Assembly: GCA_007693555.1 (NCBI GenBank)
Contig: REDJ01000044.1
Location: forward strand, 1-62,067
DNA length: 62,067 bases
From: Bacteroidota bacterium
Lineage (GTDB): Bacteria; Bacteroidota; Bacteroidia; Bacteroidales; UBA7960
Reading direction: 5' to 3'
Position numbers and translations under genes: made by a program. A model generated the notes under the pieces. The model was not told the origin of the DNA. It saw only the letters and a list, made by a program, of their open reading frames with translations, and did no database searches. This document shows, in pieces, positions 1-62,067 of this stretch. Position 1 is the first letter of the stretch. Each line of letters opens with the position of its first letter.

Positions 1-49
1 AAATAATCTCTTACCTTAGCATCACATCCAAACAAACTGTTGATTTTAC

Positions 50-877
50 ATGATGAAGCTCTCTGCCCAAACCCGTCAGCAATTGTCTCTTCAACTTAAT
101 ACCAGCAGCGCCCTTGACAGCGGGCTGGATGAAATTCATTTGCTTGCAAGTGAGTACAAAGAGGATATTGTTTCCGGCGACTTTTCAAAGGAAATAAAAA
201 GGCTTTTTGTGTCGGCAAATAACAAAAGGTTTTTTTCTTCTCAAATCTCTGAAAACGAACTTTTAAGGTCAGAGATCTCCAATATGGAAAGAGTCATCAG
301 TTTTGCCATTAATCATCATAAGAGTAAATTCCGCGATTCGGGCTATCCTTATGTGGCTCATGTGCTAAGCGCAGGTTTTTTGCTCGCCAGGCTTGGCTTT
401 CCCAAAGAAATAGTTTATTCTGCAATCCTGCATGATACAATTGAGGATTACCACGATAAAAAAGCAATACTTAATGAGCTTTACAGTATAAATCCTGCGG
501 TTGCATGGTATGTATTCAGTGTATCGGGTGCCGATACAACCGACTCTGCAGAAAAGGACCAGATGCTCATGAGAAAGATTGAAGCGTTTTCCTCCAATAC
601 AGGGAATATCTATCCCAAGGCGATCAAGTGTGCCGACGGTATTGCCAATCTTTATGATGTTGAATTTATGCAAGCCAGGGATGGTCGAAGCGCAAAGGAA
701 AGACAACTGAGATTTATCAGACAAACGGAAAATGAAATCCTGCCTTTTGCCAAAGAAGTTGATCAGGCAGGGGTTATCCGGGTTCAAAAAAGGAAGGAAG
801 TTTTCTCCCTTGAAGAATATATCAAAGATGCCATTACATATAAATTGCAAATCATTGATGGAGATTTCAGAGATTAA
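50..877 (+). CDS. HD-domain protein of the SpoT/MESH1 (p)ppGpp-hydrolase type
   Basis: The 275-residue protein carries the HD metal-binding core of RelA/SpoT-type alarmone hydrolases. Visible elements are an R-x-SG-x-PY-x-x-H segment ending at His104, the HD pair His128-Asp129 followed by ED (132-133), and a late K-x-AD segment with Asp196 that matches the fourth metal ligand. No synthetase, TGS or ACT domain is present, so it is hydrolase-only. The first 75 residues are not recognised. Hydrolysis of (p)ppGpp is inferred from the family; another nucleotide phosphate is possible. The start is one of two adjacent ATGs (50 or 53). Its 3' end overlaps the GNAT gene that follows, which suggests co-translation. 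Confidence 0.8.
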   Translation: MMKLSAQTRQQLSLQLNTSSALDSGLDEIHLLASEYKEDIVSGDFSKEIKRLFVSANNKRFFSSQISENELLRSEISNMERVISFAINHHKSKFRDSGYPYVAHVLSAGFLLARLGFPKEIVYSAILHDTIEDYHDKKAILNELYSINPAVAWYVFSVSGADTTDSAEKDQMLMRKIEAFSSNTGNIYPKAIKCADGIANLYDVEFMQARDGRSAKERQLRFIRQTENEILPFAKEVDQAGVIRVQKRKEVFSLEEYIKDAITYKLQIIDGDFRD

Positions 878-1406
878 GGTGAATGAGCATATTACTCTCA
901 GGCAAATAGCGCGCAGTGATGCTGCTGATATTTTTTATACTATAAAATCACAGCGAAGTTATTTGATTACCTGGTTGCCTTTTGTTGCATGGACAAGTAA
1001 AATTTCGGATACAGAGGCATTTATCGACCATGTTCAGAACACCACGGAAGACAAAGCCGAACCGGTCTTTGTAATAAGATTTGATGATGAATTTGCCGGC
1101 ATTATCGGGTTTAAAGATACTGATCGCATCAATAAGAAAACCGAGATTGGATATTGGCTTTCCGAAAGTTTCCAGAAAAAAGGAATTATAACATTATCTC
1201 TGAAAGAACTTTTGAAACTTGCATTTGAAAAAATGAAAATAAACAGGGTTCAGATCCGTTGTGCAGTTGGAAATACTGCCAGCAGTAAAATCCCCAGACG
1301 CCTTGGATTTAAACTTGAAGGTATTGAAAGAGAAGGAGAACTTTTAAGTAATGGAAAGTTTGCCAATCTTGAAGTGTACAGTTTACTGAATGCTGAGTTT
1401 AAATAG
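858..1406 (+). CDS. GNAT-family N-acetyltransferase, RimJ/RimL type
   Basis: The 182-residue protein is a GNAT acyltransferase that should move an acetyl group from acetyl-CoA to an amine, possibly a protein N-terminus as in RimJ/RimL. It has the N-terminal LRQIARSDA strand-helix, the EIGYWLSESFQKKG acetyl-CoA loop and the C-terminal N-x-A-S-x-x-x-x-x-x-LGF-x-x-EG segment typical of this branch. The ATG at 858 was chosen because homology begins there; translation further upstream would run inside the preceding gene. It overlaps that gene by 20 bp in another frame. The substrate cannot be read from the sequence. Confidence 0.85.
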   Translation: MEISEIKVNEHITLRQIARSDAADIFYTIKSQRSYLITWLPFVAWTSKISDTEAFIDHVQNTTEDKAEPVFVIRFDDEFAGIIGFKDTDRINKKTEIGYWLSESFQKKGIITLSLKELLKLAFEKMKINRVQIRCAVGNTASSKIPRRLGFKLEGIEREGELLSNGKFANLEVYSLLNAEFK

Positions 1407-1715
1407 CTTTGAATAGTTTATAAGAATGATTTTATTAACCTTTTGGTTATCTGGTCATCTTCCAGTCAAATATATATTACAAACTGACGCATTAAGTCAG
1501 CTTAAATCACTACTTTTGCAAAAGCTTTTGCAAACACCGGGTTTGACATTAGAGTTATATTCCAATCATTGCCCGGTTTTATAATCTTTCCCTGAACCAG
1601 TATCTCTTTTTCAGGTGATGCATTTTCAAAGCATCTCTAAGTATTTAAAGAGTGAAAAGTACCGGAAATACGAATAAAACCCAAATTATTAATTAAAATT
1701 ATTTCAAAAGAAACT
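1407..1715. other. 309-bp intergenic region, probable long leader of the cold-shock gene
   Basis: No gene is visible. The stretch holds a perfect 20-bp palindrome (1515-1534) that overlaps a TACTTTTG promoter-like box (1511-1518). A small GATGC/GCATC inverted repeat lies near 1617-1636. If transcription starts just after 1518, the leader before the cold-shock-domain gene is about 190 nt. Long structured leaders are common for cold-shock mRNAs. Confidence 0.4.
1511..1534 (+). promoter_or_regulatory. -7-like box overlapped by a 20-bp perfect palindrome
   Basis: TACTTTTG at 1511-1518 fits the Bacteroidota -7 consensus TAnnTTTG. A perfect palindrome TTTGCAAAAGCTTTTGCAAA occupies 1515-1534. A symmetric site on a promoter box is the usual geometry of a repressor operator. 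No clear -33 TTG is seen about 20 nt upstream, so the promoter itself is uncertain. Confidence 0.4.
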
Positions 1716-2177
1716 ATGGGAAGATCACAACAATCCTTTAACAAAAAAGAAATCGAAAAGAAAAAACGTAAGAAGAAACTCGACAAAGAAAAGAAGAGAG
1801 AAGAACGCCAATCCGGCTCAGAGAAAGGAAAAAGTCTTGATGACATGATTGCTTATGTTGATGAGCATGGAAATATTACCGATACACCCCCTGATCCTGA
1901 AGAAAGGAAAAAAAACGAAATTGAACTGGATGACATTATGATCAATGTCCCCAAAAAGGAAGAACTGGAAGAAGTTAGTAAAGTAAGGTTAGGAACTGTT
2001 ACTTTTTTCAATGATTCCAAAGGTTATGGTTTTATCAAAGACCTGAATACAAAAGAAAGTATTTTTGTACATGTAAACGGACTTATCGATCCTGTAAAAG
2101 AAGGGAATAAAGTGAGTTTTGAAACTGAAAAAGGCCATAAAGGATTGAATGCCATAAAAGTAAAGCTGGCAGATTAA
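1716..2177 (+). CDS. Cold-shock-domain protein with lysine-rich N-terminal tail
   Basis: The 153-residue protein has a C-terminal cold-shock domain (about 90-153) with both RNA-binding motifs: RNP1 as KGYGFIK (102-108) and RNP2 as IFVHV (116-120). It should bind single-stranded RNA or DNA and act as an RNA chaperone. Residues 8-40 are almost entirely charged (K/R/E), followed by an acidic linker. That makes it about twice the size of a classical CspA. The charged tail may add nonspecific nucleic-acid or ribosome binding (inference). It is a single-gene unit with a long leader. Confidence 0.9.
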   Translation: MGRSQQSFNKKEIEKKKRKKKLDKEKKREERQSGSEKGKSLDDMIAYVDEHGNITDTPPDPEERKKNEIELDDIMINVPKKEELEEVSKVRLGTVTFFNDSKGYGFIKDLNTKESIFVHVNGLIDPVKEGNKVSFETEKGHKGLNAIKVKLAD

Positions 2178-2215
2178 ACGAAAAGTTTAACTATGTGCAG
2201 GTGACTGAAAATTGA

Positions 2216-3913
2216 TTAGTACCCTGCTGCCTGTCCATCTTTGCGTGATTCAGATGCCCCGTAATACACTTCATTTATCTTATCCCACATAATGGCCTGG
2301 TAACCTCCGAAAGGCCCGACAGTCCATTGCATCCTGTGCCCTTTCTGAATGAGCTCTCGAATTATTTCATAAGGAAATCCCGATTCGAGCATCAATACCC
2401 CGCCATCAGTCATTTCCTGTCCGGTGGGTTCTGATGAACCGGTATGGTATATGCGTGGTGCATCGCCGGCTTCCTGCAGATTCATTCCAAAATCTACCAG
2501 GTTAACTACAATCTGCACATGCCCCTGGGGCTGCATATCGCCACCCATTACTCCGAAACTGATATAGGGCTGTCCATCTTTGGTGATAAACCCAGGTATA
2601 ATGGTATGAAAAGGTCTTTTGCCTGGTTCATATGTATTAAAACGATCGGGTTGCAGGGTAAATCCTTCCCCGCGGTTCTGAATGACAAAACCCAACCCGG
2701 GAGGAGTCATGCCACTTCCCATTCCACGGTAGTTGCTCTGAATGAGAGACACCATATTGCCATCCTTATCCGCCACGGTAAGATAAACCGTATTAGGACC
2801 TTCGGGAATGCCAGGTTCATAGCGTCTGGCGGCACGTTCAGGATTGATGAGCTTTCTCCTTTCTGCGGCGTATTCTTTTGAAATCAGTTTTTGAACCGGT
2901 ACCGGGCTGAAATCCATATCGGCATAGTACCATGCACGGTCTTCGTAGGCTAGCTTTTTGGCTTCGGTAAAAAGGTGAATGTATTCAGGGCTGAATAAGC
3001 CCATGGATGCAATATCATATTTTTCCAAAATATTCAGCATTTGTAATACGGCAATTCCCTGGCCGTTAGGTGGTAGTTGCCATACATCGTAACCGCGGTA
3101 ATTGGTTGAAACGGGTTCGATCCAGGTACTGGTGTGTGCAGCCATATCCTCATAACTCAAAAATCCACCGTTCTCCCTTATATAAGCTTCAATGGTGCGG
3201 GCAATGTCGCCTTTATAAAAAGCATCACGACCTTCACGGGCTAATATTTCATAGGTATTTGCCAGGTAGGGATTTTTAAATATTTCACCTTTGGCGGGCA
3301 TGCGTCCATCGGGCATGTATGTCTCACGGAAATTGGGGTAATGACCGATACGGCTTACTGACCGTTCCAGGTAATAGGCAATGAGTTCGGTAACGGGAAA
3401 TCCGTTGCGCCCGTAATCAATTGCCGGCTTTAATATAGTTGCCATATCAAGCTTTCCAAATTTGTTGTGCATCTCAAACCAGCCGTCAACGGCCCCGGGC
3501 ACGCTTACTGTCAGCGCTCCGAACATAGGTATGAGTTCGTAGCCCTGTTCAAGATAATACTCCCTGGTAAGGCTTTTGGGTGAACGTCCGCTTGCATTTA
3601 ATCCATAGAGTTGCTGAGTTTCAGCATCCCAGATAATGGCAAACAGATCACCACCAATTCCGCAACCGGTAGGCTCCATAAGCCCCAGCATGGCATTGGC
3701 TGTTATGGCAGCATCAACGGCACTTCCACCTTTTTTCAGGATATCCAGTGCTGCCTGGGTGGCCAGCGGATGACTGGTGGCAACCATTCCGTTTTGGGCA
3801 ATTACCTCTGACCGGGAGGCAAAATTATGACCTGTAATGCGGTCCTGCGCAGATAATGGTTTGAGAAAAATAAAAATTAAAAAAGCTATAAGCATCAGAT
3901 GATATTTTTTCAT
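2216..3913 (-). CDS. ggt: Gamma-glutamyltransferase (glutathione hydrolase)
   Basis: The 565-residue exported enzyme cleaves and transfers the gamma-glutamyl group of glutathione in the periplasm. A signal peptide covers about residues 1-22. Family hallmarks are GGSAVDAAI near residue 62, GCGIGGD near 83, PPNGQG near 281 and NTVYLTVADKDGN, in which Thr375 aligns with the autoprocessing and nucleophilic threonine. A GMGSGMTPP loop follows near 397. Processing at Thr375 would give large and small subunits from one precursor. It converges with the cold-shock gene with a 38-bp gap, and no good hairpin lies between them. Confidence 0.93.
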   Translation of the reverse strand: MKKYHLMLIAFLIFIFLKPLSAQDRITGHNFASRSEVIAQNGMVATSHPLATQAALDILKKGGSAVDAAITANAMLGLMEPTGCGIGGDLFAIIWDAETQQLYGLNASGRSPKSLTREYYLEQGYELIPMFGALTVSVPGAVDGWFEMHNKFGKLDMATILKPAIDYGRNGFPVTELIAYYLERSVSRIGHYPNFRETYMPDGRMPAKGEIFKNPYLANTYEILAREGRDAFYKGDIARTIEAYIRENGGFLSYEDMAAHTSTWIEPVSTNYRGYDVWQLPPNGQGIAVLQMLNILEKYDIASMGLFSPEYIHLFTEAKKLAYEDRAWYYADMDFSPVPVQKLISKEYAAERRKLINPERAARRYEPGIPEGPNTVYLTVADKDGNMVSLIQSNYRGMGSGMTPPGLGFVIQNRGEGFTLQPDRFNTYEPGKRPFHTIIPGFITKDGQPYISFGVMGGDMQPQGHVQIVVNLVDFGMNLQEAGDAPRIYHTGSSEPTGQEMTDGGVLMLESGFPYEIIRELIQKGHRMQWTVGPFGGYQAIMWDKINEVYYGASESRKDGQAAGY

Positions 3914-4042
3914 ACTAGTTATGGTTTTTGATGTTTTGTTGTGGTACGAATTTAATAATTTTTCATGCTACGCATTTTTTATTTTATTTTTGGTGAAGAA
4001 ATAAAACAAATAATTACAGGAAATAAAACTAAAACCAATTTT

Positions 4043-4675
4043 ATGGACATTAAAAAGATTTTCGAAAATAACGAAAAATGGATAGCAGAAAAGCTTTCCC
4101 TTGATACGGATTATTTTACGAAGTTATCTATGGGGCAAAGTCCTGAAGTTCTCTACATCGGTTGTTCGGATAGCCGTGTAACGGCCGAAGAACTCATGGG
4201 TGTACAACCCGGTGAAGTATTTGTCCATCGCAATATCGCCAACATGGTGCCCAATACAGACCTGAATGTTCAGTCTGTGATAAATTTTGCAGTAAGGCAT
4301 CTTAAAGTAAAGCATGTGGTAGTATGTGGACATTATTATTGTGGTGGTATTAAGGCAGCAATGCAATCAGCAGACCTGGGGATTTTAAATTCCTGGTTGA
4401 GAAATATAAGGGATGTTTATCGCTTACACCAGAAAGAACTGGATGCTATAAAAGACGAAGAAGAACGTTATAAAAGACTTGTTGAACTGAATGTTCAGGA
4501 GCAATGCGTTAATGTTATCAAGACTGCTTCAGTTCAAAGGGCTTATCAGGATCGCGGTAATGAATTTATGGTTCATGGATGGGTATTTGATGTACGAACC
4601 GGTAAATTGATTGATTTGAATATAGATTTTGATAACATACTTAAAAATATTATGAAAATTTACAGAATCATTTAG
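4043..4675 (+). CDS. Beta-class carbonic anhydrase
   Basis: The 210-residue cytoplasmic zinc enzyme interconverts CO2 and bicarbonate. Zinc ligands are clear: Cys41 and Asp43 in CSDSR, and His97 and Cys100 in CGHYYCGG. RNIANMV (63-69) is also typical. The reading frame is open further upstream from 3965, but the beta-CA homology starts at the ATG at 4043 (MDIKKIFENN), so that start was taken. Length matches bacterial beta-CAs. The Cys-Asp-Arg geometry could allow a type II regulated site, but this cannot be decided here. Confidence 0.92.
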   Translation: MDIKKIFENNEKWIAEKLSLDTDYFTKLSMGQSPEVLYIGCSDSRVTAEELMGVQPGEVFVHRNIANMVPNTDLNVQSVINFAVRHLKVKHVVVCGHYYCGGIKAAMQSADLGILNSWLRNIRDVYRLHQKELDAIKDEEERYKRLVELNVQEQCVNVIKTASVQRAYQDRGNEFMVHGWVFDVRTGKLIDLNIDFDNILKNIMKIYRII

Positions 4676-4847
4676 CGTCTGAAAAGCAACAAAACAAATA
4701 GCATATTTTTAAGTAATAAACAAATTCACAAACTAAAACCTCTCTGATTTGTTATACTCCTGGAAAAAAATAATTTAATGATTAATGAATTTCCAAGGAA
4801 AATAAACTATTCCTCATAGATTAATTAACATTCTAAATATCAGAGAT

Positions 4848-5024
4848 ATGGAAAAGAAAAAGAAATCAGGAAAAGCTATCAGTACATTAATATTGGGAAC
4901 AGGGATTGGTGCTGCTCTGGGAGTTTTGCTGGCACCTGACAAAGGAAGCAAAACACGAAACAATATTTCAAATAAGGCAAAGGAACTAGTCAAAAGGTTC
5001 AAAGAAAAAAAATCTAAGGATTGA
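4848..5024 (+). CDS. Small YtxH-domain protein
   Basis: A 58-residue ORF starting MEKKKKSGKA. It has a single hydrophobic, glycine-rich segment (about 13-28) that runs into LLAPDKGSKTR, the signature of YtxH-type small proteins, then a basic amphipathic tail rich in K/R/E. It is probably anchored in or lying on the inner membrane. Family members are linked to general stress, but the molecular role is unknown. It sits 20 bp before the TatD-like gene and may share its transcript. Confidence 0.75.
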   Translation: MEKKKKSGKAISTLILGTGIGAALGVLLAPDKGSKTRNNISNKAKELVKRFKEKKSKD

Positions 5025-5044
5025 TGGGGAGTTGATCCTTGAAA

Positions 5045-5734
5045 ATGAAATTTCCTTTTATAAATATCCACACACACAAGCCATGTGCTGAGCATGCATT
5101 ATGCATCAGTAATTTGTTTACTGATGATTTTTATAAAGGGAATAAAAAAATCTCCGGATTCTTTTCAGTTGGTATCCATCCCTGGTATATAAAAGATGAA
5201 AAAACTCTTGAAAAGCAGTTATCTCTGCTCAAGGAGATTGTATCTCATTCAAACTGCCTTGCCATTGGGGAGGCCGGCCTGGATAAATTAACAGAAACCG
5301 ATTGGGATTTACAGTATAAAGCATTCATAGAGCAAATTCGCATTTCAGAGAAATCAGGTAAACCCATGATTATTCACTGTGTGAAAGCCTGGGACGAAAT
5401 TCTTAAATTAAGAAAGCAGTCAAAAACAACCTTTCCCTGGATCATTCATGGATTTAACAGCAGTGAGCAAATGGCACGACAGTTGCTTGACGCGGGTTGC
5501 TTTTTGTCTTTTGGTAAAATGATAATGAAACCGGACTCAAAAGCAGCTAAAGTTTTAAAGTATCTGAAGCCTGATGAGTTTTTTCTCGAAACGGATGATG
5601 AAGATATTACAATCGGTGAGATTTACAATAAAACTGCGGAGCTCAGAAATATAAGTATTGATGAACTTAAAAAACAATTGAGCGGAAACTTTGAAAGATT
5701 ATTCAAAATATTCTCAACTGACAATACCCTATGA
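5045..5734 (+). CDS. TatD-family metal-dependent hydrolase
   Basis: The 229-residue protein is an amidohydrolase-fold enzyme of the TatD group, whose members include 3'-exonucleases and D-aminoacyl-tRNA-like hydrolases. Metal-site motifs are INIHTH (His9, His11), IGEAGLD, a mid-protein IIHCVKAW, IIHGFN and FLETDD near the end. It is somewhat shorter than E. coli TatD (about 260). GGGGAG (5027-5032) would also suit a TTG start at 5039, so two residues more are possible. Its stop overlaps the next start as ATGA, a strong sign of translational coupling with tcdA. Confidence 0.85.
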   Translation: MKFPFINIHTHKPCAEHALCISNLFTDDFYKGNKKISGFFSVGIHPWYIKDEKTLEKQLSLLKEIVSHSNCLAIGEAGLDKLTETDWDLQYKAFIEQIRISEKSGKPMIIHCVKAWDEILKLRKQSKTTFPWIIHGFNSSEQMARQLLDAGCFLSFGKMIMKPDSKAAKVLKYLKPDEFFLETDDEDITIGEIYNKTAELRNISIDELKKQLSGNFERLFKIFSTDNTL

Positions 5735-6498
5735 CTTTATACAACTGGCAGGAAAGAACCATACTACTTCTTACTGAGAAAAACAATACTATATTGAATA
5801 ATTCCAATGTTCTGGTGGCTGGTTTGGGTGGAGTAGGGGGCTATACTGCTGAAATGCTCTGCCGTGCAGGAATAGGACGGATGACTATAATCGATGCCGA
5901 TCAGATACAACCATCCAATCGCAACAGGCAGTTGCTTGCTCTGAGCAGTACACATGGTAAGCGCAAAGCCTTACTTATGCGTGATCGCCTTTTGGATATC
6001 AATCCTGAATTGAAGCTTACCGTTATCGATGAATTTATCCGCGATGAACGTACCAATGAAATCCTGGAAACACCCTTTGATTACGTTGCAGATGCTATTG
6101 ATACACTATCACCAAAAATTTTTCTGATTCGTCAGGTATTAAAAAACAAGCTTCCATTGGTAAGCAGTATGGGTGCAGGTGGTAAAACAGATCCTGGCCA
6201 GGTAAAAATTGCTGATTTTGCTGAGACTTACCAGTGTAACCTGGCGCGTATGCTAAGGAAAAGATTAAAAAATCTGGGTGTCCGAACCGGATTTAAAACG
6301 GTTTTTTCACCTGAAATGATTGATGAAGAAACTATGCAGGCTGTTGAAAACGAACCCAACAAAAAAACAACAGTAGGTACCATAAGTTATATGCCTGCTA
6401 TATTTGGCTGCATTATGGCTTCTGTTGTTATTCGCGATTTGCTGGATATGGAAATAGAACTGGCAAAAAGGCCCTGCAGAAGAAACAGCAGAGCCTGA
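5731..6498 (+). CDS. tcdA: tRNA threonylcarbamoyladenosine dehydratase (ThiF/E1-like)
   Basis: The 255-residue E1-like enzyme should use ATP to cyclise t6A37 of ANN-decoding tRNAs to ct6A. It shows the Rossmann loop GLGGVGG (31-37), followed by DADQIQPSNRNRQLLAL, which matches the TcdA/YgdL nucleotide-binding segment, and K-x-K-A-LLMRDRL-DINP. The usual ThiF zinc Cys pairs are not visible, as is normal for TcdA. MoeB/ThiF function is less likely because no ThiS or MoaD partner is near. It overlaps the TatD-like gene by 4 bp. Confidence 0.87.
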   Translation: MTLYNWQERTILLLTEKNNTILNNSNVLVAGLGGVGGYTAEMLCRAGIGRMTIIDADQIQPSNRNRQLLALSSTHGKRKALLMRDRLLDINPELKLTVIDEFIRDERTNEILETPFDYVADAIDTLSPKIFLIRQVLKNKLPLVSSMGAGGKTDPGQVKIADFAETYQCNLARMLRKRLKNLGVRTGFKTVFSPEMIDEETMQAVENEPNKKTTVGTISYMPAIFGCIMASVVIRDLLDMEIELAKRPCRRNSRA

Positions 6499-6511
6499 GT
6501 GTGATCAGGTT

Positions 6512-6691
6512 TTATTTCTGCAAATCATAAAAACACCTTTTGGGTGAAAATAACACACCCTCATCTTTCATTTTTTTTATAGCTTTTTCAGCATCTTTCT
6601 TCTCAAGACCTGCCATTTCGGCTACCTCTCCCGGACGCATCGGTTTTCCGGCATCTATAAAAGCTTTGATTATCTTTTCTTTCGTTTCCAT
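6512..6691 (-). CDS. 59-residue winged-helix DNA-binding protein
   Basis: A short ORF reading METKEKIIKAF at its start and CFYDLQK at its end. The pattern is helix (IIKAFIDAG), then PMRPGEVAEMAGL with a turn typical of a helix-turn-helix, then a recognition-like helix (EKKDAEKAIKKMKDEG) and a short wing ending in SPKRCFY. This is the layout of minimal winged-helix regulators that resemble a Lrp/MarR N-terminal domain. There is no effector domain. It converges with tcdA with only 13 bp between stops. Its target is unknown. Confidence 0.75.
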   Translation of the reverse strand: METKEKIIKAFIDAGKPMRPGEVAEMAGLEKKDAEKAIKKMKDEGVLFSPKRCFYDLQK

Positions 6692-6773
6692 AAATCATAG
6701 GTTTTATTAAACTAATTATTCAGGTAAATTTATTTAGTTATTTCAAAATTAACATTTTACCGAACTAAATAAT

Positions 6774-7439
6774 CTATTGTCCGACAATTACTTCATCACC
6801 CAGATGCCTGGGTTGTTTTCCGGAAATTATATCGATAAATACTTTTACTCTTGCAAATACTTCCCTGGTATTTGTTCTTATGCCTTGGCGGGCATCGGGG
6901 CCTTTGGCGTTATAACCAATAGCGTGAATCCCGTTAATTCTTGCCAGAAAAACTGCCCTTTGGTTATGAAATTTCTGCGAGACTACAATGATACTGTCCT
7001 GGCCAAATATCTCCTTACTCCGAACCATTGAATCGAGCGTTCTCAAGCCGGCATAATCAAGATATATAATACAATCAGGAACGTTGTATTTTTGCAATTC
7101 ACGGCGCATTTGCTCAGGTTCGTTGTAATACCTCGTACGGTTATCACCGCTGAGTATAATATACTGAACCTTACCGGAATTATATAGTTCTGCAGCAGCA
7201 CTTATCCTGTAATGAAAATACGGATTCGGTGCTCCACCCTTTAAAAAACGGCTGGTACCCAGTACCACAGCAGTTCGTGTTTCAGGAACATGAACCACAT
7301 TATCATAAAGGTAATTTCTTGAACTAAAAATGATGATAAGATTGCAGATGAGAATAACAGCTAAAAAAAGAATGATAACACCAAGAAATACTCCGGGTGA
7401 AAATAATCTGGCTAAAAAAGATTTTTTCTTTCTCATCAT
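6774..7439 (-). CDS. sanA: SanA/YdcF-like DUF218 membrane protein
   Basis: The 221-residue protein has one transmembrane segment (about 17-39) and a DUF218 domain facing the periplasm. Signature pieces are VVLGTSRF (58-65), the YILSGDNR strand-turn, a DYAGLRTLDS motif and VVSQKFHNQRAVFLA. This is the SanA branch, known from E. coli to affect vancomycin exclusion and envelope permeability. The biochemical activity of DUF218 is unsettled. A CAAAAATA box at 7447-7454 (minus-strand -7 form TATTTTTG) lies only 8 bp from the start, which would give an almost leaderless mRNA. Confidence 0.85.
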   Translation of the reverse strand: MMRKKKSFLARLFSPGVFLGVIILFLAVILICNLIIIFSSRNYLYDNVVHVPETRTAVVLGTSRFLKGGAPNPYFHYRISAAAELYNSGKVQYIILSGDNRTRYYNEPEQMRRELQKYNVPDCIIYLDYAGLRTLDSMVRSKEIFGQDSIIVVSQKFHNQRAVFLARINGIHAIGYNAKGPDARQGIRTNTREVFARVKVFIDIISGKQPRHLGDEVIVGQ

Positions 7440-7883
7440 TGCAAGGCAAAAATAAATATTCCCTTTTTTAGAAAAAACAATTTAAATCAAAATTTATTTG
7501 ATAAAATTGCAGATTTATGCTTAAAGCATTGTTGAAAAGCAAATTAAAATATAGTAATAATGATATTTAAAAGTATTTCAGGTGTTTTTCATTTTAATCA
7601 ACAAAAGGGCATTAAAAACTAAGTATTTAGTTATTCAAAGTTACCAAAAAGTATTTAAATTGATTTTAAATAAAATAAATTTTAACTTTCCAACTTTATA
7701 AAAATAAAATAAAAAATATATTCGATTTCACGTAATAAACTAAACTTTAAACAATTAACAGATTGTTAGCATATTCTTAAAATTGTTTACAATTTGCTTT
7801 CAATTTCAAATAATTAATTATAGATTTGCCTGTTATAATCAATTTTAGTTTGAAATTTATTATTACTCTAAATAAAATATACA
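7440..7883. other. 444-bp AT-rich intergenic region
   Basis: No ORF or RNA gene is visible. The region separates divergent genes (SanA-like to the left, the oxidoreductase operon to the right). It is extremely AT-rich with A- and T-tracts throughout, so intrinsic curvature is likely. It holds promoter-like boxes at both ends: 7447-7454 for the minus strand and 7793-7828 for the plus strand. Confidence 0.5.
7793..7828 (+). promoter_or_regulatory. Candidate promoter of the 2-oxoacid oxidoreductase operon
   Basis: TAGATTTG at 7821-7828 matches the Bacteroidota -7 box and TTTG at 7793-7796 could be the -33 box. The spacer of 24 nt is a little longer than the usual 19-21. The first start codon follows 55 nt downstream. 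Confidence 0.4.
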
Positions 7884-8099
7884 ATGGCAAAACGTGGAGA
7901 TGTTGTCATCGACATAGAAAAGTGTAAGGGTTGTGAAGTTTGTATCACTGCCTGCCCCAATAATGTATTGGCTCTTGCTCCTGAGGTAAACAACAAGGGT
8001 TACCATTATGCGGTAAAAGTTAATTCCGATTGTATTGGTTGCGCCAATTGCGCAGTGGTATGCCCCGATGCAGTAATTACTGTTTACAGGGAGAAATAG
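7884..8099 (+). CDS. korD: 2-oxoacid:ferredoxin oxidoreductase, delta (4Fe-4S ferredoxin) subunit
   Basis: A 71-residue ferredoxin with two complete CxxCxxCxxxCP motifs, CKGCEVCITACP and CIGCANCAVVCP, which hold two [4Fe-4S] clusters. It carries electrons from the thiamine-diphosphate subunit to external ferredoxin. It is first in a delta-alpha-beta-gamma operon, the order usual for Bacteroidales complexes annotated either as 2-oxoglutarate (Kor) or branched-chain 2-oxoacid (Vor) oxidoreductase. The substrate cannot be fixed from this subunit. Confidence 0.9.
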   Translation: MAKRGDVVIDIEKCKGCEVCITACPNNVLALAPEVNNKGYHYAVKVNSDCIGCANCAVVCPDAVITVYREK

Positions 8100-8142
8100 T
8101 TCAAAAAATATTGAATAACAGTTATCATAATAACTTATAAAA

Positions 8143-9210
8143 ATGAAGGAATTAAGATTAATGAAAGGTAATGAAGCATTGGCAGAGGCTGCAATCAGGG
8201 CCGGTGCTGATGCTTATTTTGGTTACCCCATAACACCTCAGTCAGAGGTAATAGAATATCTTATGGCCAACAGGCCTGAAGATCGCACCGGAATGGTTGT
8301 TTTACAGGCTGAAAGTGAAATTGCAGCAATCAATATGATATATGGTGCTGCAGGTTGTGGAAAAAAAGCAATTACTTCCTCTTCAAGCCCCGGTATCAGC
8401 CTTAAGCAGGAAGGCTTATCCTATATTGCAGGTGCGGAGTTACCCTGTGTGGTTGTGAATGTTGTAAGAGGTGGTCCAGGCCTGGGAACCATTCAGCCGT
8501 CACAGTCAGATTATTTTCAATCTGTAAAGGGTGGCGGACACGGAGATTATAAGCTGATAGTACTTGCACCCAATAGTGTTCAGGAAATTGTAGATTTCAC
8601 CAAACTGGCGTTTGAACTTGCTTTTAAATACCGTAATCCGGTTATGATTCAATCTGATGGCATCATAGGCCAGATGATGGAAAAAGTTGAGCTTTACGAG
8701 CAGATGCAACGCACAGAAAATGATTATGACTGGGCAACAACAGGCCGTAAAGAGGGTAAGTCTGCAACCTTTGTTACTTCACTGCAGTTGCAGGCCGAAG
8801 AGCAGGAAAAAGTAAATTTAAAGCTTCAGGCAAAATATCGCGAAATTGAAAAGAATGAGGTTTTGTTTGAACAACATCTTTGCGATGATGCCGAATACCT
8901 TCTTACAGCTTTTGGCTCATGTGCAAGAATTACCCGCAAAGCCATGGAAATGGCCCGTGAAAAAGGAATCAAAGTAGGTCTTTTACGTCCTCAAACGCTT
9001 TATCCATTTCCTGTTGAGGCTTTCAATAAAATTGCCCCACAGCTCAAAGGAATTCTTTGTGTTGAAATGAATGCCGGACAAATGGTGGAAGACGTAAAAC
9101 TGGCTGTTAATGGCAAAACCAAAGTAGAACATTTTGGTCGCTTTGGAGGAATGATACCCAGTCCGGATGAAATTTTAAATGCTTTGGAACAAAAAATTAT
9201 TGGAGGATAA
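8143..9210 (+). CDS. korA: 2-oxoacid:ferredoxin oxidoreductase, alpha subunit (KorA/VorB type)
   Basis: The 355-residue subunit has the pyrimidine-binding domain I (MKGNEALAEAAIRAGADAY, then FGYPITPQSE) and the domain II transketolase-C-like part (LLTAFGSCARI). The glutamate in LQAESEIAAI is in the place of the residue that activates thiamine diphosphate. The enzyme oxidatively decarboxylates a 2-oxoacid plus CoA to acyl-CoA, CO2 and reduced ferredoxin, or works in reverse in anaerobic carbon fixation. Bacteroidales orthologues are named VorB or KorA; 2-oxoglutarate and 3-methyl-2-oxobutanoate both remain possible substrates. Confidence 0.9.
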   Translation: MKELRLMKGNEALAEAAIRAGADAYFGYPITPQSEVIEYLMANRPEDRTGMVVLQAESEIAAINMIYGAAGCGKKAITSSSSPGISLKQEGLSYIAGAELPCVVVNVVRGGPGLGTIQPSQSDYFQSVKGGGHGDYKLIVLAPNSVQEIVDFTKLAFELAFKYRNPVMIQSDGIIGQMMEKVELYEQMQRTENDYDWATTGRKEGKSATFVTSLQLQAEEQEKVNLKLQAKYREIEKNEVLFEQHLCDDAEYLLTAFGSCARITRKAMEMAREKGIKVGLLRPQTLYPFPVEAFNKIAPQLKGILCVEMNAGQMVEDVKLAVNGKTKVEHFGRFGGMIPSPDEILNALEQKIIGG

Positions 9211-9212
9211 CC

Positions 9213-9980
9213 ATGTCAGAAAATCTAATAAAACCCGAAAACCTGGTTTATAAAAAAACCGACGTATTGACAGACCGAATTATGCATTATTGCCCGGGCT
9301 GCGGGCATGGAACTGCACACCGTATGCTTGCCGAGGTAATCGATGAGTTGGGTATTCAAAATGAAACTATTGGTGTTGCCCCGGTGGGTTGTTCAGTGCT
9401 TGCCTACTATTACTTTAATGTGGATATGCAGGAAGCAGCTCATGGCCGCGCTCCGGCAGTGGCAACCGGTATCAAAAGAGTATTCCCTGAAAAATATGTG
9501 TTTACTTACCAGGGCGATGGTGACCTGGCAGCTATTGGCACTGCAGAAACCATTCATGCCTGCAACCGGGGAGAAAATATTCTTATTGTTTTTGTTAACA
9601 ATGGGATTTATGGTATGACAGGTGGCCAGATGGCACCAACAACACTGGAGGGGATGAAGAGTTCCACTTCTCCTTTTGGGCGCGATGTGAAAACCATGGG
9701 AGCTCCATTGAAAATTACAGAATTGATAGCACAACTTCCCGGCACCTATTTTGTAACACGCCAGGCTGTTCACAAGCCTGCCAACGTAAGAAAAGCCAAA
9801 AGAGCTTTGAAAAAAGCTATGGAATATCAGAAACTCAATAAGGGAACATGTTTTGTAGAAATCGTTTCCAATTGCCCGTCAAACTGGAAAATGACGCCCG
9901 CTCAATCCAACAAATGGATGGAAGAAAATATGTTTCCATATTATCCTCTTGGAGATATCAAAGTACCAGAAGAAAAATAA
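9213..9980 (+). CDS. korB: 2-oxoacid:ferredoxin oxidoreductase, beta (TPP-binding) subunit
   Basis: The 255-residue subunit binds thiamine diphosphate and Mg: YCPGCGHG near the N-terminus, then GDGDLAAIGTAE and NN-x-I-YGMTGGQ, the classical TPP fold signature. A GGAGG (9202-9206) lies just before the start and overlaps the end of korA, so the two are tightly coupled. No extra cluster-binding domain is present; electrons therefore need the separate delta subunit. Length is normal for the four-subunit class. Confidence 0.92.
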   Translation: MSENLIKPENLVYKKTDVLTDRIMHYCPGCGHGTAHRMLAEVIDELGIQNETIGVAPVGCSVLAYYYFNVDMQEAAHGRAPAVATGIKRVFPEKYVFTYQGDGDLAAIGTAETIHACNRGENILIVFVNNGIYGMTGGQMAPTTLEGMKSSTSPFGRDVKTMGAPLKITELIAQLPGTYFVTRQAVHKPANVRKAKRALKKAMEYQKLNKGTCFVEIVSNCPSNWKMTPAQSNKWMEENMFPYYPLGDIKVPEEK

Positions 9981-9998
9981 AATAAAATCATATCAATT

Positions 9999-10553
9999 AT
10001 GACTGAAGAAATAATCATTGCCGGATTTGGTGGTCAGGGAGTTTTGTCAATGGGCCAAATTCTCTGCTATAGTGGTGTAATGCAGGAAAAAGAAGTAAGC
10101 TGGATGCCTTCCTATGGTCCTGAAATGCGAGGTGGAACAGCCAACTGCACAGCCATCATAAGCGACGAACAAATCAGTTCGCCCGTTTTGACCAAATATG
10201 ACACAGCAATAGTTCTTAATCAGCCTTCAATGGATAAGTTTGAGGATGCTGTAAAACCGGGTGGATTACTAATCTATGAAAGAAATGGCATGACACGCAA
10301 ACCCAGAAGAACAGATATCAACATCGCCTCTATCGGTGCGTATGATGCCTCAGTGAAAATGAATAATACCAAAGTCTTTAATATGATAGTTATTGGAGGA
10401 TTTTTGAAAATCAGACCCATACTGGAAATGGAAAATGTAATCAGGGGTCTGGAAAAAGTGCTGCCTGAGCGCTATCATCATCTTATTCCTCTTAATGAAG
10501 AAGCTATCAGGAAGGGAATGGAGATCATTGATTTTGAACACAAACTAAACTAA
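9999..10553 (+). CDS. korC: 2-oxoacid:ferredoxin oxidoreductase, gamma subunit
   Basis: A 184-residue subunit with the gamma-family start IIIAGFGGQGVLSMGQIL and MPSYGPEMRGGTANC, which contacts CoA and the catalytic domains in solved relatives. It follows korB by 18 bp and ends the operon. A 10-bp hairpin without a clear U-tract lies at 10581-10608. The set of four subunits is complete and no frameshift is seen. Confidence 0.92.
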   Translation: MTEEIIIAGFGGQGVLSMGQILCYSGVMQEKEVSWMPSYGPEMRGGTANCTAIISDEQISSPVLTKYDTAIVLNQPSMDKFEDAVKPGGLLIYERNGMTRKPRRTDINIASIGAYDASVKMNNTKVFNMIVIGGFLKIRPILEMENVIRGLEKVLPERYHHLIPLNEEAIRKGMEIIDFEHKLN

Positions 10554-10580
10554 CAAAAATTTCTAAATTATTTCTTCAGG

Positions 10581-10608
10581 CTGGCTTTTCATTGAAACGA
10601 AAAGCCAG
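10581..10608 (+). terminator. Hairpin after korC
   Basis: A perfect 10-bp stem CTGGCTTTTC / GAAAAGCCAG with an 8-nt loop. It is followed by TCTTGTAAT rather than a T-run, so it may be a weak terminator or an mRNA 3'-end stabiliser. Confidence 0.5.
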
Positions 10609-10659
10609 TCTTGTAATATTGAGGTTTTACGAAATATACTCCCTTTAATTCTTATAACT

Positions 10660-11085
10660 TTGAAGTATAAAATACCCATAAATATTCTTAAATTCAATGA
10701 CAGGGGAAATCATATTATGGTGACAGGAATGTTATTGGGTTACAAAATGCATTTGCTTATTGATACTGGTGCCAGCCTTACTGTTTTTGATATCAGGAGA
10801 ATAAGAAATATTATTTCTCAACCTGTAATCAGAAACTATGATAAATTTTTCATGGGAATAGGTACTTCAAAGATTGAAACCTACTCGATAGTGATTGATA
10901 AATTACAACTGGGCGATTGTAATTTACTGAATCATGAAGTCGTTTTAATAGACATGGAAAACATAAACAAGGCATATGCAGCTTTTGATCTTCCCCGAAT
11001 TGATGGTATAATTGGAGGTGAAATACTTAAACAATATGATGCCATCATTGATTATGGCAATTCTGTATTGGAACTTTCCCTCTAA
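10660..11085 (+). CDS. Retropepsin-like aspartic protease (clan AA)
   Basis: A 141-residue single-lobe aspartyl protease. LLIDTGAS holds the catalytic Asp35 in D-T-G-A, and IIGGEILKQYDAIIDY near the C-terminus matches the second conserved strand. No signal peptide is seen, so it is probably cytosolic. It would act as a dimer, as retropepsins do. The start used is a TTG, because the strand KIPINIL is part of the family fold. However, a -7-like TAACTTTG (10655-10662) covers this TTG. If that is a real promoter, translation must begin later, for example at the ATG at 10717. The substrate is unknown. Confidence 0.75.
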   Translation: MKYKIPINILKFNDRGNHIMVTGMLLGYKMHLLIDTGASLTVFDIRRIRNIISQPVIRNYDKFFMGIGTSKIETYSIVIDKLQLGDCNLLNHEVVLIDMENINKAYAAFDLPRIDGIIGGEILKQYDAIIDYGNSVLELSL

Positions 11086-11402
11086 AAGTTTATAGGCAAA
11101 TGGTTTAAATATAATTTTTTACCCGAACCTCAAAAAGAAAATACAATATTTCAGGTTAAAAAAATTGAATTAACTTTGCACGTGTTTTTTAAAAAAACCT
11201 GTATATCAGTATTTTCAATAAGCAAGTAGGTTGATCTTCTTCAGCAGGTTGTAAAAAGTTGGTAATAATTATACTTATACGTTGTAAATTAGTCTGTGAA
11301 GTTCTATCTTTGCAGCCCTTTTAAGACAGTAATATCCAACTATAAAACTTTAAGATTTATTCCTTAAAACGGAAATAACAATTAAAATTTAAAAACAGAA
11401 AA
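11086..11402. other. 317-bp intergenic region upstream of secDF
   Basis: No gene is visible. Two -7-like boxes occur, TAACTTTG at 11171-11178 and TATCTTTG at 11305-11312. The second has a well-placed TTG 20 nt upstream. The leader from the second box to the start codon would be about 85 nt. Confidence 0.5.
11282..11312 (+). promoter_or_regulatory. Candidate secDF promoter
   Basis: A -33 TTG at 11282-11284, a 20-nt spacer and a -7 TATCTTTG at 11305-11312 match the Bacteroidota sigma-ABfr consensus very well. Confidence 0.6.
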
Positions 11403-14400
11403 ATGCAAAACAAAGGTTTAATCAGGTTTTTTGCCATTGCATTTGCTTTGGTATGTCTCTACCAGTTATCATTTACTTTTTTCTCGCAAAGGGTTGAGCG
11501 CGATGCCAAAGCTTTTTCACGCAGTGAAAGAGTTCAGGCTATAGCATGGGATTTATCAGGAGGAGATGAGCTGTTCGAAATGGTTTTAATGGACTCCCTT
11601 GCCCGTGAATATGAGCGATATTATCTGGATTCCATGAGAAACGAAGTAGTTTTCAATTTGGGTATCAGGAGATACACATTTCAGGATGTAAAAGAAAGAG
11701 AATTGAATTTGGGTCTTGATCTCAGGGGAGGTATGAATGTAACTCTTGAGATATCCGTACCTGAAATTATCAGGGCACTTTCCGGTAACAGCCAGGATCC
11801 TACTTTTTTACTTGCCATGGAAAATGCCATTGAAGCCCAACGTGGCAGTCGTGAAGATTTTGTAGTATTGTTTGGCAGAGCCTTTCGTGAGGCTGACCCC
11901 AATGCCAGCCTGGCTGCCATATTTGCTACACCTGAAATGCGCGACAGGATCAGTTTTAATTCAACCAATGAAGAAGTGCTAAGGGTTTTAACCCGTGAAG
12001 TAAATTCAGCTATAGACCGTTCATTTCAGATTTTGCGCACCCGTATTGACCGCTTTGGGGTTGCACAACCCAATATTCAAAGACTGCAAACTTCAGGTCG
12101 TATACTTGTGGAACTTCCGGGGATCAAAGAACAGGACAGGGTCAGGAGACTATTGCAAGGTACTGCAAGGCTTGAATTTTGGGAAACATTTGACTATTCA
12201 GAGTTGTATCCCTTCTTTGCTGAAGCCAATGAGAGACTAAGAGAAACCACACCCAGGCCTGCTGAAGTGGCTGAAGAACTTCTAGATGTTCCCGAAGAAA
12301 ACCAACAAACTGAAGCTGACGATCTTGATGATTTGATGGCAGAAGAAGTTGTCGATGAAGATGATTTACTTGAGCTGTTAACCACAGACCCCGAAGAAGA
12401 CATCACTTTTGATGAAGATGTGGTACGTGCCAATCCACTCTTTTCTGTTTTGAGACCAAATATTGTCTCAGATCCAGGTACAGGAGAATTTTTCCTGGGT
12501 GGAGGACCCATTGTAGGAACTGCTGCTATCGCCGATACTGCAAGAGTAAGCAATATGCTTCGTCAACCCAATATCAGGGCATTATTTCCCAGGGAAATGC
12601 GATTATTATGGACTGTAAAACCCGAACGGCAGCAGGAAAATGTATTACAGTTAATCGCCATTAGAGTTCCCACGCGTGGTGAACCACCATTAACCGGTGA
12701 TGTTATTGTTGATGCACGCCAGGATTTTGATCCAAGAACCGGTGCTGCGGAAATTTCCATGACAATGAATACCGAAGGTGCCCGTGAGTGGAGAAGGCTA
12801 ACAGCTGCCAACATAGGCAAAAGCATTGCTATTGTTCTGGATGATTATGTTTATTCTTTTCCAACAGTACAGGCTGAAATTTCAGGCGGACGTTCATCCA
12901 TTACCGGCCAGTTTTCTGTTGCTGAAGCCCAGGATCTTGCAAATATACTTCGTGCAGGATCACTTCCTGCTCCGGCTCGTATTGTGGAAGAAGCAATCGT
13001 AGGTCCTTCGCTGGGTAGAGAAGCCATTTCAAGTGGTTTAACATCTTTCCTTATTGCGTTTATTATTGTACTTATTTACATGACTATATATTACAGCCGG
13101 GCTGGATTTGTTTCCGACCTTGCCCTTGTAACCAATATCTTCTTTATTTTCGGGGTGCTTGCCTCGCTGGGAGCTGTGCTTACACTACCTGGCATTGCAG
13201 GTATCGTACTTACCCTGGGTATGGCTGTGGATGCCAACGTAATTATTTACGAGCGTATTCTTGAGGAAATAAGGGCCGGTAAAGGACAAAAACTTGCCAT
13301 TGCCGATGGTTATAAAAATGCATATTCGGCAATTATTGATGGCAATGTTACAACCCTGCTTACAGGTGTTGTACTCTATATTTTTGGTACAGGTCCGGTA
13401 CAGGGATTTGCCACTACTCTGATTATCGGTATCCTTTCTTCTTTATTTACTGCAATCTTCCTTTCAAGGTTGATCTTCAGCTACTGGATTGATCGCAATG
13501 TTGCCATAAGTTTTGATACCAAAATTTCAAAAGATGTTCTTACCAAGGTGAATTTTGACTTCATAGGAGTCCGTAAAAAGTTTTACACTATATCTTCAAT
13601 TGTAATTTTTGTAGGTATTATTTCTTTAATTGTCAGAGGTTTAAGCCTGGGAGTAGATTTTTCTGGTGGACGGTCTTATGTGGTTCGTTTTGATCAGGAT
13701 ATCAATACTGTAGAAATGCGTGCTGCTTTGATGGAAGAATTTGGCGAGGCACCGGAAGTAAAAACTTTTGGGCCCAGCAACCAGGTAAAAATTACAACCT
13801 CATTCCTTATCGATGATGAATCTACAACAGCGGATTCAATTGCCGAAAGAAGGTTGTTTGATGGAATACAGGAATTCTTTGTAAATCCTATGACATTTGA
13901 GCAATTCGTCTCAGACGACGATGATAGGATTATCGGCCGGATGAGTTCGCAAAAAGTAGGACCTTCGGTTGCCGCAGATATACAACGTGGGGCAGTCATT
14001 GCGGTTTCAATAGCATTAATCATTATATTTATTTATGTTGCAATCCGGTTCAAGAAATGGCAGTATGGTGTCGGAGGGCTGGTAACACTGTTCCATGACT
14101 CTTTGATCGTAATTTCACTTTACTCCTTATTATATAATGTTGTACCCTGGACCATGGAGATTGACCAGACCTTTATAGCAGCAATTCTTACCATTATTGG
14201 TTATTCGGTTAATGATACTGTGATTATATTTGACAGAATCAGGGAAAATAAGACTTTATATCCCAAAAGGGACATGAAAACCAATATCAATAATGCACTT
14301 AATGCAACATTATCGCGTACTTTTAATACCTCAGGTACCACCATTGCTGTATTAATGATTATTTTCCTGTTTGGTGGAGAAGTGATACGTGGTTTTGCTT

Positions 14401-14513
14401 TTGCTTTGATGGTGGGTATTGCGGTTGGTACTTATTCATCCTTGTTTAATGCAACACCCATTGCATATGACCTTTTGATGCGTCAGCAAAGAAAAGTTGC
14501 CAAAAACAAGTAA
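11403..14513 (+). CDS. secDF: Protein translocase subunit SecDF (single-chain fusion)
   Basis: The 1036-residue inner-membrane protein uses the proton gradient to pull exported proteins through SecYEG. The SecD half starts after an N-terminal membrane segment and contains LNLGLDLRGGMNVTLE, a large periplasmic domain and the motif LTLGMAVDANVIIYERI. The SecF half starts near residue 720 with VDFSGGRSYVVRF and repeats the pattern as IGYSVNDTVIIFDRI. Both halves have six predicted helices. Fusion of SecD and SecF is normal in this phylum. Unusual is a very acidic insert in the SecD periplasmic region (about residues 283-343, dominated by E/D). Confidence 0.96.
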   Translation: MQNKGLIRFFAIAFALVCLYQLSFTFFSQRVERDAKAFSRSERVQAIAWDLSGGDELFEMVLMDSLAREYERYYLDSMRNEVVFNLGIRRYTFQDVKERELNLGLDLRGGMNVTLEISVPEIIRALSGNSQDPTFLLAMENAIEAQRGSREDFVVLFGRAFREADPNASLAAIFATPEMRDRISFNSTNEEVLRVLTREVNSAIDRSFQILRTRIDRFGVAQPNIQRLQTSGRILVELPGIKEQDRVRRLLQGTARLEFWETFDYSELYPFFAEANERLRETTPRPAEVAEELLDVPEENQQTEADDLDDLMAEEVVDEDDLLELLTTDPEEDITFDEDVVRANPLFSVLRPNIVSDPGTGEFFLGGGPIVGTAAIADTARVSNMLRQPNIRALFPREMRLLWTVKPERQQENVLQLIAIRVPTRGEPPLTGDVIVDARQDFDPRTGAAEISMTMNTEGAREWRRLTAANIGKSIAIVLDDYVYSFPTVQAEISGGRSSITGQFSVAEAQDLANILRAGSLPAPARIVEEAIVGPSLGREAISSGLTSFLIAFIIVLIYMTIYYSRAGFVSDLALVTNIFFIFGVLASLGAVLTLPGIAGIVLTLGMAVDANVIIYERILEEIRAGKGQKLAIADGYKNAYSAIIDGNVTTLLTGVVLYIFGTGPVQGFATTLIIGILSSLFTAIFLSRLIFSYWIDRNVAISFDTKISKDVLTKVNFDFIGVRKKFYTISSIVIFVGIISLIVRGLSLGVDFSGGRSYVVRFDQDINTVEMRAALMEEFGEAPEVKTFGPSNQVKITTSFLIDDESTTADSIAERRLFDGIQEFFVNPMTFEQFVSDDDDRIIGRMSSQKVGPSVAADIQRGAVIAVSIALIIIFIYVAIRFKKWQYGVGGLVTLFHDSLIVISLYSLLYNVVPWTMEIDQTFIAAILTIIGYSVNDTVIIFDRIRENKTLYPKRDMKTNINNALNATLSRTFNTSGTTIAVLMIIFLFGGEVIRGFAFALMVGIAVGTYSSLFNATPIAYDLLMRQQRKVAKNK

Positions 14514-14535
14514 AATTACAATGAAGCATCACATA

Positions 14536-14570
14536 AAAAGCCGCCTTTTTACAGGGCGGCTTTTGCTTTT
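14536..14570 (+). terminator. Rho-independent terminator after secDF
   Basis: A perfect 10-bp stem AAAAGCCGCC / GGCGGCTTTT with a 9-nt loop, continuing into TTTTGCTTTTTG. It lies 23 bp after the secDF stop. Confidence 0.85.
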
Positions 14571-14649
14571 TGTAATAATAGCTAAAAAATACACTGAAAT
14601 GCATTTTTATTATTTGCTTTATCTTAAATTTGTCCTATAATTAAAATGT

Positions 14650-15072
14650 ATGCATTTACCCGGGTTGTTCATATTATTATTTGGAATCAGTGGTGGAGAA
14701 ATTTTCATCATCCTGCTGTTAATTCTTTTGTTTTTCGGCCCAAAAAAGATTCCTGAAATTGCAAGAGCAATGGGAAAAGGAATCAATGAAATAAAAAAAG
14801 TTCAAAGGGATATAAATGCTGAAATAAACAGATATTCTGATGAACTTGAGACTCCTGTTAAGCAAGTGAAGGAGGATATTGAAGGTTTCAGAGAGGGGTT
14901 GAATAAAGCTGCAGATATTAACGATATTGAAAGCTCTGAAAAAGACGATAAATTTAAACAGCAAGAACAATCTGCTTCTGATGAGGAGCTTCCCTATCCA
15001 TACAATCAAGCTTCATCTGATGATGAAATTGACAATGAAGTTAATGAGGAAGACGATAAAAACAATAACTGA
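14650..15072 (+). CDS. tatA: TatA/TatB-type twin-arginine translocase protein
   Basis: The 140-residue protein has a short periplasmic start, one transmembrane helix (about 14-31), the hinge FGPKKIPEIAR and an amphipathic helix ending INEIKKVQRDI. This is the TatA/MttA signature. The remaining tail of about 90 residues is strongly acidic (runs of E/D, ending EEDDKNNN), longer than in E. coli TatA and closer to TatB in length. No tatC gene is in the window, so the partner must lie elsewhere. TatA versus TatB cannot be settled from sequence alone. Confidence 0.87.
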   Translation: MHLPGLFILLFGISGGEIFIILLLILLFFGPKKIPEIARAMGKGINEIKKVQRDINAEINRYSDELETPVKQVKEDIEGFREGLNKAADINDIESSEKDDKFKQQEQSASDEELPYPYNQASSDDEIDNEVNEEDDKNNN

Positions 15073-15200
15073 AATACGATATAATTGGTTCATTTACAAT
15101 TTTGGAAATAACTTTTCGTTTCAAATATATCTTTATAATTGACAAACCTAACAGATAATTTCAACCGATCAAGTTTTAATAAATACTTCCTCCATTTGCT

Positions 15201-17264
15201 ATGAAGAGATTTTTCTTCCTTTTTGTTTTTTCTTCATTTTTCTTATTGTTTTCCTTTGAGGCTGATGCCCAGAACCGACGTCTTGAAAGGGCTGATCAGG
15301 CTTTCGAATTAAGACAATACAGTGAAGCAGTTGACCTTTACAGAAGAGCTTATAACAGGGTACGTCGCAATGATCGACGGGAAGGTGTGAGAATTTTGTA
15401 CCAGCAGGGGCTTTGTTACATGTATATGAATGAATACCGCCGTGCAGAAACATTTTTCAGGCGTGCGGTCAGAGGCAATTATCCTGATCCTATGGCCATA
15501 TTTTATTATGCCAATGCATTAATGAAAAATGAAAAATATGACCTTGCCCTTGAGCAGTTTGAGCAATATAAGGAAAAAGTGCCTGATGACTGGCGTGGTG
15601 ACTGGGGCATTCAGTCAGTGCAAAAAGCATTGTATTTGATGGAAAACCCCGGGTTATATGAAGTAAATCTTATGAGGTCACTTAATTCAAGGCAAAATGA
15701 CTTTGCGCCGGCTTTTGGCGACCATCGGGGTAATATGCTTATTTTTACTTCTTCCCGCGATGATGCATATGGCAACAAAACTGACCCATGGACCGGACAG
15801 AAATTCACCTCGCTGTTTGTATCTTATCTTGACAGGCGTGGAGATTGGGGTAACCCTGTATTGCTTGATGAAGGTCCTGTTAATTCTGAATTTAATGAAG
15901 GTGCACCTTCCATTAACAGCAGTGGTACAGAGATGTTTTTTACACGTTGTGAGGCTATTCCCGATCAGGAAACGGGATGTAGAATTTTTCGATCTGAAAG
16001 AAGGGGAGCTGAATGGGGTGAGCCCCGCGAAGTTAAGCTTGTTTCAGATAGTACAATCTCCGTTGGTCATCCGGCTATCAGCAATGATGATATGAGACTG
16101 TATTTTGTTTCTGATATGCCCGGTGGAATCGGTGGAAAAGATATATGGGTCGCCGAAAGAACTTCAGCCGGTGGTGAATTTGAAAATCCTGTAAATCTCG
16201 GCCCGGTAATTAATACTCCTGGTGATGAAATGTTTCCTTTTGTGAGAGATGATGGTACACTGTATTTTTCTTCCAATGGTCATCCCGGTCTGGGAGGATT
16301 GGATGTTTTCTTTTCAAGGCTGGAAGGTGATACATGGACTACCCCGGAAAACATGGGCACACCTGTAAACAGTGCAGGTGATGATTTTGGAATTGTTTTT
16401 CAAACCGAAAAAAACTCAGGGTTTTTCTCCTCTAGCCGCTCAGAAAGAGGTGCAGTAGGTGATGCCATTTATTCTTTTTATCTTACTCCGGTTGAGTTTA
16501 CCATGCGTGGGATAATTTATGATGATAGCACTAAGCAAGTACTACCTGGTGTTCAGTTACAGCTTATTGGTTCCGATGGCTCTTTTACCCAAACCGAATC
16601 TTCCCAAACAGGTGAGTATTTCTTTGATAAATCCAGGATACGCACTGAAACTAGTTATGAATTACTTGTGAGTAAGGAAAGATATTTTAATGTAAGAGGT
16701 CAGGAATCTACCGTTGGTATTGTAAGAAGCCGCGAATTTGTAAATGATTTTTATCTTGAGCCTATTCCCGAAACACCTATCGAGCTGCCCGAAATCCTTT
16801 ACGATTTTGCCAGTTACGAGCTATTGCCGCAATATCAGGACTCTCTTAACGGTCTAATCGTAACGTTACAGGACAATCCCGGGCTGGTCATCGAGCTTGC
16901 TTCCCATACCGACAGCCGGGGTACAGATGCATTTAACGACACATTATCGCAACGCCGGGCCCAATCGGTGGTTGACTATTTAATAGAAAGGGGAATCAAC
17001 CCCAACAGACTTGTGGCTGTTGGATATGGAAAAAGGGTACCCCGCACCATTGATAATACTATTGTAAGAGATGGTTTTACTTTTGAGGCCGGTGTGGTTT
17101 TAAACGAGCAATATATCAACAGATTGCCATCCGAAGAACACAGAGATGCAGCACATCAGCTTAACAGGCGAACTGAGTTCAGGGTACTTAGCGAGGATTT
17201 TGATCCAGGGGAGGAAAGTCCGGATATAGCACCACCTGTTCGAATTAACCAGAGGGAACGCTGA
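15201..17264 (+). CDS. PorE-like OmpA-family protein: TPR, PD40 propeller, CRD, OmpA domains
   Basis: The 687-residue exported protein has a signal peptide (about 1-23, ending ADAQ), TPR helices (about 25-140), a PD40/WD40-like propeller (about 150-430; repeated blades such as GTEMFFTR, DMRLYFVSD, GTLYFSSNG), a carboxypeptidase-regulatory-like domain (about 435-520) and a C-terminal OmpA peptidoglycan-binding domain (SHTDSRGTDAFN, SQRRAQSVVDYL). This order is the one described for PorE of the type IX secretion system, which ties the T9SS to peptidoglycan. Many paralogues share it, so the T9SS role is an inference. No lipobox cysteine is visible, unlike PorE. Confidence 0.82.
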   Translation: MKRFFFLFVFSSFFLLFSFEADAQNRRLERADQAFELRQYSEAVDLYRRAYNRVRRNDRREGVRILYQQGLCYMYMNEYRRAETFFRRAVRGNYPDPMAIFYYANALMKNEKYDLALEQFEQYKEKVPDDWRGDWGIQSVQKALYLMENPGLYEVNLMRSLNSRQNDFAPAFGDHRGNMLIFTSSRDDAYGNKTDPWTGQKFTSLFVSYLDRRGDWGNPVLLDEGPVNSEFNEGAPSINSSGTEMFFTRCEAIPDQETGCRIFRSERRGAEWGEPREVKLVSDSTISVGHPAISNDDMRLYFVSDMPGGIGGKDIWVAERTSAGGEFENPVNLGPVINTPGDEMFPFVRDDGTLYFSSNGHPGLGGLDVFFSRLEGDTWTTPENMGTPVNSAGDDFGIVFQTEKNSGFFSSSRSERGAVGDAIYSFYLTPVEFTMRGIIYDDSTKQVLPGVQLQLIGSDGSFTQTESSQTGEYFFDKSRIRTETSYELLVSKERYFNVRGQESTVGIVRSREFVNDFYLEPIPETPIELPEILYDFASYELLPQYQDSLNGLIVTLQDNPGLVIELASHTDSRGTDAFNDTLSQRRAQSVVDYLIERGINPNRLVAVGYGKRVPRTIDNTIVRDGFTFEAGVVLNEQYINRLPSEEHRDAAHQLNRRTEFRVLSEDFDPGEESPDIAPPVRINQRER

Positions 17265-17352
17265 TTCATTTTGAAATTTAGCAAGATATGTTGTCCGGAA
17301 GGAGTAATTGGTTTTCGGACCAGTTTAGTTTTTGGCAAAAAAAACCACAGAA

Positions 17353-18531
17353 ATGGCAGAGAATCTGAAATATGGAAAACGGGGAGTATCGGCATCAAAG
17401 GAGGATGTACATAACGCCATAAAGAATATTGACAAAGGGCTTTATCCCAATGCTTTTTGCAAAGTATTGCCAGATATCCTTGGCGGCAACCCTGATTACT
17501 GCAATATTATGCATGCTGATGGTGCGGGAACCAAATCCTCTCTGGCATACATTTACTGGAAAGAAACGGGTGATTTATCTGTTTGGAAAGGTATTGCACA
17601 GGATGCAATAGTCATGAATCTTGACGATCTTTTATGCGTTGGGGTAACTGATCAGATTGTTTTATCCTCAACCATTGGCAGAAACAAACTTTTAATTCCG
17701 GGTGAAGTTATTGCTGAGATCATCAATGGTACTGAAGAATTTCTTGAAAAAATGCGTAATTATGGAATAAATATCTGGTCGGCTGGTGGCGAAACTGCCG
17801 ATGTGGGAGACCTGGTAAAAACCATAATTGTGGATTCAACTGTAACAGCAAGAATTCCAAGAAAAGATATTATTTCAAACGATAAAATAAACGAAGGGGA
17901 TGTTATTGTGGGAATTTCTTCCTTTGGTAAATCCTCCTATGAGGAAAACTACAATGGCGGCATGGGTAGCAATGGGCTTACCTCTGCCCGTCATGATGTG
18001 TTCTCAAAGTTTTATGCAGAGAAATATCCTGAAAGTTATGACAATGCTCTGGATGATGAAGTAATATACAGCGGAAACCGCTTGATTACCGATTCTGTAA
18101 ATGGTATTGATGGATTAGACGCCGGAAAGTTGGTACTGTCACCTACCCGGACATATGCGCCCGTAATGGTGGAAATTTTCAAAAATAACAGGCATGTTAT
18201 TCACGGATTGATCCACAACAGCGGAGGCGCCCAAACCAAAGTACTTAATTTTATTGATGACCTCCTTGTGGTTAAGAATAATATGTTTCCCCTTCCTCCT
18301 TTATTCAGATTGATTCAGGAAGAATCCGGCACCAAATGGAAAGAAATGTACCAGGTATTTAATATGGGTCACAGAATGGAAATTTACCTTCAGGAAAAAT
18401 ATGCCACTGATATCATTGATATCTGCCGGATGTTTGACCTGGAAGCACAGGTAATAGGTTACTGCCAGAAAGGTCAGGGGAGAAAATTACGTATTGAATC
18501 GGAGCAGGGGAATTTTGAGTATCAATTGTAA
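17353..18531 (+). CDS. purM: AIR synthase (phosphoribosylformylglycinamidine cyclo-ligase), divergent Bacteroidota type
   Basis: The 392-residue protein belongs to the AIR-synthetase superfamily: GVSASKEDV, HADGAGTKSSLAY, a glycine-rich GGETADVGDLV, and the C-terminal HNSGGAQTK and FNMGHRMEIY. It should make 5-aminoimidazole ribotide from FGAM with ATP in purine synthesis. It is longer than E. coli PurM (about 345) and belongs to the variant annotated in Bacteroidota as AIR synthase-related. The ATG at 17353 was chosen; a TTG at 17332 would add seven lysine- and threonine-rich residues. It is followed by prfA and pyrF in the same direction. Confidence 0.88.
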   Translation: MAENLKYGKRGVSASKEDVHNAIKNIDKGLYPNAFCKVLPDILGGNPDYCNIMHADGAGTKSSLAYIYWKETGDLSVWKGIAQDAIVMNLDDLLCVGVTDQIVLSSTIGRNKLLIPGEVIAEIINGTEEFLEKMRNYGINIWSAGGETADVGDLVKTIIVDSTVTARIPRKDIISNDKINEGDVIVGISSFGKSSYEENYNGGMGSNGLTSARHDVFSKFYAEKYPESYDNALDDEVIYSGNRLITDSVNGIDGLDAGKLVLSPTRTYAPVMVEIFKNNRHVIHGLIHNSGGAQTKVLNFIDDLLVVKNNMFPLPPLFRLIQEESGTKWKEMYQVFNMGHRMEIYLQEKYATDIIDICRMFDLEAQVIGYCQKGQGRKLRIESEQGNFEYQL

Positions 18532-18555
18532 AACCATTGTTTTTTAGTAATTTTG
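18526..18555 (+). promoter_or_regulatory. Candidate prfA-pyrF promoter
   Basis: A -33 TTG at 18526-18528, inside the purM stop region, a 19-nt spacer and a -7 TAATTTTG at 18548-18555 fit the Bacteroidota consensus. The leader to the prfA ATG would be about 80 nt. Confidence 0.55.
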
Positions 18556-18643
18556 TGGGCTATTTTCCAATAATAGCTTAAATTAATTTTCCTTATCTGA
18601 AATCAAATCCTTTCAGATTTACACATGCTTATAATTGAAATTT

Positions 18644-19717
18644 ATGTTATTAGAAAAACTTGAAGCCATACATAACAGGTTTAAAGAAGTTTCGCAATTA
18701 ATTGCCGATCCTGAGGTTATTGCCGATATGAAGCGTTATATCCAGCTCAATAAAGAGTATAAGGATCTGGAAGAAATTGTTGAAGCTTACAAGGAATATA
18801 AAAATGTGCTTGACAATATAAAATCTTCAAAAGAAATACTGGCAACTGAAAAGGATGAAGAATTTCGTGAAATGGCTAAGTTTGAGCTGGAGGATTTGAA
18901 TACAAAACAACGTGTACTGGAAGAAAAAATCAAATTAATGCTGGTGCCTTCTGACCCGCAGGACGGGAAAAATGCCATTGTTGAGATTCGTGCCGGAACA
19001 GGAGGTGATGAGGCTGCTATTTTTGCAGGTGATTTGTTTCGTATGTACACTAAATTCTGTGAAAAGCAGGGATGGAAAACCGAGGTTGTTGATATGAATG
19101 AAGGCACTTCGGGAGGCTTTAAAGAGGTCGTTTTCAATGTCTCGGGTAATAAGGTCTATGGCATTATGAAATATGAATCAGGTGTACATCGTGTTCAAAG
19201 GGTACCTCAAACCGAGACCCAGGGCAGGGTGCATACTTCAGCCGCTACGGTTGCTGTTTTGCCCGAAGCAGATGAATTTGATATTGACCTGAAAATGAAT
19301 GATGTAAGAAAGGATACCTACTGTTCTTCCGGACCCGGTGGCCAATCTGTAAACACAACTTATTCCGCTGTGCGACTTACCCATATTCCTACCGGTATTG
19401 TTGTAACCTGTCAGGACCAGAAATCTCAGATAAAGAATTTTGAAAAAGCCCTGAAAGTTTTGCGCACCCGTCTGTTTGACATGGAGTATAAAAAGTATCT
19501 GGATGAAATTGCCTCCCAGCGTAAAACCATGGTATCAACCGGTGACAGATCGGCTAAAATCCGCACATACAATTATCCCCAGGGAAGGGTTACAGATCAT
19601 CGGATCGCACTTACGCTCTACAACCTTTCAGCAATTATGGATGGTGAAATTTATGAAATTATTGATGCATTACAGGTAGCTGAAAATGCAGAAAAACTCA
19701 AGGAAGGTGTAGCTTAA
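18644..19717 (+). CDS. prfA: Peptide chain release factor 1
   Basis: The 357-residue factor reads UAA and UAG and triggers peptide release. The GGQ catalytic motif is at 232-234 within [10 protein letters not shown]. The RF1-type anticodon tripeptide P-x-T appears as PQT (188-190) in [14 protein letters not shown], which separates it from RF2 (SPF). The first 100 residues are a charged helical domain as expected. Start at the ATG at 18644 ([10 protein letters not shown]) rather than a TTG nine bases upstream. pyrF follows 4 bp after the stop, so the pair is one operon. Confidence 0.95.
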
Positions 19718-19721
19718 TAAT

Positions 19722-20591
19722 ATGAAAAAAGAAAATCTTGTAAATATAATCAAATCAAAAAAATCATTTCTGTGTGTGGGCCTGGATAGTGATCCCACAA
19801 AAATACCCTCCTGTTTGAATGTGAAGGATGACCCGGTTTTTGAATTCAATAAACGGATTATTGACGCTACCCTCCCTTATGCAGTAGCATATAAGCCCAA
19901 TATTGCTTTTTATGAAAGCAGTGGCAGCGAAGGTTGGAAAAGCCTGGAAAAAACAATGAATTACATAAAAAGCCTGAATTCAGAAGTTTTTACTATAGCT
20001 GATGCCAAAAGGGGAGATATTGGTAATTCTGCAGCTCATTATGCAAAGGCATTTTTTGAAAAAATGGATTTTGACGCTATTACTGTTAGTCCATATATGG
20101 GATATGACTCTATTGAACCATTTCTGGCTTATGAGGATAAATGGGCAATAATACTGGCACTTACATCAAATGTCGGCTCAGTGGATTTTCAGGTTACTCA
20201 GTTCCAGTTGCCTTATCTTCTTGAAAAATTGGGTATAAAAACATGCTATGGAAAAAGTCTTTATGAATTGGTGATTGAAAAATCTTTGACCTGGTCAGGC
20301 AGTAAAAATATTATGTTTGTGGTTGGAGCTACACAATCCGGTATGATAAAAAATATCAGGGAAATAGCGGGAGATTCATTTCTTCTTGTACCGGGAGTGG
20401 GGGCACAGGGAGGGAGTTTGCGTGAAGTTTCCGCCAATGGCATGACCAGCGATTGCGGATTGCTTGTTAATGCCTCCAGAAGTATAATCTTTGCCTCCGG
20501 TGAAAAAGACTTTGATAAAATAGCGGCCCGAGAGGCATTAAAACTTCAGAAAGAAATGGAGATTCTTTTGAGGGAAAGAGAAGTAATATGA
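19722..20591 (+). CDS. pyrF: Orotidine 5'-phosphate decarboxylase, PyrF type 2
   Basis: The 289-residue enzyme makes UMP from OMP in the last step of pyrimidine synthesis. The catalytic signature DAKRGDIGN includes Asp94, Lys96 and Asp99. FLCVGLDSDP at the start and PGVGAQGG further on are phosphate-binding parts. The length and the long insertions place it in the type 2 group found in Bacteroidota, mycobacteria and Myxococcus rather than the shorter E. coli type. It is translationally close to prfA. Confidence 0.95.
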   Translation: MKKENLVNIIKSKKSFLCVGLDSDPTKIPSCLNVKDDPVFEFNKRIIDATLPYAVAYKPNIAFYESSGSEGWKSLEKTMNYIKSLNSEVFTIADAKRGDIGNSAAHYAKAFFEKMDFDAITVSPYMGYDSIEPFLAYEDKWAIILALTSNVGSVDFQVTQFQLPYLLEKLGIKTCYGKSLYELVIEKSLTWSGSKNIMFVVGATQSGMIKNIREIAGDSFLLVPGVGAQGGSLREVSANGMTSDCGLLVNASRSIIFASGEKDFDKIAAREALKLQKEMEILLREREVI

Positions 20592-20628
20592 AATACATCT
20601 GATGAATAGCTGATTGCGTAAGAATAAA

Positions 20629-20663
20629 AAAAGCGGGCTTTATAAGATGAATGCCCGCTTTTT
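20629..20663. terminator. Bidirectional terminator between pyrF and ilvE
   Basis: An 11-bp stem AAAAAGCGGGC / GCCCGCTTTTT with a 13-nt loop. A-tract and T-tract flank it on both sides, so it can end transcription from pyrF (plus) and ilvE (minus). Confidence 0.85.
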
Positions 20664-20666
20664 CTG

Positions 20667-21686
20667 TTAGTCAAGGAAAGTTACCCAGCCATAGGTATCA
20701 GGCTCTTCACCGTATTGTATGGCCTGTAGTTTTCTGTAAAGCTTTTCTGAAACAGGGCCCGCTTTGCCATCTTTGCAGAATTCATAAACTTGTCCGGTTT
20801 CACGGTCAACAATCTTTTTAATAGGTGATATGATAGCAGCTGTTCCGCACGCACCTACTTCTTCAAATTCAGCGAGTTCTTCCACAGCAACTGCTCTTCT
20901 TTCTACTTCCATACCCATATCCCGGGCAAGTTGCATAAGACTTTTATTAGTGATAGAAGGTAGAATGGAATCCGATTTAGGTGTAATATATTTATTTCCT
21001 TTTATGGCAAAAAAATTGGCAGGTCCGGCCTCATCAATGTATTTGTTTTCTTTTGCCTCCAGGAATAAAACGGCAGGATAACCTTCGGCTTTTGCCCGCT
21101 CGGTTGGCTTCAGACCACCGGCATAGTTACCACCAACTTTTATAGCGCCGGTTCCCTGGGGGGCAGCCCTGTCATAATCTCTTACAATTTGGATGTTAAC
21201 AGGATTAAAACCCTCTTTAAAATAAGGACCTACGGGGCCTACAAATACCATAAAAAGATATTCCTTTGCCGGACTTACACCTACCTGAACACCTGTTCCA
21301 ATTAACAAAGGTCTGATGTAAAGAGCTGCACCATGTCCAAATGGGGGCACATACTTTTCATTGAGCCTGACGGCTTTTGTCACCATTTTATAAAAAATTT
21401 CATCAGGTACTTCTGCCATCATTATACCCTGCGCTGACTGGCGCATTCGTGCAGCATTATCCTGCCAGCGGAAAAGTCGTATCTTTTCATCTTTACCCCT
21501 GAAAGCTTTCATCCCTTCAAAAGCTTCCTGGCCATAGTGAAGACAGGTAGCTGCCATGTGGATGTTAATGAACTCAGAGGATGAAACCTCTATTTCACCC
21601 CACTTGCCGTCGCGATAATAACAGCGTACATTATAATCTGTCTTGAAATAGCCAAAAGGGAGCCCGCCCCAATCTATATTTTGCAT
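20667..21686 (-). CDS. ilvE: Branched-chain amino-acid aminotransferase
   Basis: The 339-residue PLP enzyme of fold type IV transfers amino groups between Leu/Ile/Val and 2-oxoglutarate. The PLP lysine is Lys183 in GAIKVGGNYAGG. LHYGQEAFEGMKAF (49-62) and YIRPLLIGTG near 123 are typical of the IlvE type 2 branch. C-terminal CGTAA-x-I-SPI helps bind PLP phosphate. It stands alone. It may also supply branched 2-oxoacids to the oxidoreductase at 7.9-10.5 kb (inference). Confidence 0.95.
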   Translation of the reverse strand: MQNIDWGGLPFGYFKTDYNVRCYYRDGKWGEIEVSSSEFINIHMAATCLHYGQEAFEGMKAFRGKDEKIRLFRWQDNAARMRQSAQGIMMAEVPDEIFYKMVTKAVRLNEKYVPPFGHGAALYIRPLLIGTGVQVGVSPAKEYLFMVFVGPVGPYFKEGFNPVNIQIVRDYDRAAPQGTGAIKVGGNYAGGLKPTERAKAEGYPAVLFLEAKENKYIDEAGPANFFAIKGNKYITPKSDSILPSITNKSLMQLARDMGMEVERRAVAVEELAEFEEVGACGTAAIISPIKKIVDRETGQVYEFCKDGKAGPVSEKLYRKLQAIQYGEEPDTYGWVTFLD

Positions 21687-21953
21687 AATTATAGGTTTTA
21701 TTTATATGTTACGGATTGTTTACCTCGCATGCTAAATTATAACAAACTTTTAAAATAATACAAAAAATTGCCAACAATTTGTAAGGATTTTATGAGATTT
21801 TTTTTAATGTTAACATTTCGAAATTTATTGTTAAAATCCGAAACAGATATCATTTCCTGATTTAAAGAAATGGTTATGCAAATGCTGATAAAGGAATAAA
21901 AACTATGAGAAAAGTAATTAAGATGAAGCAGGAAAAATCAAAATGATATAGTA

Positions 21954-24308
21954 CTACTTATGGATTCTGGAATTTATGATTTCGATGAGTTTGTTTTCAT
22001 CAATGGGTTTGGAAACATAATCATCCATTCCTGCATTGATAAATCTTTCTCTGTCGCCTGGAATAGCATAACCGGTTATTGCAATGATGGGGATGCGGTT
22101 ATTGGATGAGTTTTGCTTCTCATGTTCCCGTATTTTTTGTGTGGCCTCAAACCCGTCCATCTTAGGCATTTGACCATCCATTAGAATTATATCATATTGA
22201 TTTTTCTGGTATTTCTCAAAAGCAACCTGGCCATTGGGTGCTGTGTCAACAGTCCAACCCTGGGATTTCAGGAATCCGGCAAGGTAAAGTTGATTTATAG
22301 CATCATCTTCTGCTACGAGAATTTTTATTTGCTGGTCTTTCACTATATCCTGCTCAATTTGGTTTTGTTCAGGCTTTTCTGAATCTTTTGACTTTTTGGA
22401 AATTATCAGGGGTATTCGGAAAGAAACTGTACTTCCCTTATTATATTGGCTTTCAAAGCTTACAGTACCATTCATGAGCCCCACAAGACTTTTAACTATG
22501 CTCAGGCCTAGTCCTGTTCCCTGGTATTCCTTTTTAGTTGAAATATCCAACTGGGTAAATGACTCAAACATTTTTGGTATATCTTCCTCTTTTACCCCTA
22601 TTCCTGTATCCTTCACCTGAAAACTGACCATTACATTTCCGGGCTTTTGATTCATGCTGTCAACAATTATTTCAACTTTACCCTGGCTGGTAAATTTAAT
22701 TGCATTATTGATAAGATTATTCAGTATTTGTACTATTTTTTTCTCATCACCGTAAAGTTCTTTGGGAGTTCCTTCCTTAATTGAATAATTGATTTCAAGG
22801 TCCTTGTTTTTTGCCTGATGCTCAAAAGAACTCAAGGTGTAAGATAAAATATCATCAAGATTAAAATTGGCAAAGGTAAGGTCAACTTTTTTAGCCTCAA
22901 TCTTAGAGAAATCGAGTATATCATTGAGGATGCTCAGAAGATTTCTCGAAGAAATTATTATGGAATCAAGATATTGCTTTTGTTCATCATTCACTGACGT
23001 TTTAGCCAAAGTATTACTCATACCAATTATGGCATTGAGAGGATTTCGAATTTCATGGCTCATATTTGCAAGAAATTCTGACTTTGCTTTATTGGCTCTT
23101 TCAGCAACTTCTTTTGCTTTGAATAGTTCTTCTTTTTCTTTTCTTTCGGTTATATCCCTTGATACACAAACAATTTCCTGGACAAGGTTGGTGTTTTGAT
23201 TATAAATTACCTGGTTATTTGTTTCAAACCATATGTACGAGCCATCTTTTTTTCTTATCCTGTAACTTTCGATAAATGAGCTGGTCCTGTTTTCAAGTAA
23301 AAGAATATGATTCTTGCGTATTATTTCCACATCTTCGGGATGGATGAAGTGATAAGCTGATAGGCCTGTAAGATCATCAGGTTGATAACCGAGAAGCCTT
23401 GTACATGCAGGTGAAACATAAAGATAAGTGCGATCCCAGTTATGTTTGGAAATCATATCGCTGGAATTATCGGCAAGTATGCGATAACGTTCTTCACTAT
23501 GCCTGATCACCTCTTCAGCCTGTTTTCTTTCTGTAATGTTTCTTATGGTTCCAATGATTTTACGGGGTTGGTTGTTATGATCAAATAAATATTTACAGGT
23601 GAATGAAGTGGGAATTTTTTGTCCGTTTTCCTTACTAAGATATACCTCATAGTCTGAAAAAGCTCCTTTTTCCCTGAGTTGTTTAAGAAATTCACTTTCC
23701 TGGGTTTTATCGGTAAAAAGGGGCAAATCAAGTATGTCTTCTTTTCGAATGTTCAGCATGTTTTCCACAGAAGGGGATATCTCAAGAATAATCCCTTCAA
23801 GTGAAAGTTCAAAATATATATCCTGAATATTTTCAAATATGCTTCTGTATTTTTCCTCACTTTTTTTAAGGGCAGTCTGTGATTGGTTAAGCTTGTTTTC
23901 TATGTCAATATGGTTGATTACCTGTTGAATAACAGTAGGCAGTAAATCAATGAAACTACTGTCTTTTATCATGTAATCAAGAGCGCCAAGCTTCATCATG
24001 TCAACAGCAGTTTTCTCATCACCATGCCCGGTTATAATAATAAAAGGTATTTCAATGTTGTCTTTTCTAAGAATTTTTATCAATTGCTCTCCGCTCATTT
24101 CGTATAGCTGAAAGTCAAGTAATAATAAATCTGCGCTTTTTTCATTGGTGGTTAACCACTCAATGGCTTCATTACCTGAATAAAAACCTCTGGTATTATA
24201 ATTGTTTCTTTGAAGGGTTTTTTGGATCAATGTATTCAAAGCCACATCATCTTCAACCACTACTATAGTATAAATTTGCGTTGTATCTGATTTATATTGA
24301 TTTTGCAT
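21954..24308 (-). CDS. Hybrid sensor histidine kinase: REC-PAS-PAS-HisKA-HATPase-REC
   Basis: The 784-residue cytosolic kinase has no transmembrane helix. Domains: an N-terminal receiver (about 13-130; acceptor Asp65 in LLLLDFQLY), PAS (150-265), PAS (270-390, with ITERK linkers), HisKA with His418 in NMSHEIRNPL, HATPase (about 510-640; N-box NNLINNAIKF, G-box GTGLGLSIVKSL) and a C-terminal receiver (about 665-784; Asp in ILMDGQMPKMDG). The N-terminal receiver suggests it takes phosphate from another kinase. It ends the minus-strand signalling block, 98 bp after a single-domain regulator that may feed it. Confidence 0.93.
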   Translation of the reverse strand: MQNQYKSDTTQIYTIVVVEDDVALNTLIQKTLQRNNYNTRGFYSGNEAIEWLTTNEKSADLLLLDFQLYEMSGEQLIKILRKDNIEIPFIIITGHGDEKTAVDMMKLGALDYMIKDSSFIDLLPTVIQQVINHIDIENKLNQSQTALKKSEEKYRSIFENIQDIYFELSLEGIILEISPSVENMLNIRKEDILDLPLFTDKTQESEFLKQLREKGAFSDYEVYLSKENGQKIPTSFTCKYLFDHNNQPRKIIGTIRNITERKQAEEVIRHSEERYRILADNSSDMISKHNWDRTYLYVSPACTRLLGYQPDDLTGLSAYHFIHPEDVEIIRKNHILLLENRTSSFIESYRIRKKDGSYIWFETNNQVIYNQNTNLVQEIVCVSRDITERKEKEELFKAKEVAERANKAKSEFLANMSHEIRNPLNAIIGMSNTLAKTSVNDEQKQYLDSIIISSRNLLSILNDILDFSKIEAKKVDLTFANFNLDDILSYTLSSFEHQAKNKDLEINYSIKEGTPKELYGDEKKIVQILNNLINNAIKFTSQGKVEIIVDSMNQKPGNVMVSFQVKDTGIGVKEEDIPKMFESFTQLDISTKKEYQGTGLGLSIVKSLVGLMNGTVSFESQYNKGSTVSFRIPLIISKKSKDSEKPEQNQIEQDIVKDQQIKILVAEDDAINQLYLAGFLKSQGWTVDTAPNGQVAFEKYQKNQYDIILMDGQMPKMDGFEATQKIREHEKQNSSNNRIPIIAITGYAIPGDRERFINAGMDDYVSKPIDENKLIEIINSRIHK

Positions 24309-24406
24309 TATACAATTTATTATGGTCGAGAGCTTGTGGTTAAAATATTAAATATAGTCAATTATATAAACTTTTCAGCAGGAAGCAATAAATAAAGTAT
24401 GATAAT

Positions 24407-24844
24407 CTATCCTGCTTTGGGGATTTCTACTATTTCAAGAAAATAACCAAGTCTGTTGACAACATCTATAAACTTTTCGTAATCAATGGGTTTGACAATA
24501 TAACTGTTGCAGCCTAGTTTATGGCATAAATCCACCTCGTCAGGTGCATCCGTAGTAGTTATCATGATTACAGGGATTTTTTTAAGAACCGGGTCACTTT
24601 TCATCTTCTGAAGTACTTCAATACCGTCAACCCTGGGCATCTTAATATCAAGAAGCAGGATGTATCCTGAACTCTGATCCGGATTAAACAAAGAGTCAAT
24701 TCGGTCAAAATAATTTAAAACTTCCTCTCCGTCATTCAAATGCAAAACCGGATTTGCTATCCCGGCTTTTTTCAGGCTCCGTTTTATTAAAAATGCATGT
24801 CCTTCATCATCCTCGGCTATCAATATGGTAACATCTTTCTTCAT
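24407..24844 (-). CDS. Single-domain response regulator (Rcp1/CheY-like)
   Basis: A 145-residue receiver with no output domain. The acidic pocket EDDE is at 11-14, the phospho-acceptor is Asp66 in LLLDIKMP, T/S switch residue in IMITTTD, and the conserved lysine is in YIVKPID. The insertion before the acceptor (SLFNPDQSSGY) is typical of phytochrome-linked Rcp1-type regulators. It probably passes phosphate between kinases, most simply to or from the adjacent hybrid kinase. Confidence 0.9.
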   Translation of the reverse strand: MKKDVTILIAEDDEGHAFLIKRSLKKAGIANPVLHLNDGEEVLNYFDRIDSLFNPDQSSGYILLLDIKMPRVDGIEVLQKMKSDPVLKKIPVIMITTTDAPDEVDLCHKLGCNSYIVKPIDYEKFIDVVNRLGYFLEIVEIPKAG

Positions 24845-25504
24845 CTGATTGAAATTTTTTTAATCCTGCATAATGTATTGCTCATTTACCCTGTTGAAAA
24901 TCATCTGCCAATTTATCAATTTATTTTGAAATAATTGATAAAGATGTCATTAAATCTGAGAAATTTTGTTTTTAAGGGAAGTTAATAGCCTCTTCAAAGA
25001 GGTGAAAATAATTGTCAGGAAATTTGTTCTTTGGATGTAATATCCTGAGGCAAAGCTTTTCTGTTATTTAATTCAACAACAGTAAGAACGCAGTTTTTTT
25101 GGTCTGCAGTTGACCCGGTGTGTATAAAACAGCAAATCTGATTGCCAGACTTTTCATTAATCCTTGACGGTTGCCATTTGGGGAGAAATTGCTGAATGGC
25201 ACTTTGACCATTATCCTGAAAACAGTTTTTTTCTGTATCTCCTGTTTCAATGATATCAGAACAATTTAAACCGGAAAGTTCTTGTTAAACAATAAAAAGG
25301 CAGCTAATACTCCTTTATGTTCAAAAATATTGATAAACAAAAGATTAAATATTTGAAGAATCATTAAATTATCATTTAAAGAAAACACACTCTTTTAAAG
25401 ACCTATAGTGTTTTTGTTACAAAAGCTTTAATCGCACTGATAAGAATTATTTCTTTACATGGATTCAAAAAAATCAAACTTTGATACCATACCGGTTTTA
25501 TTCT
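24845..25504. other. 660-bp region without a convincing gene
   Basis: This is the largest gap in the signalling block. No start-to-stop ORF with protein-like features was found. On the minus strand, 25284 down to 25015 stays open for about 90 codons with reasonable composition (Cys, Trp and Asn/Gln present; ends in TSKEQIS) but has no start codon and is preceded by a stop. It may be a decayed coding fragment. The rest is AT-rich. Confidence 0.4.
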
Positions 25505-28500
25505 TTAACTTGTTTTTTGCTCAAGTGATAATACAGCTGCCACAACCTGTTTACTCTCATCAAATACAGGAGAAGCGTTTACATTCAAAGTCAGCCTGGA
25601 ATTATCAGAATAATGTAAAGTGTGAATAATATTAAAAACAGACCCGCCCTTGTGTATAACGTGTTCAACAATATCAGGTTTTAACAAATCAGAACCCTGG
25701 GGGTGAATTCCAAGCTTTTTAAGAGTTATTCCTTTACTCAGATGATTTTCTTTGATATTGAATATCTTTTTCGCAAGAGCATTGGCGAAAGTAACTTTTT
25801 TGTTTTTATCAATGACGAGCTTCGCAACAGGGCTGTTTTCAAGTATTCTTGTCAGCAAATCTCTTTCCTGAATAAGTTTATCTTCTAGTTTTCTCTTTTC
25901 AGTAATGTCAAGCAAAGTACAAACTACTCCCTCTACTTGTTCATTCTCATCAAATATAGGAGAGCCATTTATGCTTAATGTGATTTTATTTCCATTAGGC
26001 CACTGAATGTTATGTACTATATCGAAAACCGGTTTTGCTGTCTTTTTTACAATACTGAAAGGAAGTTTACTTTGTGGAAAGCTATTTCCATGAACATCAG
26101 TAATTTTCCATTTTGGTGCATTGTAATTTCTGCTGATAATTTCTTTTTTGGAAAGACCCAAAACCTTTTCTGCCATTTGATTGGCATATGTTATATTTCC
26201 TTTATTGTCAAGTATCGTACTTGCAATGGGGCTGTTGTTGAGCACAGAAATCAGTAATTTGGACTTTCTTTCTATTTTTTCCTCAAAAAGCTTGCGTTCA
26301 GTTATATCAAAGAAAGTGATAACAACACCATCAATTGCATTTTCAACTGTGCGATAGGGGAGAATTCGCATAAAGAACCAGTTTTTATTTTTTCCCTGCA
26401 CCTCAGTTTCTTTGGGTATTAAAGTACGAAGAACATTTTCAATATCTTCAATAAAAGTTGCATATAAACTGTTAAGTGCCAAATGATGTATAGGCCTGCC
26501 TATATCCATATCCAGGATATTGATAGCCGACGCCACGGCAGGTGTGAATTTTCTGATTCGTAAGTTACGATCCAGAAAGATTGTGCCGATAGAGGTGTTT
26601 TTAAGCAGATTGTTTATATCATTATTTAATTGGGTAAGTTCCTCAATTTTGTTCTGATATTCGCTGTTTACGGTATAAAGCTCTTCGTTAACTGATTGCA
26701 ACTCTTCGTTGGTTGACTGTAATTCCTCATTGGATGAAATAAGCTCTTCATTTGTGGCCTGTAGTTCTTCGTTTGAGGTTCCCAGTTCCTCAATTGTAGC
26801 CTGAAGGTTTTCTTTGGTATACTTTAATTCAAGCTCTAAATCTTTAATTTGCTGGTTAGTATCATATTCAACCGATTGCTGGTGTTTATCAGTTGATTTT
26901 TGCCTGTAAGTTTTTTTCTCCTCAATGGCAATTAGAAGTAATCTGAGGTTATTACTTTTTTCTTTTAGAGGTTTAACCTTAATATTCAGCAGAATTATGC
27001 TGCCTTTTTCTTTCAGTTTAAAATCCTTATATACTATTTCTTTGTTTTCCTTGAAAGCTTTGTGAATAGCAATGGTAATGGTAGTACTTAGTTCTTTTCT
27101 GATAAGGTTCAGGATATCAAATGAGGCTTTACCTGCAGGGAAATTAACGAATTTGTTTACATCATTGAAAATATGAACGATTTCATAGTTTTCATTAATA
27201 ATAATTGAGGGAGGTATAAATTCATTTATTACAGATTCGAAAATATTTTCTGTATTTACATTTTTTCCAACCGGAACATTGAATGCGTTTTCAGTTAAAT
27301 CTTTGCTTTTCTTTCTTTGGCTGAGATTGGGAACAAGCAAATCGTTAACATTTTCTGATGTAAATCCTTCTTTGTAGGTATAGATTTTCCATTTGCTGCT
27401 AATGGTATTAAAGTTTTTGGTATGGTCGCCAAGAGATTCGCTCGAACCCAGAAAAAGAAAACCGTTTTTACTCATTGAAAAATGAAACAATGTAAGAATC
27501 TTTTTTTGCATCACGGGCTTAAGATAAATAAGCATGTTCCGACAGCTTATCAAGTCAATTTTTGAGAATGGAGGGTCTTTAATGATATTATGAGTGGCAA
27601 AAATTACCATTTTACGGATATCTTCTTGTATCAGATAGCCCTTTTCTTTTTTAGTAAAATATTTTTTTAATCTATCAACAGACACATCAGCCATAATACT
27701 TTCCGGATAAAAGCCAAAGCTTCCATATTCAATAGATTCTTTATCCAAATCGGTAGCAAAAATTTTTACATCTCTTTCTTGTCCTGAGAAATCCATAAAT
27801 TCTTTTAGAAGAATAGCAATAGAGTAAGCTTCTTCACCCGTGCTGCATCCAACAGACCATATTCTGATGGTTTCATCCTTTTCTTTGTTTTTTAAAAGTT
27901 GAGGTATAACCTGCTGTTTTATTATTTCAAAACTTTCCGTATCACGAAAGAACTTTGTAACACCAATAAGTAATTCCTTGTAAAGAATATTTACTTCGCT
28001 GGGTGATTGCTGCAGAAAACTTATATAAGCTTCAAAGCTTTCTATTTGATTGATGCTAATACGCCTTTCAAGTCGACGGATAATGGTATTGGGTTTATAA
28101 TATGAGAAATCTACACCTACTTTTTCCCGTATCAAAGCCATTATTTTAGCCAATGAATTCTCAAATATAGAAAGGTCTTTTTCTTCTTCGTCTGCATTTG
28201 AAAGAGGGTGTTCAACATATTTAAGCAACTCTTTTGGCATTCGCTCAGCAGGTATTACATAATCAACCAATCCTGTTGCAATAGCACTTTTGGGCATCCC
28301 GTCAAATTTTGCTGAGGTATCGTCTTGTGCCATTACCATACCACCGGCACCTTTTATTGCACGTATGCCAAGTGTACCATCACTACCGGTTCCGGAGAGT
28401 ATGACACCTATTGCTCTGTCTGCAAAATCATCAGCCAGGGACCGGAAGAAAATATCTATAGGAAGGTTAATAACATGCTGATGGTTTTGTTCTGTAAGAA

Positions 28501-28876
28501 AAAGTTTTCCATGAAAAATGGTCATGTTTTTTTTAGGAGGGATCAGGTAAATACTGTCAGGCAAAACTTCCATTCCGTCTTCAGCTCTTAACACGTTCAT
28601 CCTTGTGTGCTTTGAAAGCAATTCTACCATTAAGCTTTTATAATCAGGTGACAGATGCTGAACTACAACAAAGGCGAGCCCGCTTTTTGGGTTCATGTTT
28701 TTAAAAAATAACTCCAGAGCTTCCAGACCTCCGGCTGATGCACCTATTCCCACACAAACCAAGTTTCTGCTGAACGAATTTTTACCCGATAATTTATTAT
28801 CAGGAGTTGAAGCAGAGTCTATATCGGTAGATAGATGATCCTTTGACTTAACTGTAGAATATTTTTTCTTGACCAT
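25505..28876 (-). CDS. CheB-CheR-PAS fusion protein without kinase domain
   Basis: The 1123-residue protein starts with a CheB methylesterase domain (about 38-225; Ser47 in GASAGG, His74 in VQHLSP, Asp166 in SGTGSDG). A CheR methyltransferase domain follows (about 245-500; [12 protein letters not shown] for AdoMet, CRNMLIYL). Then come a PAS-like part (about 555-650), a coiled coil of heptads of the form EELQ-x-TNEEL (about 670-740), and three PAS domains to the end. Similar CheB/CheR-PAS proteins usually end in a histidine kinase; here there is none. Both enzyme triads look intact. The substrate is unknown because no chemoreceptor is nearby. Coupling to the hybrid kinase downstream is an inference. 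Confidence 0.92.
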
Positions 28877-28980
28877 AGATAATTCTCAGATAAATAAAAA
28901 TTATGAAGTAAAAAATGATTTTAAACCTTAAATTGCAACTCTAATGTAACAAATTTAGAGACAAGCGGTTTATTTAAATA

Positions 28981-29006
28981 AAAAAAAACGGGCCTGAGAG
29001 GCCCGT
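28981..29006 (-). terminator. Terminator of the response-regulator gene at 29016-29408
   Basis: An 8-bp perfect stem ACGGGCCT / AGGCCCGT with a GAG loop. On the minus strand it is followed by a run of eight T. It lies 10 bp past the stop codon and separates this gene from the CheB-CheR-PAS gene. Confidence 0.88.
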
Positions 29007-29015
29007 AATGTATTT

Positions 29016-29408
29016 TTATCTATGATTATCTATCAGAAAAGTCAGGTCTTCAATAGCTTTCTGTAAATACTCCATGCATGTTTCACTTTTTACAAGATAG
29101 TTATAAACTCCCATTTTTTGCACTTTGGCAATGAGTTCAGTATCTCTTTGAGCGGAAACAACAATAACCTCTGTTTTTGGGCAGGTTTCTTTAATTGTGT
29201 GTATGAGCTCATCACCGGGTATATCGGGTAGCATCATATCTGCAATGATGATTTCGGGTTCTTTGTCAAGATTCTTAATTAAATCTTCACCGTATGTAAA
29301 ATTGGTAACCGAAATATTTTTCATAGAGCCAAGGCATAGCTTTAGCAACATCCCTTCGGTTTTATTATCTTCTATTACAAATATTTGCTTGGTAGTTTCT
29401 TTTTCCAT
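29016..29408 (-). CDS. Single-domain response regulator
   Basis: A 130-residue receiver without output domain: acidic residues E13-D14, acceptor Asp57 in IIIADMMLPDIPGDE, a switch Ser in VVVSAQ and the conserved Lys in YNYLVKSE. The gene has its own terminator. Its position between the secreted/lipoprotein pair and the CheB-CheR-PAS gene suggests it belongs to the same circuit, but a cognate kinase cannot be named. Confidence 0.88.
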   Translation of the reverse strand: MEKETTKQIFVIEDNKTEGMLLKLCLGSMKNISVTNFTYGEDLIKNLDKEPEIIIADMMLPDIPGDELIHTIKETCPKTEVIVVSAQRDTELIAKVQKMGVYNYLVKSETCMEYLQKAIEDLTFLIDNHR

Positions 29409-29530
29409 AAAAAAATGGTGTGCTGCCTATATTAGAAAGTATGCTAAACTAGTAAGAACTCCGAACCATAATGTCCGAGTTTTACGGAATTATAAAATAA
29501 TGCAGGGATGAATAATGATTGCAATAATCA

Positions 29531-29971
29531 TCACTCTGCAATGGCAACAACACCAACAGCACAGCCTTCCTCGCCGTTTTCAAAATAAAAACTAAACGTA
29601 TAAATCCCACTCATAGCCACAGGAAACATTATTACAGGTATGTGCCTTGCCTGCTCAATAACAAATGATGTTACAACCAGATCATCATTTTGGTTTCTGA
29701 TACTGATTATTACTTTACCTGGCAAATCACCATCATTGCAGGCAAATATTTTATATGTATTTCCACTGGTCAAAGGCATTTTAAAACTTACCTGCGGCAG
29801 TGTTTCTCCGCGGGCCTGCTTTGGTAACTGAATGGGCCAACTGCGTAAAAATCTGGCATTTTCAATTTTTCCATGACAAATATTGAGCAGAGGTTCGCCG
29901 CATTGCGAAAAGCTCATGCCGGAAAAGGCAAATAAGAAAATCAGACTGAGAAGTATATAATGTTTTTTCAT
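29531..29971 (-). CDS. Secreted protein of unknown function
   Basis: The 146-residue protein has a clear signal peptide (about 1-22, cut before QCGEP). The mature part is beta-rich, with paired cysteines (Cys24, Cys32, another near 78 and one near 137) and alternating hydrophobic strands such as KVIISIRNQ and SGIYTFSFYF. This resembles a small periplasmic jelly-roll or Ig-like domain. No family is recognised. It is 79 bp downstream of the lipoprotein gene and probably shares its transcript. Confidence 0.7.
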   Translation of the reverse strand: MKKHYILLSLIFLFAFSGMSFSQCGEPLLNICHGKIENARFLRSWPIQLPKQARGETLPQVSFKMPLTSGNTYKIFACNDGDLPGKVIISIRNQNDDLVVTSFVIEQARHIPVIMFPVAMSGIYTFSFYFENGEEGCAVGVVAIAE

Positions 29972-30050
29972 TTTTTATGTGTTTATAGTGAATCTAATTT
30001 TATAGAAATCTTTTCTTTAACAATTGACAAATAGACTAATATATTTTTAT

Positions 30051-30959
30051 TTAACCAATGACCCTGGTTCTGATCTCTGCAACTTTATTTGCAATTTTTT
30101 CAATTGTATTGTCACTAATAATGACTTCACTCATTGAATTATCAATAACAATCAGTACCCCGTTTAGTTCCTGCATGGTAGGTTCGGCATAAACATAAGA
30201 GATTTTTACATCCTCAAATATCTTTTTTAAATCCATCAGATCTTCAAATAACCAGTTGAAATCAGGCTCTTCTCTGTATGCATACAAAAGCAACAATAGG
30301 TTGTCAAGTACTTTTTTCTGCTCGCCTATCCTCATGTTGATATAATCTCTGTTGCCTGGTATTGTTTGCACATGAGTGGCTATATATAGGCTTTCAATCC
30401 ATGTACCTGTAGAAATTAAAATAGCAATATTACTGCGGTCCTGTTCAATAAGGTAGCGCGACATATTGTCGAATCCGGTATTTGTAATAAATAAAACCGA
30501 ATCAATATTTCTGCTGCTTTCTGATAATCTATTGAGGGTTTCATAATCAAAGAATTGCTCTATTCTCAAATCTGCAGCGAGTTGCCGTACATTACTTAAG
30601 TAACGCAAGGTTGACAAAGTGCGGTCATAAATATTCATATAAACCAGGTTGGTGCCATAAACCCCAAGATTTAATGCCCGTTGAAAATTTGTATTATAAT
30701 CATCTATATTTCCAGCCGGGTTTAGCAGGTCTTGTGAGTAAATTACTCCTGCTTTTTGCAGCAATGATGACATCTCAACCGGATTAGATACTGAGGAAAT
30801 CATCTCCTTAACCATATCCATATGAAGGAATAGTTCACCTTCCTTTTTACTGTCATATAAAAGGTCGGTTGCTTCCTGCCTCTTATTCTGCTGGCATCCG
30901 GATATTATTAATCCTGCCACAAGAGCCAGTATTAATGGTAATGTTGTTTTTTTCTTCAT
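30051..30959 (-). CDS. Lipoprotein of unknown function
   Basis: The 302-residue protein starts with a lipoprotein signal and lipobox (LIISGCQQN; Cys22). The mature part is almost wholly helical, with many tyrosines and acidic residues and no visible catalytic motif. It lies between the TerB-ABC transporter (94 bp upstream) and a secreted protein, all in the same direction. A role as the outer- or inner-membrane-anchored periplasmic partner of the transporter is an inference from position. Confidence 0.72.
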   Translation of the reverse strand: MKKKTTLPLILALVAGLIISGCQQNKRQEATDLLYDSKKEGELFLHMDMVKEMISSVSNPVEMSSLLQKAGVIYSQDLLNPAGNIDDYNTNFQRALNLGVYGTNLVYMNIYDRTLSTLRYLSNVRQLAADLRIEQFFDYETLNRLSESSRNIDSVLFITNTGFDNMSRYLIEQDRSNIAILISTGTWIESLYIATHVQTIPGNRDYINMRIGEQKKVLDNLLLLLYAYREEPDFNWLFEDLMDLKKIFEDVKISYVYAEPTMQELNGVLIVIDNSMSEVIISDNTIEKIANKVAEIRTRVIG

Positions 30960-31053
30960 AGTTTCTGTTTTTATTGCACGAAATAAAATCTTATTTACTT
31001 AAGTTTACTTTTTAATTATAAATTAGTTAATCATTGAGCACTTTATCTGTAAA

Positions 31054-34000
31054 TTAGTTTTTGTTATTTTTTCTTTTTAAAATTGAATATTCTTCAAAGT
31101 AGTCAACAAGTCTTTTTAATGCATTAAAATAGAGTGTTGCAAAGGCCAAAATTGTAAATATCCAGATTACTCCAACGTTAAAATAAAGAGTGGGTACTTG
31201 CCCACCCATAAAATTTTTAACCGGTGCAAGAAAATGTGCTCTGAAATCTAAATAACTATTGTTTTGAGGATTCAGGTAAATTGGATCGATTTTCTGTATC
31301 AGTTTATTATTTAGTCTTACCATAGGTAAGGGTGCCATAGTGTTTTTTGCAAATCGGGCTAAATAGGTATTGTAATGCATATCATAAATACTTTGATAGG
31401 ATTGCCTTCCTTCAGGAGAACTTGTTTTTTCTGATATGAGGTTATCAATTCTTCGGTTTATACTATTAAAATTTTGACGATAAAATTCATGCAAATCATC
31501 CAGATAAAGCTTCAAATCATTAGCAACTTCCAGATTGAAATCATTAATATTCAGTTTGTCTGAATCATTAAAAACAATATTATGGAAGGAAACATACTCA
31601 GAGTTGTTTTCTTTTTGTACTTCATGATATAGCAATTCAATATCCAGGGGATCTATGGGGAATTTTTCAGCCCGGTTTGTGTTTGAAATATATTGTTCAA
31701 TTATACCCTTAAGCTCAGGTATATAGTAAACATTTTTGTAGTTGAAAACACTCTCCAATTGTCTCATTGTGTAAAACTGCTTCTCATATTCATTATTTAC
31801 GAATTGATTAACAGCAAGAGCTTCGAAAGCCCATCTTGATGGCATTATCTCAGCAATTACCGGCACTTTTTCACTTCCTCCACCAAGCCCACGGTTAATT
31901 TTATCAAAACTAAACATTGCACCTGTAAGCACCATTTGTGGTATAATTAAAAAAGGAATCAAAATGTAAATGGTTACAGCTGAATTAAAGGCAGAAGATA
32001 TATTTAAACCCAGTACATTGGCAAAAGCGGCTACAGAGAAAAATACCAGCCAATACTCGAAAAACATTCCTTCGATTTCCAGGATAGAGTTTCCAACCCA
32101 TACAAATAACAAAGCCTGTATTGCTGATATTATAAAGAGGATACTTACTTTGGAATATAAATAACTGCTTCGGCTAAGGTTAAGAAATGACTCCCGTTTT
32201 AGTATTTTTCTGTCTTTGAAAATTTCTTCTGCACTTACAATCAACCCAATAAACAATGCCACAATTGTGCACATAAATAAATATGGCATGATGTTGTCAT
32301 TTTCGCGAAAAATATAAGAACCCGATGACGGATCTTCAATATATCTTATCACAAAAGCAAGTAGCATTGCCAATACAGGAGCTTCAAAGAGGTTAAGTAA
32401 AATATATTGCCTGTTTGAAAGCTTGCTCTTCAGGTCCCTGCCAAAAAATACAGATATCTGTTTTAACCACCCCGGTTTTGCAGAAGTATCAGGCAACTCT
32501 CGAAAAGATTCTTTGATTAATTCTGTTTTCTGTGTTTTTTTGAAAAAGTTTGCCCATTCCCAGGGTTGCACTTTCCTTTTACCTGTTGAGCGTCCATATT
32601 CATCTACTATCTGCGATTCTACAATACTGAAAATAGATTCAGGATTTACATTGCCACATCGGGGGCATTCACCTATATCGCTGTTGATTTGATTATCAAT
32701 CCTTTTAAAATATATGGGAGCTTCAACCGGATTACCATAATAAATCTGATAGCCACCTTCATCCAGGATGAGCACTTTGTCAAACATTTTGAATATTTCA
32801 GAAGAGGGTTGATGGATTACAACAAAAACCAATTTGCCTTTTATAGTTAGCTCTTTAAGTAGTTCCATCACATTCTCCGAATCACGTGATGAAAGGCCTG
32901 ATGTTGGTTCATCAACAAAAAGCACAGAAGGTTCTCTGATCAGCTCCAGGCCTATATTGAGTCTTTTTCTCTGGCCACCGCTGATTCTTTTATCAAGCGG
33001 ATTACCAACCTTCAAATCTTTAATATGAAACAATCCAAGACTTATGAGTACTTTTTCCAGCTTTTCGGTAATCTGCTCTGAGCTCAGGTTTTTATAAACC
33101 AGTTTTGTGCTGTAATAAAGATTTTCCCAAACGGTGAGCTCTTCAATAAGCAGGTCATCCTGGGGAATATAACCAATGATTCCTTTAATAAGGTCCTTTT
33201 GCTCATATAGGTCTTTTCCGTTAACGAATACATTACCACGGGCAGGGGTTTGTATTCCGGAAAGTATATTCAGTAAAGTAGTTTTACCCGATCCACTGCT
33301 TCCCATTATTGCCATCATTTTTCCGGTGGTTTCTTCCAGGTTTATGTCCTGTAAACCGACCGTACCATTGGGGAAAGTCAGATATATGTTTTCTGCTCTG
33401 AGTGTGATATGCAGCCCGGTTGGATCTGTAATAAATCTTGCAGCTACATCTGTATAGAAAACAGGTTTTCCTTTGGCTGGTTTTATCACAGAACCATTGG
33501 CAAAAAGATATACTCTGTTGCTCTTCACAGGCAAGCCGTTAAGAAGTACTTCATCATCACCCTTGTATTTGAGAAAGTACAAGTCAACACTTTTTATTCT
33601 AAGTATAAAAATCTTTCCGTCAAGTTGGGGAGAATGGATGAAATGTGAATGCTCAAGAAAAGCATTTTTACAACCGATTATCAGAATTTCAGGAATATCA
33701 GCCTTGTTTGAATCGTTTTGGATGACAAATGTAGAAATTGCCAGTTGTTCTTCCCTTGTAATATTGAATACATCAGCAGCAGTATCTATCATTGCCATGC
33801 GCTGCGGAGTAAAATTTTTGTCCGAATTTATCAGCTCAAATAGTCTTACCAGTACAACAATTTTTTGCTTTTGGGTAAGTGTGCGATTGATCTTCTTTGC
33901 AATACCCAGTGTTTTAACCGAGTCCTTGACTGAAGTAAGCCTATGTTCGCCCGACTCGATTGTATTTTCAGAATTTTTTTCCCGATCTGAGCTGATGAAG

Positions 34001-34158
34001 CCGTCAAAAAGAGCAAGATATTCCTTTACAGTACTCTCATTGAGTTGCTGTTTGAGGAAGTTTTCTACAAAGTTCCTTTCCTTTTCCGAAATTCCAACAT
34101 CTTGCTTTGCAATCAAAGCAAAAAGCTGCATCAGTGCCTTTAGAATTTCTTCACTCAT
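31054..34158 (-). CDS. TerB-like / FHA-like / ABCG-type ABC transporter fusion
   Basis: The 1034-residue protein combines four parts. Two TerB-like helical repeats (about 1-55 and 95-150) are followed by a beta domain (about 158-240) with the second half of an FHA fold (LLNGLPVKSNRVYLF, ANGSVI). Next is an ABC ATPase (about 255-480; Walker A GSSGSGKTT 286-294, signature ISGGQRKRL 392-400, Walker B VLFVDEP, H-loop VVIHQPS). The ABCG-type membrane part has five helices (about 587-750), a large extracytoplasmic loop and a last helix near 985. A CPRC pair (498-501) with a later turn may bind a metal. The start of the FHA fold (GR...SxxH) is degenerate, so phosphothreonine binding is uncertain. 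It follows siaC by 33 bp. Confidence 0.88.
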   Translation of the reverse strand: MSEEILKALMQLFALIAKQDVGISEKERNFVENFLKQQLNESTVKEYLALFDGFISSDREKNSENTIESGEHRLTSVKDSVKTLGIAKKINRTLTQKQKIVVLVRLFELINSDKNFTPQRMAMIDTAADVFNITREEQLAISTFVIQNDSNKADIPEILIIGCKNAFLEHSHFIHSPQLDGKIFILRIKSVDLYFLKYKGDDEVLLNGLPVKSNRVYLFANGSVIKPAKGKPVFYTDVAARFITDPTGLHITLRAENIYLTFPNGTVGLQDINLEETTGKMMAIMGSSGSGKTTLLNILSGIQTPARGNVFVNGKDLYEQKDLIKGIIGYIPQDDLLIEELTVWENLYYSTKLVYKNLSSEQITEKLEKVLISLGLFHIKDLKVGNPLDKRISGGQRKRLNIGLELIREPSVLFVDEPTSGLSSRDSENVMELLKELTIKGKLVFVVIHQPSSEIFKMFDKVLILDEGGYQIYYGNPVEAPIYFKRIDNQINSDIGECPRCGNVNPESIFSIVESQIVDEYGRSTGKRKVQPWEWANFFKKTQKTELIKESFRELPDTSAKPGWLKQISVFFGRDLKSKLSNRQYILLNLFEAPVLAMLLAFVIRYIEDPSSGSYIFRENDNIMPYLFMCTIVALFIGLIVSAEEIFKDRKILKRESFLNLSRSSYLYSKVSILFIISAIQALLFVWVGNSILEIEGMFFEYWLVFFSVAAFANVLGLNISSAFNSAVTIYILIPFLIIPQMVLTGAMFSFDKINRGLGGGSEKVPVIAEIMPSRWAFEALAVNQFVNNEYEKQFYTMRQLESVFNYKNVYYIPELKGIIEQYISNTNRAEKFPIDPLDIELLYHEVQKENNSEYVSFHNIVFNDSDKLNINDFNLEVANDLKLYLDDLHEFYRQNFNSINRRIDNLISEKTSSPEGRQSYQSIYDMHYNTYLARFAKNTMAPLPMVRLNNKLIQKIDPIYLNPQNNSYLDFRAHFLAPVKNFMGGQVPTLYFNVGVIWIFTILAFATLYFNALKRLVDYFEEYSILKRKNNKN

Positions 34159-34191
34159 CGGGTTTTACATTATTTTTTTTTAGAATTAAAA

Positions 34192-34566
34192 TCAATATAC
34201 ATGCATCTCAAATTTTACATCTACAATTTCAGCATATTCTTCACCTGCTTCTTCCATATCTTCATCTTCTTCCTGGTAGAACCAGTGAACAATAACCTCC
34301 TTGTCCTGCTTTGCAATAGTTTCAAAATAAATAAGAATATCCAGAATTACTTTTGATGATGCGGTATTGAAATAATCCAGCTTTATGTTTATTTCAGTTT
34401 TTTGATTAGGTGACTGAATATATTCTTCAATCCACTGTAAGACCGGTCCATAAAAGCTCAGAACATCTTCGGGAAGTGACCTTCCTGAAAACTCGATAAT
34501 ACCTTTTTCTGCATCCAGAATCACATTGGGAGTATCGTCTGTGCCTGTTATTTTTATTACTTCCAT
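34192..34566 (-). CDS. siaC: SiaC-family regulatory phosphoprotein (DUF1987)
   Basis: The 124-residue protein starts MEVIKITGTDDTP and has the DUF1987 features: ILDAEKGIIEFSGRS, an FYGPVLQWIEEYI helix and the strand INIKLDYFNTASSK. Thr68 in FNTASS is in the position of the threonine that SiaB phosphorylates in Pseudomonas aeruginosa. The unmodified protein activates its partner there (the diguanylate cyclase SiaD). No GGDEF protein is present here, so the target is likely different. The reading frame is open upstream, but family similarity starts at 34566. The tail (EEDEDMEEAGEEY) is acidic. Confidence 0.88.
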   Translation of the reverse strand: MEVIKITGTDDTPNVILDAEKGIIEFSGRSLPEDVLSFYGPVLQWIEEYIQSPNQKTEINIKLDYFNTASSKVILDILIYFETIAKQDKEVIVHWFYQEEDEDMEEAGEEYAEIVDVKFEMHVY

Positions 34567-34582
34567 GGTCAATATATTTTCT

Positions 34583-35167
34583 TTATATGTGTTGATTTCT
34601 AATAATAGTAGTTCTGAGTGTATAGAAACTGTTTTTATCATCTATGCGGATAAAATTATATTCCAGTTTTGAGCCTGTTTTTCTTGCAATATCAATGAGT
34701 CCGAGTCCTGCGCCTCCTTTCTCTGTGAGAGAACCTTCACGCATTTGTTTTTTAAACAGCTCTTTTAATCCATTTTTATCCAATTGGTTTATTCTTTCAA
34801 GAAAAGCTTCCATATCAGGTACTTTGGAAGTTTGTATTATGTTACCTGTGAGTATATGGTAGTCTTCATTATTATCACCGGTTCGTCCAATGATAAAGAT
34901 TCCTTCTCCCGAATAGCCCTTCCCGTTAAGCACTTTATAATCTTCGGCATGTTTGCTCAGGTTCTGAAGACATTCAACCATTACATGAAATACCTTCCGT
35001 TTCATTGAGGCATCTTCACTATAACTGTCCATTTTATTCTCAGTAAGAGATGTAAATGCTTTCGTAATCTGGTGTGTAATTTCACCTTCATACACCAGGG
35101 TAAACCTGTTTGCCAGCATATCTTTATGAAACTGATATACTAACTTCATGTAATCAACATTTTCCAT
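34583..35167 (-). CDS. siaB: SiaB-family protein kinase (HATPase fold, DUF6272)
   Basis: The 194-residue protein has a GHKL-type ATP site with an N-box in ECLQNLSKHA and a G-box in GGAGLGLIDIARKTGS. There is no HisKA domain, which excludes an ordinary histidine kinase. It fits SiaB, which phosphorylates SiaC on threonine. An RsbW-like anti-sigma role is a possible alternative, but the adjacent SiaC gene (16 bp downstream) and SiaA-like phosphatase (upstream) favour SiaB. Confidence 0.87.
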   Translation of the reverse strand: MENVDYMKLVYQFHKDMLANRFTLVYEGEITHQITKAFTSLTENKMDSYSEDASMKRKVFHVMVECLQNLSKHAEDYKVLNGKGYSGEGIFIIGRTGDNNEDYHILTGNIIQTSKVPDMEAFLERINQLDKNGLKELFKKQMREGSLTEKGGAGLGLIDIARKTGSKLEYNFIRIDDKNSFYTLRTTIIRNQHI

Positions 35168-35207
35168 TTTATCTGTTTCTGTAAAATTATTGTTTGGTTT
35201 TACTTAA

Positions 35208-37799
35208 TTAAAATCGAATTCCAATCATAAGCAGGTCATCTATTTGCCTGGTATTTCCCAACCATTGCTGAAAATCTTTTCTGAAGAAATTATACATCTT
35301 CTCCATGGGTAAATCATGATTTTTAATCACATTTTCTTTTATTCTTTTTGGAAAATATTTTTTGCCTTCACTTCCTCCGAATTGATCGGGCAGACCATCG
35401 GAGAATATGTAGATGCAGTCCTTTTTATTCAGCTTAATCTGAAAGTTTTCAAATACGGGTTCAGGTTTACCAGGTTTTGTGATACCACCAATGGCAGCTC
35501 GAGTACCCTTATATTCGGTAAGTTTAGAATTGCGAACGTGATATAGTGGTCGATGGGCTCCTGCAAACTCCAGTTTCCCGGTTATGCTGTCAATTTTACA
35601 TAAAGCCACATCCATGCCATCTCTGGTAGCAGATTCTTCCATATCTTGTCTGAGGGTAGCCTTCACACCTGCATGTAATTGCATAAGTATTTCCGCGGGA
35701 CTGGGATTATCTGGTTGACTGACAATCTTATTCAGAATAAAATAGCCTATTAATGAAAGCATGGCTCCGGGCACCCCATGGCCTGTGCAATCCACCGCCG
35801 CAATATAGGTAATTTCTTTCTTTCTGTAAACCCATGGAAAGTCACCACTTACAATATCTCTTGGTAAGTAGAACATGAAAGAATCGGGAAAACATTCCTT
35901 CATGAGCCTTTGACTTGGCATTATTGCGTTTTGTAATCTGAATGCGTAGTTTATACTATCTGTAATTTTCAGATTTTTTTCTTTGATTTCATCTTCAATC
36001 TTTTTTAAACCTGTAATATCATGAAGAATAAAAAGAATGGTTTCAAGTTTTCCTTCCTCAGTGATTTCGGGTATTGCGTTCAGGTTCATATACTTTATTT
36101 CACCGCCATAAGGAAATGATACCTGTTGTCTGATTTTTTGCTTATCAAGAGATACGGTATCAATTATTTCATTGAGTTTGTTTATCAAAAGATCCTGCAA
36201 GCCAATTTGTGTTAATGATTTTTTGGTTGCATCTTCTGCTTTTATTCCGGTGTAGGATTCAATGGCCGGATTGGCATAAAAGACGGTCTTTTTTAAGTCA
36301 ATTCTCAAAATGATATCAGGTGAATTATCCGAAAGGGTTTGCATTTGGCCACGCATACGCTGCTCTTTTTCGGCGCGCTTGCGTTCAGTAACATCAATGG
36401 TATTTAAAATAAGCCCGTTTATTGCAGTGTCGTAAAGCAGATTACGGCCGGTTGTTTCAAGAAACCTGACAGTGCCATCTTTATTCAGAAAAGTATATTC
36501 TACTTTGCAAGGTTTTCCTGGATTATCGAGTAACTCTTCGAACATTTTATTGATAAGATTGCGGCCTTTTTTATTGATTCCATCAAGGTCTTTACCTTCA
36601 AACATTTCCTCTTCCGAATATCCCAGGATATTTTTTACTGAAGGGCTGACATATTTGAGTTTTTTATCGGCATCATAAACCGTAATGAGCTCCGAAGCAT
36701 TTTCAAGAAAAGAATAAAGTCTTTTCTGACTTAGATTTACTTCCTGTATTTTTTCCTCAAGGTGAGTATTGGTTTTTTCAATCTCTTCCTGAGTCATCCG
36801 CATTTCCTCAGCATTTTGCCTTAACTGCTCTTCGCTTTGCTTTAACTCCTGTGTTAGTAATTGGGATTCCTGTAACAGTCTTTCGGTCTTTTTTGCTGTT
36901 TTCAGCCTGTATATTACCTGGGCTACGATCAGGGCTATCTCTTTAATAAAATCAATTTCAAATGGTTTAAATTCCTTTACAGAAGCAAGCTCAAATACTC
37001 CCTGCAGTTTATCTTCCATGAAAAGTGGAACGATTAGCAAACTGTCAGGCTTTTTCTCCCCCAAAATGCCTGATGTAATACGCATATAATCGTCAGGTAT
37101 CTCCGTGCGATAAATAATATCGCGTTCTATAGCCGCCTGCCCCACAAGTCCCTCACCAACATTAACCTCATCATGTAAAAACTTTCGCCTGCTAAATGCA
37201 TATGAAGCACTGAGTTTAAGACGTGAGGTATCATCATCATAAATATAAAAAACGCCTTGAGCAACATTGGTATAGTCTAAAAGCGTTTCTAAAACATCCT
37301 CTGCCATTGTTTTTGTTTCACTGTGAGCGCGCAATACCTGGTTAATTTTATCTTTGCCCTGCATTACCCAGTTTTGTAGTGATTCTTTTTGCTTGTTTTC
37401 AAAAAGCTTATTCCTGATAGATAACAGTGACTGTCCAAGGATATCCGAATATTCTGTTATTTCAAAATCCCCCTTTAATGCTCCGTTTCCAACTTTTTTA
37501 GCAAACTCTGAAACCCTGTCAATATTTTGTTTTTGATATTCCAGCTCATCATATGCTGATTCAAGCAATTCAGATTGGCTTTTCCAATGCTTTGAAATCA
37601 TTATTGAAGCGATGATGAATAACACCGGTATGAATAACATGAGAATGATAACAGGATTGTTGGCATGAATTTTCATCAGCGAAAAGGGTGTAAAAGGTAA
37701 GCCCTGACGATTTAATTCAATTATCCATGCCAGTAATGGAATCGTAAACCCCAGTAATAAAAAAACAAGTACAATATTTTTTCTTGTAAAATTATTCAT
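35208..37799 (-). CDS. SiaA-like membrane PP2C/SpoIIE phosphatase with GAF and two PAS domains
   Basis: The 863-residue sensor has two transmembrane helices (about 8-28 and 48-68) with a very short periplasmic loop, a GAF domain (about 160-310; GEGLVGQAA), a coiled coil, two PAS domains (about 365-475 and 490-605) and a C-terminal SpoIIE-type PP2C phosphatase. Metal-binding motifs are all present: IVSGDF, DCTGHGVPGA, RDGMDVA, FSDGLPDQFGG and QIDDLLM. It should dephosphorylate SiaC-P and reset the switch. Signals probably come through GAF/PAS from inside the cell, unlike Pseudomonas SiaA, which has a large periplasmic sensor. Confidence 0.9.
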   Translation of the reverse strand: MNNFTRKNIVLVFLLLGFTIPLLAWIIELNRQGLPFTPFSLMKIHANNPVIILMLFIPVLFIIASIMISKHWKSQSELLESAYDELEYQKQNIDRVSEFAKKVGNGALKGDFEITEYSDILGQSLLSIRNKLFENKQKESLQNWVMQGKDKINQVLRAHSETKTMAEDVLETLLDYTNVAQGVFYIYDDDTSRLKLSASYAFSRRKFLHDEVNVGEGLVGQAAIERDIIYRTEIPDDYMRITSGILGEKKPDSLLIVPLFMEDKLQGVFELASVKEFKPFEIDFIKEIALIVAQVIYRLKTAKKTERLLQESQLLTQELKQSEEQLRQNAEEMRMTQEEIEKTNTHLEEKIQEVNLSQKRLYSFLENASELITVYDADKKLKYVSPSVKNILGYSEEEMFEGKDLDGINKKGRNLINKMFEELLDNPGKPCKVEYTFLNKDGTVRFLETTGRNLLYDTAINGLILNTIDVTERKRAEKEQRMRGQMQTLSDNSPDIILRIDLKKTVFYANPAIESYTGIKAEDATKKSLTQIGLQDLLINKLNEIIDTVSLDKQKIRQQVSFPYGGEIKYMNLNAIPEITEEGKLETILFILHDITGLKKIEDEIKEKNLKITDSINYAFRLQNAIMPSQRLMKECFPDSFMFYLPRDIVSGDFPWVYRKKEITYIAAVDCTGHGVPGAMLSLIGYFILNKIVSQPDNPSPAEILMQLHAGVKATLRQDMEESATRDGMDVALCKIDSITGKLEFAGAHRPLYHVRNSKLTEYKGTRAAIGGITKPGKPEPVFENFQIKLNKKDCIYIFSDGLPDQFGGSEGKKYFPKRIKENVIKNHDLPMEKMYNFFRKDFQQWLGNTRQIDDLLMIGIRF

Positions 37800-37935
37800 T
37801 CATTCTTTGAGTAGTTGATATTTTTTCTTTCCCTTTTGTTTTTTTCAAACCATTGAAACCTACTATCCTCAGGTAACAAAAATACTTTTTAAAGTTTCTC
37901 AAAATCCCTGTGTTTCACGCAAAAAATACCCGTTT

Positions 37936-38763
37936 TTACTCATAGAAATCCTTTATTTTTTCACCTAATTCTTCCAAAAATGTGATATCCGTATCTTTGA
38001 ACAATTTAAAAGATGCGATTTCGAGAACCGCAAATACTTCATTGTGTTGGTTTTTCCAGGGTAAAATAAGGAGGTTTGCTGCATCGGCTGCACCCAGTCC
38101 TGACTTTACGTTCAGATACCCGTCAGGTAAATCTCTCAGATACCTGTGATTCCCTGATTTTCCGGCTTGCCCTATAAGACCTTCACCTGGTTCAAATTCA
38201 ATAATTTTCTCCTCAGGGATAAAAATGGCATATGTTGCGGAAAGAATAAATTTTTCTTCATCCTGCGTTTTTACTTTCAGAAATATCTCAGCCTGTGTAA
38301 TCTCAAAAGACTTTGACAGGCAACTTAATATGATTTTAGATATGTCTTTGGGGCTGGGACTTTTCAGAGACTTAATTTGTTTTTTCAGGCATCCGGTAAT
38401 CTTTTCTTCTCTGCTTTTTATTTCATCCTCTGTTAAATCATCTTTTTTTATTTCTGATTCAGAAGACTCAACTTTTAAGTCACTTGTTTCCAAAACTTCT
38501 GCTTGAGGAAACTCATTGTATATCTCTTCTTTTCTTATTTTGAAAAACTTAAAAACAATAAGTCCTGCAAAAGTCAGAAAAATTGCAGAAAAAAGAACTA
38601 TCAGCAAGTATTCCAGTCTGTCTGTAATACCTGTAAATTGCTCTTGTAAAGGGCTGTTGGATATAATTTCACGTAATCTTCCAATTTGTCTGAAAACAGC
38701 CCATGTCATCAATAGCAGGAATGCAATCATTCCTCCGTAAATCCAAAGAATCTTATGTTTCAC
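37936..38763 (-). CDS. Membrane-anchored GAF-domain protein
   Basis: The 275-residue protein has two transmembrane helices (about 5-23 and 52-72), an acidic linker (about 85-125) and a C-terminal GAF domain (about 130-275; PGEGLIGQAG, LLILPWKNQ). The GAF part is visibly related to the GAF of the adjacent SiaA-like phosphatase (both have GEGL-x-GQA and a PDGY/PDDY segment), so the two may share a ligand or dimerise. No enzymatic domain is present. It lies between cheB and the phosphatase in the same direction. Confidence 0.82.
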   Translation of the reverse strand: MKHKILWIYGGMIAFLLLMTWAVFRQIGRLREIISNSPLQEQFTGITDRLEYLLIVLFSAIFLTFAGLIVFKFFKIRKEEIYNEFPQAEVLETSDLKVESSESEIKKDDLTEDEIKSREEKITGCLKKQIKSLKSPSPKDISKIILSCLSKSFEITQAEIFLKVKTQDEEKFILSATYAIFIPEEKIIEFEPGEGLIGQAGKSGNHRYLRDLPDGYLNVKSGLGAADAANLLILPWKNQHNEVFAVLEIASFKLFKDTDITFLEELGEKIKDFYE

Positions 38764-38847
38764 AGTGTGGGTCTTAAAATTATTATTTTATGTATTTCCT
38801 ATATATCAGTTATCAATTTTTCAAAGTGTTTATTTTTTTCAATTTCA

Positions 38848-39450
38848 TTATTTTTTACCTGAGGCTTTTTTATGCAAAAGCAAAAGCATTTCAGTTATTT
38901 CTTCACTGCTGAGAATATGGTCAACATTCTGGGATTTTTCAATTGCTGCAAGTGGCATTACCGGAATCTGAGCCTCTGATGGATTCTGAACTATGGTAAG
39001 TCCGCCACGGTCTTTTACCTTTTTTAAACCTGTAGCCCCATCTTTATTAGCGCCTGAAAGAATAATCCCAATTGTTTTATGCTGGTAACAATAAGAGCCC
39101 GTTGCAAAAGTAAGGTCAATGGCGGGGCGGGAGTGGTTTACTGCTTCCTCGGTTGATAGAGCAAACCGTCCATTGATTTCGATGTACAGGTGATAATTTG
39201 CCGGTGCCAGGTAAACCTTTCCTTGTTTTATTGTTTCTTTGTCAAGCGGTTCTATTACAGGTAATTTTGACTTTTGCAAAAGAGCCTCCACGAAGCCGTG
39301 TCTGACGTGTTTAAGACGATGCAATACCAGGACTATAGGAATACTAAAGTTTAATGGCAGCTTTGACAGGATATTGCCAGTAACCTGGAAACTGCCTGCT
39401 GAACCACCGATTAGAATGATTTTATATCCGTTGTGTTTTAATTTTTCCAC
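38848..39450 (-). CDS. cheB: Stand-alone CheB methylesterase domain protein
   Basis: The 200-residue protein is a CheB catalytic domain without receiver. The triad is Ser17 (GGSAGS), His44 (VLHRLKH) and Asp137 (SGANKDGA). It should remove methyl esters from, or deamidate, glutamyl residues of a target protein. No methyl-accepting protein, CheA or CheW gene is in the window, so the substrate is not the usual one or lies elsewhere. It follows cheR by 32 bp. Confidence 0.9.
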   Translation of the reverse strand: MEKLKHNGYKIILIGGSAGSFQVTGNILSKLPLNFSIPIVLVLHRLKHVRHGFVEALLQKSKLPVIEPLDKETIKQGKVYLAPANYHLYIEINGRFALSTEEAVNHSRPAIDLTFATGSYCYQHKTIGIILSGANKDGATGLKKVKDRGGLTIVQNPSEAQIPVMPLAAIEKSQNVDHILSSEEITEMLLLLHKKASGKK

Positions 39451-39482
39451 TCCTGACTTTTGGATTCAATAAAAAACCCTGG

Positions 39483-40355
39483 TTACTTTTTTCTATATAT
39501 TCTTTCACTTTCGCTCGCAATCAAATACATGCCTGCATTTTCACAAAAAGAAATATTCTCTTTGTTACCAATTGCCAGGTAACCTCCCGGAATAAGTTTA
39601 TTTGTAAAAACATGTAAAAGATTTTCCTGATGTGTGGAAGTAAAATAAATAAAATAATTCCTGCATAAAATCATATGTATCCTGGGATACCCATGAAGAA
39701 AACTACTTTTTTTTTCTAAATCGTTGCCCTTGAAGATTCCATATTGTAAATTCTCGTAAAGAAATTTCCGGAATTTATAATTGCCGTTTTCATAAATCAC
39801 ATAATCAGATAAATTATTTATATCATCCGCACGAAATCTTTTATAATTGTATTCCGAAATATCAATTTTTGTGCTGCAATAAAGCGCATCTTTTGATTTT
39901 GTAAGCAATTCTTCGTTTGTATCTGAGGTCAGTATTTTGGATTTTTCATATAATCCGGCTTCATGCAAGGTTATAGCAAGACTCAAAACCTCTTCCCCGG
40001 TTGAGCATCCGGGTATCCAAAAACATAACTCCTGGTATGCATGGTTGAGAATGGGAAAAATTTCATCTCTCAAAATTCTCCAGAAAGAAGGGTCGCGAAA
40101 AAACTCAGTACAACTCACTGATATACTTTGCATCAAACGAAAAAAAATGGATGAATCATTTTTTAATGTAAAAATCAAATTATCAACATCTTTCAGAGAG
40201 TTATCAGCAATAAAACGGGAAATTTTTCTTTTAAGGGAAGTATGGGCATATATTCCAAGATCAGTATCGTAATTTTTCAAAACTACCTCATTTAATCTTC
40301 TAAGATCCAGGATACCTATTTCAGGTAATTCATTCTGAATATGCCTCATTGCCAT
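39483..40355 (-). CDS. cheR: CheR-type protein-glutamate O-methyltransferase
   Basis: The 290-residue protein has the CheR N-terminal helical domain (YDTDLGIYAHTSLKRKI) and the AdoMet-binding domain with IPGCSTGEEVLSLAI, LTSDTNEEL, and ILCRNYFIYF. TEFFRDPSFW matches the usual CheR motif. It should methylate glutamates using S-adenosylmethionine. It is first in the minus-strand signalling block. A CAAATATA box (minus -7 form TATATTTG) at 40373-40380 lies 18 bp upstream. A second in-frame ATG six bases later (MRHIQ) is possible. Confidence 0.9.
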   Translation of the reverse strand: MAMRHIQNELPEIGILDLRRLNEVVLKNYDTDLGIYAHTSLKRKISRFIADNSLKDVDNLIFTLKNDSSIFFRLMQSISVSCTEFFRDPSFWRILRDEIFPILNHAYQELCFWIPGCSTGEEVLSLAITLHEAGLYEKSKILTSDTNEELLTKSKDALYCSTKIDISEYNYKRFRADDINNLSDYVIYENGNYKFRKFLYENLQYGIFKGNDLEKKSSFLHGYPRIHMILCRNYFIYFTSTHQENLLHVFTNKLIPGGYLAIGNKENISFCENAGMYLIASESERIYRKK

Positions 40356-40372
40356 TTATTTAGGAATACAGG

Positions 40373-40380
40373 CAAATATA
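40373..40380 (-). promoter_or_regulatory. -7-like box upstream of cheR
   Basis: On the minus strand this reads TATATTTG, matching TAnnTTTG. No well-placed -33 box is seen, so it is only a candidate start point for the long signalling block. Confidence 0.3.
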
Positions 40381-40472
40381 ATAATTATAGATTGTCAGCT
40401 TTTACGGTATTTTTACGGTTTTTAGCGGTATTATTGTATCTTCGGTTATATAATTTTTATCCGTCTTAATTC

Positions 40473-40480
40473 TATCTTTG
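40473..40480 (+). promoter_or_regulatory. -7-like box upstream of the YkoF-like gene
   Basis: TATCTTTG matches the -7 consensus and lies 30 nt before the ATG at 40511. The -33 element is not obvious. Confidence 0.4.
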
Positions 40481-40510
40481 CAACTTGTCAAATAATCAAT
40501 TTAAAATACT

Positions 40511-40759
40511 ATGAAAGCTTCCGTTGAAATAAGTATGTACCCACTTGGCAGAGAATATGTACCTGACATTAAGGCTTTTATTGAAAACCTGAAAAAGAAT
40601 AATTCCGTTACAGTGCAAGTGAATGGAATGAGCACCCAGATTTTTGGTAACTATCGTGAAATCATGCAAGTATTAACAGCTGAAATTGAGAAATCATTCG
40701 AAAACCACGGCAAAAGTGTTTTCGTAATGAAAATCATCAATGCCCATTTAAAAGAATAG
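40511..40759 (+). CDS. MTH1187/YkoF-type thiamine-binding-like protein (DUF77)
   Basis: The 82-residue protein has the ferredoxin-like fold of the MTH1187/YkoF family: MKASVEISMYPLG, VNGMSTQIFGNY and a C-terminal helix. Relatives bind thiamine or its hydroxymethylpyrimidine part without catalysis. No TPP riboswitch was recognised upstream. It is followed by a NadR-type kinase and an EamA transporter in a compact operon, which points to vitamin or nucleoside salvage (inference). Confidence 0.78.
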   Translation: MKASVEISMYPLGREYVPDIKAFIENLKKNNSVTVQVNGMSTQIFGNYREIMQVLTAEIEKSFENHGKSVFVMKIINAHLKE

Positions 40760-40779
40760 TTTCTACTAAATATTTAGTT

Positions 40780-41295
40780 GTGAAACGTGTTGCTATAACA
40801 GGACCGGAATCAACTGGCAAATCAAACCTTGCCAGGGAGCTAGCCTTGCATTATAACACTGAATTTGTTGCTGAATTTGCACGCCAGTATATTGATAATC
40901 TTGACAGAGCATATAACCAGGAGGATATTCTTCTTATAGCTCAAAATCAATTGATTTCTGAAGAAAAAATGACACAGAGGGCCAATACTTATTTGTTTTG
41001 TGATACAGAGCTGATTGTTACCAAAATATGGAGTTTGCATAAGTATAACTTTTGTCATCCATGGATACTTGAGCAAATTGAAAAGCATGTTTATGATTTG
41101 TACCTTTTATGTGACGTTGATTTACCCTGGGAATATGACAAACAAAGAGAACATCCCCATATGCGCGAATTTTTTTTCAACTGGTACAAAAAAGAACTTG
41201 AGCAGTATGACTTTCCCTATAGAATAGTGTCGGGAAATAAGGAAAAAAGACTGAAAAATGCAATTAAAATAACCGACCAATTTTTTCAAAAATAA
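40780..41295 (+). CDS. NadR-type ribosylnicotinamide kinase (P-loop ATPase)
   Basis: The 171-residue protein matches the kinase domain of NadR: P-loop GPESTGKS (8-15), EFARQYID, FCDTELIVTKIW and D-x-PWEYD-x-x-R, which holds the lid arginine. It would phosphorylate nicotinamide riboside to NMN. The adenylyltransferase half of NadR is absent. The start is GTG at 40780 (or TTG two bases earlier), 20 bp after the YkoF-like gene. Because the partner gene suggests thiamine, a thiamine-type substrate is an alternative. Confidence 0.8.
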   Translation: MKRVAITGPESTGKSNLARELALHYNTEFVAEFARQYIDNLDRAYNQEDILLIAQNQLISEEKMTQRANTYLFCDTELIVTKIWSLHKYNFCHPWILEQIEKHVYDLYLLCDVDLPWEYDKQREHPHMREFFFNWYKKELEQYDFPYRIVSGNKEKRLKNAIKITDQFFQK

Positions 41296-41297
41296 CA

Positions 41298-42188
41298 ATG
41301 ACTGAAGTAAAGCTTTTCAGGCATTACGCCCATTTACATTTCATAGTGATTCTGCTTGGATTCACTGCGATACTGGGAGCACTTATCAGCATTGATGCAA
41401 TACCGTTGGTATGGTTCAGGATGTTTTTTGCCGCTGTAGGTTTGTTTATCTATCTTAAATACAAAAAGATTAACCTTTCCCTTACTCTGAAAGAGCAGAT
41501 TCATCTTTATGCAATTGGCTTACTGGTTGCTTTGCACTGGGTTACTTTTTTTCATGCCATTAAAGTTTCCAATGTTTCTGTAACATTGGGTGTATTTGCA
41601 TCTACCACATTGTTTACAAGCTTTCTTGAACCCTTTTTGCAAAAAAGAAAGGTATTATGGCTTGAAGTATTGATAGGTCTCGTTATCATTGGCGGAATTT
41701 ATCTCATTTTCCAATATGAGACGGAGTATGTTGAAGGAATTCTTTTTTCGCTTTTATCGGCATTGCTTAACGGGTTATTTGTGGTTCTTAACCGCAACAT
41801 ATCAAGGAGATGGAACCCCGCCCTGATAAGCTTTTATGAGATGATTGGAGGTTTTTTGGGAATAAGTTTGTTTTTTATTTTCAGTGGTACCATTTTTACA
41901 CATCTTACCAGCCTCGATCTGCACGACTTTATATGGATTTTGATTCTTGGTTTCCTTTGTACATCCTATGCCTTTGCAGCAATAGTTGAAATTATGAAAG
42001 AGTTATCGGCATACACAGTGGTGCTGGCAGTAAACCTCGAACCGGTATATGGAATTATACTCGCATTTTTTATATTCGGAGAAGCAGAAAGAATGTCTGG
42101 TGGATTTTACTTAGGAACGTTAGTAATCTTAATATCAGTTTTTTCATACCCTTATTTAAAGCGAAAGGTTAGTTTTAAGAAGTTTTAA
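41298..42188 (+). CDS. EamA/DMT-family transporter
   Basis: The 296-residue protein has about ten transmembrane helices in two five-helix EamA halves, typical of drug/metabolite transporters and RhaT-like exporters. LNLEPVYGIILAFFIFGE in the second half is characteristic. It starts 2 bp after the NadR-type kinase, so it is co-translated. The cargo may be the substrate of the two upstream proteins (inference). Its 3' end overlaps the convergent cysQ gene by 33 bp. Confidence 0.87.
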   Translation: MTEVKLFRHYAHLHFIVILLGFTAILGALISIDAIPLVWFRMFFAAVGLFIYLKYKKINLSLTLKEQIHLYAIGLLVALHWVTFFHAIKVSNVSVTLGVFASTTLFTSFLEPFLQKRKVLWLEVLIGLVIIGGIYLIFQYETEYVEGILFSLLSALLNGLFVVLNRNISRRWNPALISFYEMIGGFLGISLFFIFSGTIFTHLTSLDLHDFIWILILGFLCTSYAFAAIVEIMKELSAYTVVLAVNLEPVYGIILAFFIFGEAERMSGGFYLGTLVILISVFSYPYLKRKVSFKKF

Positions 42189-43019
42189 ATCTTCTTTTGA
42201 TTGGCATGCAACAAATCCCGGATTTTTTAAATTTTTATTGTTGTATAATAAGTCTTTTCCTTCTGGCCACGAAAACATATCTCCACCGGCTGCAAGGAGC
42301 AGGGCATGCCCGGCAGCTGTATCCCATTCATTGATGCCGTCGCTTCTGACATAATATTTTGTAAGCCCTTCCGAAAGCAGCCCAAACTTCAGTGAACTCC
42401 CAGCATGAATGATATCAGGTTTATTAGCATTTACAAACAATTTTTCTATAACTCTTTCATTTTCCTCATTGTAATGCGTCCTGCTCATAATGAGTATATT
42501 TCTGACATCAGATTTTCCTACATTCATTCTTTCCATTCTTTTCAAAGAATCTGCAAAATCTGACTTATCAGCTACTATAAAGCTTTTCAAATCTGATATT
42601 TTAAACGCTCCATAACCATATATACCCACATATCCAAAATTTAAGGCAGGAGCAGTAACAACACCAAAAACCGGTTTTCTGTTATCTATCAAAGCGATAT
42701 TTACGGTAAATTCATCATTTTTATTTACAAACTCCCTGGTACCGTCAAGGGGGTCGATGAGCCAGAATTTTTTCCATGCCTTTCTTTCTGAATACATGGG
42801 TATGGGAGATTCTTCACTAATAATGGGTATTCCGGTTGCAGCCAATAAATTACAAATCACTTGATTTGCATTTTTGTCGGCTTCTGTTACAGGAGAACCG
42901 TCGGATTTGGTGACAATCTCAAAATCTTTCCGGTAATATCCTAATATCTGATTTCCTGCTTCAAGAGCAGCCTTCAGCGCTATTTGAAAAGAGATGTTAT
43001 TTATTTTTATAGTTGTCAT
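42156..43019 (-). CDS. cysQ: 3'(2'),5'-bisphosphate nucleotidase CysQ
   Basis: The 287-residue Mg-dependent phosphatase of the inositol-monophosphatase fold removes the 3'-phosphate of PAP made during sulfate assimilation. Motifs: PVTEADKNA, EESP, WLIDPLDGTREF and EWDTAAGHALL near the C-terminus, the four metal- and substrate-binding segments. It converges with the EamA gene and overlaps it by 33 bp. A CAAAGCTA box (43039-43046) could be the -7 element on the minus strand. Confidence 0.9.
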   Translation of the reverse strand: MTTIKINNISFQIALKAALEAGNQILGYYRKDFEIVTKSDGSPVTEADKNANQVICNLLAATGIPIISEESPIPMYSERKAWKKFWLIDPLDGTREFVNKNDEFTVNIALIDNRKPVFGVVTAPALNFGYVGIYGYGAFKISDLKSFIVADKSDFADSLKRMERMNVGKSDVRNILIMSRTHYNEENERVIEKLFVNANKPDIIHAGSSLKFGLLSEGLTKYYVRSDGINEWDTAAGHALLLAAGGDMFSWPEGKDLLYNNKNLKNPGFVACQSKEDLKLLKTNLSL

Positions 43020-43196
43020 GGTTTTTAAAAATATCGGGCAAAGCTACTGCTTTAATTTTTATCAAAAAGTAATCGCTATTCGAATGCATGTTAATATGCT
43101 AAAAACATTTCCCTAAATGTGTTGTTTATAGTTTCAAAAATATTTCAAAACTTATTGTAATCAATACATCTTGTTTGACAACTAAAATCAAAAAAT

Positions 43197-43757
43197 ATGA
43201 AAACGATAGTTAAAATTCAATTTGTTATAATCTCAATCGTAATGGGCCTTATGCTAAAACCAGCCATGGCTGACCACCACAAAACCATTCATGATTTTGT
43301 AGTACAGGATATTTACGGTGATGATTTTGACTTGTCACAGTTAAAAGGGAAAAAGGTGATGATTGTTAATACAGCTTCCAAATGTGGACTTACACCCCAG
43401 TATGAATCACTTGAAAGGCTTTATCATACCTATTCCTCAGAAAACTTTGTAATTATTGGGTTTCCTGCAAATAATTTCATGAACCAGGAACCCGGCACAA
43501 ATGAAGAAATAATTACTTTTTGCGAGGAAAATTATGGTGTTACTTTTCCTATGATGTCAAAAATTTCCGTTAAAGGTGAAGACATTCATCCACTGTATCA
43601 ATGGTTAACCCAAAAAGAGCATAATGGTGTTATGGATTCTGAAATTGCCTGGAATTTTCAAAAATATCTCATTGACGAGCAAGGCCGGCTGGTTAAATAT
43701 TTTTCGCCCCGGCACGACCCAATGTCTGATGAAATCCTCAGTTGGATAAGAGAATAA
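43197..43757 (+). CDS. Exported glutathione-peroxidase-family protein (Cys type)
   Basis: The 186-residue thiol peroxidase has the GPx tetrad: Cys63 (NTASKCGL), Gln97 (FMNQEPG), Trp152 (AWNF) and the neighbouring Asn. Cysteine replaces selenocysteine. A second Cys near 109 in TFCEENYG is the likely resolving cysteine, so thioredoxin rather than glutathione is the probable reductant. A signal peptide (about 1-25, AMA/D) indicates export to the periplasm, which is less common for this family. Confidence 0.9.
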   Translation: MKTIVKIQFVIISIVMGLMLKPAMADHHKTIHDFVVQDIYGDDFDLSQLKGKKVMIVNTASKCGLTPQYESLERLYHTYSSENFVIIGFPANNFMNQEPGTNEEIITFCEENYGVTFPMMSKISVKGEDIHPLYQWLTQKEHNGVMDSEIAWNFQKYLIDEQGRLVKYFSPRHDPMSDEILSWIRE

Positions 43758-43779
43758 AAAACAGTCTAAAGTAATCAAG

Positions 43780-43819
43780 AACCCGGATAATGTTGTTAAA
43801 ACATTTTCCGGGTTTTTTT
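43780..43819 (+). terminator. Strong terminator after the peroxidase gene
   Basis: Stem AACCCGGA / TCCGGGTT (8 bp) extended by AATGTT / AACATT, with a small internal mismatch, followed by a run of seven T. It lies 22 bp past the stop. Confidence 0.9.
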
Positions 43820-43833
43820 ATTACGAAATCATT

Positions 43834-43841
43834 TAACTTTG
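43834..43841 (+). promoter_or_regulatory. -7-like box upstream of the SNF2 helicase
   Basis: TAACTTTG fits the -7 consensus and is 33 nt before the ATG at 43875. The -33 position overlaps the terminator T-run, with no clear TTG. Confidence 0.35.
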
Positions 43842-43874
43842 TGAGTTTGGTTTAAAATTTAAGTGGTTTTTTCA

Positions 43875-46800
43875 ATGTCTTATCAGGAAATGAGCGAAAA
43901 CTTTGGGAAAAAGAAACTGGTTTTTGCAATCAGTTTGCATGGTAAACTTGGCTACCTGGTAGAGGCATATGCTGTAAGTGTTACAAAGAGTGGTCAGTTC
44001 GGTTATGATTTTAAAAAGGTAAATAAATTTACCGTTAAAGATTATTTTATCATGCCTACTGAGCCACAGACCCGAATTCTGGATGTCATATACAATTATA
44101 GTGATGAAAGCCTGCAGAAGCGGTTTAAACGTGCCAGGACAAAGTCTCTTTCCTTTTATGATACACTTGATGATATTTACATCAAAAATCACATAAGACC
44201 TTTTGTGGAACGAACACTTTTTGATGTTGTTGAATTACTGGTTACCCATGAAATTTCATTGTATTTTAAGGGTGAAGCATCAGAAAGAATCAAAGAATCA
44301 TCCCTAATGATTCACAAAGACTTTACAGAAACCTGCTTTCATTTTGAAAAGTTGTCTGATAAAACCCACTACAAACTTTTACTCAAACAAGGAGAAAAAG
44401 ACTTAAATATTTTTGGTAATGATGCGTTTATCATCAGTCACAAACCTTGCTTGTTGTTTCTCAATTATGAGCTTTTTCGTTTTGAACCCGATTGGGAGGG
44501 TAAAAAGCTGGAACCCTTTATCAGGAAAGAGTTTTTGGTGGTACCGGCCCAACAGGAAAGGCAGTTTTATGAAAAGTTTGTTCAAAAAAGCCTGTTGAAT
44601 CATGCCTACATCAACGAGGGTTTTAAAGTGAAAGTATTTAGTGAAAAGCCTGTTGCGGTGCTTAAACTGGAGCAGCACTGGCAGGGAAAAATCATGTTTG
44701 CTCTGTATTTCAGATATGGCCATATAGCTACTTTCCAGTATGGTGACAAAGCAGCGTCCACAGTTAAATTCAGAAACAATGGTCCTGAGTTTTATTTTGA
44801 AAAACTAACCCGACAATTCGATTTTGAAAAAGAAAACTATGAATTACTTCAGTCTCTTGGGCTGGGAAAAAGTGAAGCCCCGTATTTGTATCTGAAAGAA
44901 ATAAACCAGAGCGACTACTCACCATCGGTAGAAGATTATCAAAAACAAGTTCATTTATATATTGACTGGATCAATGCAAAAAATAAAGAATTAAAGCAAT
45001 TTGAATTGATCCTGGAGTTAGAACAAAAATTCTATATAACGGGAAAAACAGAACTGGTTTTTGAAACAGAGGAAAAGAACGACTGGTTCGATATAAAGGG
45101 AACGGTGAAATTTGGAGCATTTGAGATTGCGTTTGTCCAATTAAAGGATAATATTTTAAAAGGAAACAGGGAGTATATCCTGCCTGACGGAAGTATTGCA
45201 TTGATACCTTTGGAATGGATGAGTACCTACGAGGACATTTTTAAATATGGCCATAAAAAAGGAAGTTCTCTTGAGCTTAAAAAGTATCATTTTCCACTAT
45301 TAACCGGATTTCAGGAATTCGGCCTTAAACTTCCGGAATTTGATAAGCTACCTGTAAAAGATAAAATTGAAATTCCTCAGATGAACAATGTAAAACTAAG
45401 GAATTACCAGCGTGAAGGATATGAATGGATGATTTTTCTCAGGGAAAATAAACTTGGGGGTTGTCTGGCAGATGATATGGGCCTTGGAAAAACGTTACAA
45501 ACACTTACATTGCTTGCAGGAATTTATCTGAAAGGCGATACCGTTAACAGAGCAAACATTCAAGAGGCAATTAACTCTGAGCTGAAAACAGGTCAGTTAA
45601 GTTTATTTCAAGAAGAAGATGAAATGGAAAACTTATCTGACAGAAGGGTAAACTGCTCACTTATTGTAATGCCATTATCACTTGTGCACAATTGGATTGA
45701 GGAAATCAAACGTTTTGCACCTCGCCTGAAAGTATTCCAACATACGGGTTCAGGCCGAATGCAAAATATTCATGCATTCAATGATTATAACCTTGTATTA
45801 ACCACATATGGAACAGTAAGGAATGATATTCAGAAACTTTCCGGCTACAAATTCCATTATGTCATTCTGGACGAAAGTCAAATCATCAAAAATGCCTCTT
45901 CAAAAATATTTTCAGCAATTAAGAAATTGCAATGCGAAAACAGGCTTGTACTAACAGGAACTCCGGTAGAGAACTCTCTTACCGACCTGTGGTCACAGTT
46001 TTCTTTTATCAATCCGGGTATGTTGGGAAGTTTGAATTTCTTTAAAAATGAATTTGTTTTTCCCATTGAAAAAAGGCAGGATGCTCAAACTGCTGGAAAG
46101 CTTCAGGAATTGATTAAACCATTTGTATTGCGGCGCACCAAAAGGCAGGTAGAACAGGAACTACCCGACCTTACTGAAATCATCCATTATTGTGAAATGA
46201 CACCCGGGCAGGAAAGTTATTATGAAACCAAAAAATCAGAAATCAGAAATTCCATTCTCACAGATATGGAACAAAGAGGTGTTGATAAATCCAGATTTGT
46301 AATTTTGAGTGGGCTTACAAAACTCAGACTTATTGCCAATCATCCTGCAATTGTGGACCTGGATTACAGGGAGGACTCCGGTAAGTACGCTGAAATCATC
46401 CGTAATATCGAGAAGTTGCTTTCAGAAAACCACAAAGTGCTTATTTTCTCACAGTTTGTTAAACATCTTAATCTGTTTCGCAATTATTTTGCAGAAAGAG
46501 GTTATTCCTATAGCATGCTTACGGGAAGTGTTGCAGAGAAAGAGAGAAAGAAACTCATCGGAGATTTTCAGAATAATGCCGGAAATCAACTGTTTCTGAT
46601 TTCCCTGCGTGCAGGAGGGGTTGGGTTGAATCTTACCGGGGCAGATTATGTCTTCATGCTTGACCCATGGTGGAACCCTGCTGTTGAAAATCAGGCAATT
46701 AACAGGGCACATCGCATCGGACAGGATAAAAATGTGTTTGTCTATAAATTTATAACCCGCAATACTGTTGAAGAAAAAATTGTAAAGCTGCAGCAGAAGA

Positions 46801-46883
46801 AAAGTAAGATTGCCGGAATGTTTATAAATGAAAACAACCCATTAAAATCACTGTCGTTTGATGAATTGAAGGATTTGATATAG
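43875..46883 (+). CDS. SNF2-family DEAD/DEAH-like ATPase (RapA/HepA group)
   Basis: The 1002-residue protein has an N-terminal half (about 1-500) of beta-rich sequence and a C-terminal SNF2 motor. Motor motifs: LADDMGLGKT (motif I), DESQIIKN (motif II), LTGTPVENSL (III), SLRAGGVGLNLTGAD (V) and NQAINRAHRIGQ (VI). It should remodel protein-DNA complexes using ATP. No nuclease domain is seen. The ATG at 43875 was chosen over a GTG at 43863. No restriction or defence genes lie next to it, so a housekeeping transcription or repair role is favoured. Confidence 0.92.
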   Translation: MSYQEMSENFGKKKLVFAISLHGKLGYLVEAYAVSVTKSGQFGYDFKKVNKFTVKDYFIMPTEPQTRILDVIYNYSDESLQKRFKRARTKSLSFYDTLDDIYIKNHIRPFVERTLFDVVELLVTHEISLYFKGEASERIKESSLMIHKDFTETCFHFEKLSDKTHYKLLLKQGEKDLNIFGNDAFIISHKPCLLFLNYELFRFEPDWEGKKLEPFIRKEFLVVPAQQERQFYEKFVQKSLLNHAYINEGFKVKVFSEKPVAVLKLEQHWQGKIMFALYFRYGHIATFQYGDKAASTVKFRNNGPEFYFEKLTRQFDFEKENYELLQSLGLGKSEAPYLYLKEINQSDYSPSVEDYQKQVHLYIDWINAKNKELKQFELILELEQKFYITGKTELVFETEEKNDWFDIKGTVKFGAFEIAFVQLKDNILKGNREYILPDGSIALIPLEWMSTYEDIFKYGHKKGSSLELKKYHFPLLTGFQEFGLKLPEFDKLPVKDKIEIPQMNNVKLRNYQREGYEWMIFLRENKLGGCLADDMGLGKTLQTLTLLAGIYLKGDTVNRANIQEAINSELKTGQLSLFQEEDEMENLSDRRVNCSLIVMPLSLVHNWIEEIKRFAPRLKVFQHTGSGRMQNIHAFNDYNLVLTTYGTVRNDIQKLSGYKFHYVILDESQIIKNASSKIFSAIKKLQCENRLVLTGTPVENSLTDLWSQFSFINPGMLGSLNFFKNEFVFPIEKRQDAQTAGKLQELIKPFVLRRTKRQVEQELPDLTEIIHYCEMTPGQESYYETKKSEIRNSILTDMEQRGVDKSRFVILSGLTKLRLIANHPAIVDLDYREDSGKYAEIIRNIEKLLSENHKVLIFSQFVKHLNLFRNYFAERGYSYSMLTGSVAEKERKKLIGDFQNNAGNQLFLISLRAGGVGLNLTGADYVFMLDPWWNPAVENQAINRAHRIGQDKNVFVYKFITRNTVEEKIVKLQQKKSKIAGMFINENNPLKSLSFDELKDLI

Positions 46884-46902
46884 TAAGAAGGCAAACTGAA
46901 AA

Positions 46903-46953
46903 TAAAAAACGTTGAAAACCAGCTCCGTGAATCGGATACTGATTTCCAACGTT
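46903..46953 (-). terminator. Hairpin after gyrB
   Basis: An imperfect 15-bp stem (46908-46922 with 46939-46953) carrying a smaller TCCG/CGGA hairpin inside. On the minus strand it is followed by TTTTTTATTTT. It lies 20 bp beyond the gyrB stop and 20 bp beyond the convergent SNF2 stop. Confidence 0.6.
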
Positions 46954-46973
46954 AAGTTGGTGGTTAAGAAATT

Positions 46974-48956
<1,983 letters not shown>

Positions 48957-48969
48957 CTAAAATAACCCC

Positions 48970-48977
48970 CAAAGATA
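48970..48977 (-). promoter_or_regulatory. -7-like box upstream of gyrB
   Basis: On the minus strand this reads TATCTTTG, 25 nt from the start at 48944. No clear -33 TTG is seen. Gyrase promoters are often supercoiling-sensitive, which cannot be judged here. Confidence 0.4.
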
Positions 48978-49149
48978 AGCTTTTTTGGCGGTTTCCGGGT
49001 CTTTAAAACCGCTAAAAAAGTTTATTTTTTCAATATTTGAAAGTATTATTAAATATCTGTTTGTCAAATTATTACAAAGTATTTAACACTTTGTTGATAA
49101 CTATTCTTTACATACGTTAAAAACTGCCTTAAAAAAAGAGAAAAAATCA

Positions 49150-49182
49150 CTTTTTTTAAAAGAAAAAAGCCCCGAAGGGCTT
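49150..49182 (-). terminator. Terminator of the barrel-protein gene
   Basis: A stem AAGCCC / GGGCTT with a 4-nt loop. On the minus strand it is followed by TTTTTTCTTTT. It is 60 bp past the stop of the gene at 49242-50966. Confidence 0.82.
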
Positions 49183-49241
49183 AAATAAAAACCTTAAATA
49201 ATACAATTCAAAATATTTTGTTCGGAACAACAGACAGAACA

Positions 49242-50966
49242 TCAGAATGCATAAGATACTCCACCTATCAGATTGAAGCCATGCGTGGGGTAATTATACC
49301 ATCTTTGGAGGGGTTGGTTTGATACGTTGTTAAGATTCAAAAAAACGGATAATATCTTAGTGTATCGATACTCAATTCCCAGACTGGTGTCTACATGAAA
49401 CCCCTGGATTTCCATCCCTTGATGATTGTCTGAAACTTCATCAAATACCCTTGCATAAACGGAATTTCTGGCAAAAGCTTCTCCCGAAAGAATGATTTTA
49501 TCCTGAATATTGTATCTGAGAGAAAGCCCCATTCTTAAGGTGGGTTCGTGCCAGGGTTCAAGTTCATTTTCAAGACTATACTGGTAGTAATCTGCACTGA
49601 ATCGTGCATTGAATCTTTCGCCAACATTACCAAATAATTCAGCTCTGAAATTAAATAACCGAATGTTATCATATACTATAAGAAATTTGTTTTCAAGTAA
49701 AGCAGAATTGTCAGTTACAAAAAAGGGATAATTATCAATATTACTTGTTGCAATAGAAAAATTGTAAGATGCAAAGGAGCTTAATGAGCCTTTAAGACCT
49801 CCTCTTAATTCAAGTTTTGTATTTGTAAAGCCCAATGGAAGATTGGTGTTGATAAAGGGATTTCTTGTACTCATTTGCCTGAGGTTTTGTTTCTCCAGGC
49901 CTCCACTCAAAGAAGTATAAGCCTGCAGCATATCGCCTATCAGGTTAATCCGGGCACCTGCTACAGGATAAAATCTGGCATGACTCACCGTATCAAGTTG
50001 TGCAGTAGTATTCAGTCCCACATAAAAATTAAAGTCACCGAAGCCCGCATGTAAGGTGGGTAAAAGTTTAATAATTCCTGTGCTGAGGGAGTCAATGGAG
50101 TTTATGTTATAATAATAATCTGCTCCCGCCTCCAGTTGAAAACCCTGGCTGTCAGCAAAACCCAATGGGTCTTCCATCAAATCTTTTTCGAGGTTGGCCT
50201 GAAACCCCAGGTGGTGCTCAAATGCATCAAAGCGGTCGGTTAAATAATGATACCTGAGATTCAAATCATGTTGTAAACGTGCATTATCCAGATAATTACT
50301 CCTGAAAGACAGAGATGGAGATATATAATGAAATACCTGCCTGATGTCTTTATTGGAAAGCTGATCAATAAACTCAAGCATATCCTCATCTTCCAGGAAA
50401 TCACCACGCCTGAAACCGTAATAATGAATCATATTTCTTTCATAACGAAGGTCTGATTCAAATGTATGATTGCGGAAGAATCTTTTTGCGTGAAGCCCGA
50501 CCAGATTATCGGAATACCCACTGTGGCCGTAATCATCAATTTTGCCTCCTGAGGACAGGTGTTTTAATCTTACTCCGTATGCATATTCATTTGAGCGAAG
50601 CGAATTATAGAAAATTTCACCATAAGGAGTTGAATAGTTGCCAAGTCCTGCTTTTACAAAACCATTATACAGTTTGGCAAGGGGTTCACCTCTCATCCTG
50701 GCAGGGCTCAAAGGATCCATCGAAAATTCTGTTGGTATTTGCAAAGGATTTATACTGTAATCAAAAGAAATATCAATTTGCAAGGTATCATCTAATGTGG
50801 GATTGAAAAGAGTTTTGAAAGCGTCTGAAATCGTAGGCTCATAGGGGGCAATAACCTTTATTTCATCAAAGTCAAGCTGCTGTGCATAATTGGTTTTTGC
50901 ACAAATGCTTACGATAAAAATAGCTGTAAGCAAAGCTGTATATAATTTTGAAAATTTGTTACGCAT
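49242..50966 (-). CDS. Outer-membrane beta-barrel protein
   Basis: The 574-residue protein has a signal peptide (about 1-28, ending YAQ), a short plug-less N-terminus (FDEIKVIAPYEPTIS) and many alternating aromatic strands to a C-terminal phenylalanine (GGVSYAF), as in barrels inserted by BamA. Its barrel resembles the end of TonB-dependent receptors, but the plug domain and TonB box are missing. It is 31 bp downstream of a large exported TPR gene, and the two probably form a complex. The cargo is unknown. Confidence 0.8.
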   Translation of the reverse strand: MRNKFSKLYTALLTAIFIVSICAKTNYAQQLDFDEIKVIAPYEPTISDAFKTLFNPTLDDTLQIDISFDYSINPLQIPTEFSMDPLSPARMRGEPLAKLYNGFVKAGLGNYSTPYGEIFYNSLRSNEYAYGVRLKHLSSGGKIDDYGHSGYSDNLVGLHAKRFFRNHTFESDLRYERNMIHYYGFRRGDFLEDEDMLEFIDQLSNKDIRQVFHYISPSLSFRSNYLDNARLQHDLNLRYHYLTDRFDAFEHHLGFQANLEKDLMEDPLGFADSQGFQLEAGADYYYNINSIDSLSTGIIKLLPTLHAGFGDFNFYVGLNTTAQLDTVSHARFYPVAGARINLIGDMLQAYTSLSGGLEKQNLRQMSTRNPFINTNLPLGFTNTKLELRGGLKGSLSSFASYNFSIATSNIDNYPFFVTDNSALLENKFLIVYDNIRLFNFRAELFGNVGERFNARFSADYYQYSLENELEPWHEPTLRMGLSLRYNIQDKIILSGEAFARNSVYARVFDEVSDNHQGMEIQGFHVDTSLGIEYRYTKILSVFLNLNNVSNQPLQRWYNYPTHGFNLIGGVSYAF

Positions 50967-50997
50967 AATTTCTGTATTTTGCTCTTAAACAATGAAA

Positions 50998-53900
50998 TTA
51001 AAATATCTCTGTGCTTCCCTGGGGACGTTGGCTAAAATCTACCTCCAATGTATCCGGTTCATGTTCACCTTCTCTCTGACGTTCCAGCAAATCAATTTCT
51101 TTCAGCTTCTGCCGGGCTAAAGAAAGCAGATCTTCGCCGTCATAATTTTCAATGATACTTTCAAGCGTACTGCGAGCCTGGAAAAGATTATCCTGCTCAA
51201 GATAATTGTCAGCCAGTAGTATAAAAATTTTAGCCAGCCAGTAATCGTAAGGGGTGAGATAGTTTATATAATCGAAGATCAGTTCTTCGCATTTTTGGTA
51301 ATTTCCTCTTCTGAATTCAATAAGAGCGAGGTTATATTTTGCCTCGGCAGCCATAATGTTTTCTGATATGGAATTGGTTTGGCGAAAGTATTGCTGTGCC
51401 ACATCAAGATTGTTTTGTTTTAATGCAGCCCGTGCTATAAGCAAATTGGCTTCCTGTATAATTTCGCTGCTTAATTTGTCAGCTTCAAGCACCTTTCTGG
51501 CCACCTGCACAGTCTGCTCAGTGCGCTCGAGCCGGCTAAGTGAGCGCATTTGACCGATTTGTGCATCCAGTCTGTTGCTGCGAAACTCTGCTATTTCCTC
51601 CAGAGTTTCAAAATGTTTAAGTGCAGCATCATAATTGCCCATTCCAAAATTTATCTGTGCTGCACGTAAAGCTGCATTTTCTGAAAACTTTGATTTAGGT
51701 CTTTCAAGAACGAATTCATAACCGACCAGCGCTCTTTGTCGTTCATTCATCCTGAATTCGCATTCAGCTTTATAGAAATGAGCGTTCAATGCAAATATTC
51801 CCCTGGGAAATCTTTCAATATAATTGCCGAAACTTCTGACAGCATTTTCGCAATCTCCCTGCATATAGCGGTTTTCTGCTGCAATGTAAGTCAGTGAGTC
51901 TTGCTGCGCCATAGTCACATCAGCGAAACCAAGACCTTGTGAAAAGTTTACAAACTCATCAACCCGGTCCATTGCTACATAGATATTCCGCATACTTGTC
52001 AGCGCCTCCTGTGATTCGGGAGAGCCGGGATATTTTTCAATAACTCTGCGGAATACCTGCAATGCCTGCTCATCCTGGTTGAGGTTAAAATGAATCAAAC
52101 CGGATTTTAACATAGCGCTTTTTACGTAACTTGAATTGGGAAAGCGATTGATGATTTCATTGTAATATTGCAAAGCCCTTGAGCTATTATCTTGAATTAC
52201 ATAGGTATTTGCAAGTTCATATCGTGCATCAACAGCAAAGCTTGTATTGGGGTATTGCTGAAGAAGTGATTGCAGAGTTTGTATTTTGCTGTTAAAATTA
52301 CCCATTACACCCTGTACAAGTCCTTTTTGAAAAATTGCATAGTCAACATCACGCACCTGCAAAGCAATTGCCCTGTCATAAAAATCCAGTGATGCGCTAT
52401 AATTTTTTGTTATAAAATAACTGTCTGCTACACGCAGATAGGTGTCATTCCGAAGGTCTCTGCTTATATTTCTGTCTGTAATAAACTTACGAAATGCCGT
52501 AATGGCCTGCGGATATTCTTTTCTTTTAAAATGAGAATATCCGATTGTATAATTGGCAAGATTATATTCAGGTATATTAAAAGCACCTTGTGTAAGAAGG
52601 AATCTATTGTGAACATCTATGCTTTTGATATAATCTTCAAGCCTGAAGTGCGCTTCGCCCTTCCAGAAAAGTGCCTGGGCTCTTAAGGTTCTGTTTTCCT
52701 GGTATTTCAGAGATTTTTCAAAATGCTCTATTGCTCCCTCAAAGTCGCCGTTATTAAAAAGTTCAATACCTCTGAAATAGGCAATTCTTTGATAGGCCGC
52801 CCTCAATGAAGGAGTATTAATGGTTATGGCCTCAATACTTGCAAGCGCATCTTTATAGTTACGTGTTGTAAGATAAAGGTCAATAAGGTGCCTGTAAGCC
52901 TCTTCACGGCGAGGCGAATCAGGATATTTATCAATATACCTCTGGAAAGATATGATGGCTTCGTTAAATGGATTCAAAGACAATTCAAAGGAAAGTTTGG
53001 CATAATTAAATAATGAAATCTGGCTGATTTCTTCAACAAACTCAAGGCGATGGGCTGAAAGAAAAGCATTGCGGGCCGATCTTTTCTGACCGGTTTTTAA
53101 ATAACTGTCAGCAAGATGATATAAAGCATTTTGTGCAAGTTCATCCTGAGCGTTTGTAACGCGTTCAAATTGTCTGATTGCATTTTCATAGTCTCCTGCT
53201 TTGTAATATGCAAAACCAAGCTGGTAGTAATCTTCGCGGTTTATTCTCTGCCTGGTTTGCCTTTGGTAATCTTCTAAAAAGGGTATAGCCTCAGCAAAAT
53301 TACCAAGGTTATAATGTGCTTCACCTATCATGCGTGAAATATCTGCACCTCTGCGGGTACCGGAATCTTCAAGCAGGGCAGGGGCATAAGCCAGAAGTTC
53401 CTCATAGCGGCCTTGCAGGAAATATATATGTGTTATATAGTAAGGTACAATGGGACCGAAACTGCCGTCATCAGTCAATTTGCGAAAATTTATCAGGGCA
53501 GTTTCATAATTGCCTTCACTGTAGACTATATGACCATAATAATAAGTGGCCGGTCCATAATATGGCGACTGGGGGTTTCTTATTTCAAAAAGAAACCTTT
53601 TGGCCTGGGCAAAGTTATCATTCATGAAATGACTATAACCCAGTTTAAATTGCATTTCCTCTCTTTGCTCCCATGTAAGATCATATGAATCAACCCTGCT
53701 GTACCATCTGATGGCATCTTCATAGTTCCTTTTTCTGTATTGAAGGTTACCCATCTGAAAACTGGCAATACTTTGCCGTGGATGTGCCGGATTGGCCGAA
53801 ATAAATGCGATAAGTTGTTTTTCAGCATCAGGATGAAAAAGTTCAACTGCACAAATGGCAGCATAATATTGAGAGCTTACCCTGATTTCCGATTCATGGT

Positions 53901-54087
53901 CTTCAATGCGCTGTATGGTTTCATTGAAAAGTTTTTGAGCAGCCCCGAATTTTCCCTTGTTGAAGAGTTCAAGGGCCTGTCTGTAGTCTGCTTCGGGCTG
54001 ATCGTAAACCGAAGTATTTTGTGCAAATGCGGTAAAAGAAGTAATCAAAAGCACCGCAATTAATGATGAAATGAGCTTTTTTATCAT
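50998..54087 (-). CDS. Large exported TPR protein
   Basis: The 1029-residue protein starts with a signal peptide (about 1-22, ending AFAQ). The rest is a long series of tetratricopeptide repeats, roughly 20-25 units, with the usual alternation (A-x-x-x-Y-x-x-A and x-G-x-Y-x-x-A-I-x-x-F). It is probably periplasmic or attached to the inner face of the outer membrane and acts as a scaffold. Pairing with a beta-barrel gene downstream is common in Bacteroidota. A role in secretion or envelope assembly is inferred, not shown. Confidence 0.85.
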   Translation of the reverse strand: MIKKLISSLIAVLLITSFTAFAQNTSVYDQPEADYRQALELFNKGKFGAAQKLFNETIQRIEDHESEIRVSSQYYAAICAVELFHPDAEKQLIAFISANPAHPRQSIASFQMGNLQYRKRNYEDAIRWYSRVDSYDLTWEQREEMQFKLGYSHFMNDNFAQAKRFLFEIRNPQSPYYGPATYYYGHIVYSEGNYETALINFRKLTDDGSFGPIVPYYITHIYFLQGRYEELLAYAPALLEDSGTRRGADISRMIGEAHYNLGNFAEAIPFLEDYQRQTRQRINREDYYQLGFAYYKAGDYENAIRQFERVTNAQDELAQNALYHLADSYLKTGQKRSARNAFLSAHRLEFVEEISQISLFNYAKLSFELSLNPFNEAIISFQRYIDKYPDSPRREEAYRHLIDLYLTTRNYKDALASIEAITINTPSLRAAYQRIAYFRGIELFNNGDFEGAIEHFEKSLKYQENRTLRAQALFWKGEAHFRLEDYIKSIDVHNRFLLTQGAFNIPEYNLANYTIGYSHFKRKEYPQAITAFRKFITDRNISRDLRNDTYLRVADSYFITKNYSASLDFYDRAIALQVRDVDYAIFQKGLVQGVMGNFNSKIQTLQSLLQQYPNTSFAVDARYELANTYVIQDNSSRALQYYNEIINRFPNSSYVKSAMLKSGLIHFNLNQDEQALQVFRRVIEKYPGSPESQEALTSMRNIYVAMDRVDEFVNFSQGLGFADVTMAQQDSLTYIAAENRYMQGDCENAVRSFGNYIERFPRGIFALNAHFYKAECEFRMNERQRALVGYEFVLERPKSKFSENAALRAAQINFGMGNYDAALKHFETLEEIAEFRSNRLDAQIGQMRSLSRLERTEQTVQVARKVLEADKLSSEIIQEANLLIARAALKQNNLDVAQQYFRQTNSISENIMAAEAKYNLALIEFRRGNYQKCEELIFDYINYLTPYDYWLAKIFILLADNYLEQDNLFQARSTLESIIENYDGEDLLSLARQKLKEIDLLERQREGEHEPDTLEVDFSQRPQGSTEIF

Positions 54088-54267
54088 ATGATTATGTTAT
54101 TTTGCTGCGAAATTACAAAGAAATTGTTGATGTGGTTTGGCTTGCTTTTCAACATTGAAAGCTATTTTTCAACATTTATAAACTGATAAACCAAAGGTTA
54201 AAAACCCTACTGAATAACAACAGGAAAACGCAGGCAATAAAATATTATTGGAGGGTAATAAAAAAAA

Positions 54268-54640
54268 AGACAGGCTTATAAGCCGGGTTCTGTATTCCCA
54301 CAATAGGAATTCCTGCCATTTATCTGGGAGCAGATTTGCATCTGCCCTCTAACGGCCTACCCTCCGGGATCGGGCGGGCCACCCTCAACCCCCGGTATAT
54401 TTGGCCTTTCAACGCATAAGGTTTACCCCCACGGCAGGTCACTCTGCTGTGGCGTGAGCTCTTACCTCACGTTTTCACCCTTACCCCGCATAGCAGGGCG
54501 GTTATTTTCTGTGGCACTTTCTCTTGTTACTGCATCAAGGATGCAATAACAGCTTCCTGTTAGGAAGTATGCTGCCCTTTGTTGCCCGGACTTTCCTCTC
54601 TGTCATTTACTAAATGACATAGCGGCAGGAAAGCCTGTCT
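54268..54640 (-). ncRNA. rnpB: RNase P RNA (class A)
   Basis: On the minus strand the RNA begins AGACAGGCTT and ends AAGCCTGTCT, which pair as P1. Conserved core elements are GAGGAAAGTCCGGGC near the 5' end and ACAGAACCCGGCTTAT near the 3' end (pairing P4). AGGGTGAAAACGTGAGGTAAGAG is split across the J regions, and GGAGGGTAGGCC lies before the 3' core. P1 is followed by a T-run that can serve as terminator. The RNA is the catalytic part of RNase P, which matures tRNA 5' ends. It starts only 3 bp after the stop of the DUF2027-Smr gene. Confidence 0.95.
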
Positions 54641-54643
54641 TTT

Positions 54644-55735
54644 TTATTTATTACGATAAAAATGAACTTCTGTTGCTCCCATGCCGTAACGTGCATAAGG
54701 TGCATCATAGTATTCTATTCCTTCCGTTCTTTCCAGTATCTTAACAATCTCTGTTTTCAATTTGCCATTACCCACACCATGAATAAAAATTATCTTTACC
54801 AGTTTCTCTTTTACGGCCTCTTGTAAACATCGTTTAAAATAATCCAATTGAATATCAAGCAAATCTTTTGTTTCCAGATTTGTAAGGTTATCTGTCAGTT
54901 CACCAATATGAAGATCAACTTCAGCTATTTTATCGTCAATCTTGTGTTTCTCAAGAAAAGATAAAATATTGGCAGCAGAGCTTTTTGATTTTTGCTGAAT
55001 ATTCATCTTTTGCTGAAGATGCTTTAAAGTTTCCTCGCTTATTTTCTCCTCAAAAACAGGTTTCCTGACTAGTTGATCAATATTACAGATCTCAACAAAA
55101 AAGGCATTTTTTCTCAATAAGCTTTCAAACCGGAAGCTTTCTTCCTTATACAATTTAACAGGTTTAAAGCTTATAAGTCCACTAAAGGGTGGAAGGGGAG
55201 TGCACTTTTCTTCTCTGAAAAAAACCACCTGCACCAGGGCATTAGCCCATTTTTCAATTTCCGATCTTCCAATATTGCCAAAAAACAACCTTGACTCAGC
55301 TTGTACATAGCCGTATTCAATGCCATGCCAGTTACCTGCAATGTTTTGAAAAAGACTGAAAAGAACTTCGTAGTTAGTATGATTTATCAAATATAATTCC
55401 AAAGAACCTGTAAGTGGATTTTCCTGTACCTCAGGTACAAAGGCCATGTAAACACCATCAGGTCGTTGATCCGGATTGTTATGTGCAATATAAAGTGGTT
55501 TAATATCTTCATCAGTCGTGGTTTCCTCCTGCCGATCTTGTAATCTTTGATAGGCTTTCTGAATATCACTGCTCATTTCGGCAGTGCCGGTTTTTATGAG
55601 ATTGGTTGCCACCACAGGAATTTCAAAACCATCTTCAATGGTAACATGCACAAGGTTATCATCGATAACCTTTGTTACAATACCGCCACCTTTTTCATTT
55701 AAAAAGCTGACTTTATCTCCGGGTTTAAATTTCAC
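54644..55735 (-). CDS. DUF2027 and Smr-domain protein
   Basis: The 363-residue protein has an N-terminal KOW/SH3-like strand set (about 1-48; PGDKVSFLNEKGGG), the central Bacteroidota-specific DUF2027 region (about 80-230) and a C-terminal Smr domain (about 270-363; VDLHI 273-277 and HGVGNGKLK 319-327). Smr domains nick or bind nucleic acids, as in MutS2, so this may be a Smr endonuclease with its own adaptor domain. No MutS ATPase part is present. rnpB begins right after its stop codon. Confidence 0.88.
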   Translation of the reverse strand: MKFKPGDKVSFLNEKGGGIVTKVIDDNLVHVTIEDGFEIPVVATNLIKTGTAEMSSDIQKAYQRLQDRQEETTTDEDIKPLYIAHNNPDQRPDGVYMAFVPEVQENPLTGSLELYLINHTNYEVLFSLFQNIAGNWHGIEYGYVQAESRLFFGNIGRSEIEKWANALVQVVFFREEKCTPLPPFSGLISFKPVKLYKEESFRFESLLRKNAFFVEICNIDQLVRKPVFEEKISEETLKHLQQKMNIQQKSKSSAANILSFLEKHKIDDKIAEVDLHIGELTDNLTNLETKDLLDIQLDYFKRCLQEAVKEKLVKIIFIHGVGNGKLKTEIVKILERTEGIEYYDAPYARYGMGATEVHFYRNK

Positions 55736-56028
55736 GTAACTATTGATTTGAGAATTTTTTAATAATACAAAATTACTGAAAAATGAGATGTAAGTTTGCT
55801 AAATTCCAAATATGATATACTTCAGTTTATCAATGAGTTAAAGATTATCAGATTACATTACTCAAGCATAAACTCAAATAATTCTCCACCTCAAAGATGT
55901 AAAAAGCCCTTAATACTCAAACTTTTTCTAACAAAAAGCATCTTTAAAACCAAAAGTTGCTAAATTTGACGCGGATAAGCATTTACTTTTACACTGGGGA
56001 TAAGGCTGGTTCCTGAATAAATGATTGC

Positions 56029-57513
56029 ATGCAGCGAAAATTTCTGAAAAACCTGGCGCTGTTGCTGGTTTTGAATTTACTTATTAAACCATTCTGGATC
56101 TTTGGCATAGACCGTACGGTGCAAAACACTGTGGGAGCGGAAGAGTATGGTTTTTATTTTGCTGTGTTTAATTTTTCATTTCTGTTTTCTATCCTGCTTG
56201 ATTTTGGTATCACTACTTTCAATAATAAAAATATTGCCCAGAACAATCAACTTTTACAAAAGCATTTATCCAATATTATTGTACTGAAGCTGCTTCTTTT
56301 TCTGGGATATTTGATATTTACGTTTTTAGCTGCATTTGTAATCAAATACTCACGAGAACAGATGTACCTGTTATTTTTCCTTGGACTTAATCAATTTCTT
56401 GTAAGCTTCATTCTTTATTTACGCTCAAATCTGGGAGGATTACATCTTTTTAAAACTGACAGTATTATATCAGTACTCGACAGAAGCCTGATGATATTTA
56501 TTTGTGCCGTATTACTTTGGGGAAATATTATACCGGTTTTTAAAATAGAGTACTTCGTTTATGCACAAACGGCCTCCTTTTCAATTACGGCACTCATTAC
56601 CATGGTTGTAGTTTTCCGTAAGGCTGAAACCAGGTTTTTGAAACTTAACTGGAGTTTTCCGTTTTTTCTGATGATGTTGCGGCAAAGTTTACCATTCGCT
56701 CTGCTGGTGCTGTTGATGACATTTTACAATCGTATAGACAGTGTTATGCTTGAAAGGTTGCTTGAAGATGGTGCACGTTATTCAGGTATTTACGCCTCTG
56801 CATATCGTTTACTGGACGCTGCCAATATGATTGCTTATCTGTTTGCAGTTTTGCTGCTGCCTATTTTTGCAAGAATGATAAAACAAAAAGAATCCATTGA
56901 GGAGCTGGTTAAGCTTTCATATACTCTTCTTATTGTACCTGCTGTTATTATTGCAATAGCTTCATTTTTTTACTCGGAAGAATTTATGAGATTGCTTTAC
57001 CATATTCACGAAGGAGAAAGTGTTGCAGAATTTGATTACCGTATCATGCACAGTTCACAGGTTTTTGGTTTACTTATGACATGTTTCTGTGCCATATCAA
57101 CTATGTATATTTTCAGCACTTTGCTAACGGCCAATGGTAACCTTAAGTATCTGAACTTCATAGCTCTCTCCGGAATGCTTATAAATATTGGTTTAAACTT
57201 TTTGTTAATTCCGGTATTTCAGGCTTACGGCTCAGCAATTGCAACCCTGGTTACGCAGTTTATGATTGCAGCAATTCAGGTATGGGTGGTTTCGCGTCTT
57301 TTCAGGTTTAATTATAACTATATCTTAGTCTTAAAGATCCTTGTTTTTATAATTAGCGTAATTTTGCTTGGGTTTCTTACAAAACAATTAAATCTGCAAT
57401 GGGAATTAAGTTTTGTAATAATGGTAACAGCCTCAGGTTTATTATCATTTATAATCAGACTTGTAAGCCCACGCCATTTATTCAAGATACTCAAATACGG
57501 AGAAACATCCTGA
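56029..57513 (+). CDS. Wzx-like polysaccharide flippase (MATE/MOP superfamily)
   Basis: The 494-residue protein is almost wholly hydrophobic, with about 12-14 transmembrane helices, including the conserved RQSLPFALLVLL and NRIDSVMLERL in the middle. This fits oligosaccharide-lipid flippases that move undecaprenyl-linked units across the inner membrane. It leads a three-gene set (flippase, Wzz-like, Wzy-like) but no glycosyltransferase is found. A TAAATTTG box at 55961-55968 may be the promoter's -7 element. Confidence 0.85.
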   Translation: MQRKFLKNLALLLVLNLLIKPFWIFGIDRTVQNTVGAEEYGFYFAVFNFSFLFSILLDFGITTFNNKNIAQNNQLLQKHLSNIIVLKLLLFLGYLIFTFLAAFVIKYSREQMYLLFFLGLNQFLVSFILYLRSNLGGLHLFKTDSIISVLDRSLMIFICAVLLWGNIIPVFKIEYFVYAQTASFSITALITMVVVFRKAETRFLKLNWSFPFFLMMLRQSLPFALLVLLMTFYNRIDSVMLERLLEDGARYSGIYASAYRLLDAANMIAYLFAVLLLPIFARMIKQKESIEELVKLSYTLLIVPAVIIAIASFFYSEEFMRLLYHIHEGESVAEFDYRIMHSSQVFGLLMTCFCAISTMYIFSTLLTANGNLKYLNFIALSGMLINIGLNFLLIPVFQAYGSAIATLVTQFMIAAIQVWVVSRLFRFNYNYILVLKILVFIISVILLGFLTKQLNLQWELSFVIMVTASGLLSFIIRLVSPRHLFKILKYGETS

Positions 57514-57548
57514 TTGATTTAATACCTCAGGCTGAACTGATTTTTGTT

Positions 57549-57556
57549 TATCTTTG
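57549..57556 (+). promoter_or_regulatory. -7-like box upstream of the Wzz-like gene
   Basis: TATCTTTG matches the -7 consensus about 95 nt before the ATG at 57652. No -33 element is clear. Confidence 0.35.
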
Positions 57557-57651
57557 GGCTCATTTTTAAAAACTCCCCAAAAGGGCAATAAAACAATCCA
57601 TTCCGGCGTAAACACTTTATCAGATTTTTTTAAAACAATTTAGTATATATC

Positions 57652-58668
57652 ATGGACAAAAATGTGAACAAAGAGTTTGACTCTACAAATATCTTTATGT
57701 TTTTCATCAGATGGTGGAAACAATTGGGCATCATTTGCTTTTCAGCAGCTGTGCTGGCAGTTATATTTTCTTCACCTGTATTTATTACCCCTTTATTTGA
57801 ATCAACTGTATTGATGTTTCCGGCCAAATCCAGTAGTCTTAGCAGGGCTGTTTTTGGAACAAATGTAGATTTTCTTGAATATGGTGATGTGGATGATGCT
57901 GAGCGACTGCTTCAGGTCTTAGGTTCCACAGCTGTCAGGGATAAAGTGGTTGAAAGATTTGACCTTTTTGAGCACTACGAGATTGATGAGGATGATAAAT
58001 ACAGAAACACCAATCTTAGAAGAATTTACAACAGCAACATTTCTTCGCGCAGAACACCCTATGGAGCAGTAGAAATAAGGGTTCGGGATAAAAGCCCTGA
58101 AATGGCAGCAGACATTGCCAATGAAATTTCAGCTCTGGCTGATACAATTCAAAATGATATAAGGCAGCAAAGGGCACTGCTTGCATATCAGGTTGCCAGG
58201 CAAAGCTATGAAAACATGCTCCATGAAATAAATATTACCCGTGATTCTTTGACTACCCTTATGGGAATGGGTGTTTATCAATTCAATGCTCAGGCTGAAA
58301 GACTAACCCAACAACTTGCCAGAGAAATTGCAGAAGGCAATACCAGGGGAGTGCAGGCCTTAGAAGACCGGCTTGATGTATTAAAAAACTACGGAGGCAT
58401 TTTTATAACCCAAAACGAGCATCTGGCACAGGTAAGCAGAAATTTACATGTTGTTCAAAGGGTTATGCAGGAAGCAAGAGCCGACCTGGACAATTTCGTT
58501 TCATTCAAGTTTCTTATTGATGATGCCTTTGTGGCTGAAAGGAAAGTTTATCCAACACGTTGGCTTATCGTTTTTCTTGCAACCTTTGCAGCTGGTGTTA
58601 TGGGTGTTTTGTCATTGATGACCTATGAACATTTGCTGAATAAAGGAATAATTAAAGTGAAAAAATAA
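57652..58668 (+). CDS. Wzz/GumC-type polysaccharide chain-length protein
   Basis: The 338-residue protein has transmembrane helices near residues 22-42 and 305-328 with a long periplasmic helical part between, including a coiled coil (about 175-290). This is the layout of Wzz and GumC co-polymerases that set polysaccharide chain length. The usual proline-rich segment before TM2 is weak (VYPTRWLIV). No fused tyrosine kinase is present. Confidence 0.82.
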   Translation: MDKNVNKEFDSTNIFMFFIRWWKQLGIICFSAAVLAVIFSSPVFITPLFESTVLMFPAKSSSLSRAVFGTNVDFLEYGDVDDAERLLQVLGSTAVRDKVVERFDLFEHYEIDEDDKYRNTNLRRIYNSNISSRRTPYGAVEIRVRDKSPEMAADIANEISALADTIQNDIRQQRALLAYQVARQSYENMLHEINITRDSLTTLMGMGVYQFNAQAERLTQQLAREIAEGNTRGVQALEDRLDVLKNYGGIFITQNEHLAQVSRNLHVVQRVMQEARADLDNFVSFKFLIDDAFVAERKVYPTRWLIVFLATFAAGVMGVLSLMTYEHLLNKGIIKVKK

Positions 58669-58684
58669 CCTGCTCAGGTAATAA

Positions 58685-60133
58685 GTGACCGATACCTTTA
58701 AAATAAAAATCCTTTACGGGGCAAGCTTTGCTTTCATTGCATTAAATGTTTTATTTATTGCCAATGAGATTTACTGGTTTATGGCTTTGCCTCTGGCATT
58801 GCTAGTAATGCTGTTGTTCTTTTTTTCACTTGACAAACTTTTGTTGGCAATCGTCTTTATAACTCCGTTTACATTCAAATACCGTCATGAAGCGATGGGG
58901 TTTACAGTCGATATTCCAACCGAGCCTGTAATTGTGGCTATAATGTGCCTGTTTTTTCTCAAACTGTTTTATGAGCAGAGATATGACATGCGAATAATCA
59001 GGCATCCGGTTACAGTCATTCTTATCATTAATCTCATCTGGATGTTTGTTACCTCGGTTACCAGTGAAATACCTGTAGTTTCCTTTAAATTTTTTATTAG
59101 CAGACTATGGTTTGTGGTAACATTCTATTTTGTTCTGATTCAATTATTCAAGCAACCCGAAAAAATCAGGCTGTTTTTGTGGCTATTTGGTACCGCACTT
59201 GTAATGATAATCATTTACATAACTATTCAGCATGGTGGTTATGGATTTGAAAGACAGGTTGGTACATGGGTAGTGAGGCCGTTTTTTAATGACCATACCA
59301 ATTATAGTGCTGTGATTGCACTCGTAGCTCCGGTATTTATAATAAAAGCTTTTTTAAAAGATTACAACGTTTTAAGCAAAAGAATTGCCCTTTTGTTTTT
59401 TGCAGTTTTTGTAATGGGAATTATTTTCAGTTACAGCAGAGCGTCATGGTTAAGCCTTTTTGTTGCATTTGGCGCATTCTGGATTCTGGTATTGAAAATT
59501 GATTATAAACTCATATTTGCCGGCCTTATATTGATTGTGGGTACAGCTTATCTTTTTCAGGATGATATCATTATGCAACTTGAGCGAAACCGTCAGGAAT
59601 CATCCGGAGATTTTCGTGAGCATGCCCAATCTGTAACAAATATTACCTCTGATGCCAGCAACCTTGAGCGCATTAACCGATGGCGTGCAGCTATCAGAAT
59701 GTTTGAAGAAAGGCCCATTCTGGGATGGGGTCCGGGTACTTACCAGCTTGTGTATGCTCCCTTCCAGCTATCAGAAGACCATACCATCATAACTACCAAT
59801 TTTGGAGACCTCGGAAATGCCCATAGCGAATACCTGGGGCCTTTGTCAGAATCCGGCATACCGGGTATGCTAACCTTCATTTTATTGGCTGTATGGGTGT
59901 TAATTACAGGAGTGCAGAATTTTAAACGGGCTCCCACAAGAGAGTTCAGATGGTTATCTCTTGGGTTAACTCTCGGTTTTATCACATACTTTACACACGG
60001 TTTACTCAATAATTTCCTTGATACCGATAAGGCATCTGTTCCATTCTGGGGTTTTATGGCAATACTTGTGGCTATAGATATTTATCATACTCCGCGAAGA
60101 GAAAAGAAATCCAAGGACCTGCCGGAAAGTTAA
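58685..60133 (+). CDS. O-antigen ligase/polymerase family protein (Wzy/WaaL-like)
   Basis: The 482-residue membrane protein has about 10-12 helices and a large periplasmic loop with the Wzy_C signature near NAHSEYLGPLSESGIPG. It would polymerise or ligate polysaccharide units on the periplasmic side. The start is a GTG at 58685, 16 bp after the Wzz-like gene. Ligase and polymerase cannot be told apart from sequence; the Wzx and Wzz neighbours favour polymerase. Confidence 0.85.
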   Translation: MTDTFKIKILYGASFAFIALNVLFIANEIYWFMALPLALLVMLLFFFSLDKLLLAIVFITPFTFKYRHEAMGFTVDIPTEPVIVAIMCLFFLKLFYEQRYDMRIIRHPVTVILIINLIWMFVTSVTSEIPVVSFKFFISRLWFVVTFYFVLIQLFKQPEKIRLFLWLFGTALVMIIIYITIQHGGYGFERQVGTWVVRPFFNDHTNYSAVIALVAPVFIIKAFLKDYNVLSKRIALLFFAVFVMGIIFSYSRASWLSLFVAFGAFWILVLKIDYKLIFAGLILIVGTAYLFQDDIIMQLERNRQESSGDFREHAQSVTNITSDASNLERINRWRAAIRMFEERPILGWGPGTYQLVYAPFQLSEDHTIITTNFGDLGNAHSEYLGPLSESGIPGMLTFILLAVWVLITGVQNFKRAPTREFRWLSLGLTLGFITYFTHGLLNNFLDTDKASVPFWGFMAILVAIDIYHTPRREKKSKDLPES

Positions 60134-60514
60134 CAAATAAAGCTTTAAATCAACTTACCCTGCCTATTTCTTTTACAAGTATTCCTACTATTCTTACCGG
60201 AATATTATCAGTATTGTCCTCATCCTGAAGAATATAGCTTCTAAGGCTGATCATATATAAATCCTATTGAATCAACTAATAAAAATTTACCCGATTTTAG
60301 CATAAGTTTTATTTGAAATCATTATAAATAACAGATAAACAGCAATAAAGTGCAGACAAAACTTGCATGTTAAAGCAGATTAACATATTAAGGATTAGGA
60401 AAGCATTGAGACTATTAAGAGGTATAAAGCAAATTCTACAATTAATAGGTTTTGCAAGCTTACTTTGGTAAAAATATAACAAAACTAAATAATAACAATC
60501 AATTTATAAACCCT
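60134..60514. other. 381-bp intergenic region before the FISUMP lipoprotein
   Basis: No gene is recognised. A 34-codon ORF on the minus strand (60150-60254) is too short to trust. The region is AT-rich, in contrast to the GC-richer gene that follows. No template-repeat-like copy of the variable region is present here. Confidence 0.45.
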
Positions 60515-61807
60515 ATGAAAACCCACTTCAGATTCATTCTCATTCCCTTGATATCAGCCCTGCTGCTCATCCTGGCAAATTGCAACAAAGAAGAACCCGT
60601 AAAGCAGGCTACCCTAACCACCCTATCCGTAACCAATATCACCACCAACACCACCCAAAGCGGGAGCAACATCACCAGCGATGGTGGTGGCGATATCACT
60701 TCCCGTGGTGTGGTGTGGGGCACTAACCCTAACCCCACTGCTGAACAAAACAATGGCCTTACCATGGATGGCAGTGGTTCGGGCTTGTTCCAGAGCAACA
60801 TTACCTACCTGCAACCCAATACTACGTATTATGTGCGGGCGTATGCTAGCAATGAAGCGGGTATGGTGTATGGTAATGAGCAGGAATTTGCCACCGAAGG
60901 TACTTCACCAGAAGTTACCACCAGCCAGGTAACCAATATCACACAAATCTCAGCCACATCAGGCGGCAATGTTACAGATGACGGAGGTGCAAGTGTAACT
61001 GCCCGAGGGGTGGTGTGGAGCACATCACAAAACCCCACCCTTGAAAACAATTTGGGTAGTACCAATAATGGGAGTGGCGCAGGTGCTTTTACCAGTAATA
61101 TTACCGGTTTATCATCCAATACCACTTATTATGTGAGGGCTTATGCAACTAATAATTCGGGTAATGGATATGGGCAACAGGAATCATTTACTACTGAAGA
61201 TAGCGGTGGTGGTAACGGCAACTACACCCAGGTAGTAGAAGTCCTCAATCCCGCCACCGGCAAGATATGGATGGACCGCAACATGGGTGCCAGTCGTGCC
61301 GCCACCAGCAGCACCGATGCCGAAGCATACGGTGACCTGTACCAATGGGGCAGGGCAGCCGATGGGCACCAGGTTAGGACATCCAGCACAACATCAACCT
61401 TAAGCAACTCTGACACTCCCGGGCATGGAGATTTTATCACAGTTGGCAGCAGTCCTTATGATTGGCGCAGCCCGCAAAATGATAATCTGTGGCAGGGTGT
61501 AAACGGCACTAACAACCCCTGTCCGGCTGGTTATCGGTTGCCCACCAAAGCAGAGTTAAATGCAGAACGCCTGAGCTGGAGCAGCTACGATGCTTCGGGC
61601 GCTTTCGCTTCGCCCCTTAAATTGCCCGTGGCGGGCCGCTGCTACAGCAGCGATGGTTCGCTCGGCAATGTCGGCTCCGGCAGCTACTGTTGGTCAAGTA
61701 AGGTTAGCAGCTCCAATTCCCGCTACCTGTATTTCTGTAGCAGCAATGCCCGTATGTACAGCTACGATCGCGCGCTCGGACTCTCTGTCCGTTGCCTCAA
61801 GGATTAG
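60515..61807 (+). CDS. Lipoprotein with two FN3-like repeats and a C-terminal FISUMP/C-type-lectin-like domain; likely DGR target
   Basis: The 430-residue protein starts with a lipoprotein-like signal (Cys23 in LILANCNKEE). Two tandem FN3-like repeats of about 95 residues follow (34-128 and 134-228; each with RGVVW-[GS]T, NPT, SNIT and NTTYYVRAYA). The C-terminal part (about 238-430) is a Fibrobacter-succinogenes-major-paralogue (FISUMP) domain with WMDRNMGA, YQWGRAADGH, CPAGYRLPT and a final SVRC. FISUMP domains adopt a C-type-lectin/FGE-type fold used by DGR variable proteins. The last 65 residues are rich in Tyr, Ser, Cys, Gly, Arg, Asp and Asn. The ATG at 60515 was chosen because the signal peptide starts there. 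It is GC-richer than its surroundings and is probably surface-displayed. Confidence 0.87.
   Translation: MKTHFRFILIPLISALLLILANCNKEEPVKQATLTTLSVTNITTNTTQSGSNITSDGGGDITSRGVVWGTNPNPTAEQNNGLTMDGSGSGLFQSNITYLQPNTTYYVRAYASNEAGMVYGNEQEFATEGTSPEVTTSQVTNITQISATSGGNVTDDGGASVTARGVVWSTSQNPTLENNLGSTNNGSGAGAFTSNITGLSSNTTYYVRAYATNNSGNGYGQQESFTTEDSGGGNGNYTQVVEVLNPATGKIWMDRNMGASRAATSSTDAEAYGDLYQWGRAADGHQVRTSSTTSTLSNSDTPGHGDFITVGSSPYDWRSPQNDNLWQGVNGTNNPCPAGYRLPTKAELNAERLSWSSYDASGAFASPLKLPVAGRCYSSDGSLGNVGSGSYCWSSKVSSSNSRYLYFCSSNARMYSYDRALGLSVRCLKD
60605..61198 (+). repeat. Two tandem FN3-like coding repeats (about 290 bp each)
   Basis: Unit 1 spans about 60605-60898 and unit 2 about 60905-61198. They share the protein pattern of RGVVW, NPT, SGxGxF and NTTYYVRAYA at matching positions. 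They likely arose by internal duplication and act as a stalk that lifts the lectin-like domain off the cell surface. Confidence 0.8.
61605..61804 (+). other. Candidate DGR variable region (VR)
   Basis: The last about 200 bp of the lipoprotein gene end at a C-terminal lectin-like fold. Between 61637 and 61777 most codons end in C or T, and many could come from AAC or AAT by changes at the first two bases (CGC, TGC, TAC, AGC, GAT, GGT, CTC, GGC, TGT, TAT, CGT). The residues form the Y/S/C/G/R/D/N set seen in DGR-diversified binding faces. Flanking conserved words (SPLKLPVAG before, LSVRCLKD after) are in the order seen in known FISUMP-type targets. No template repeat is in the window to confirm it. 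Confidence 0.72.
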
Positions 61808-61843
61808 AAGACACTTTGATATATTTGATTTATTTGACACTTT

Positions 61844-61873
61844 AAACTCCTGTCCCGCAGGGCAGGGGTTTTT
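61844..61873 (+). terminator. 12-bp hairpin downstream of the variable region
   Basis: Stem 61844-61855 with 61860-61871, containing two G-T pairs and a CGCA tetraloop (61856-61859), then TTTTTG. It can act as a terminator. In known DGRs a hairpin just 3' of the variable region is needed for target recognition, so it may have that role too. It lies 36 bp past the stop codon. Confidence 0.65.
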
Positions 61874-61879
61874 GAAAAT

Positions 61880-61904
61880 ACCGCCTTTGGCGGTCTAATT
61901 TTTT
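61880..61904 (+). terminator. Second hairpin with T-run
   Basis: A perfect 6-bp stem ACCGCC / GGCGGT with a TTT loop (61880-61894), then CTAA and a run of six T. It lies 5 bp before the next start codon, an odd place for a plain terminator. Confidence 0.6.
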
Positions 61905-61909
61905 GAAAA

Positions 61910-62041
61910 ATGACATTATCTGAAAAAGTAAAAAACAGCGCAAGCAAAACCATATTTACACTTTATAAAGAAGGTTTATTTTATAAGTGTTATAATGAAG
62001 ATGCAATGGTATTTGCCTGCACACACCCCTTAATCCCCTAA
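61910..62041 (+). pseudogene. Truncated MutS-domain-I-like small ORF (possible DGR accessory gene)
   Basis: The ORF starts MTLSEKVKNSASKTIF and continues LYKEGLFYKCYNEDAMVF. The F-x-x-x-x-GxFY-x-x-x-x-EDA-x-V pattern is that of MutS domain I (E. coli MutS has GDFYELF-x-DA). Small MutS-I-like proteins occur next to reverse transcriptase and template repeat in many Bacteroidota DGRs. After about residue 36 the sequence changes into the repeat-like DNA at the edge and stops at 62039-62041, so the gene is broken or chimeric there. A normal relative would be longer. Confidence 0.6.
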
Positions 62042-62067
62042 AGGGGACCACCGCACAATGGTGGTTG
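62022..62067. repeat. Dispersed-repeat-like DNA at the window edge
   Basis: CCCC-TAAA-GGGG (62035-62046) forms one hairpin. ACCACC (62047-62052) and GGTGGT (62060-62065) form a second with a 7-nt loop. Back-to-back short GC hairpins with the word CCCCTAAAGGGG are typical of small intergenic repeats in Bacteroidota genomes. It interrupts the MutS-I-like ORF and reaches the window end. Confidence 0.5.

Follow-up and report, generated by a model that had tools for sequence, protein, structure and literature searches.

A lectin-like gene in a Bacteroidota draft genome that is probably an orphaned target of a diversity-generating retroelement

The window, meaning the whole stretch of DNA analyzed here, is a single contig of 62,067 bp (C116) from a draft assembly that totals 4.23 Mb, consists of 247 contigs, and is 96.7% complete. 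Near its right-hand end lies the gene under study (the target gene; Table 1), which comes after a gene of the O-antigen-ligase type (58685-60133; Wzy_C, 79.1 bits; cut-off, 31.7) and encodes a putative lipoprotein, judged by eye from a hydrophobic N terminus. The contig ends 260 bp past the stop codon of the target gene. To the right of the gene we found two predicted hairpins, the beginning of an accessory open reading frame (ORF), and a short tail, all of which have counterparts in or next to diversity-generating retroelements (DGRs) or their lectin-like target genes. In a DGR, an error-prone reverse transcriptase (RT) copies a template repeat (TR) and misincorporates at adenines, and the resulting cDNA replaces the 3′ end of a gene, here called the variable region (VR).

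Table 1. Features of the window and of the complete DGR used for comparison (G302; locus L136 = G302:C140)
Feature	Coordinates	Strand	Remarks
Target gene	60515..61807	+	430 aa; mechanical ORF from TTG 60452, ATG at 60515
FISUMP-like domain	61217..61804	+	78% identical to G321, 76% to the G302 DGR target
Variable region (VR)	61621..61806	+	aligns without gaps to the template repeat of G302 (L136 3722-3907)
Predicted hairpin after VR	61844..61871	+	12-bp stem, 4-nt loop; energy model
Second short inverted repeat	61880..61894	+	ACCGCC...GGCGGT; present in L136 too
Accessory ORF, first 36 codons, truncated	61910..62017	+	relatives' family 166-209 aa in L053, L136, and L055
54-nt tail to contig end	62014..62067	+	88.9% identical to G321, L137 2697-2750
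G302 complete DGR	L136, 4161-bp contig		same sequence as PWHO01000304.1, Bacteroidales bacterium MAG
L136 lectin gene	39-1040		
L136 accessory ORF	1141-1671		ATG 1141, end 1671
L136 RT	1658-2875		YVDD
L136 Avd	3239-3589		bAvd 60.8 bits, cut-off 40
L136 TR	3722-3907		

The sequence-only reading of this DNA had described the protein as a FISUMP-like C-terminal domain on a stalk of two FN3 domains. The FISUMP similarity is visible and extends to the end of both profiles, but the scores stay below the cut-offs (24.6 bits versus the curated 33.9 for Pfam Fib_succ_major; 29.4 versus 41.65 for NCBIfam TIGR02145). Likewise, two FN3-like stretches are present, but the fn3 score falls just under its cut-off (23.4 versus 25 bits). 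On a possible C-type lectin fold, the structure model (pLDDT, 70.8; pTM, 0.70) gave little information: a structure search of the PDB returned nothing at an E value of ≤0.001, with a few C-type lectins among the matches at E values of 2.3 to 3.2. The closest lectin comes from a genome of the same genus (G321; 78% identity over the domain and 87% over the 132 columns before the VR), which is also the nearest row in a tree built from the lectin sequence upstream of the VR; this tree is poorly resolved, with a star on just 1 of its 26 inner branches. Searching phage records with the lectin domain gave no match. On viral contigs, 18 loci with relatives of the lectin had no matches to RT, Avd, the accessory ORF, or a TR/VR pair in the DNA examined (0/18) and thus give no sign of a phage link.

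Across 47 genomes of the family, the lectin domain was found in 27, the window's own included, and 24 of the 26 other lectin-bearing genomes had no DGR RT match. DGR RTs occurred in 2 of the 47 (the second RT-bearing genome being G320, on C18) and in none of the 12 genomes that belong to the same genus as the window. At the order level, 9 of 45 genomes had an RT, 43 of the 45 having been chosen for carrying the lectin. It is thus the rule for a lectin-bearing genome to have no DGR RT match. One genome of the family (G296) carries 34 lectin-domain matches, many of them clustered on one contig (C49), and no DGR RT match. Elsewhere, long open frames hold several lectin domains, each with its own variable end (L059 10308-12716; L138 2965-5367).

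The complete DGR of G302 shows how such a cassette is arranged in relatives: lectin, accessory ORF, RT, Avd, and TR. Its VR has 21 mismatches to its TR, every one of them (21/21) at a template adenine. A GIY-YIG nuclease-like frame lies between its RT and Avd genes (L136 2967-3242; PF01541, 59.1 bits against 22.6). The accessory proteins of L053 (1809-2309) and L136 (1141-1671) score 19.1 and 18.1 bits with Pfam MutS_I, against a cut-off of 20.6, and the L055 protein matches no Pfam family. MutS domain I is involved in mismatch recognition, and a MutS-like (MSL) DGR accessory was reportedly named by Wu et al. in Nucleic Acids Research in 2018. The term "MSL" does not occur in the available part of PMC12875486.

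The sequence-only reading had also singled out the 3′ end of the target gene as rich in NNC and NNT codons and had taken it for the probable variable region of a DGR. The codon run is present, although the excess is small when only codons are counted: S, G, R, and L codons end in C or T in 27 of 32 cases within 61622-61804, compared with 73 of 117 in the preceding part of the gene (P = 0.02 by Fisher's test) and with 146/277, 44/84, 68/160, 37/91, and 60/132 in five other genes of the window. Taken by itself this argument is weak, because Y, C, D, and N codons necessarily end in C or T; it becomes strong only once the segment is compared with the real TR of a same-family DGR. Against the G302 TR, the window differs at 29 of 58 template adenines and at 24 of 128 other bases (P = 2.2e-5), and the contrast sharpens at codon positions 1 and 2 (26/51 versus 6/71; P = 1.8e-7). 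Sixteen of the 19 AAC/AAT codons of the TR are changed in the window, yet all 19 are still NNY, while residues change in only 7 of the 42 non-AAY codons (P = 7e-7 for AAY versus the rest); the changed template-AAY codons are confined to 61637-61783. The non-A differences that lie in whole codons fall mostly at third positions (17/23), which fits the divergence expected between species. As a control, the part of the gene before the VR, which has just 14 AAY codons, shows no adenine excess between the window and G302 (4/14 AAY and 42/151 other codons changed; P = 1). Judging from this comparison, the 3′ end of the target gene has almost certainly been rewritten by an adenine-mutating, DGR-type system. 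A guess from codon usage has thereby become a tested DGR variable region, upheld by both the TR comparison and the common sequence downstream, and a VR proves recognizable without its own template by means of a TR borrowed from a relative.

The likeness to DGR loci continues past the stop codon. Two hairpins follow the VR in the window and in L136 alike, with different stem sequences, and similar hairpins were seen by eye in five of the seven TR-paired rows of the segment comparison described below (L155 [= L136], L158, L163, L168, and L169). These hairpins, of which the first in the window was predicted with an energy model, may be VR-side cruciforms or transcription terminators. The accessory ORF begins after them and is 72 to 77% identical to those of L053 and L136 over 35 to 36 codons; past codon 36 other sequence follows and then a stop, still before the end of the contig. 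Its N terminus had no match in phage records. The tail matches the same-genus genome G321 with an E value of 1.3e-14 among the loci compared, and there the matching stretch has a cassette-free lectin gene on one side and a thioredoxin-like gene on the other, the order being lectin gene, apparent half hairpin, stretch, and thioredoxin-like gene (L137). Within its own assembly the tail matched itself and three partial copies, so it is no abundant repeat there. This match is the best evidence for a real break at a deletion junction; alternatively, one palindromic element could have been inserted independently at the two sites.

Of what the complete cassettes carry farther right, neither an RT nor a TR was found in the window's own assembly. 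A DNA search of the 4.23 Mb with 61560-61820 returned only the query itself (E = 1.8e-133) and eight matches of 17 to 35 nt, which leaves no second copy of the VR, and neither an RT profile nor the DGR RT proteins of two relatives (E ≤ 1e-8) found a DGR RT in this 96.7% complete assembly. The sequence-only reading had proposed a copy with adenine-only mismatches and an RT as the decisive finds, to be sought in the complete genome; the assembly holds neither, but it is incomplete and its contig stops 260 bp past the gene. The only RVT_1 match (C150) was rejected as a DGR RT: it is a 214-aa frame combining the RVT_1 C terminus with GIIM (64.1 bits versus a cut-off of 23), that is, a group II intron maturase. 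The corresponding RT/maturase fragment lies at G000:C150:136657-136854 (L010). The remainder of the accessory ORF did not turn up anywhere in the assembly, apart from one weak match (E = 0.23), and for the thioredoxin-like neighbor there were just four matches with 23 to 39% identity over part of the protein. Since this neighbor is missing from the assembly, the right flank cannot be bridged.

To judge whether the VR is frozen or still diversifying, we compared 64 distinct gapless 183-nt segments from the loci studied (8 TRs and 56 others, two TR-like pieces [L158 and L165] included), leaving out gapped matches, matches shorter than 45 codons, and matches running off their locus. At the 15 positions that are AAY in all eight TRs, the window has 13 changes and is NNY at 15/15. 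Full NNY conservation was found in 7 of 7 TR-paired rows and in 20 of 49 unpaired rows, others falling as low as 8/15. At the 11 adenine-free positions common to the eight TRs, the window has two changes (R to C and G to S), compared with none in the seven TR-paired rows and 0 to 5 in the 49 unpaired rows, among which the window is counted; this yardstick is partly circular because six of the seven TR-paired rows contributed their own TR to the eight. G321, a genome without an RT match, is NNY at 15/15 and has no deviation at the adenine-free positions. By this pattern the VR of the window would be fairly young, with slight later drift, although the two non-A changes could also stem from an unseen TR of its own lineage. 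A VR signature alone does not prove ongoing diversification, and we consider that the window gene is probably no longer diversifying. The sequence-only reading's further idea, that binding could be switched quickly within one cell lineage, accordingly finds no backing in an assembly in which neither a TR nor a DGR RT was found and the accessory ORF is broken off.

We conclude, with a probability of about 70%, that the window gene is a DGR target that was orphaned by deletion of its machinery and whose VR is now frozen. The relation between VR and template, the common hairpins downstream, the truncated accessory ORF, and the failure to find an RT or TR in the assembly are the observations on which this conclusion is built. 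We regard it as unlikely, though a serious competitor, that the DGR still works, with the rest of the accessory ORF, RT, Avd, and TR located past the end of this contig or on one that was not binned, or with an RT acting in trans. The contig breaks in exactly the cassette region and the thioredoxin-like right neighbor is missing as well, so that the RT/TR region may just have failed to assemble; DGRs, with their repeats and strain variation, may themselves break assemblies, an RT encoded in the few percent of the genome that the assembly lacks could act in trans, and NNY conservation at 15/15 shared template-AAY positions is what a young VR would show. However, the accessory ORF is broken off and closed by a stop before the contig ends, the tail has its match at a locus of the same genus that lacks a cassette, no RT occurs in any of the 12 genomes of the genus, and the 4.23 Mb contain no second VR copy.

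That the gene is an ordinary FISUMP-like lectin paralogue, shaped by selection on its binding surface and by codon bias and with no DGR history, could draw on the occurrence of the domain in 26 further genomes of the family, among which 24 gave no DGR RT match, and on RT-less copies that lack the NNY pattern (down to 8/15). We consider this very improbable in view of the adenine-specific pattern against a real TR (P = 1.8e-7), the conservation of NNY at 19/19 codons, and the hairpins and DGR accessory ORF that come right after the gene. It is extremely improbable that TR and RT lie within the assembled contigs and were overlooked, given that the DNA search with 61560-61820 returned only itself and its eight short matches and that no DGR RT came up with either the RT profile or the two DGR RT proteins.

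Under the preferred reading of an orphaned target, a DGR would have written the last ~60 codons of the lectin-like gene, altering bases opposite template adenines, mostly in AAC/AAT codons. RT, Avd, and TR would then, most likely, have been deleted rightwards from within the accessory ORF, and one diversified version of the lectin would have stayed fixed, now subject to ordinary mutation. The protein may be displayed on the cell surface and bind a ligand there.

Loci in other genomes appear to record similar losses. Using the accessory ORF as a marker, we searched genome contigs with a profile (the alignment of four relatives plus the window's 35 codons) and obtained 30 loci, four of which (L157, L161, L175, and L182) are the query contigs themselves. 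A lectin match lies at most ~700 nt upstream in 23 of the 30. RT matches of at least 1,000 nt were found in 14; one more (L177) has an RT that the contig end cuts off, three (L159, L161, and L185) have short RT fragments, and 12 have no RT match. The RT queries were two proteins only, so that distant RTs may escape, and several loci stop near the accessory ORF. TR/VR pairs with more than 75% of mismatches at template adenines were present in 13 of the 30 (18 to 30 such mismatches each; L158 just makes it with 25/32). Record names that do not fit the expected host (Gammaproteobacteria, Thioalkalivibrio, and Bifidobacterium) probably denote mis-binned contigs.

The remnants are graded. In Flavivirga jejuensis (L169 2430-6671), a TR has its mismatches to one lectin VR at template adenines in 21 of 21 cases and to another in 18 of 22, the accessory ORF passes straight into the last part of Avd, of which 16 codons are left, and no RT was found within the 12.4 kb examined; either the RT has just been lost or the TR may be served in trans. 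A piece of the TR survives in L158, 56 RT codons and, by eye, the last bases of a TR in L159, and 33 RT codons in L053/L161. Only a piece of the accessory ORF is left in L171, L173, L179, L181, and L183; the contig of L179 ends 50 nt after it, cut like the window, and the other four continue for more than 2 kb. A locus of this type that resembles the window is L171 of Mesohalobacter halotolerans (607,857-bp contig), with a lectin gene followed by an accessory match of 68 codons only and no RT match ahead of the thioredoxin-like gene, but its breakpoint is different and an AAA_14/DUF4143 gene lies in between.

The thioredoxin-like gene (Thioredoxin_8 and AhpC-TSA, both above cut-off) lies close behind the TR in the complete cassettes L160 and L163 and 1.6 to 2.8 kb farther on in L162 and L170, and it also stands behind cassette-free lectin genes (L137, L138, L142, and L143); it was not seen in the DNA examined after L136, L165, L167, and L168. 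Its coordinates with and without a cassette include L137 2850-4247, L160 2513-3922, and L158 1628-3028. The series of relics (TR without RT, RT fragment, accessory fragment only) makes DGR loss directly testable. We tentatively suggest, at somewhat less than even odds, that this Bacteroidota DGR subtype is a use-and-discard device, a cassette that scrambles the end of the adjoining lectin, is lost by deletion time and again, and leaves fixed lectins behind. If so, large RT-less lectin families such as that of G296, with its 34 matches, would have been stocked by such cassettes.

DGRs are described as commoner in the FCB group and, among other places, in saline lakes in the part of PMC8144416 available. 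The complete Bacteroidota/Balneolota DGRs of this subtype, L136/G302, L162 (Salinivirgaceae bacterium), L163 (Balneolaceae bacterium ANBcel3), L168, and L170, resemble the window in having the lectin domain and an adjoining accessory ORF, and the G302 TR fits the window VR without a gap; they then continue into RT, Avd, and TR, whereas in the window the accessory ORF stops short and neither an RT nor a TR was found. Orphaned DGR targets are already known, and the window gene is a further case. According to the accessible portions of these reports, Treponema denticola isolates without RT and TR carry target genes termed remnants of core DGRs (PMC4891356), and a cyanobacterial paralogue has remnant TR-VR homology with no RT nearby (PMC7517822); in both, targets with a VR signature but without an RT, and in T. 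denticola also without a TR, are read as leftovers of lost DGRs. Those remnants come from other phyla, whereas here the stages of deletion are visible beside a recurring right neighbor.
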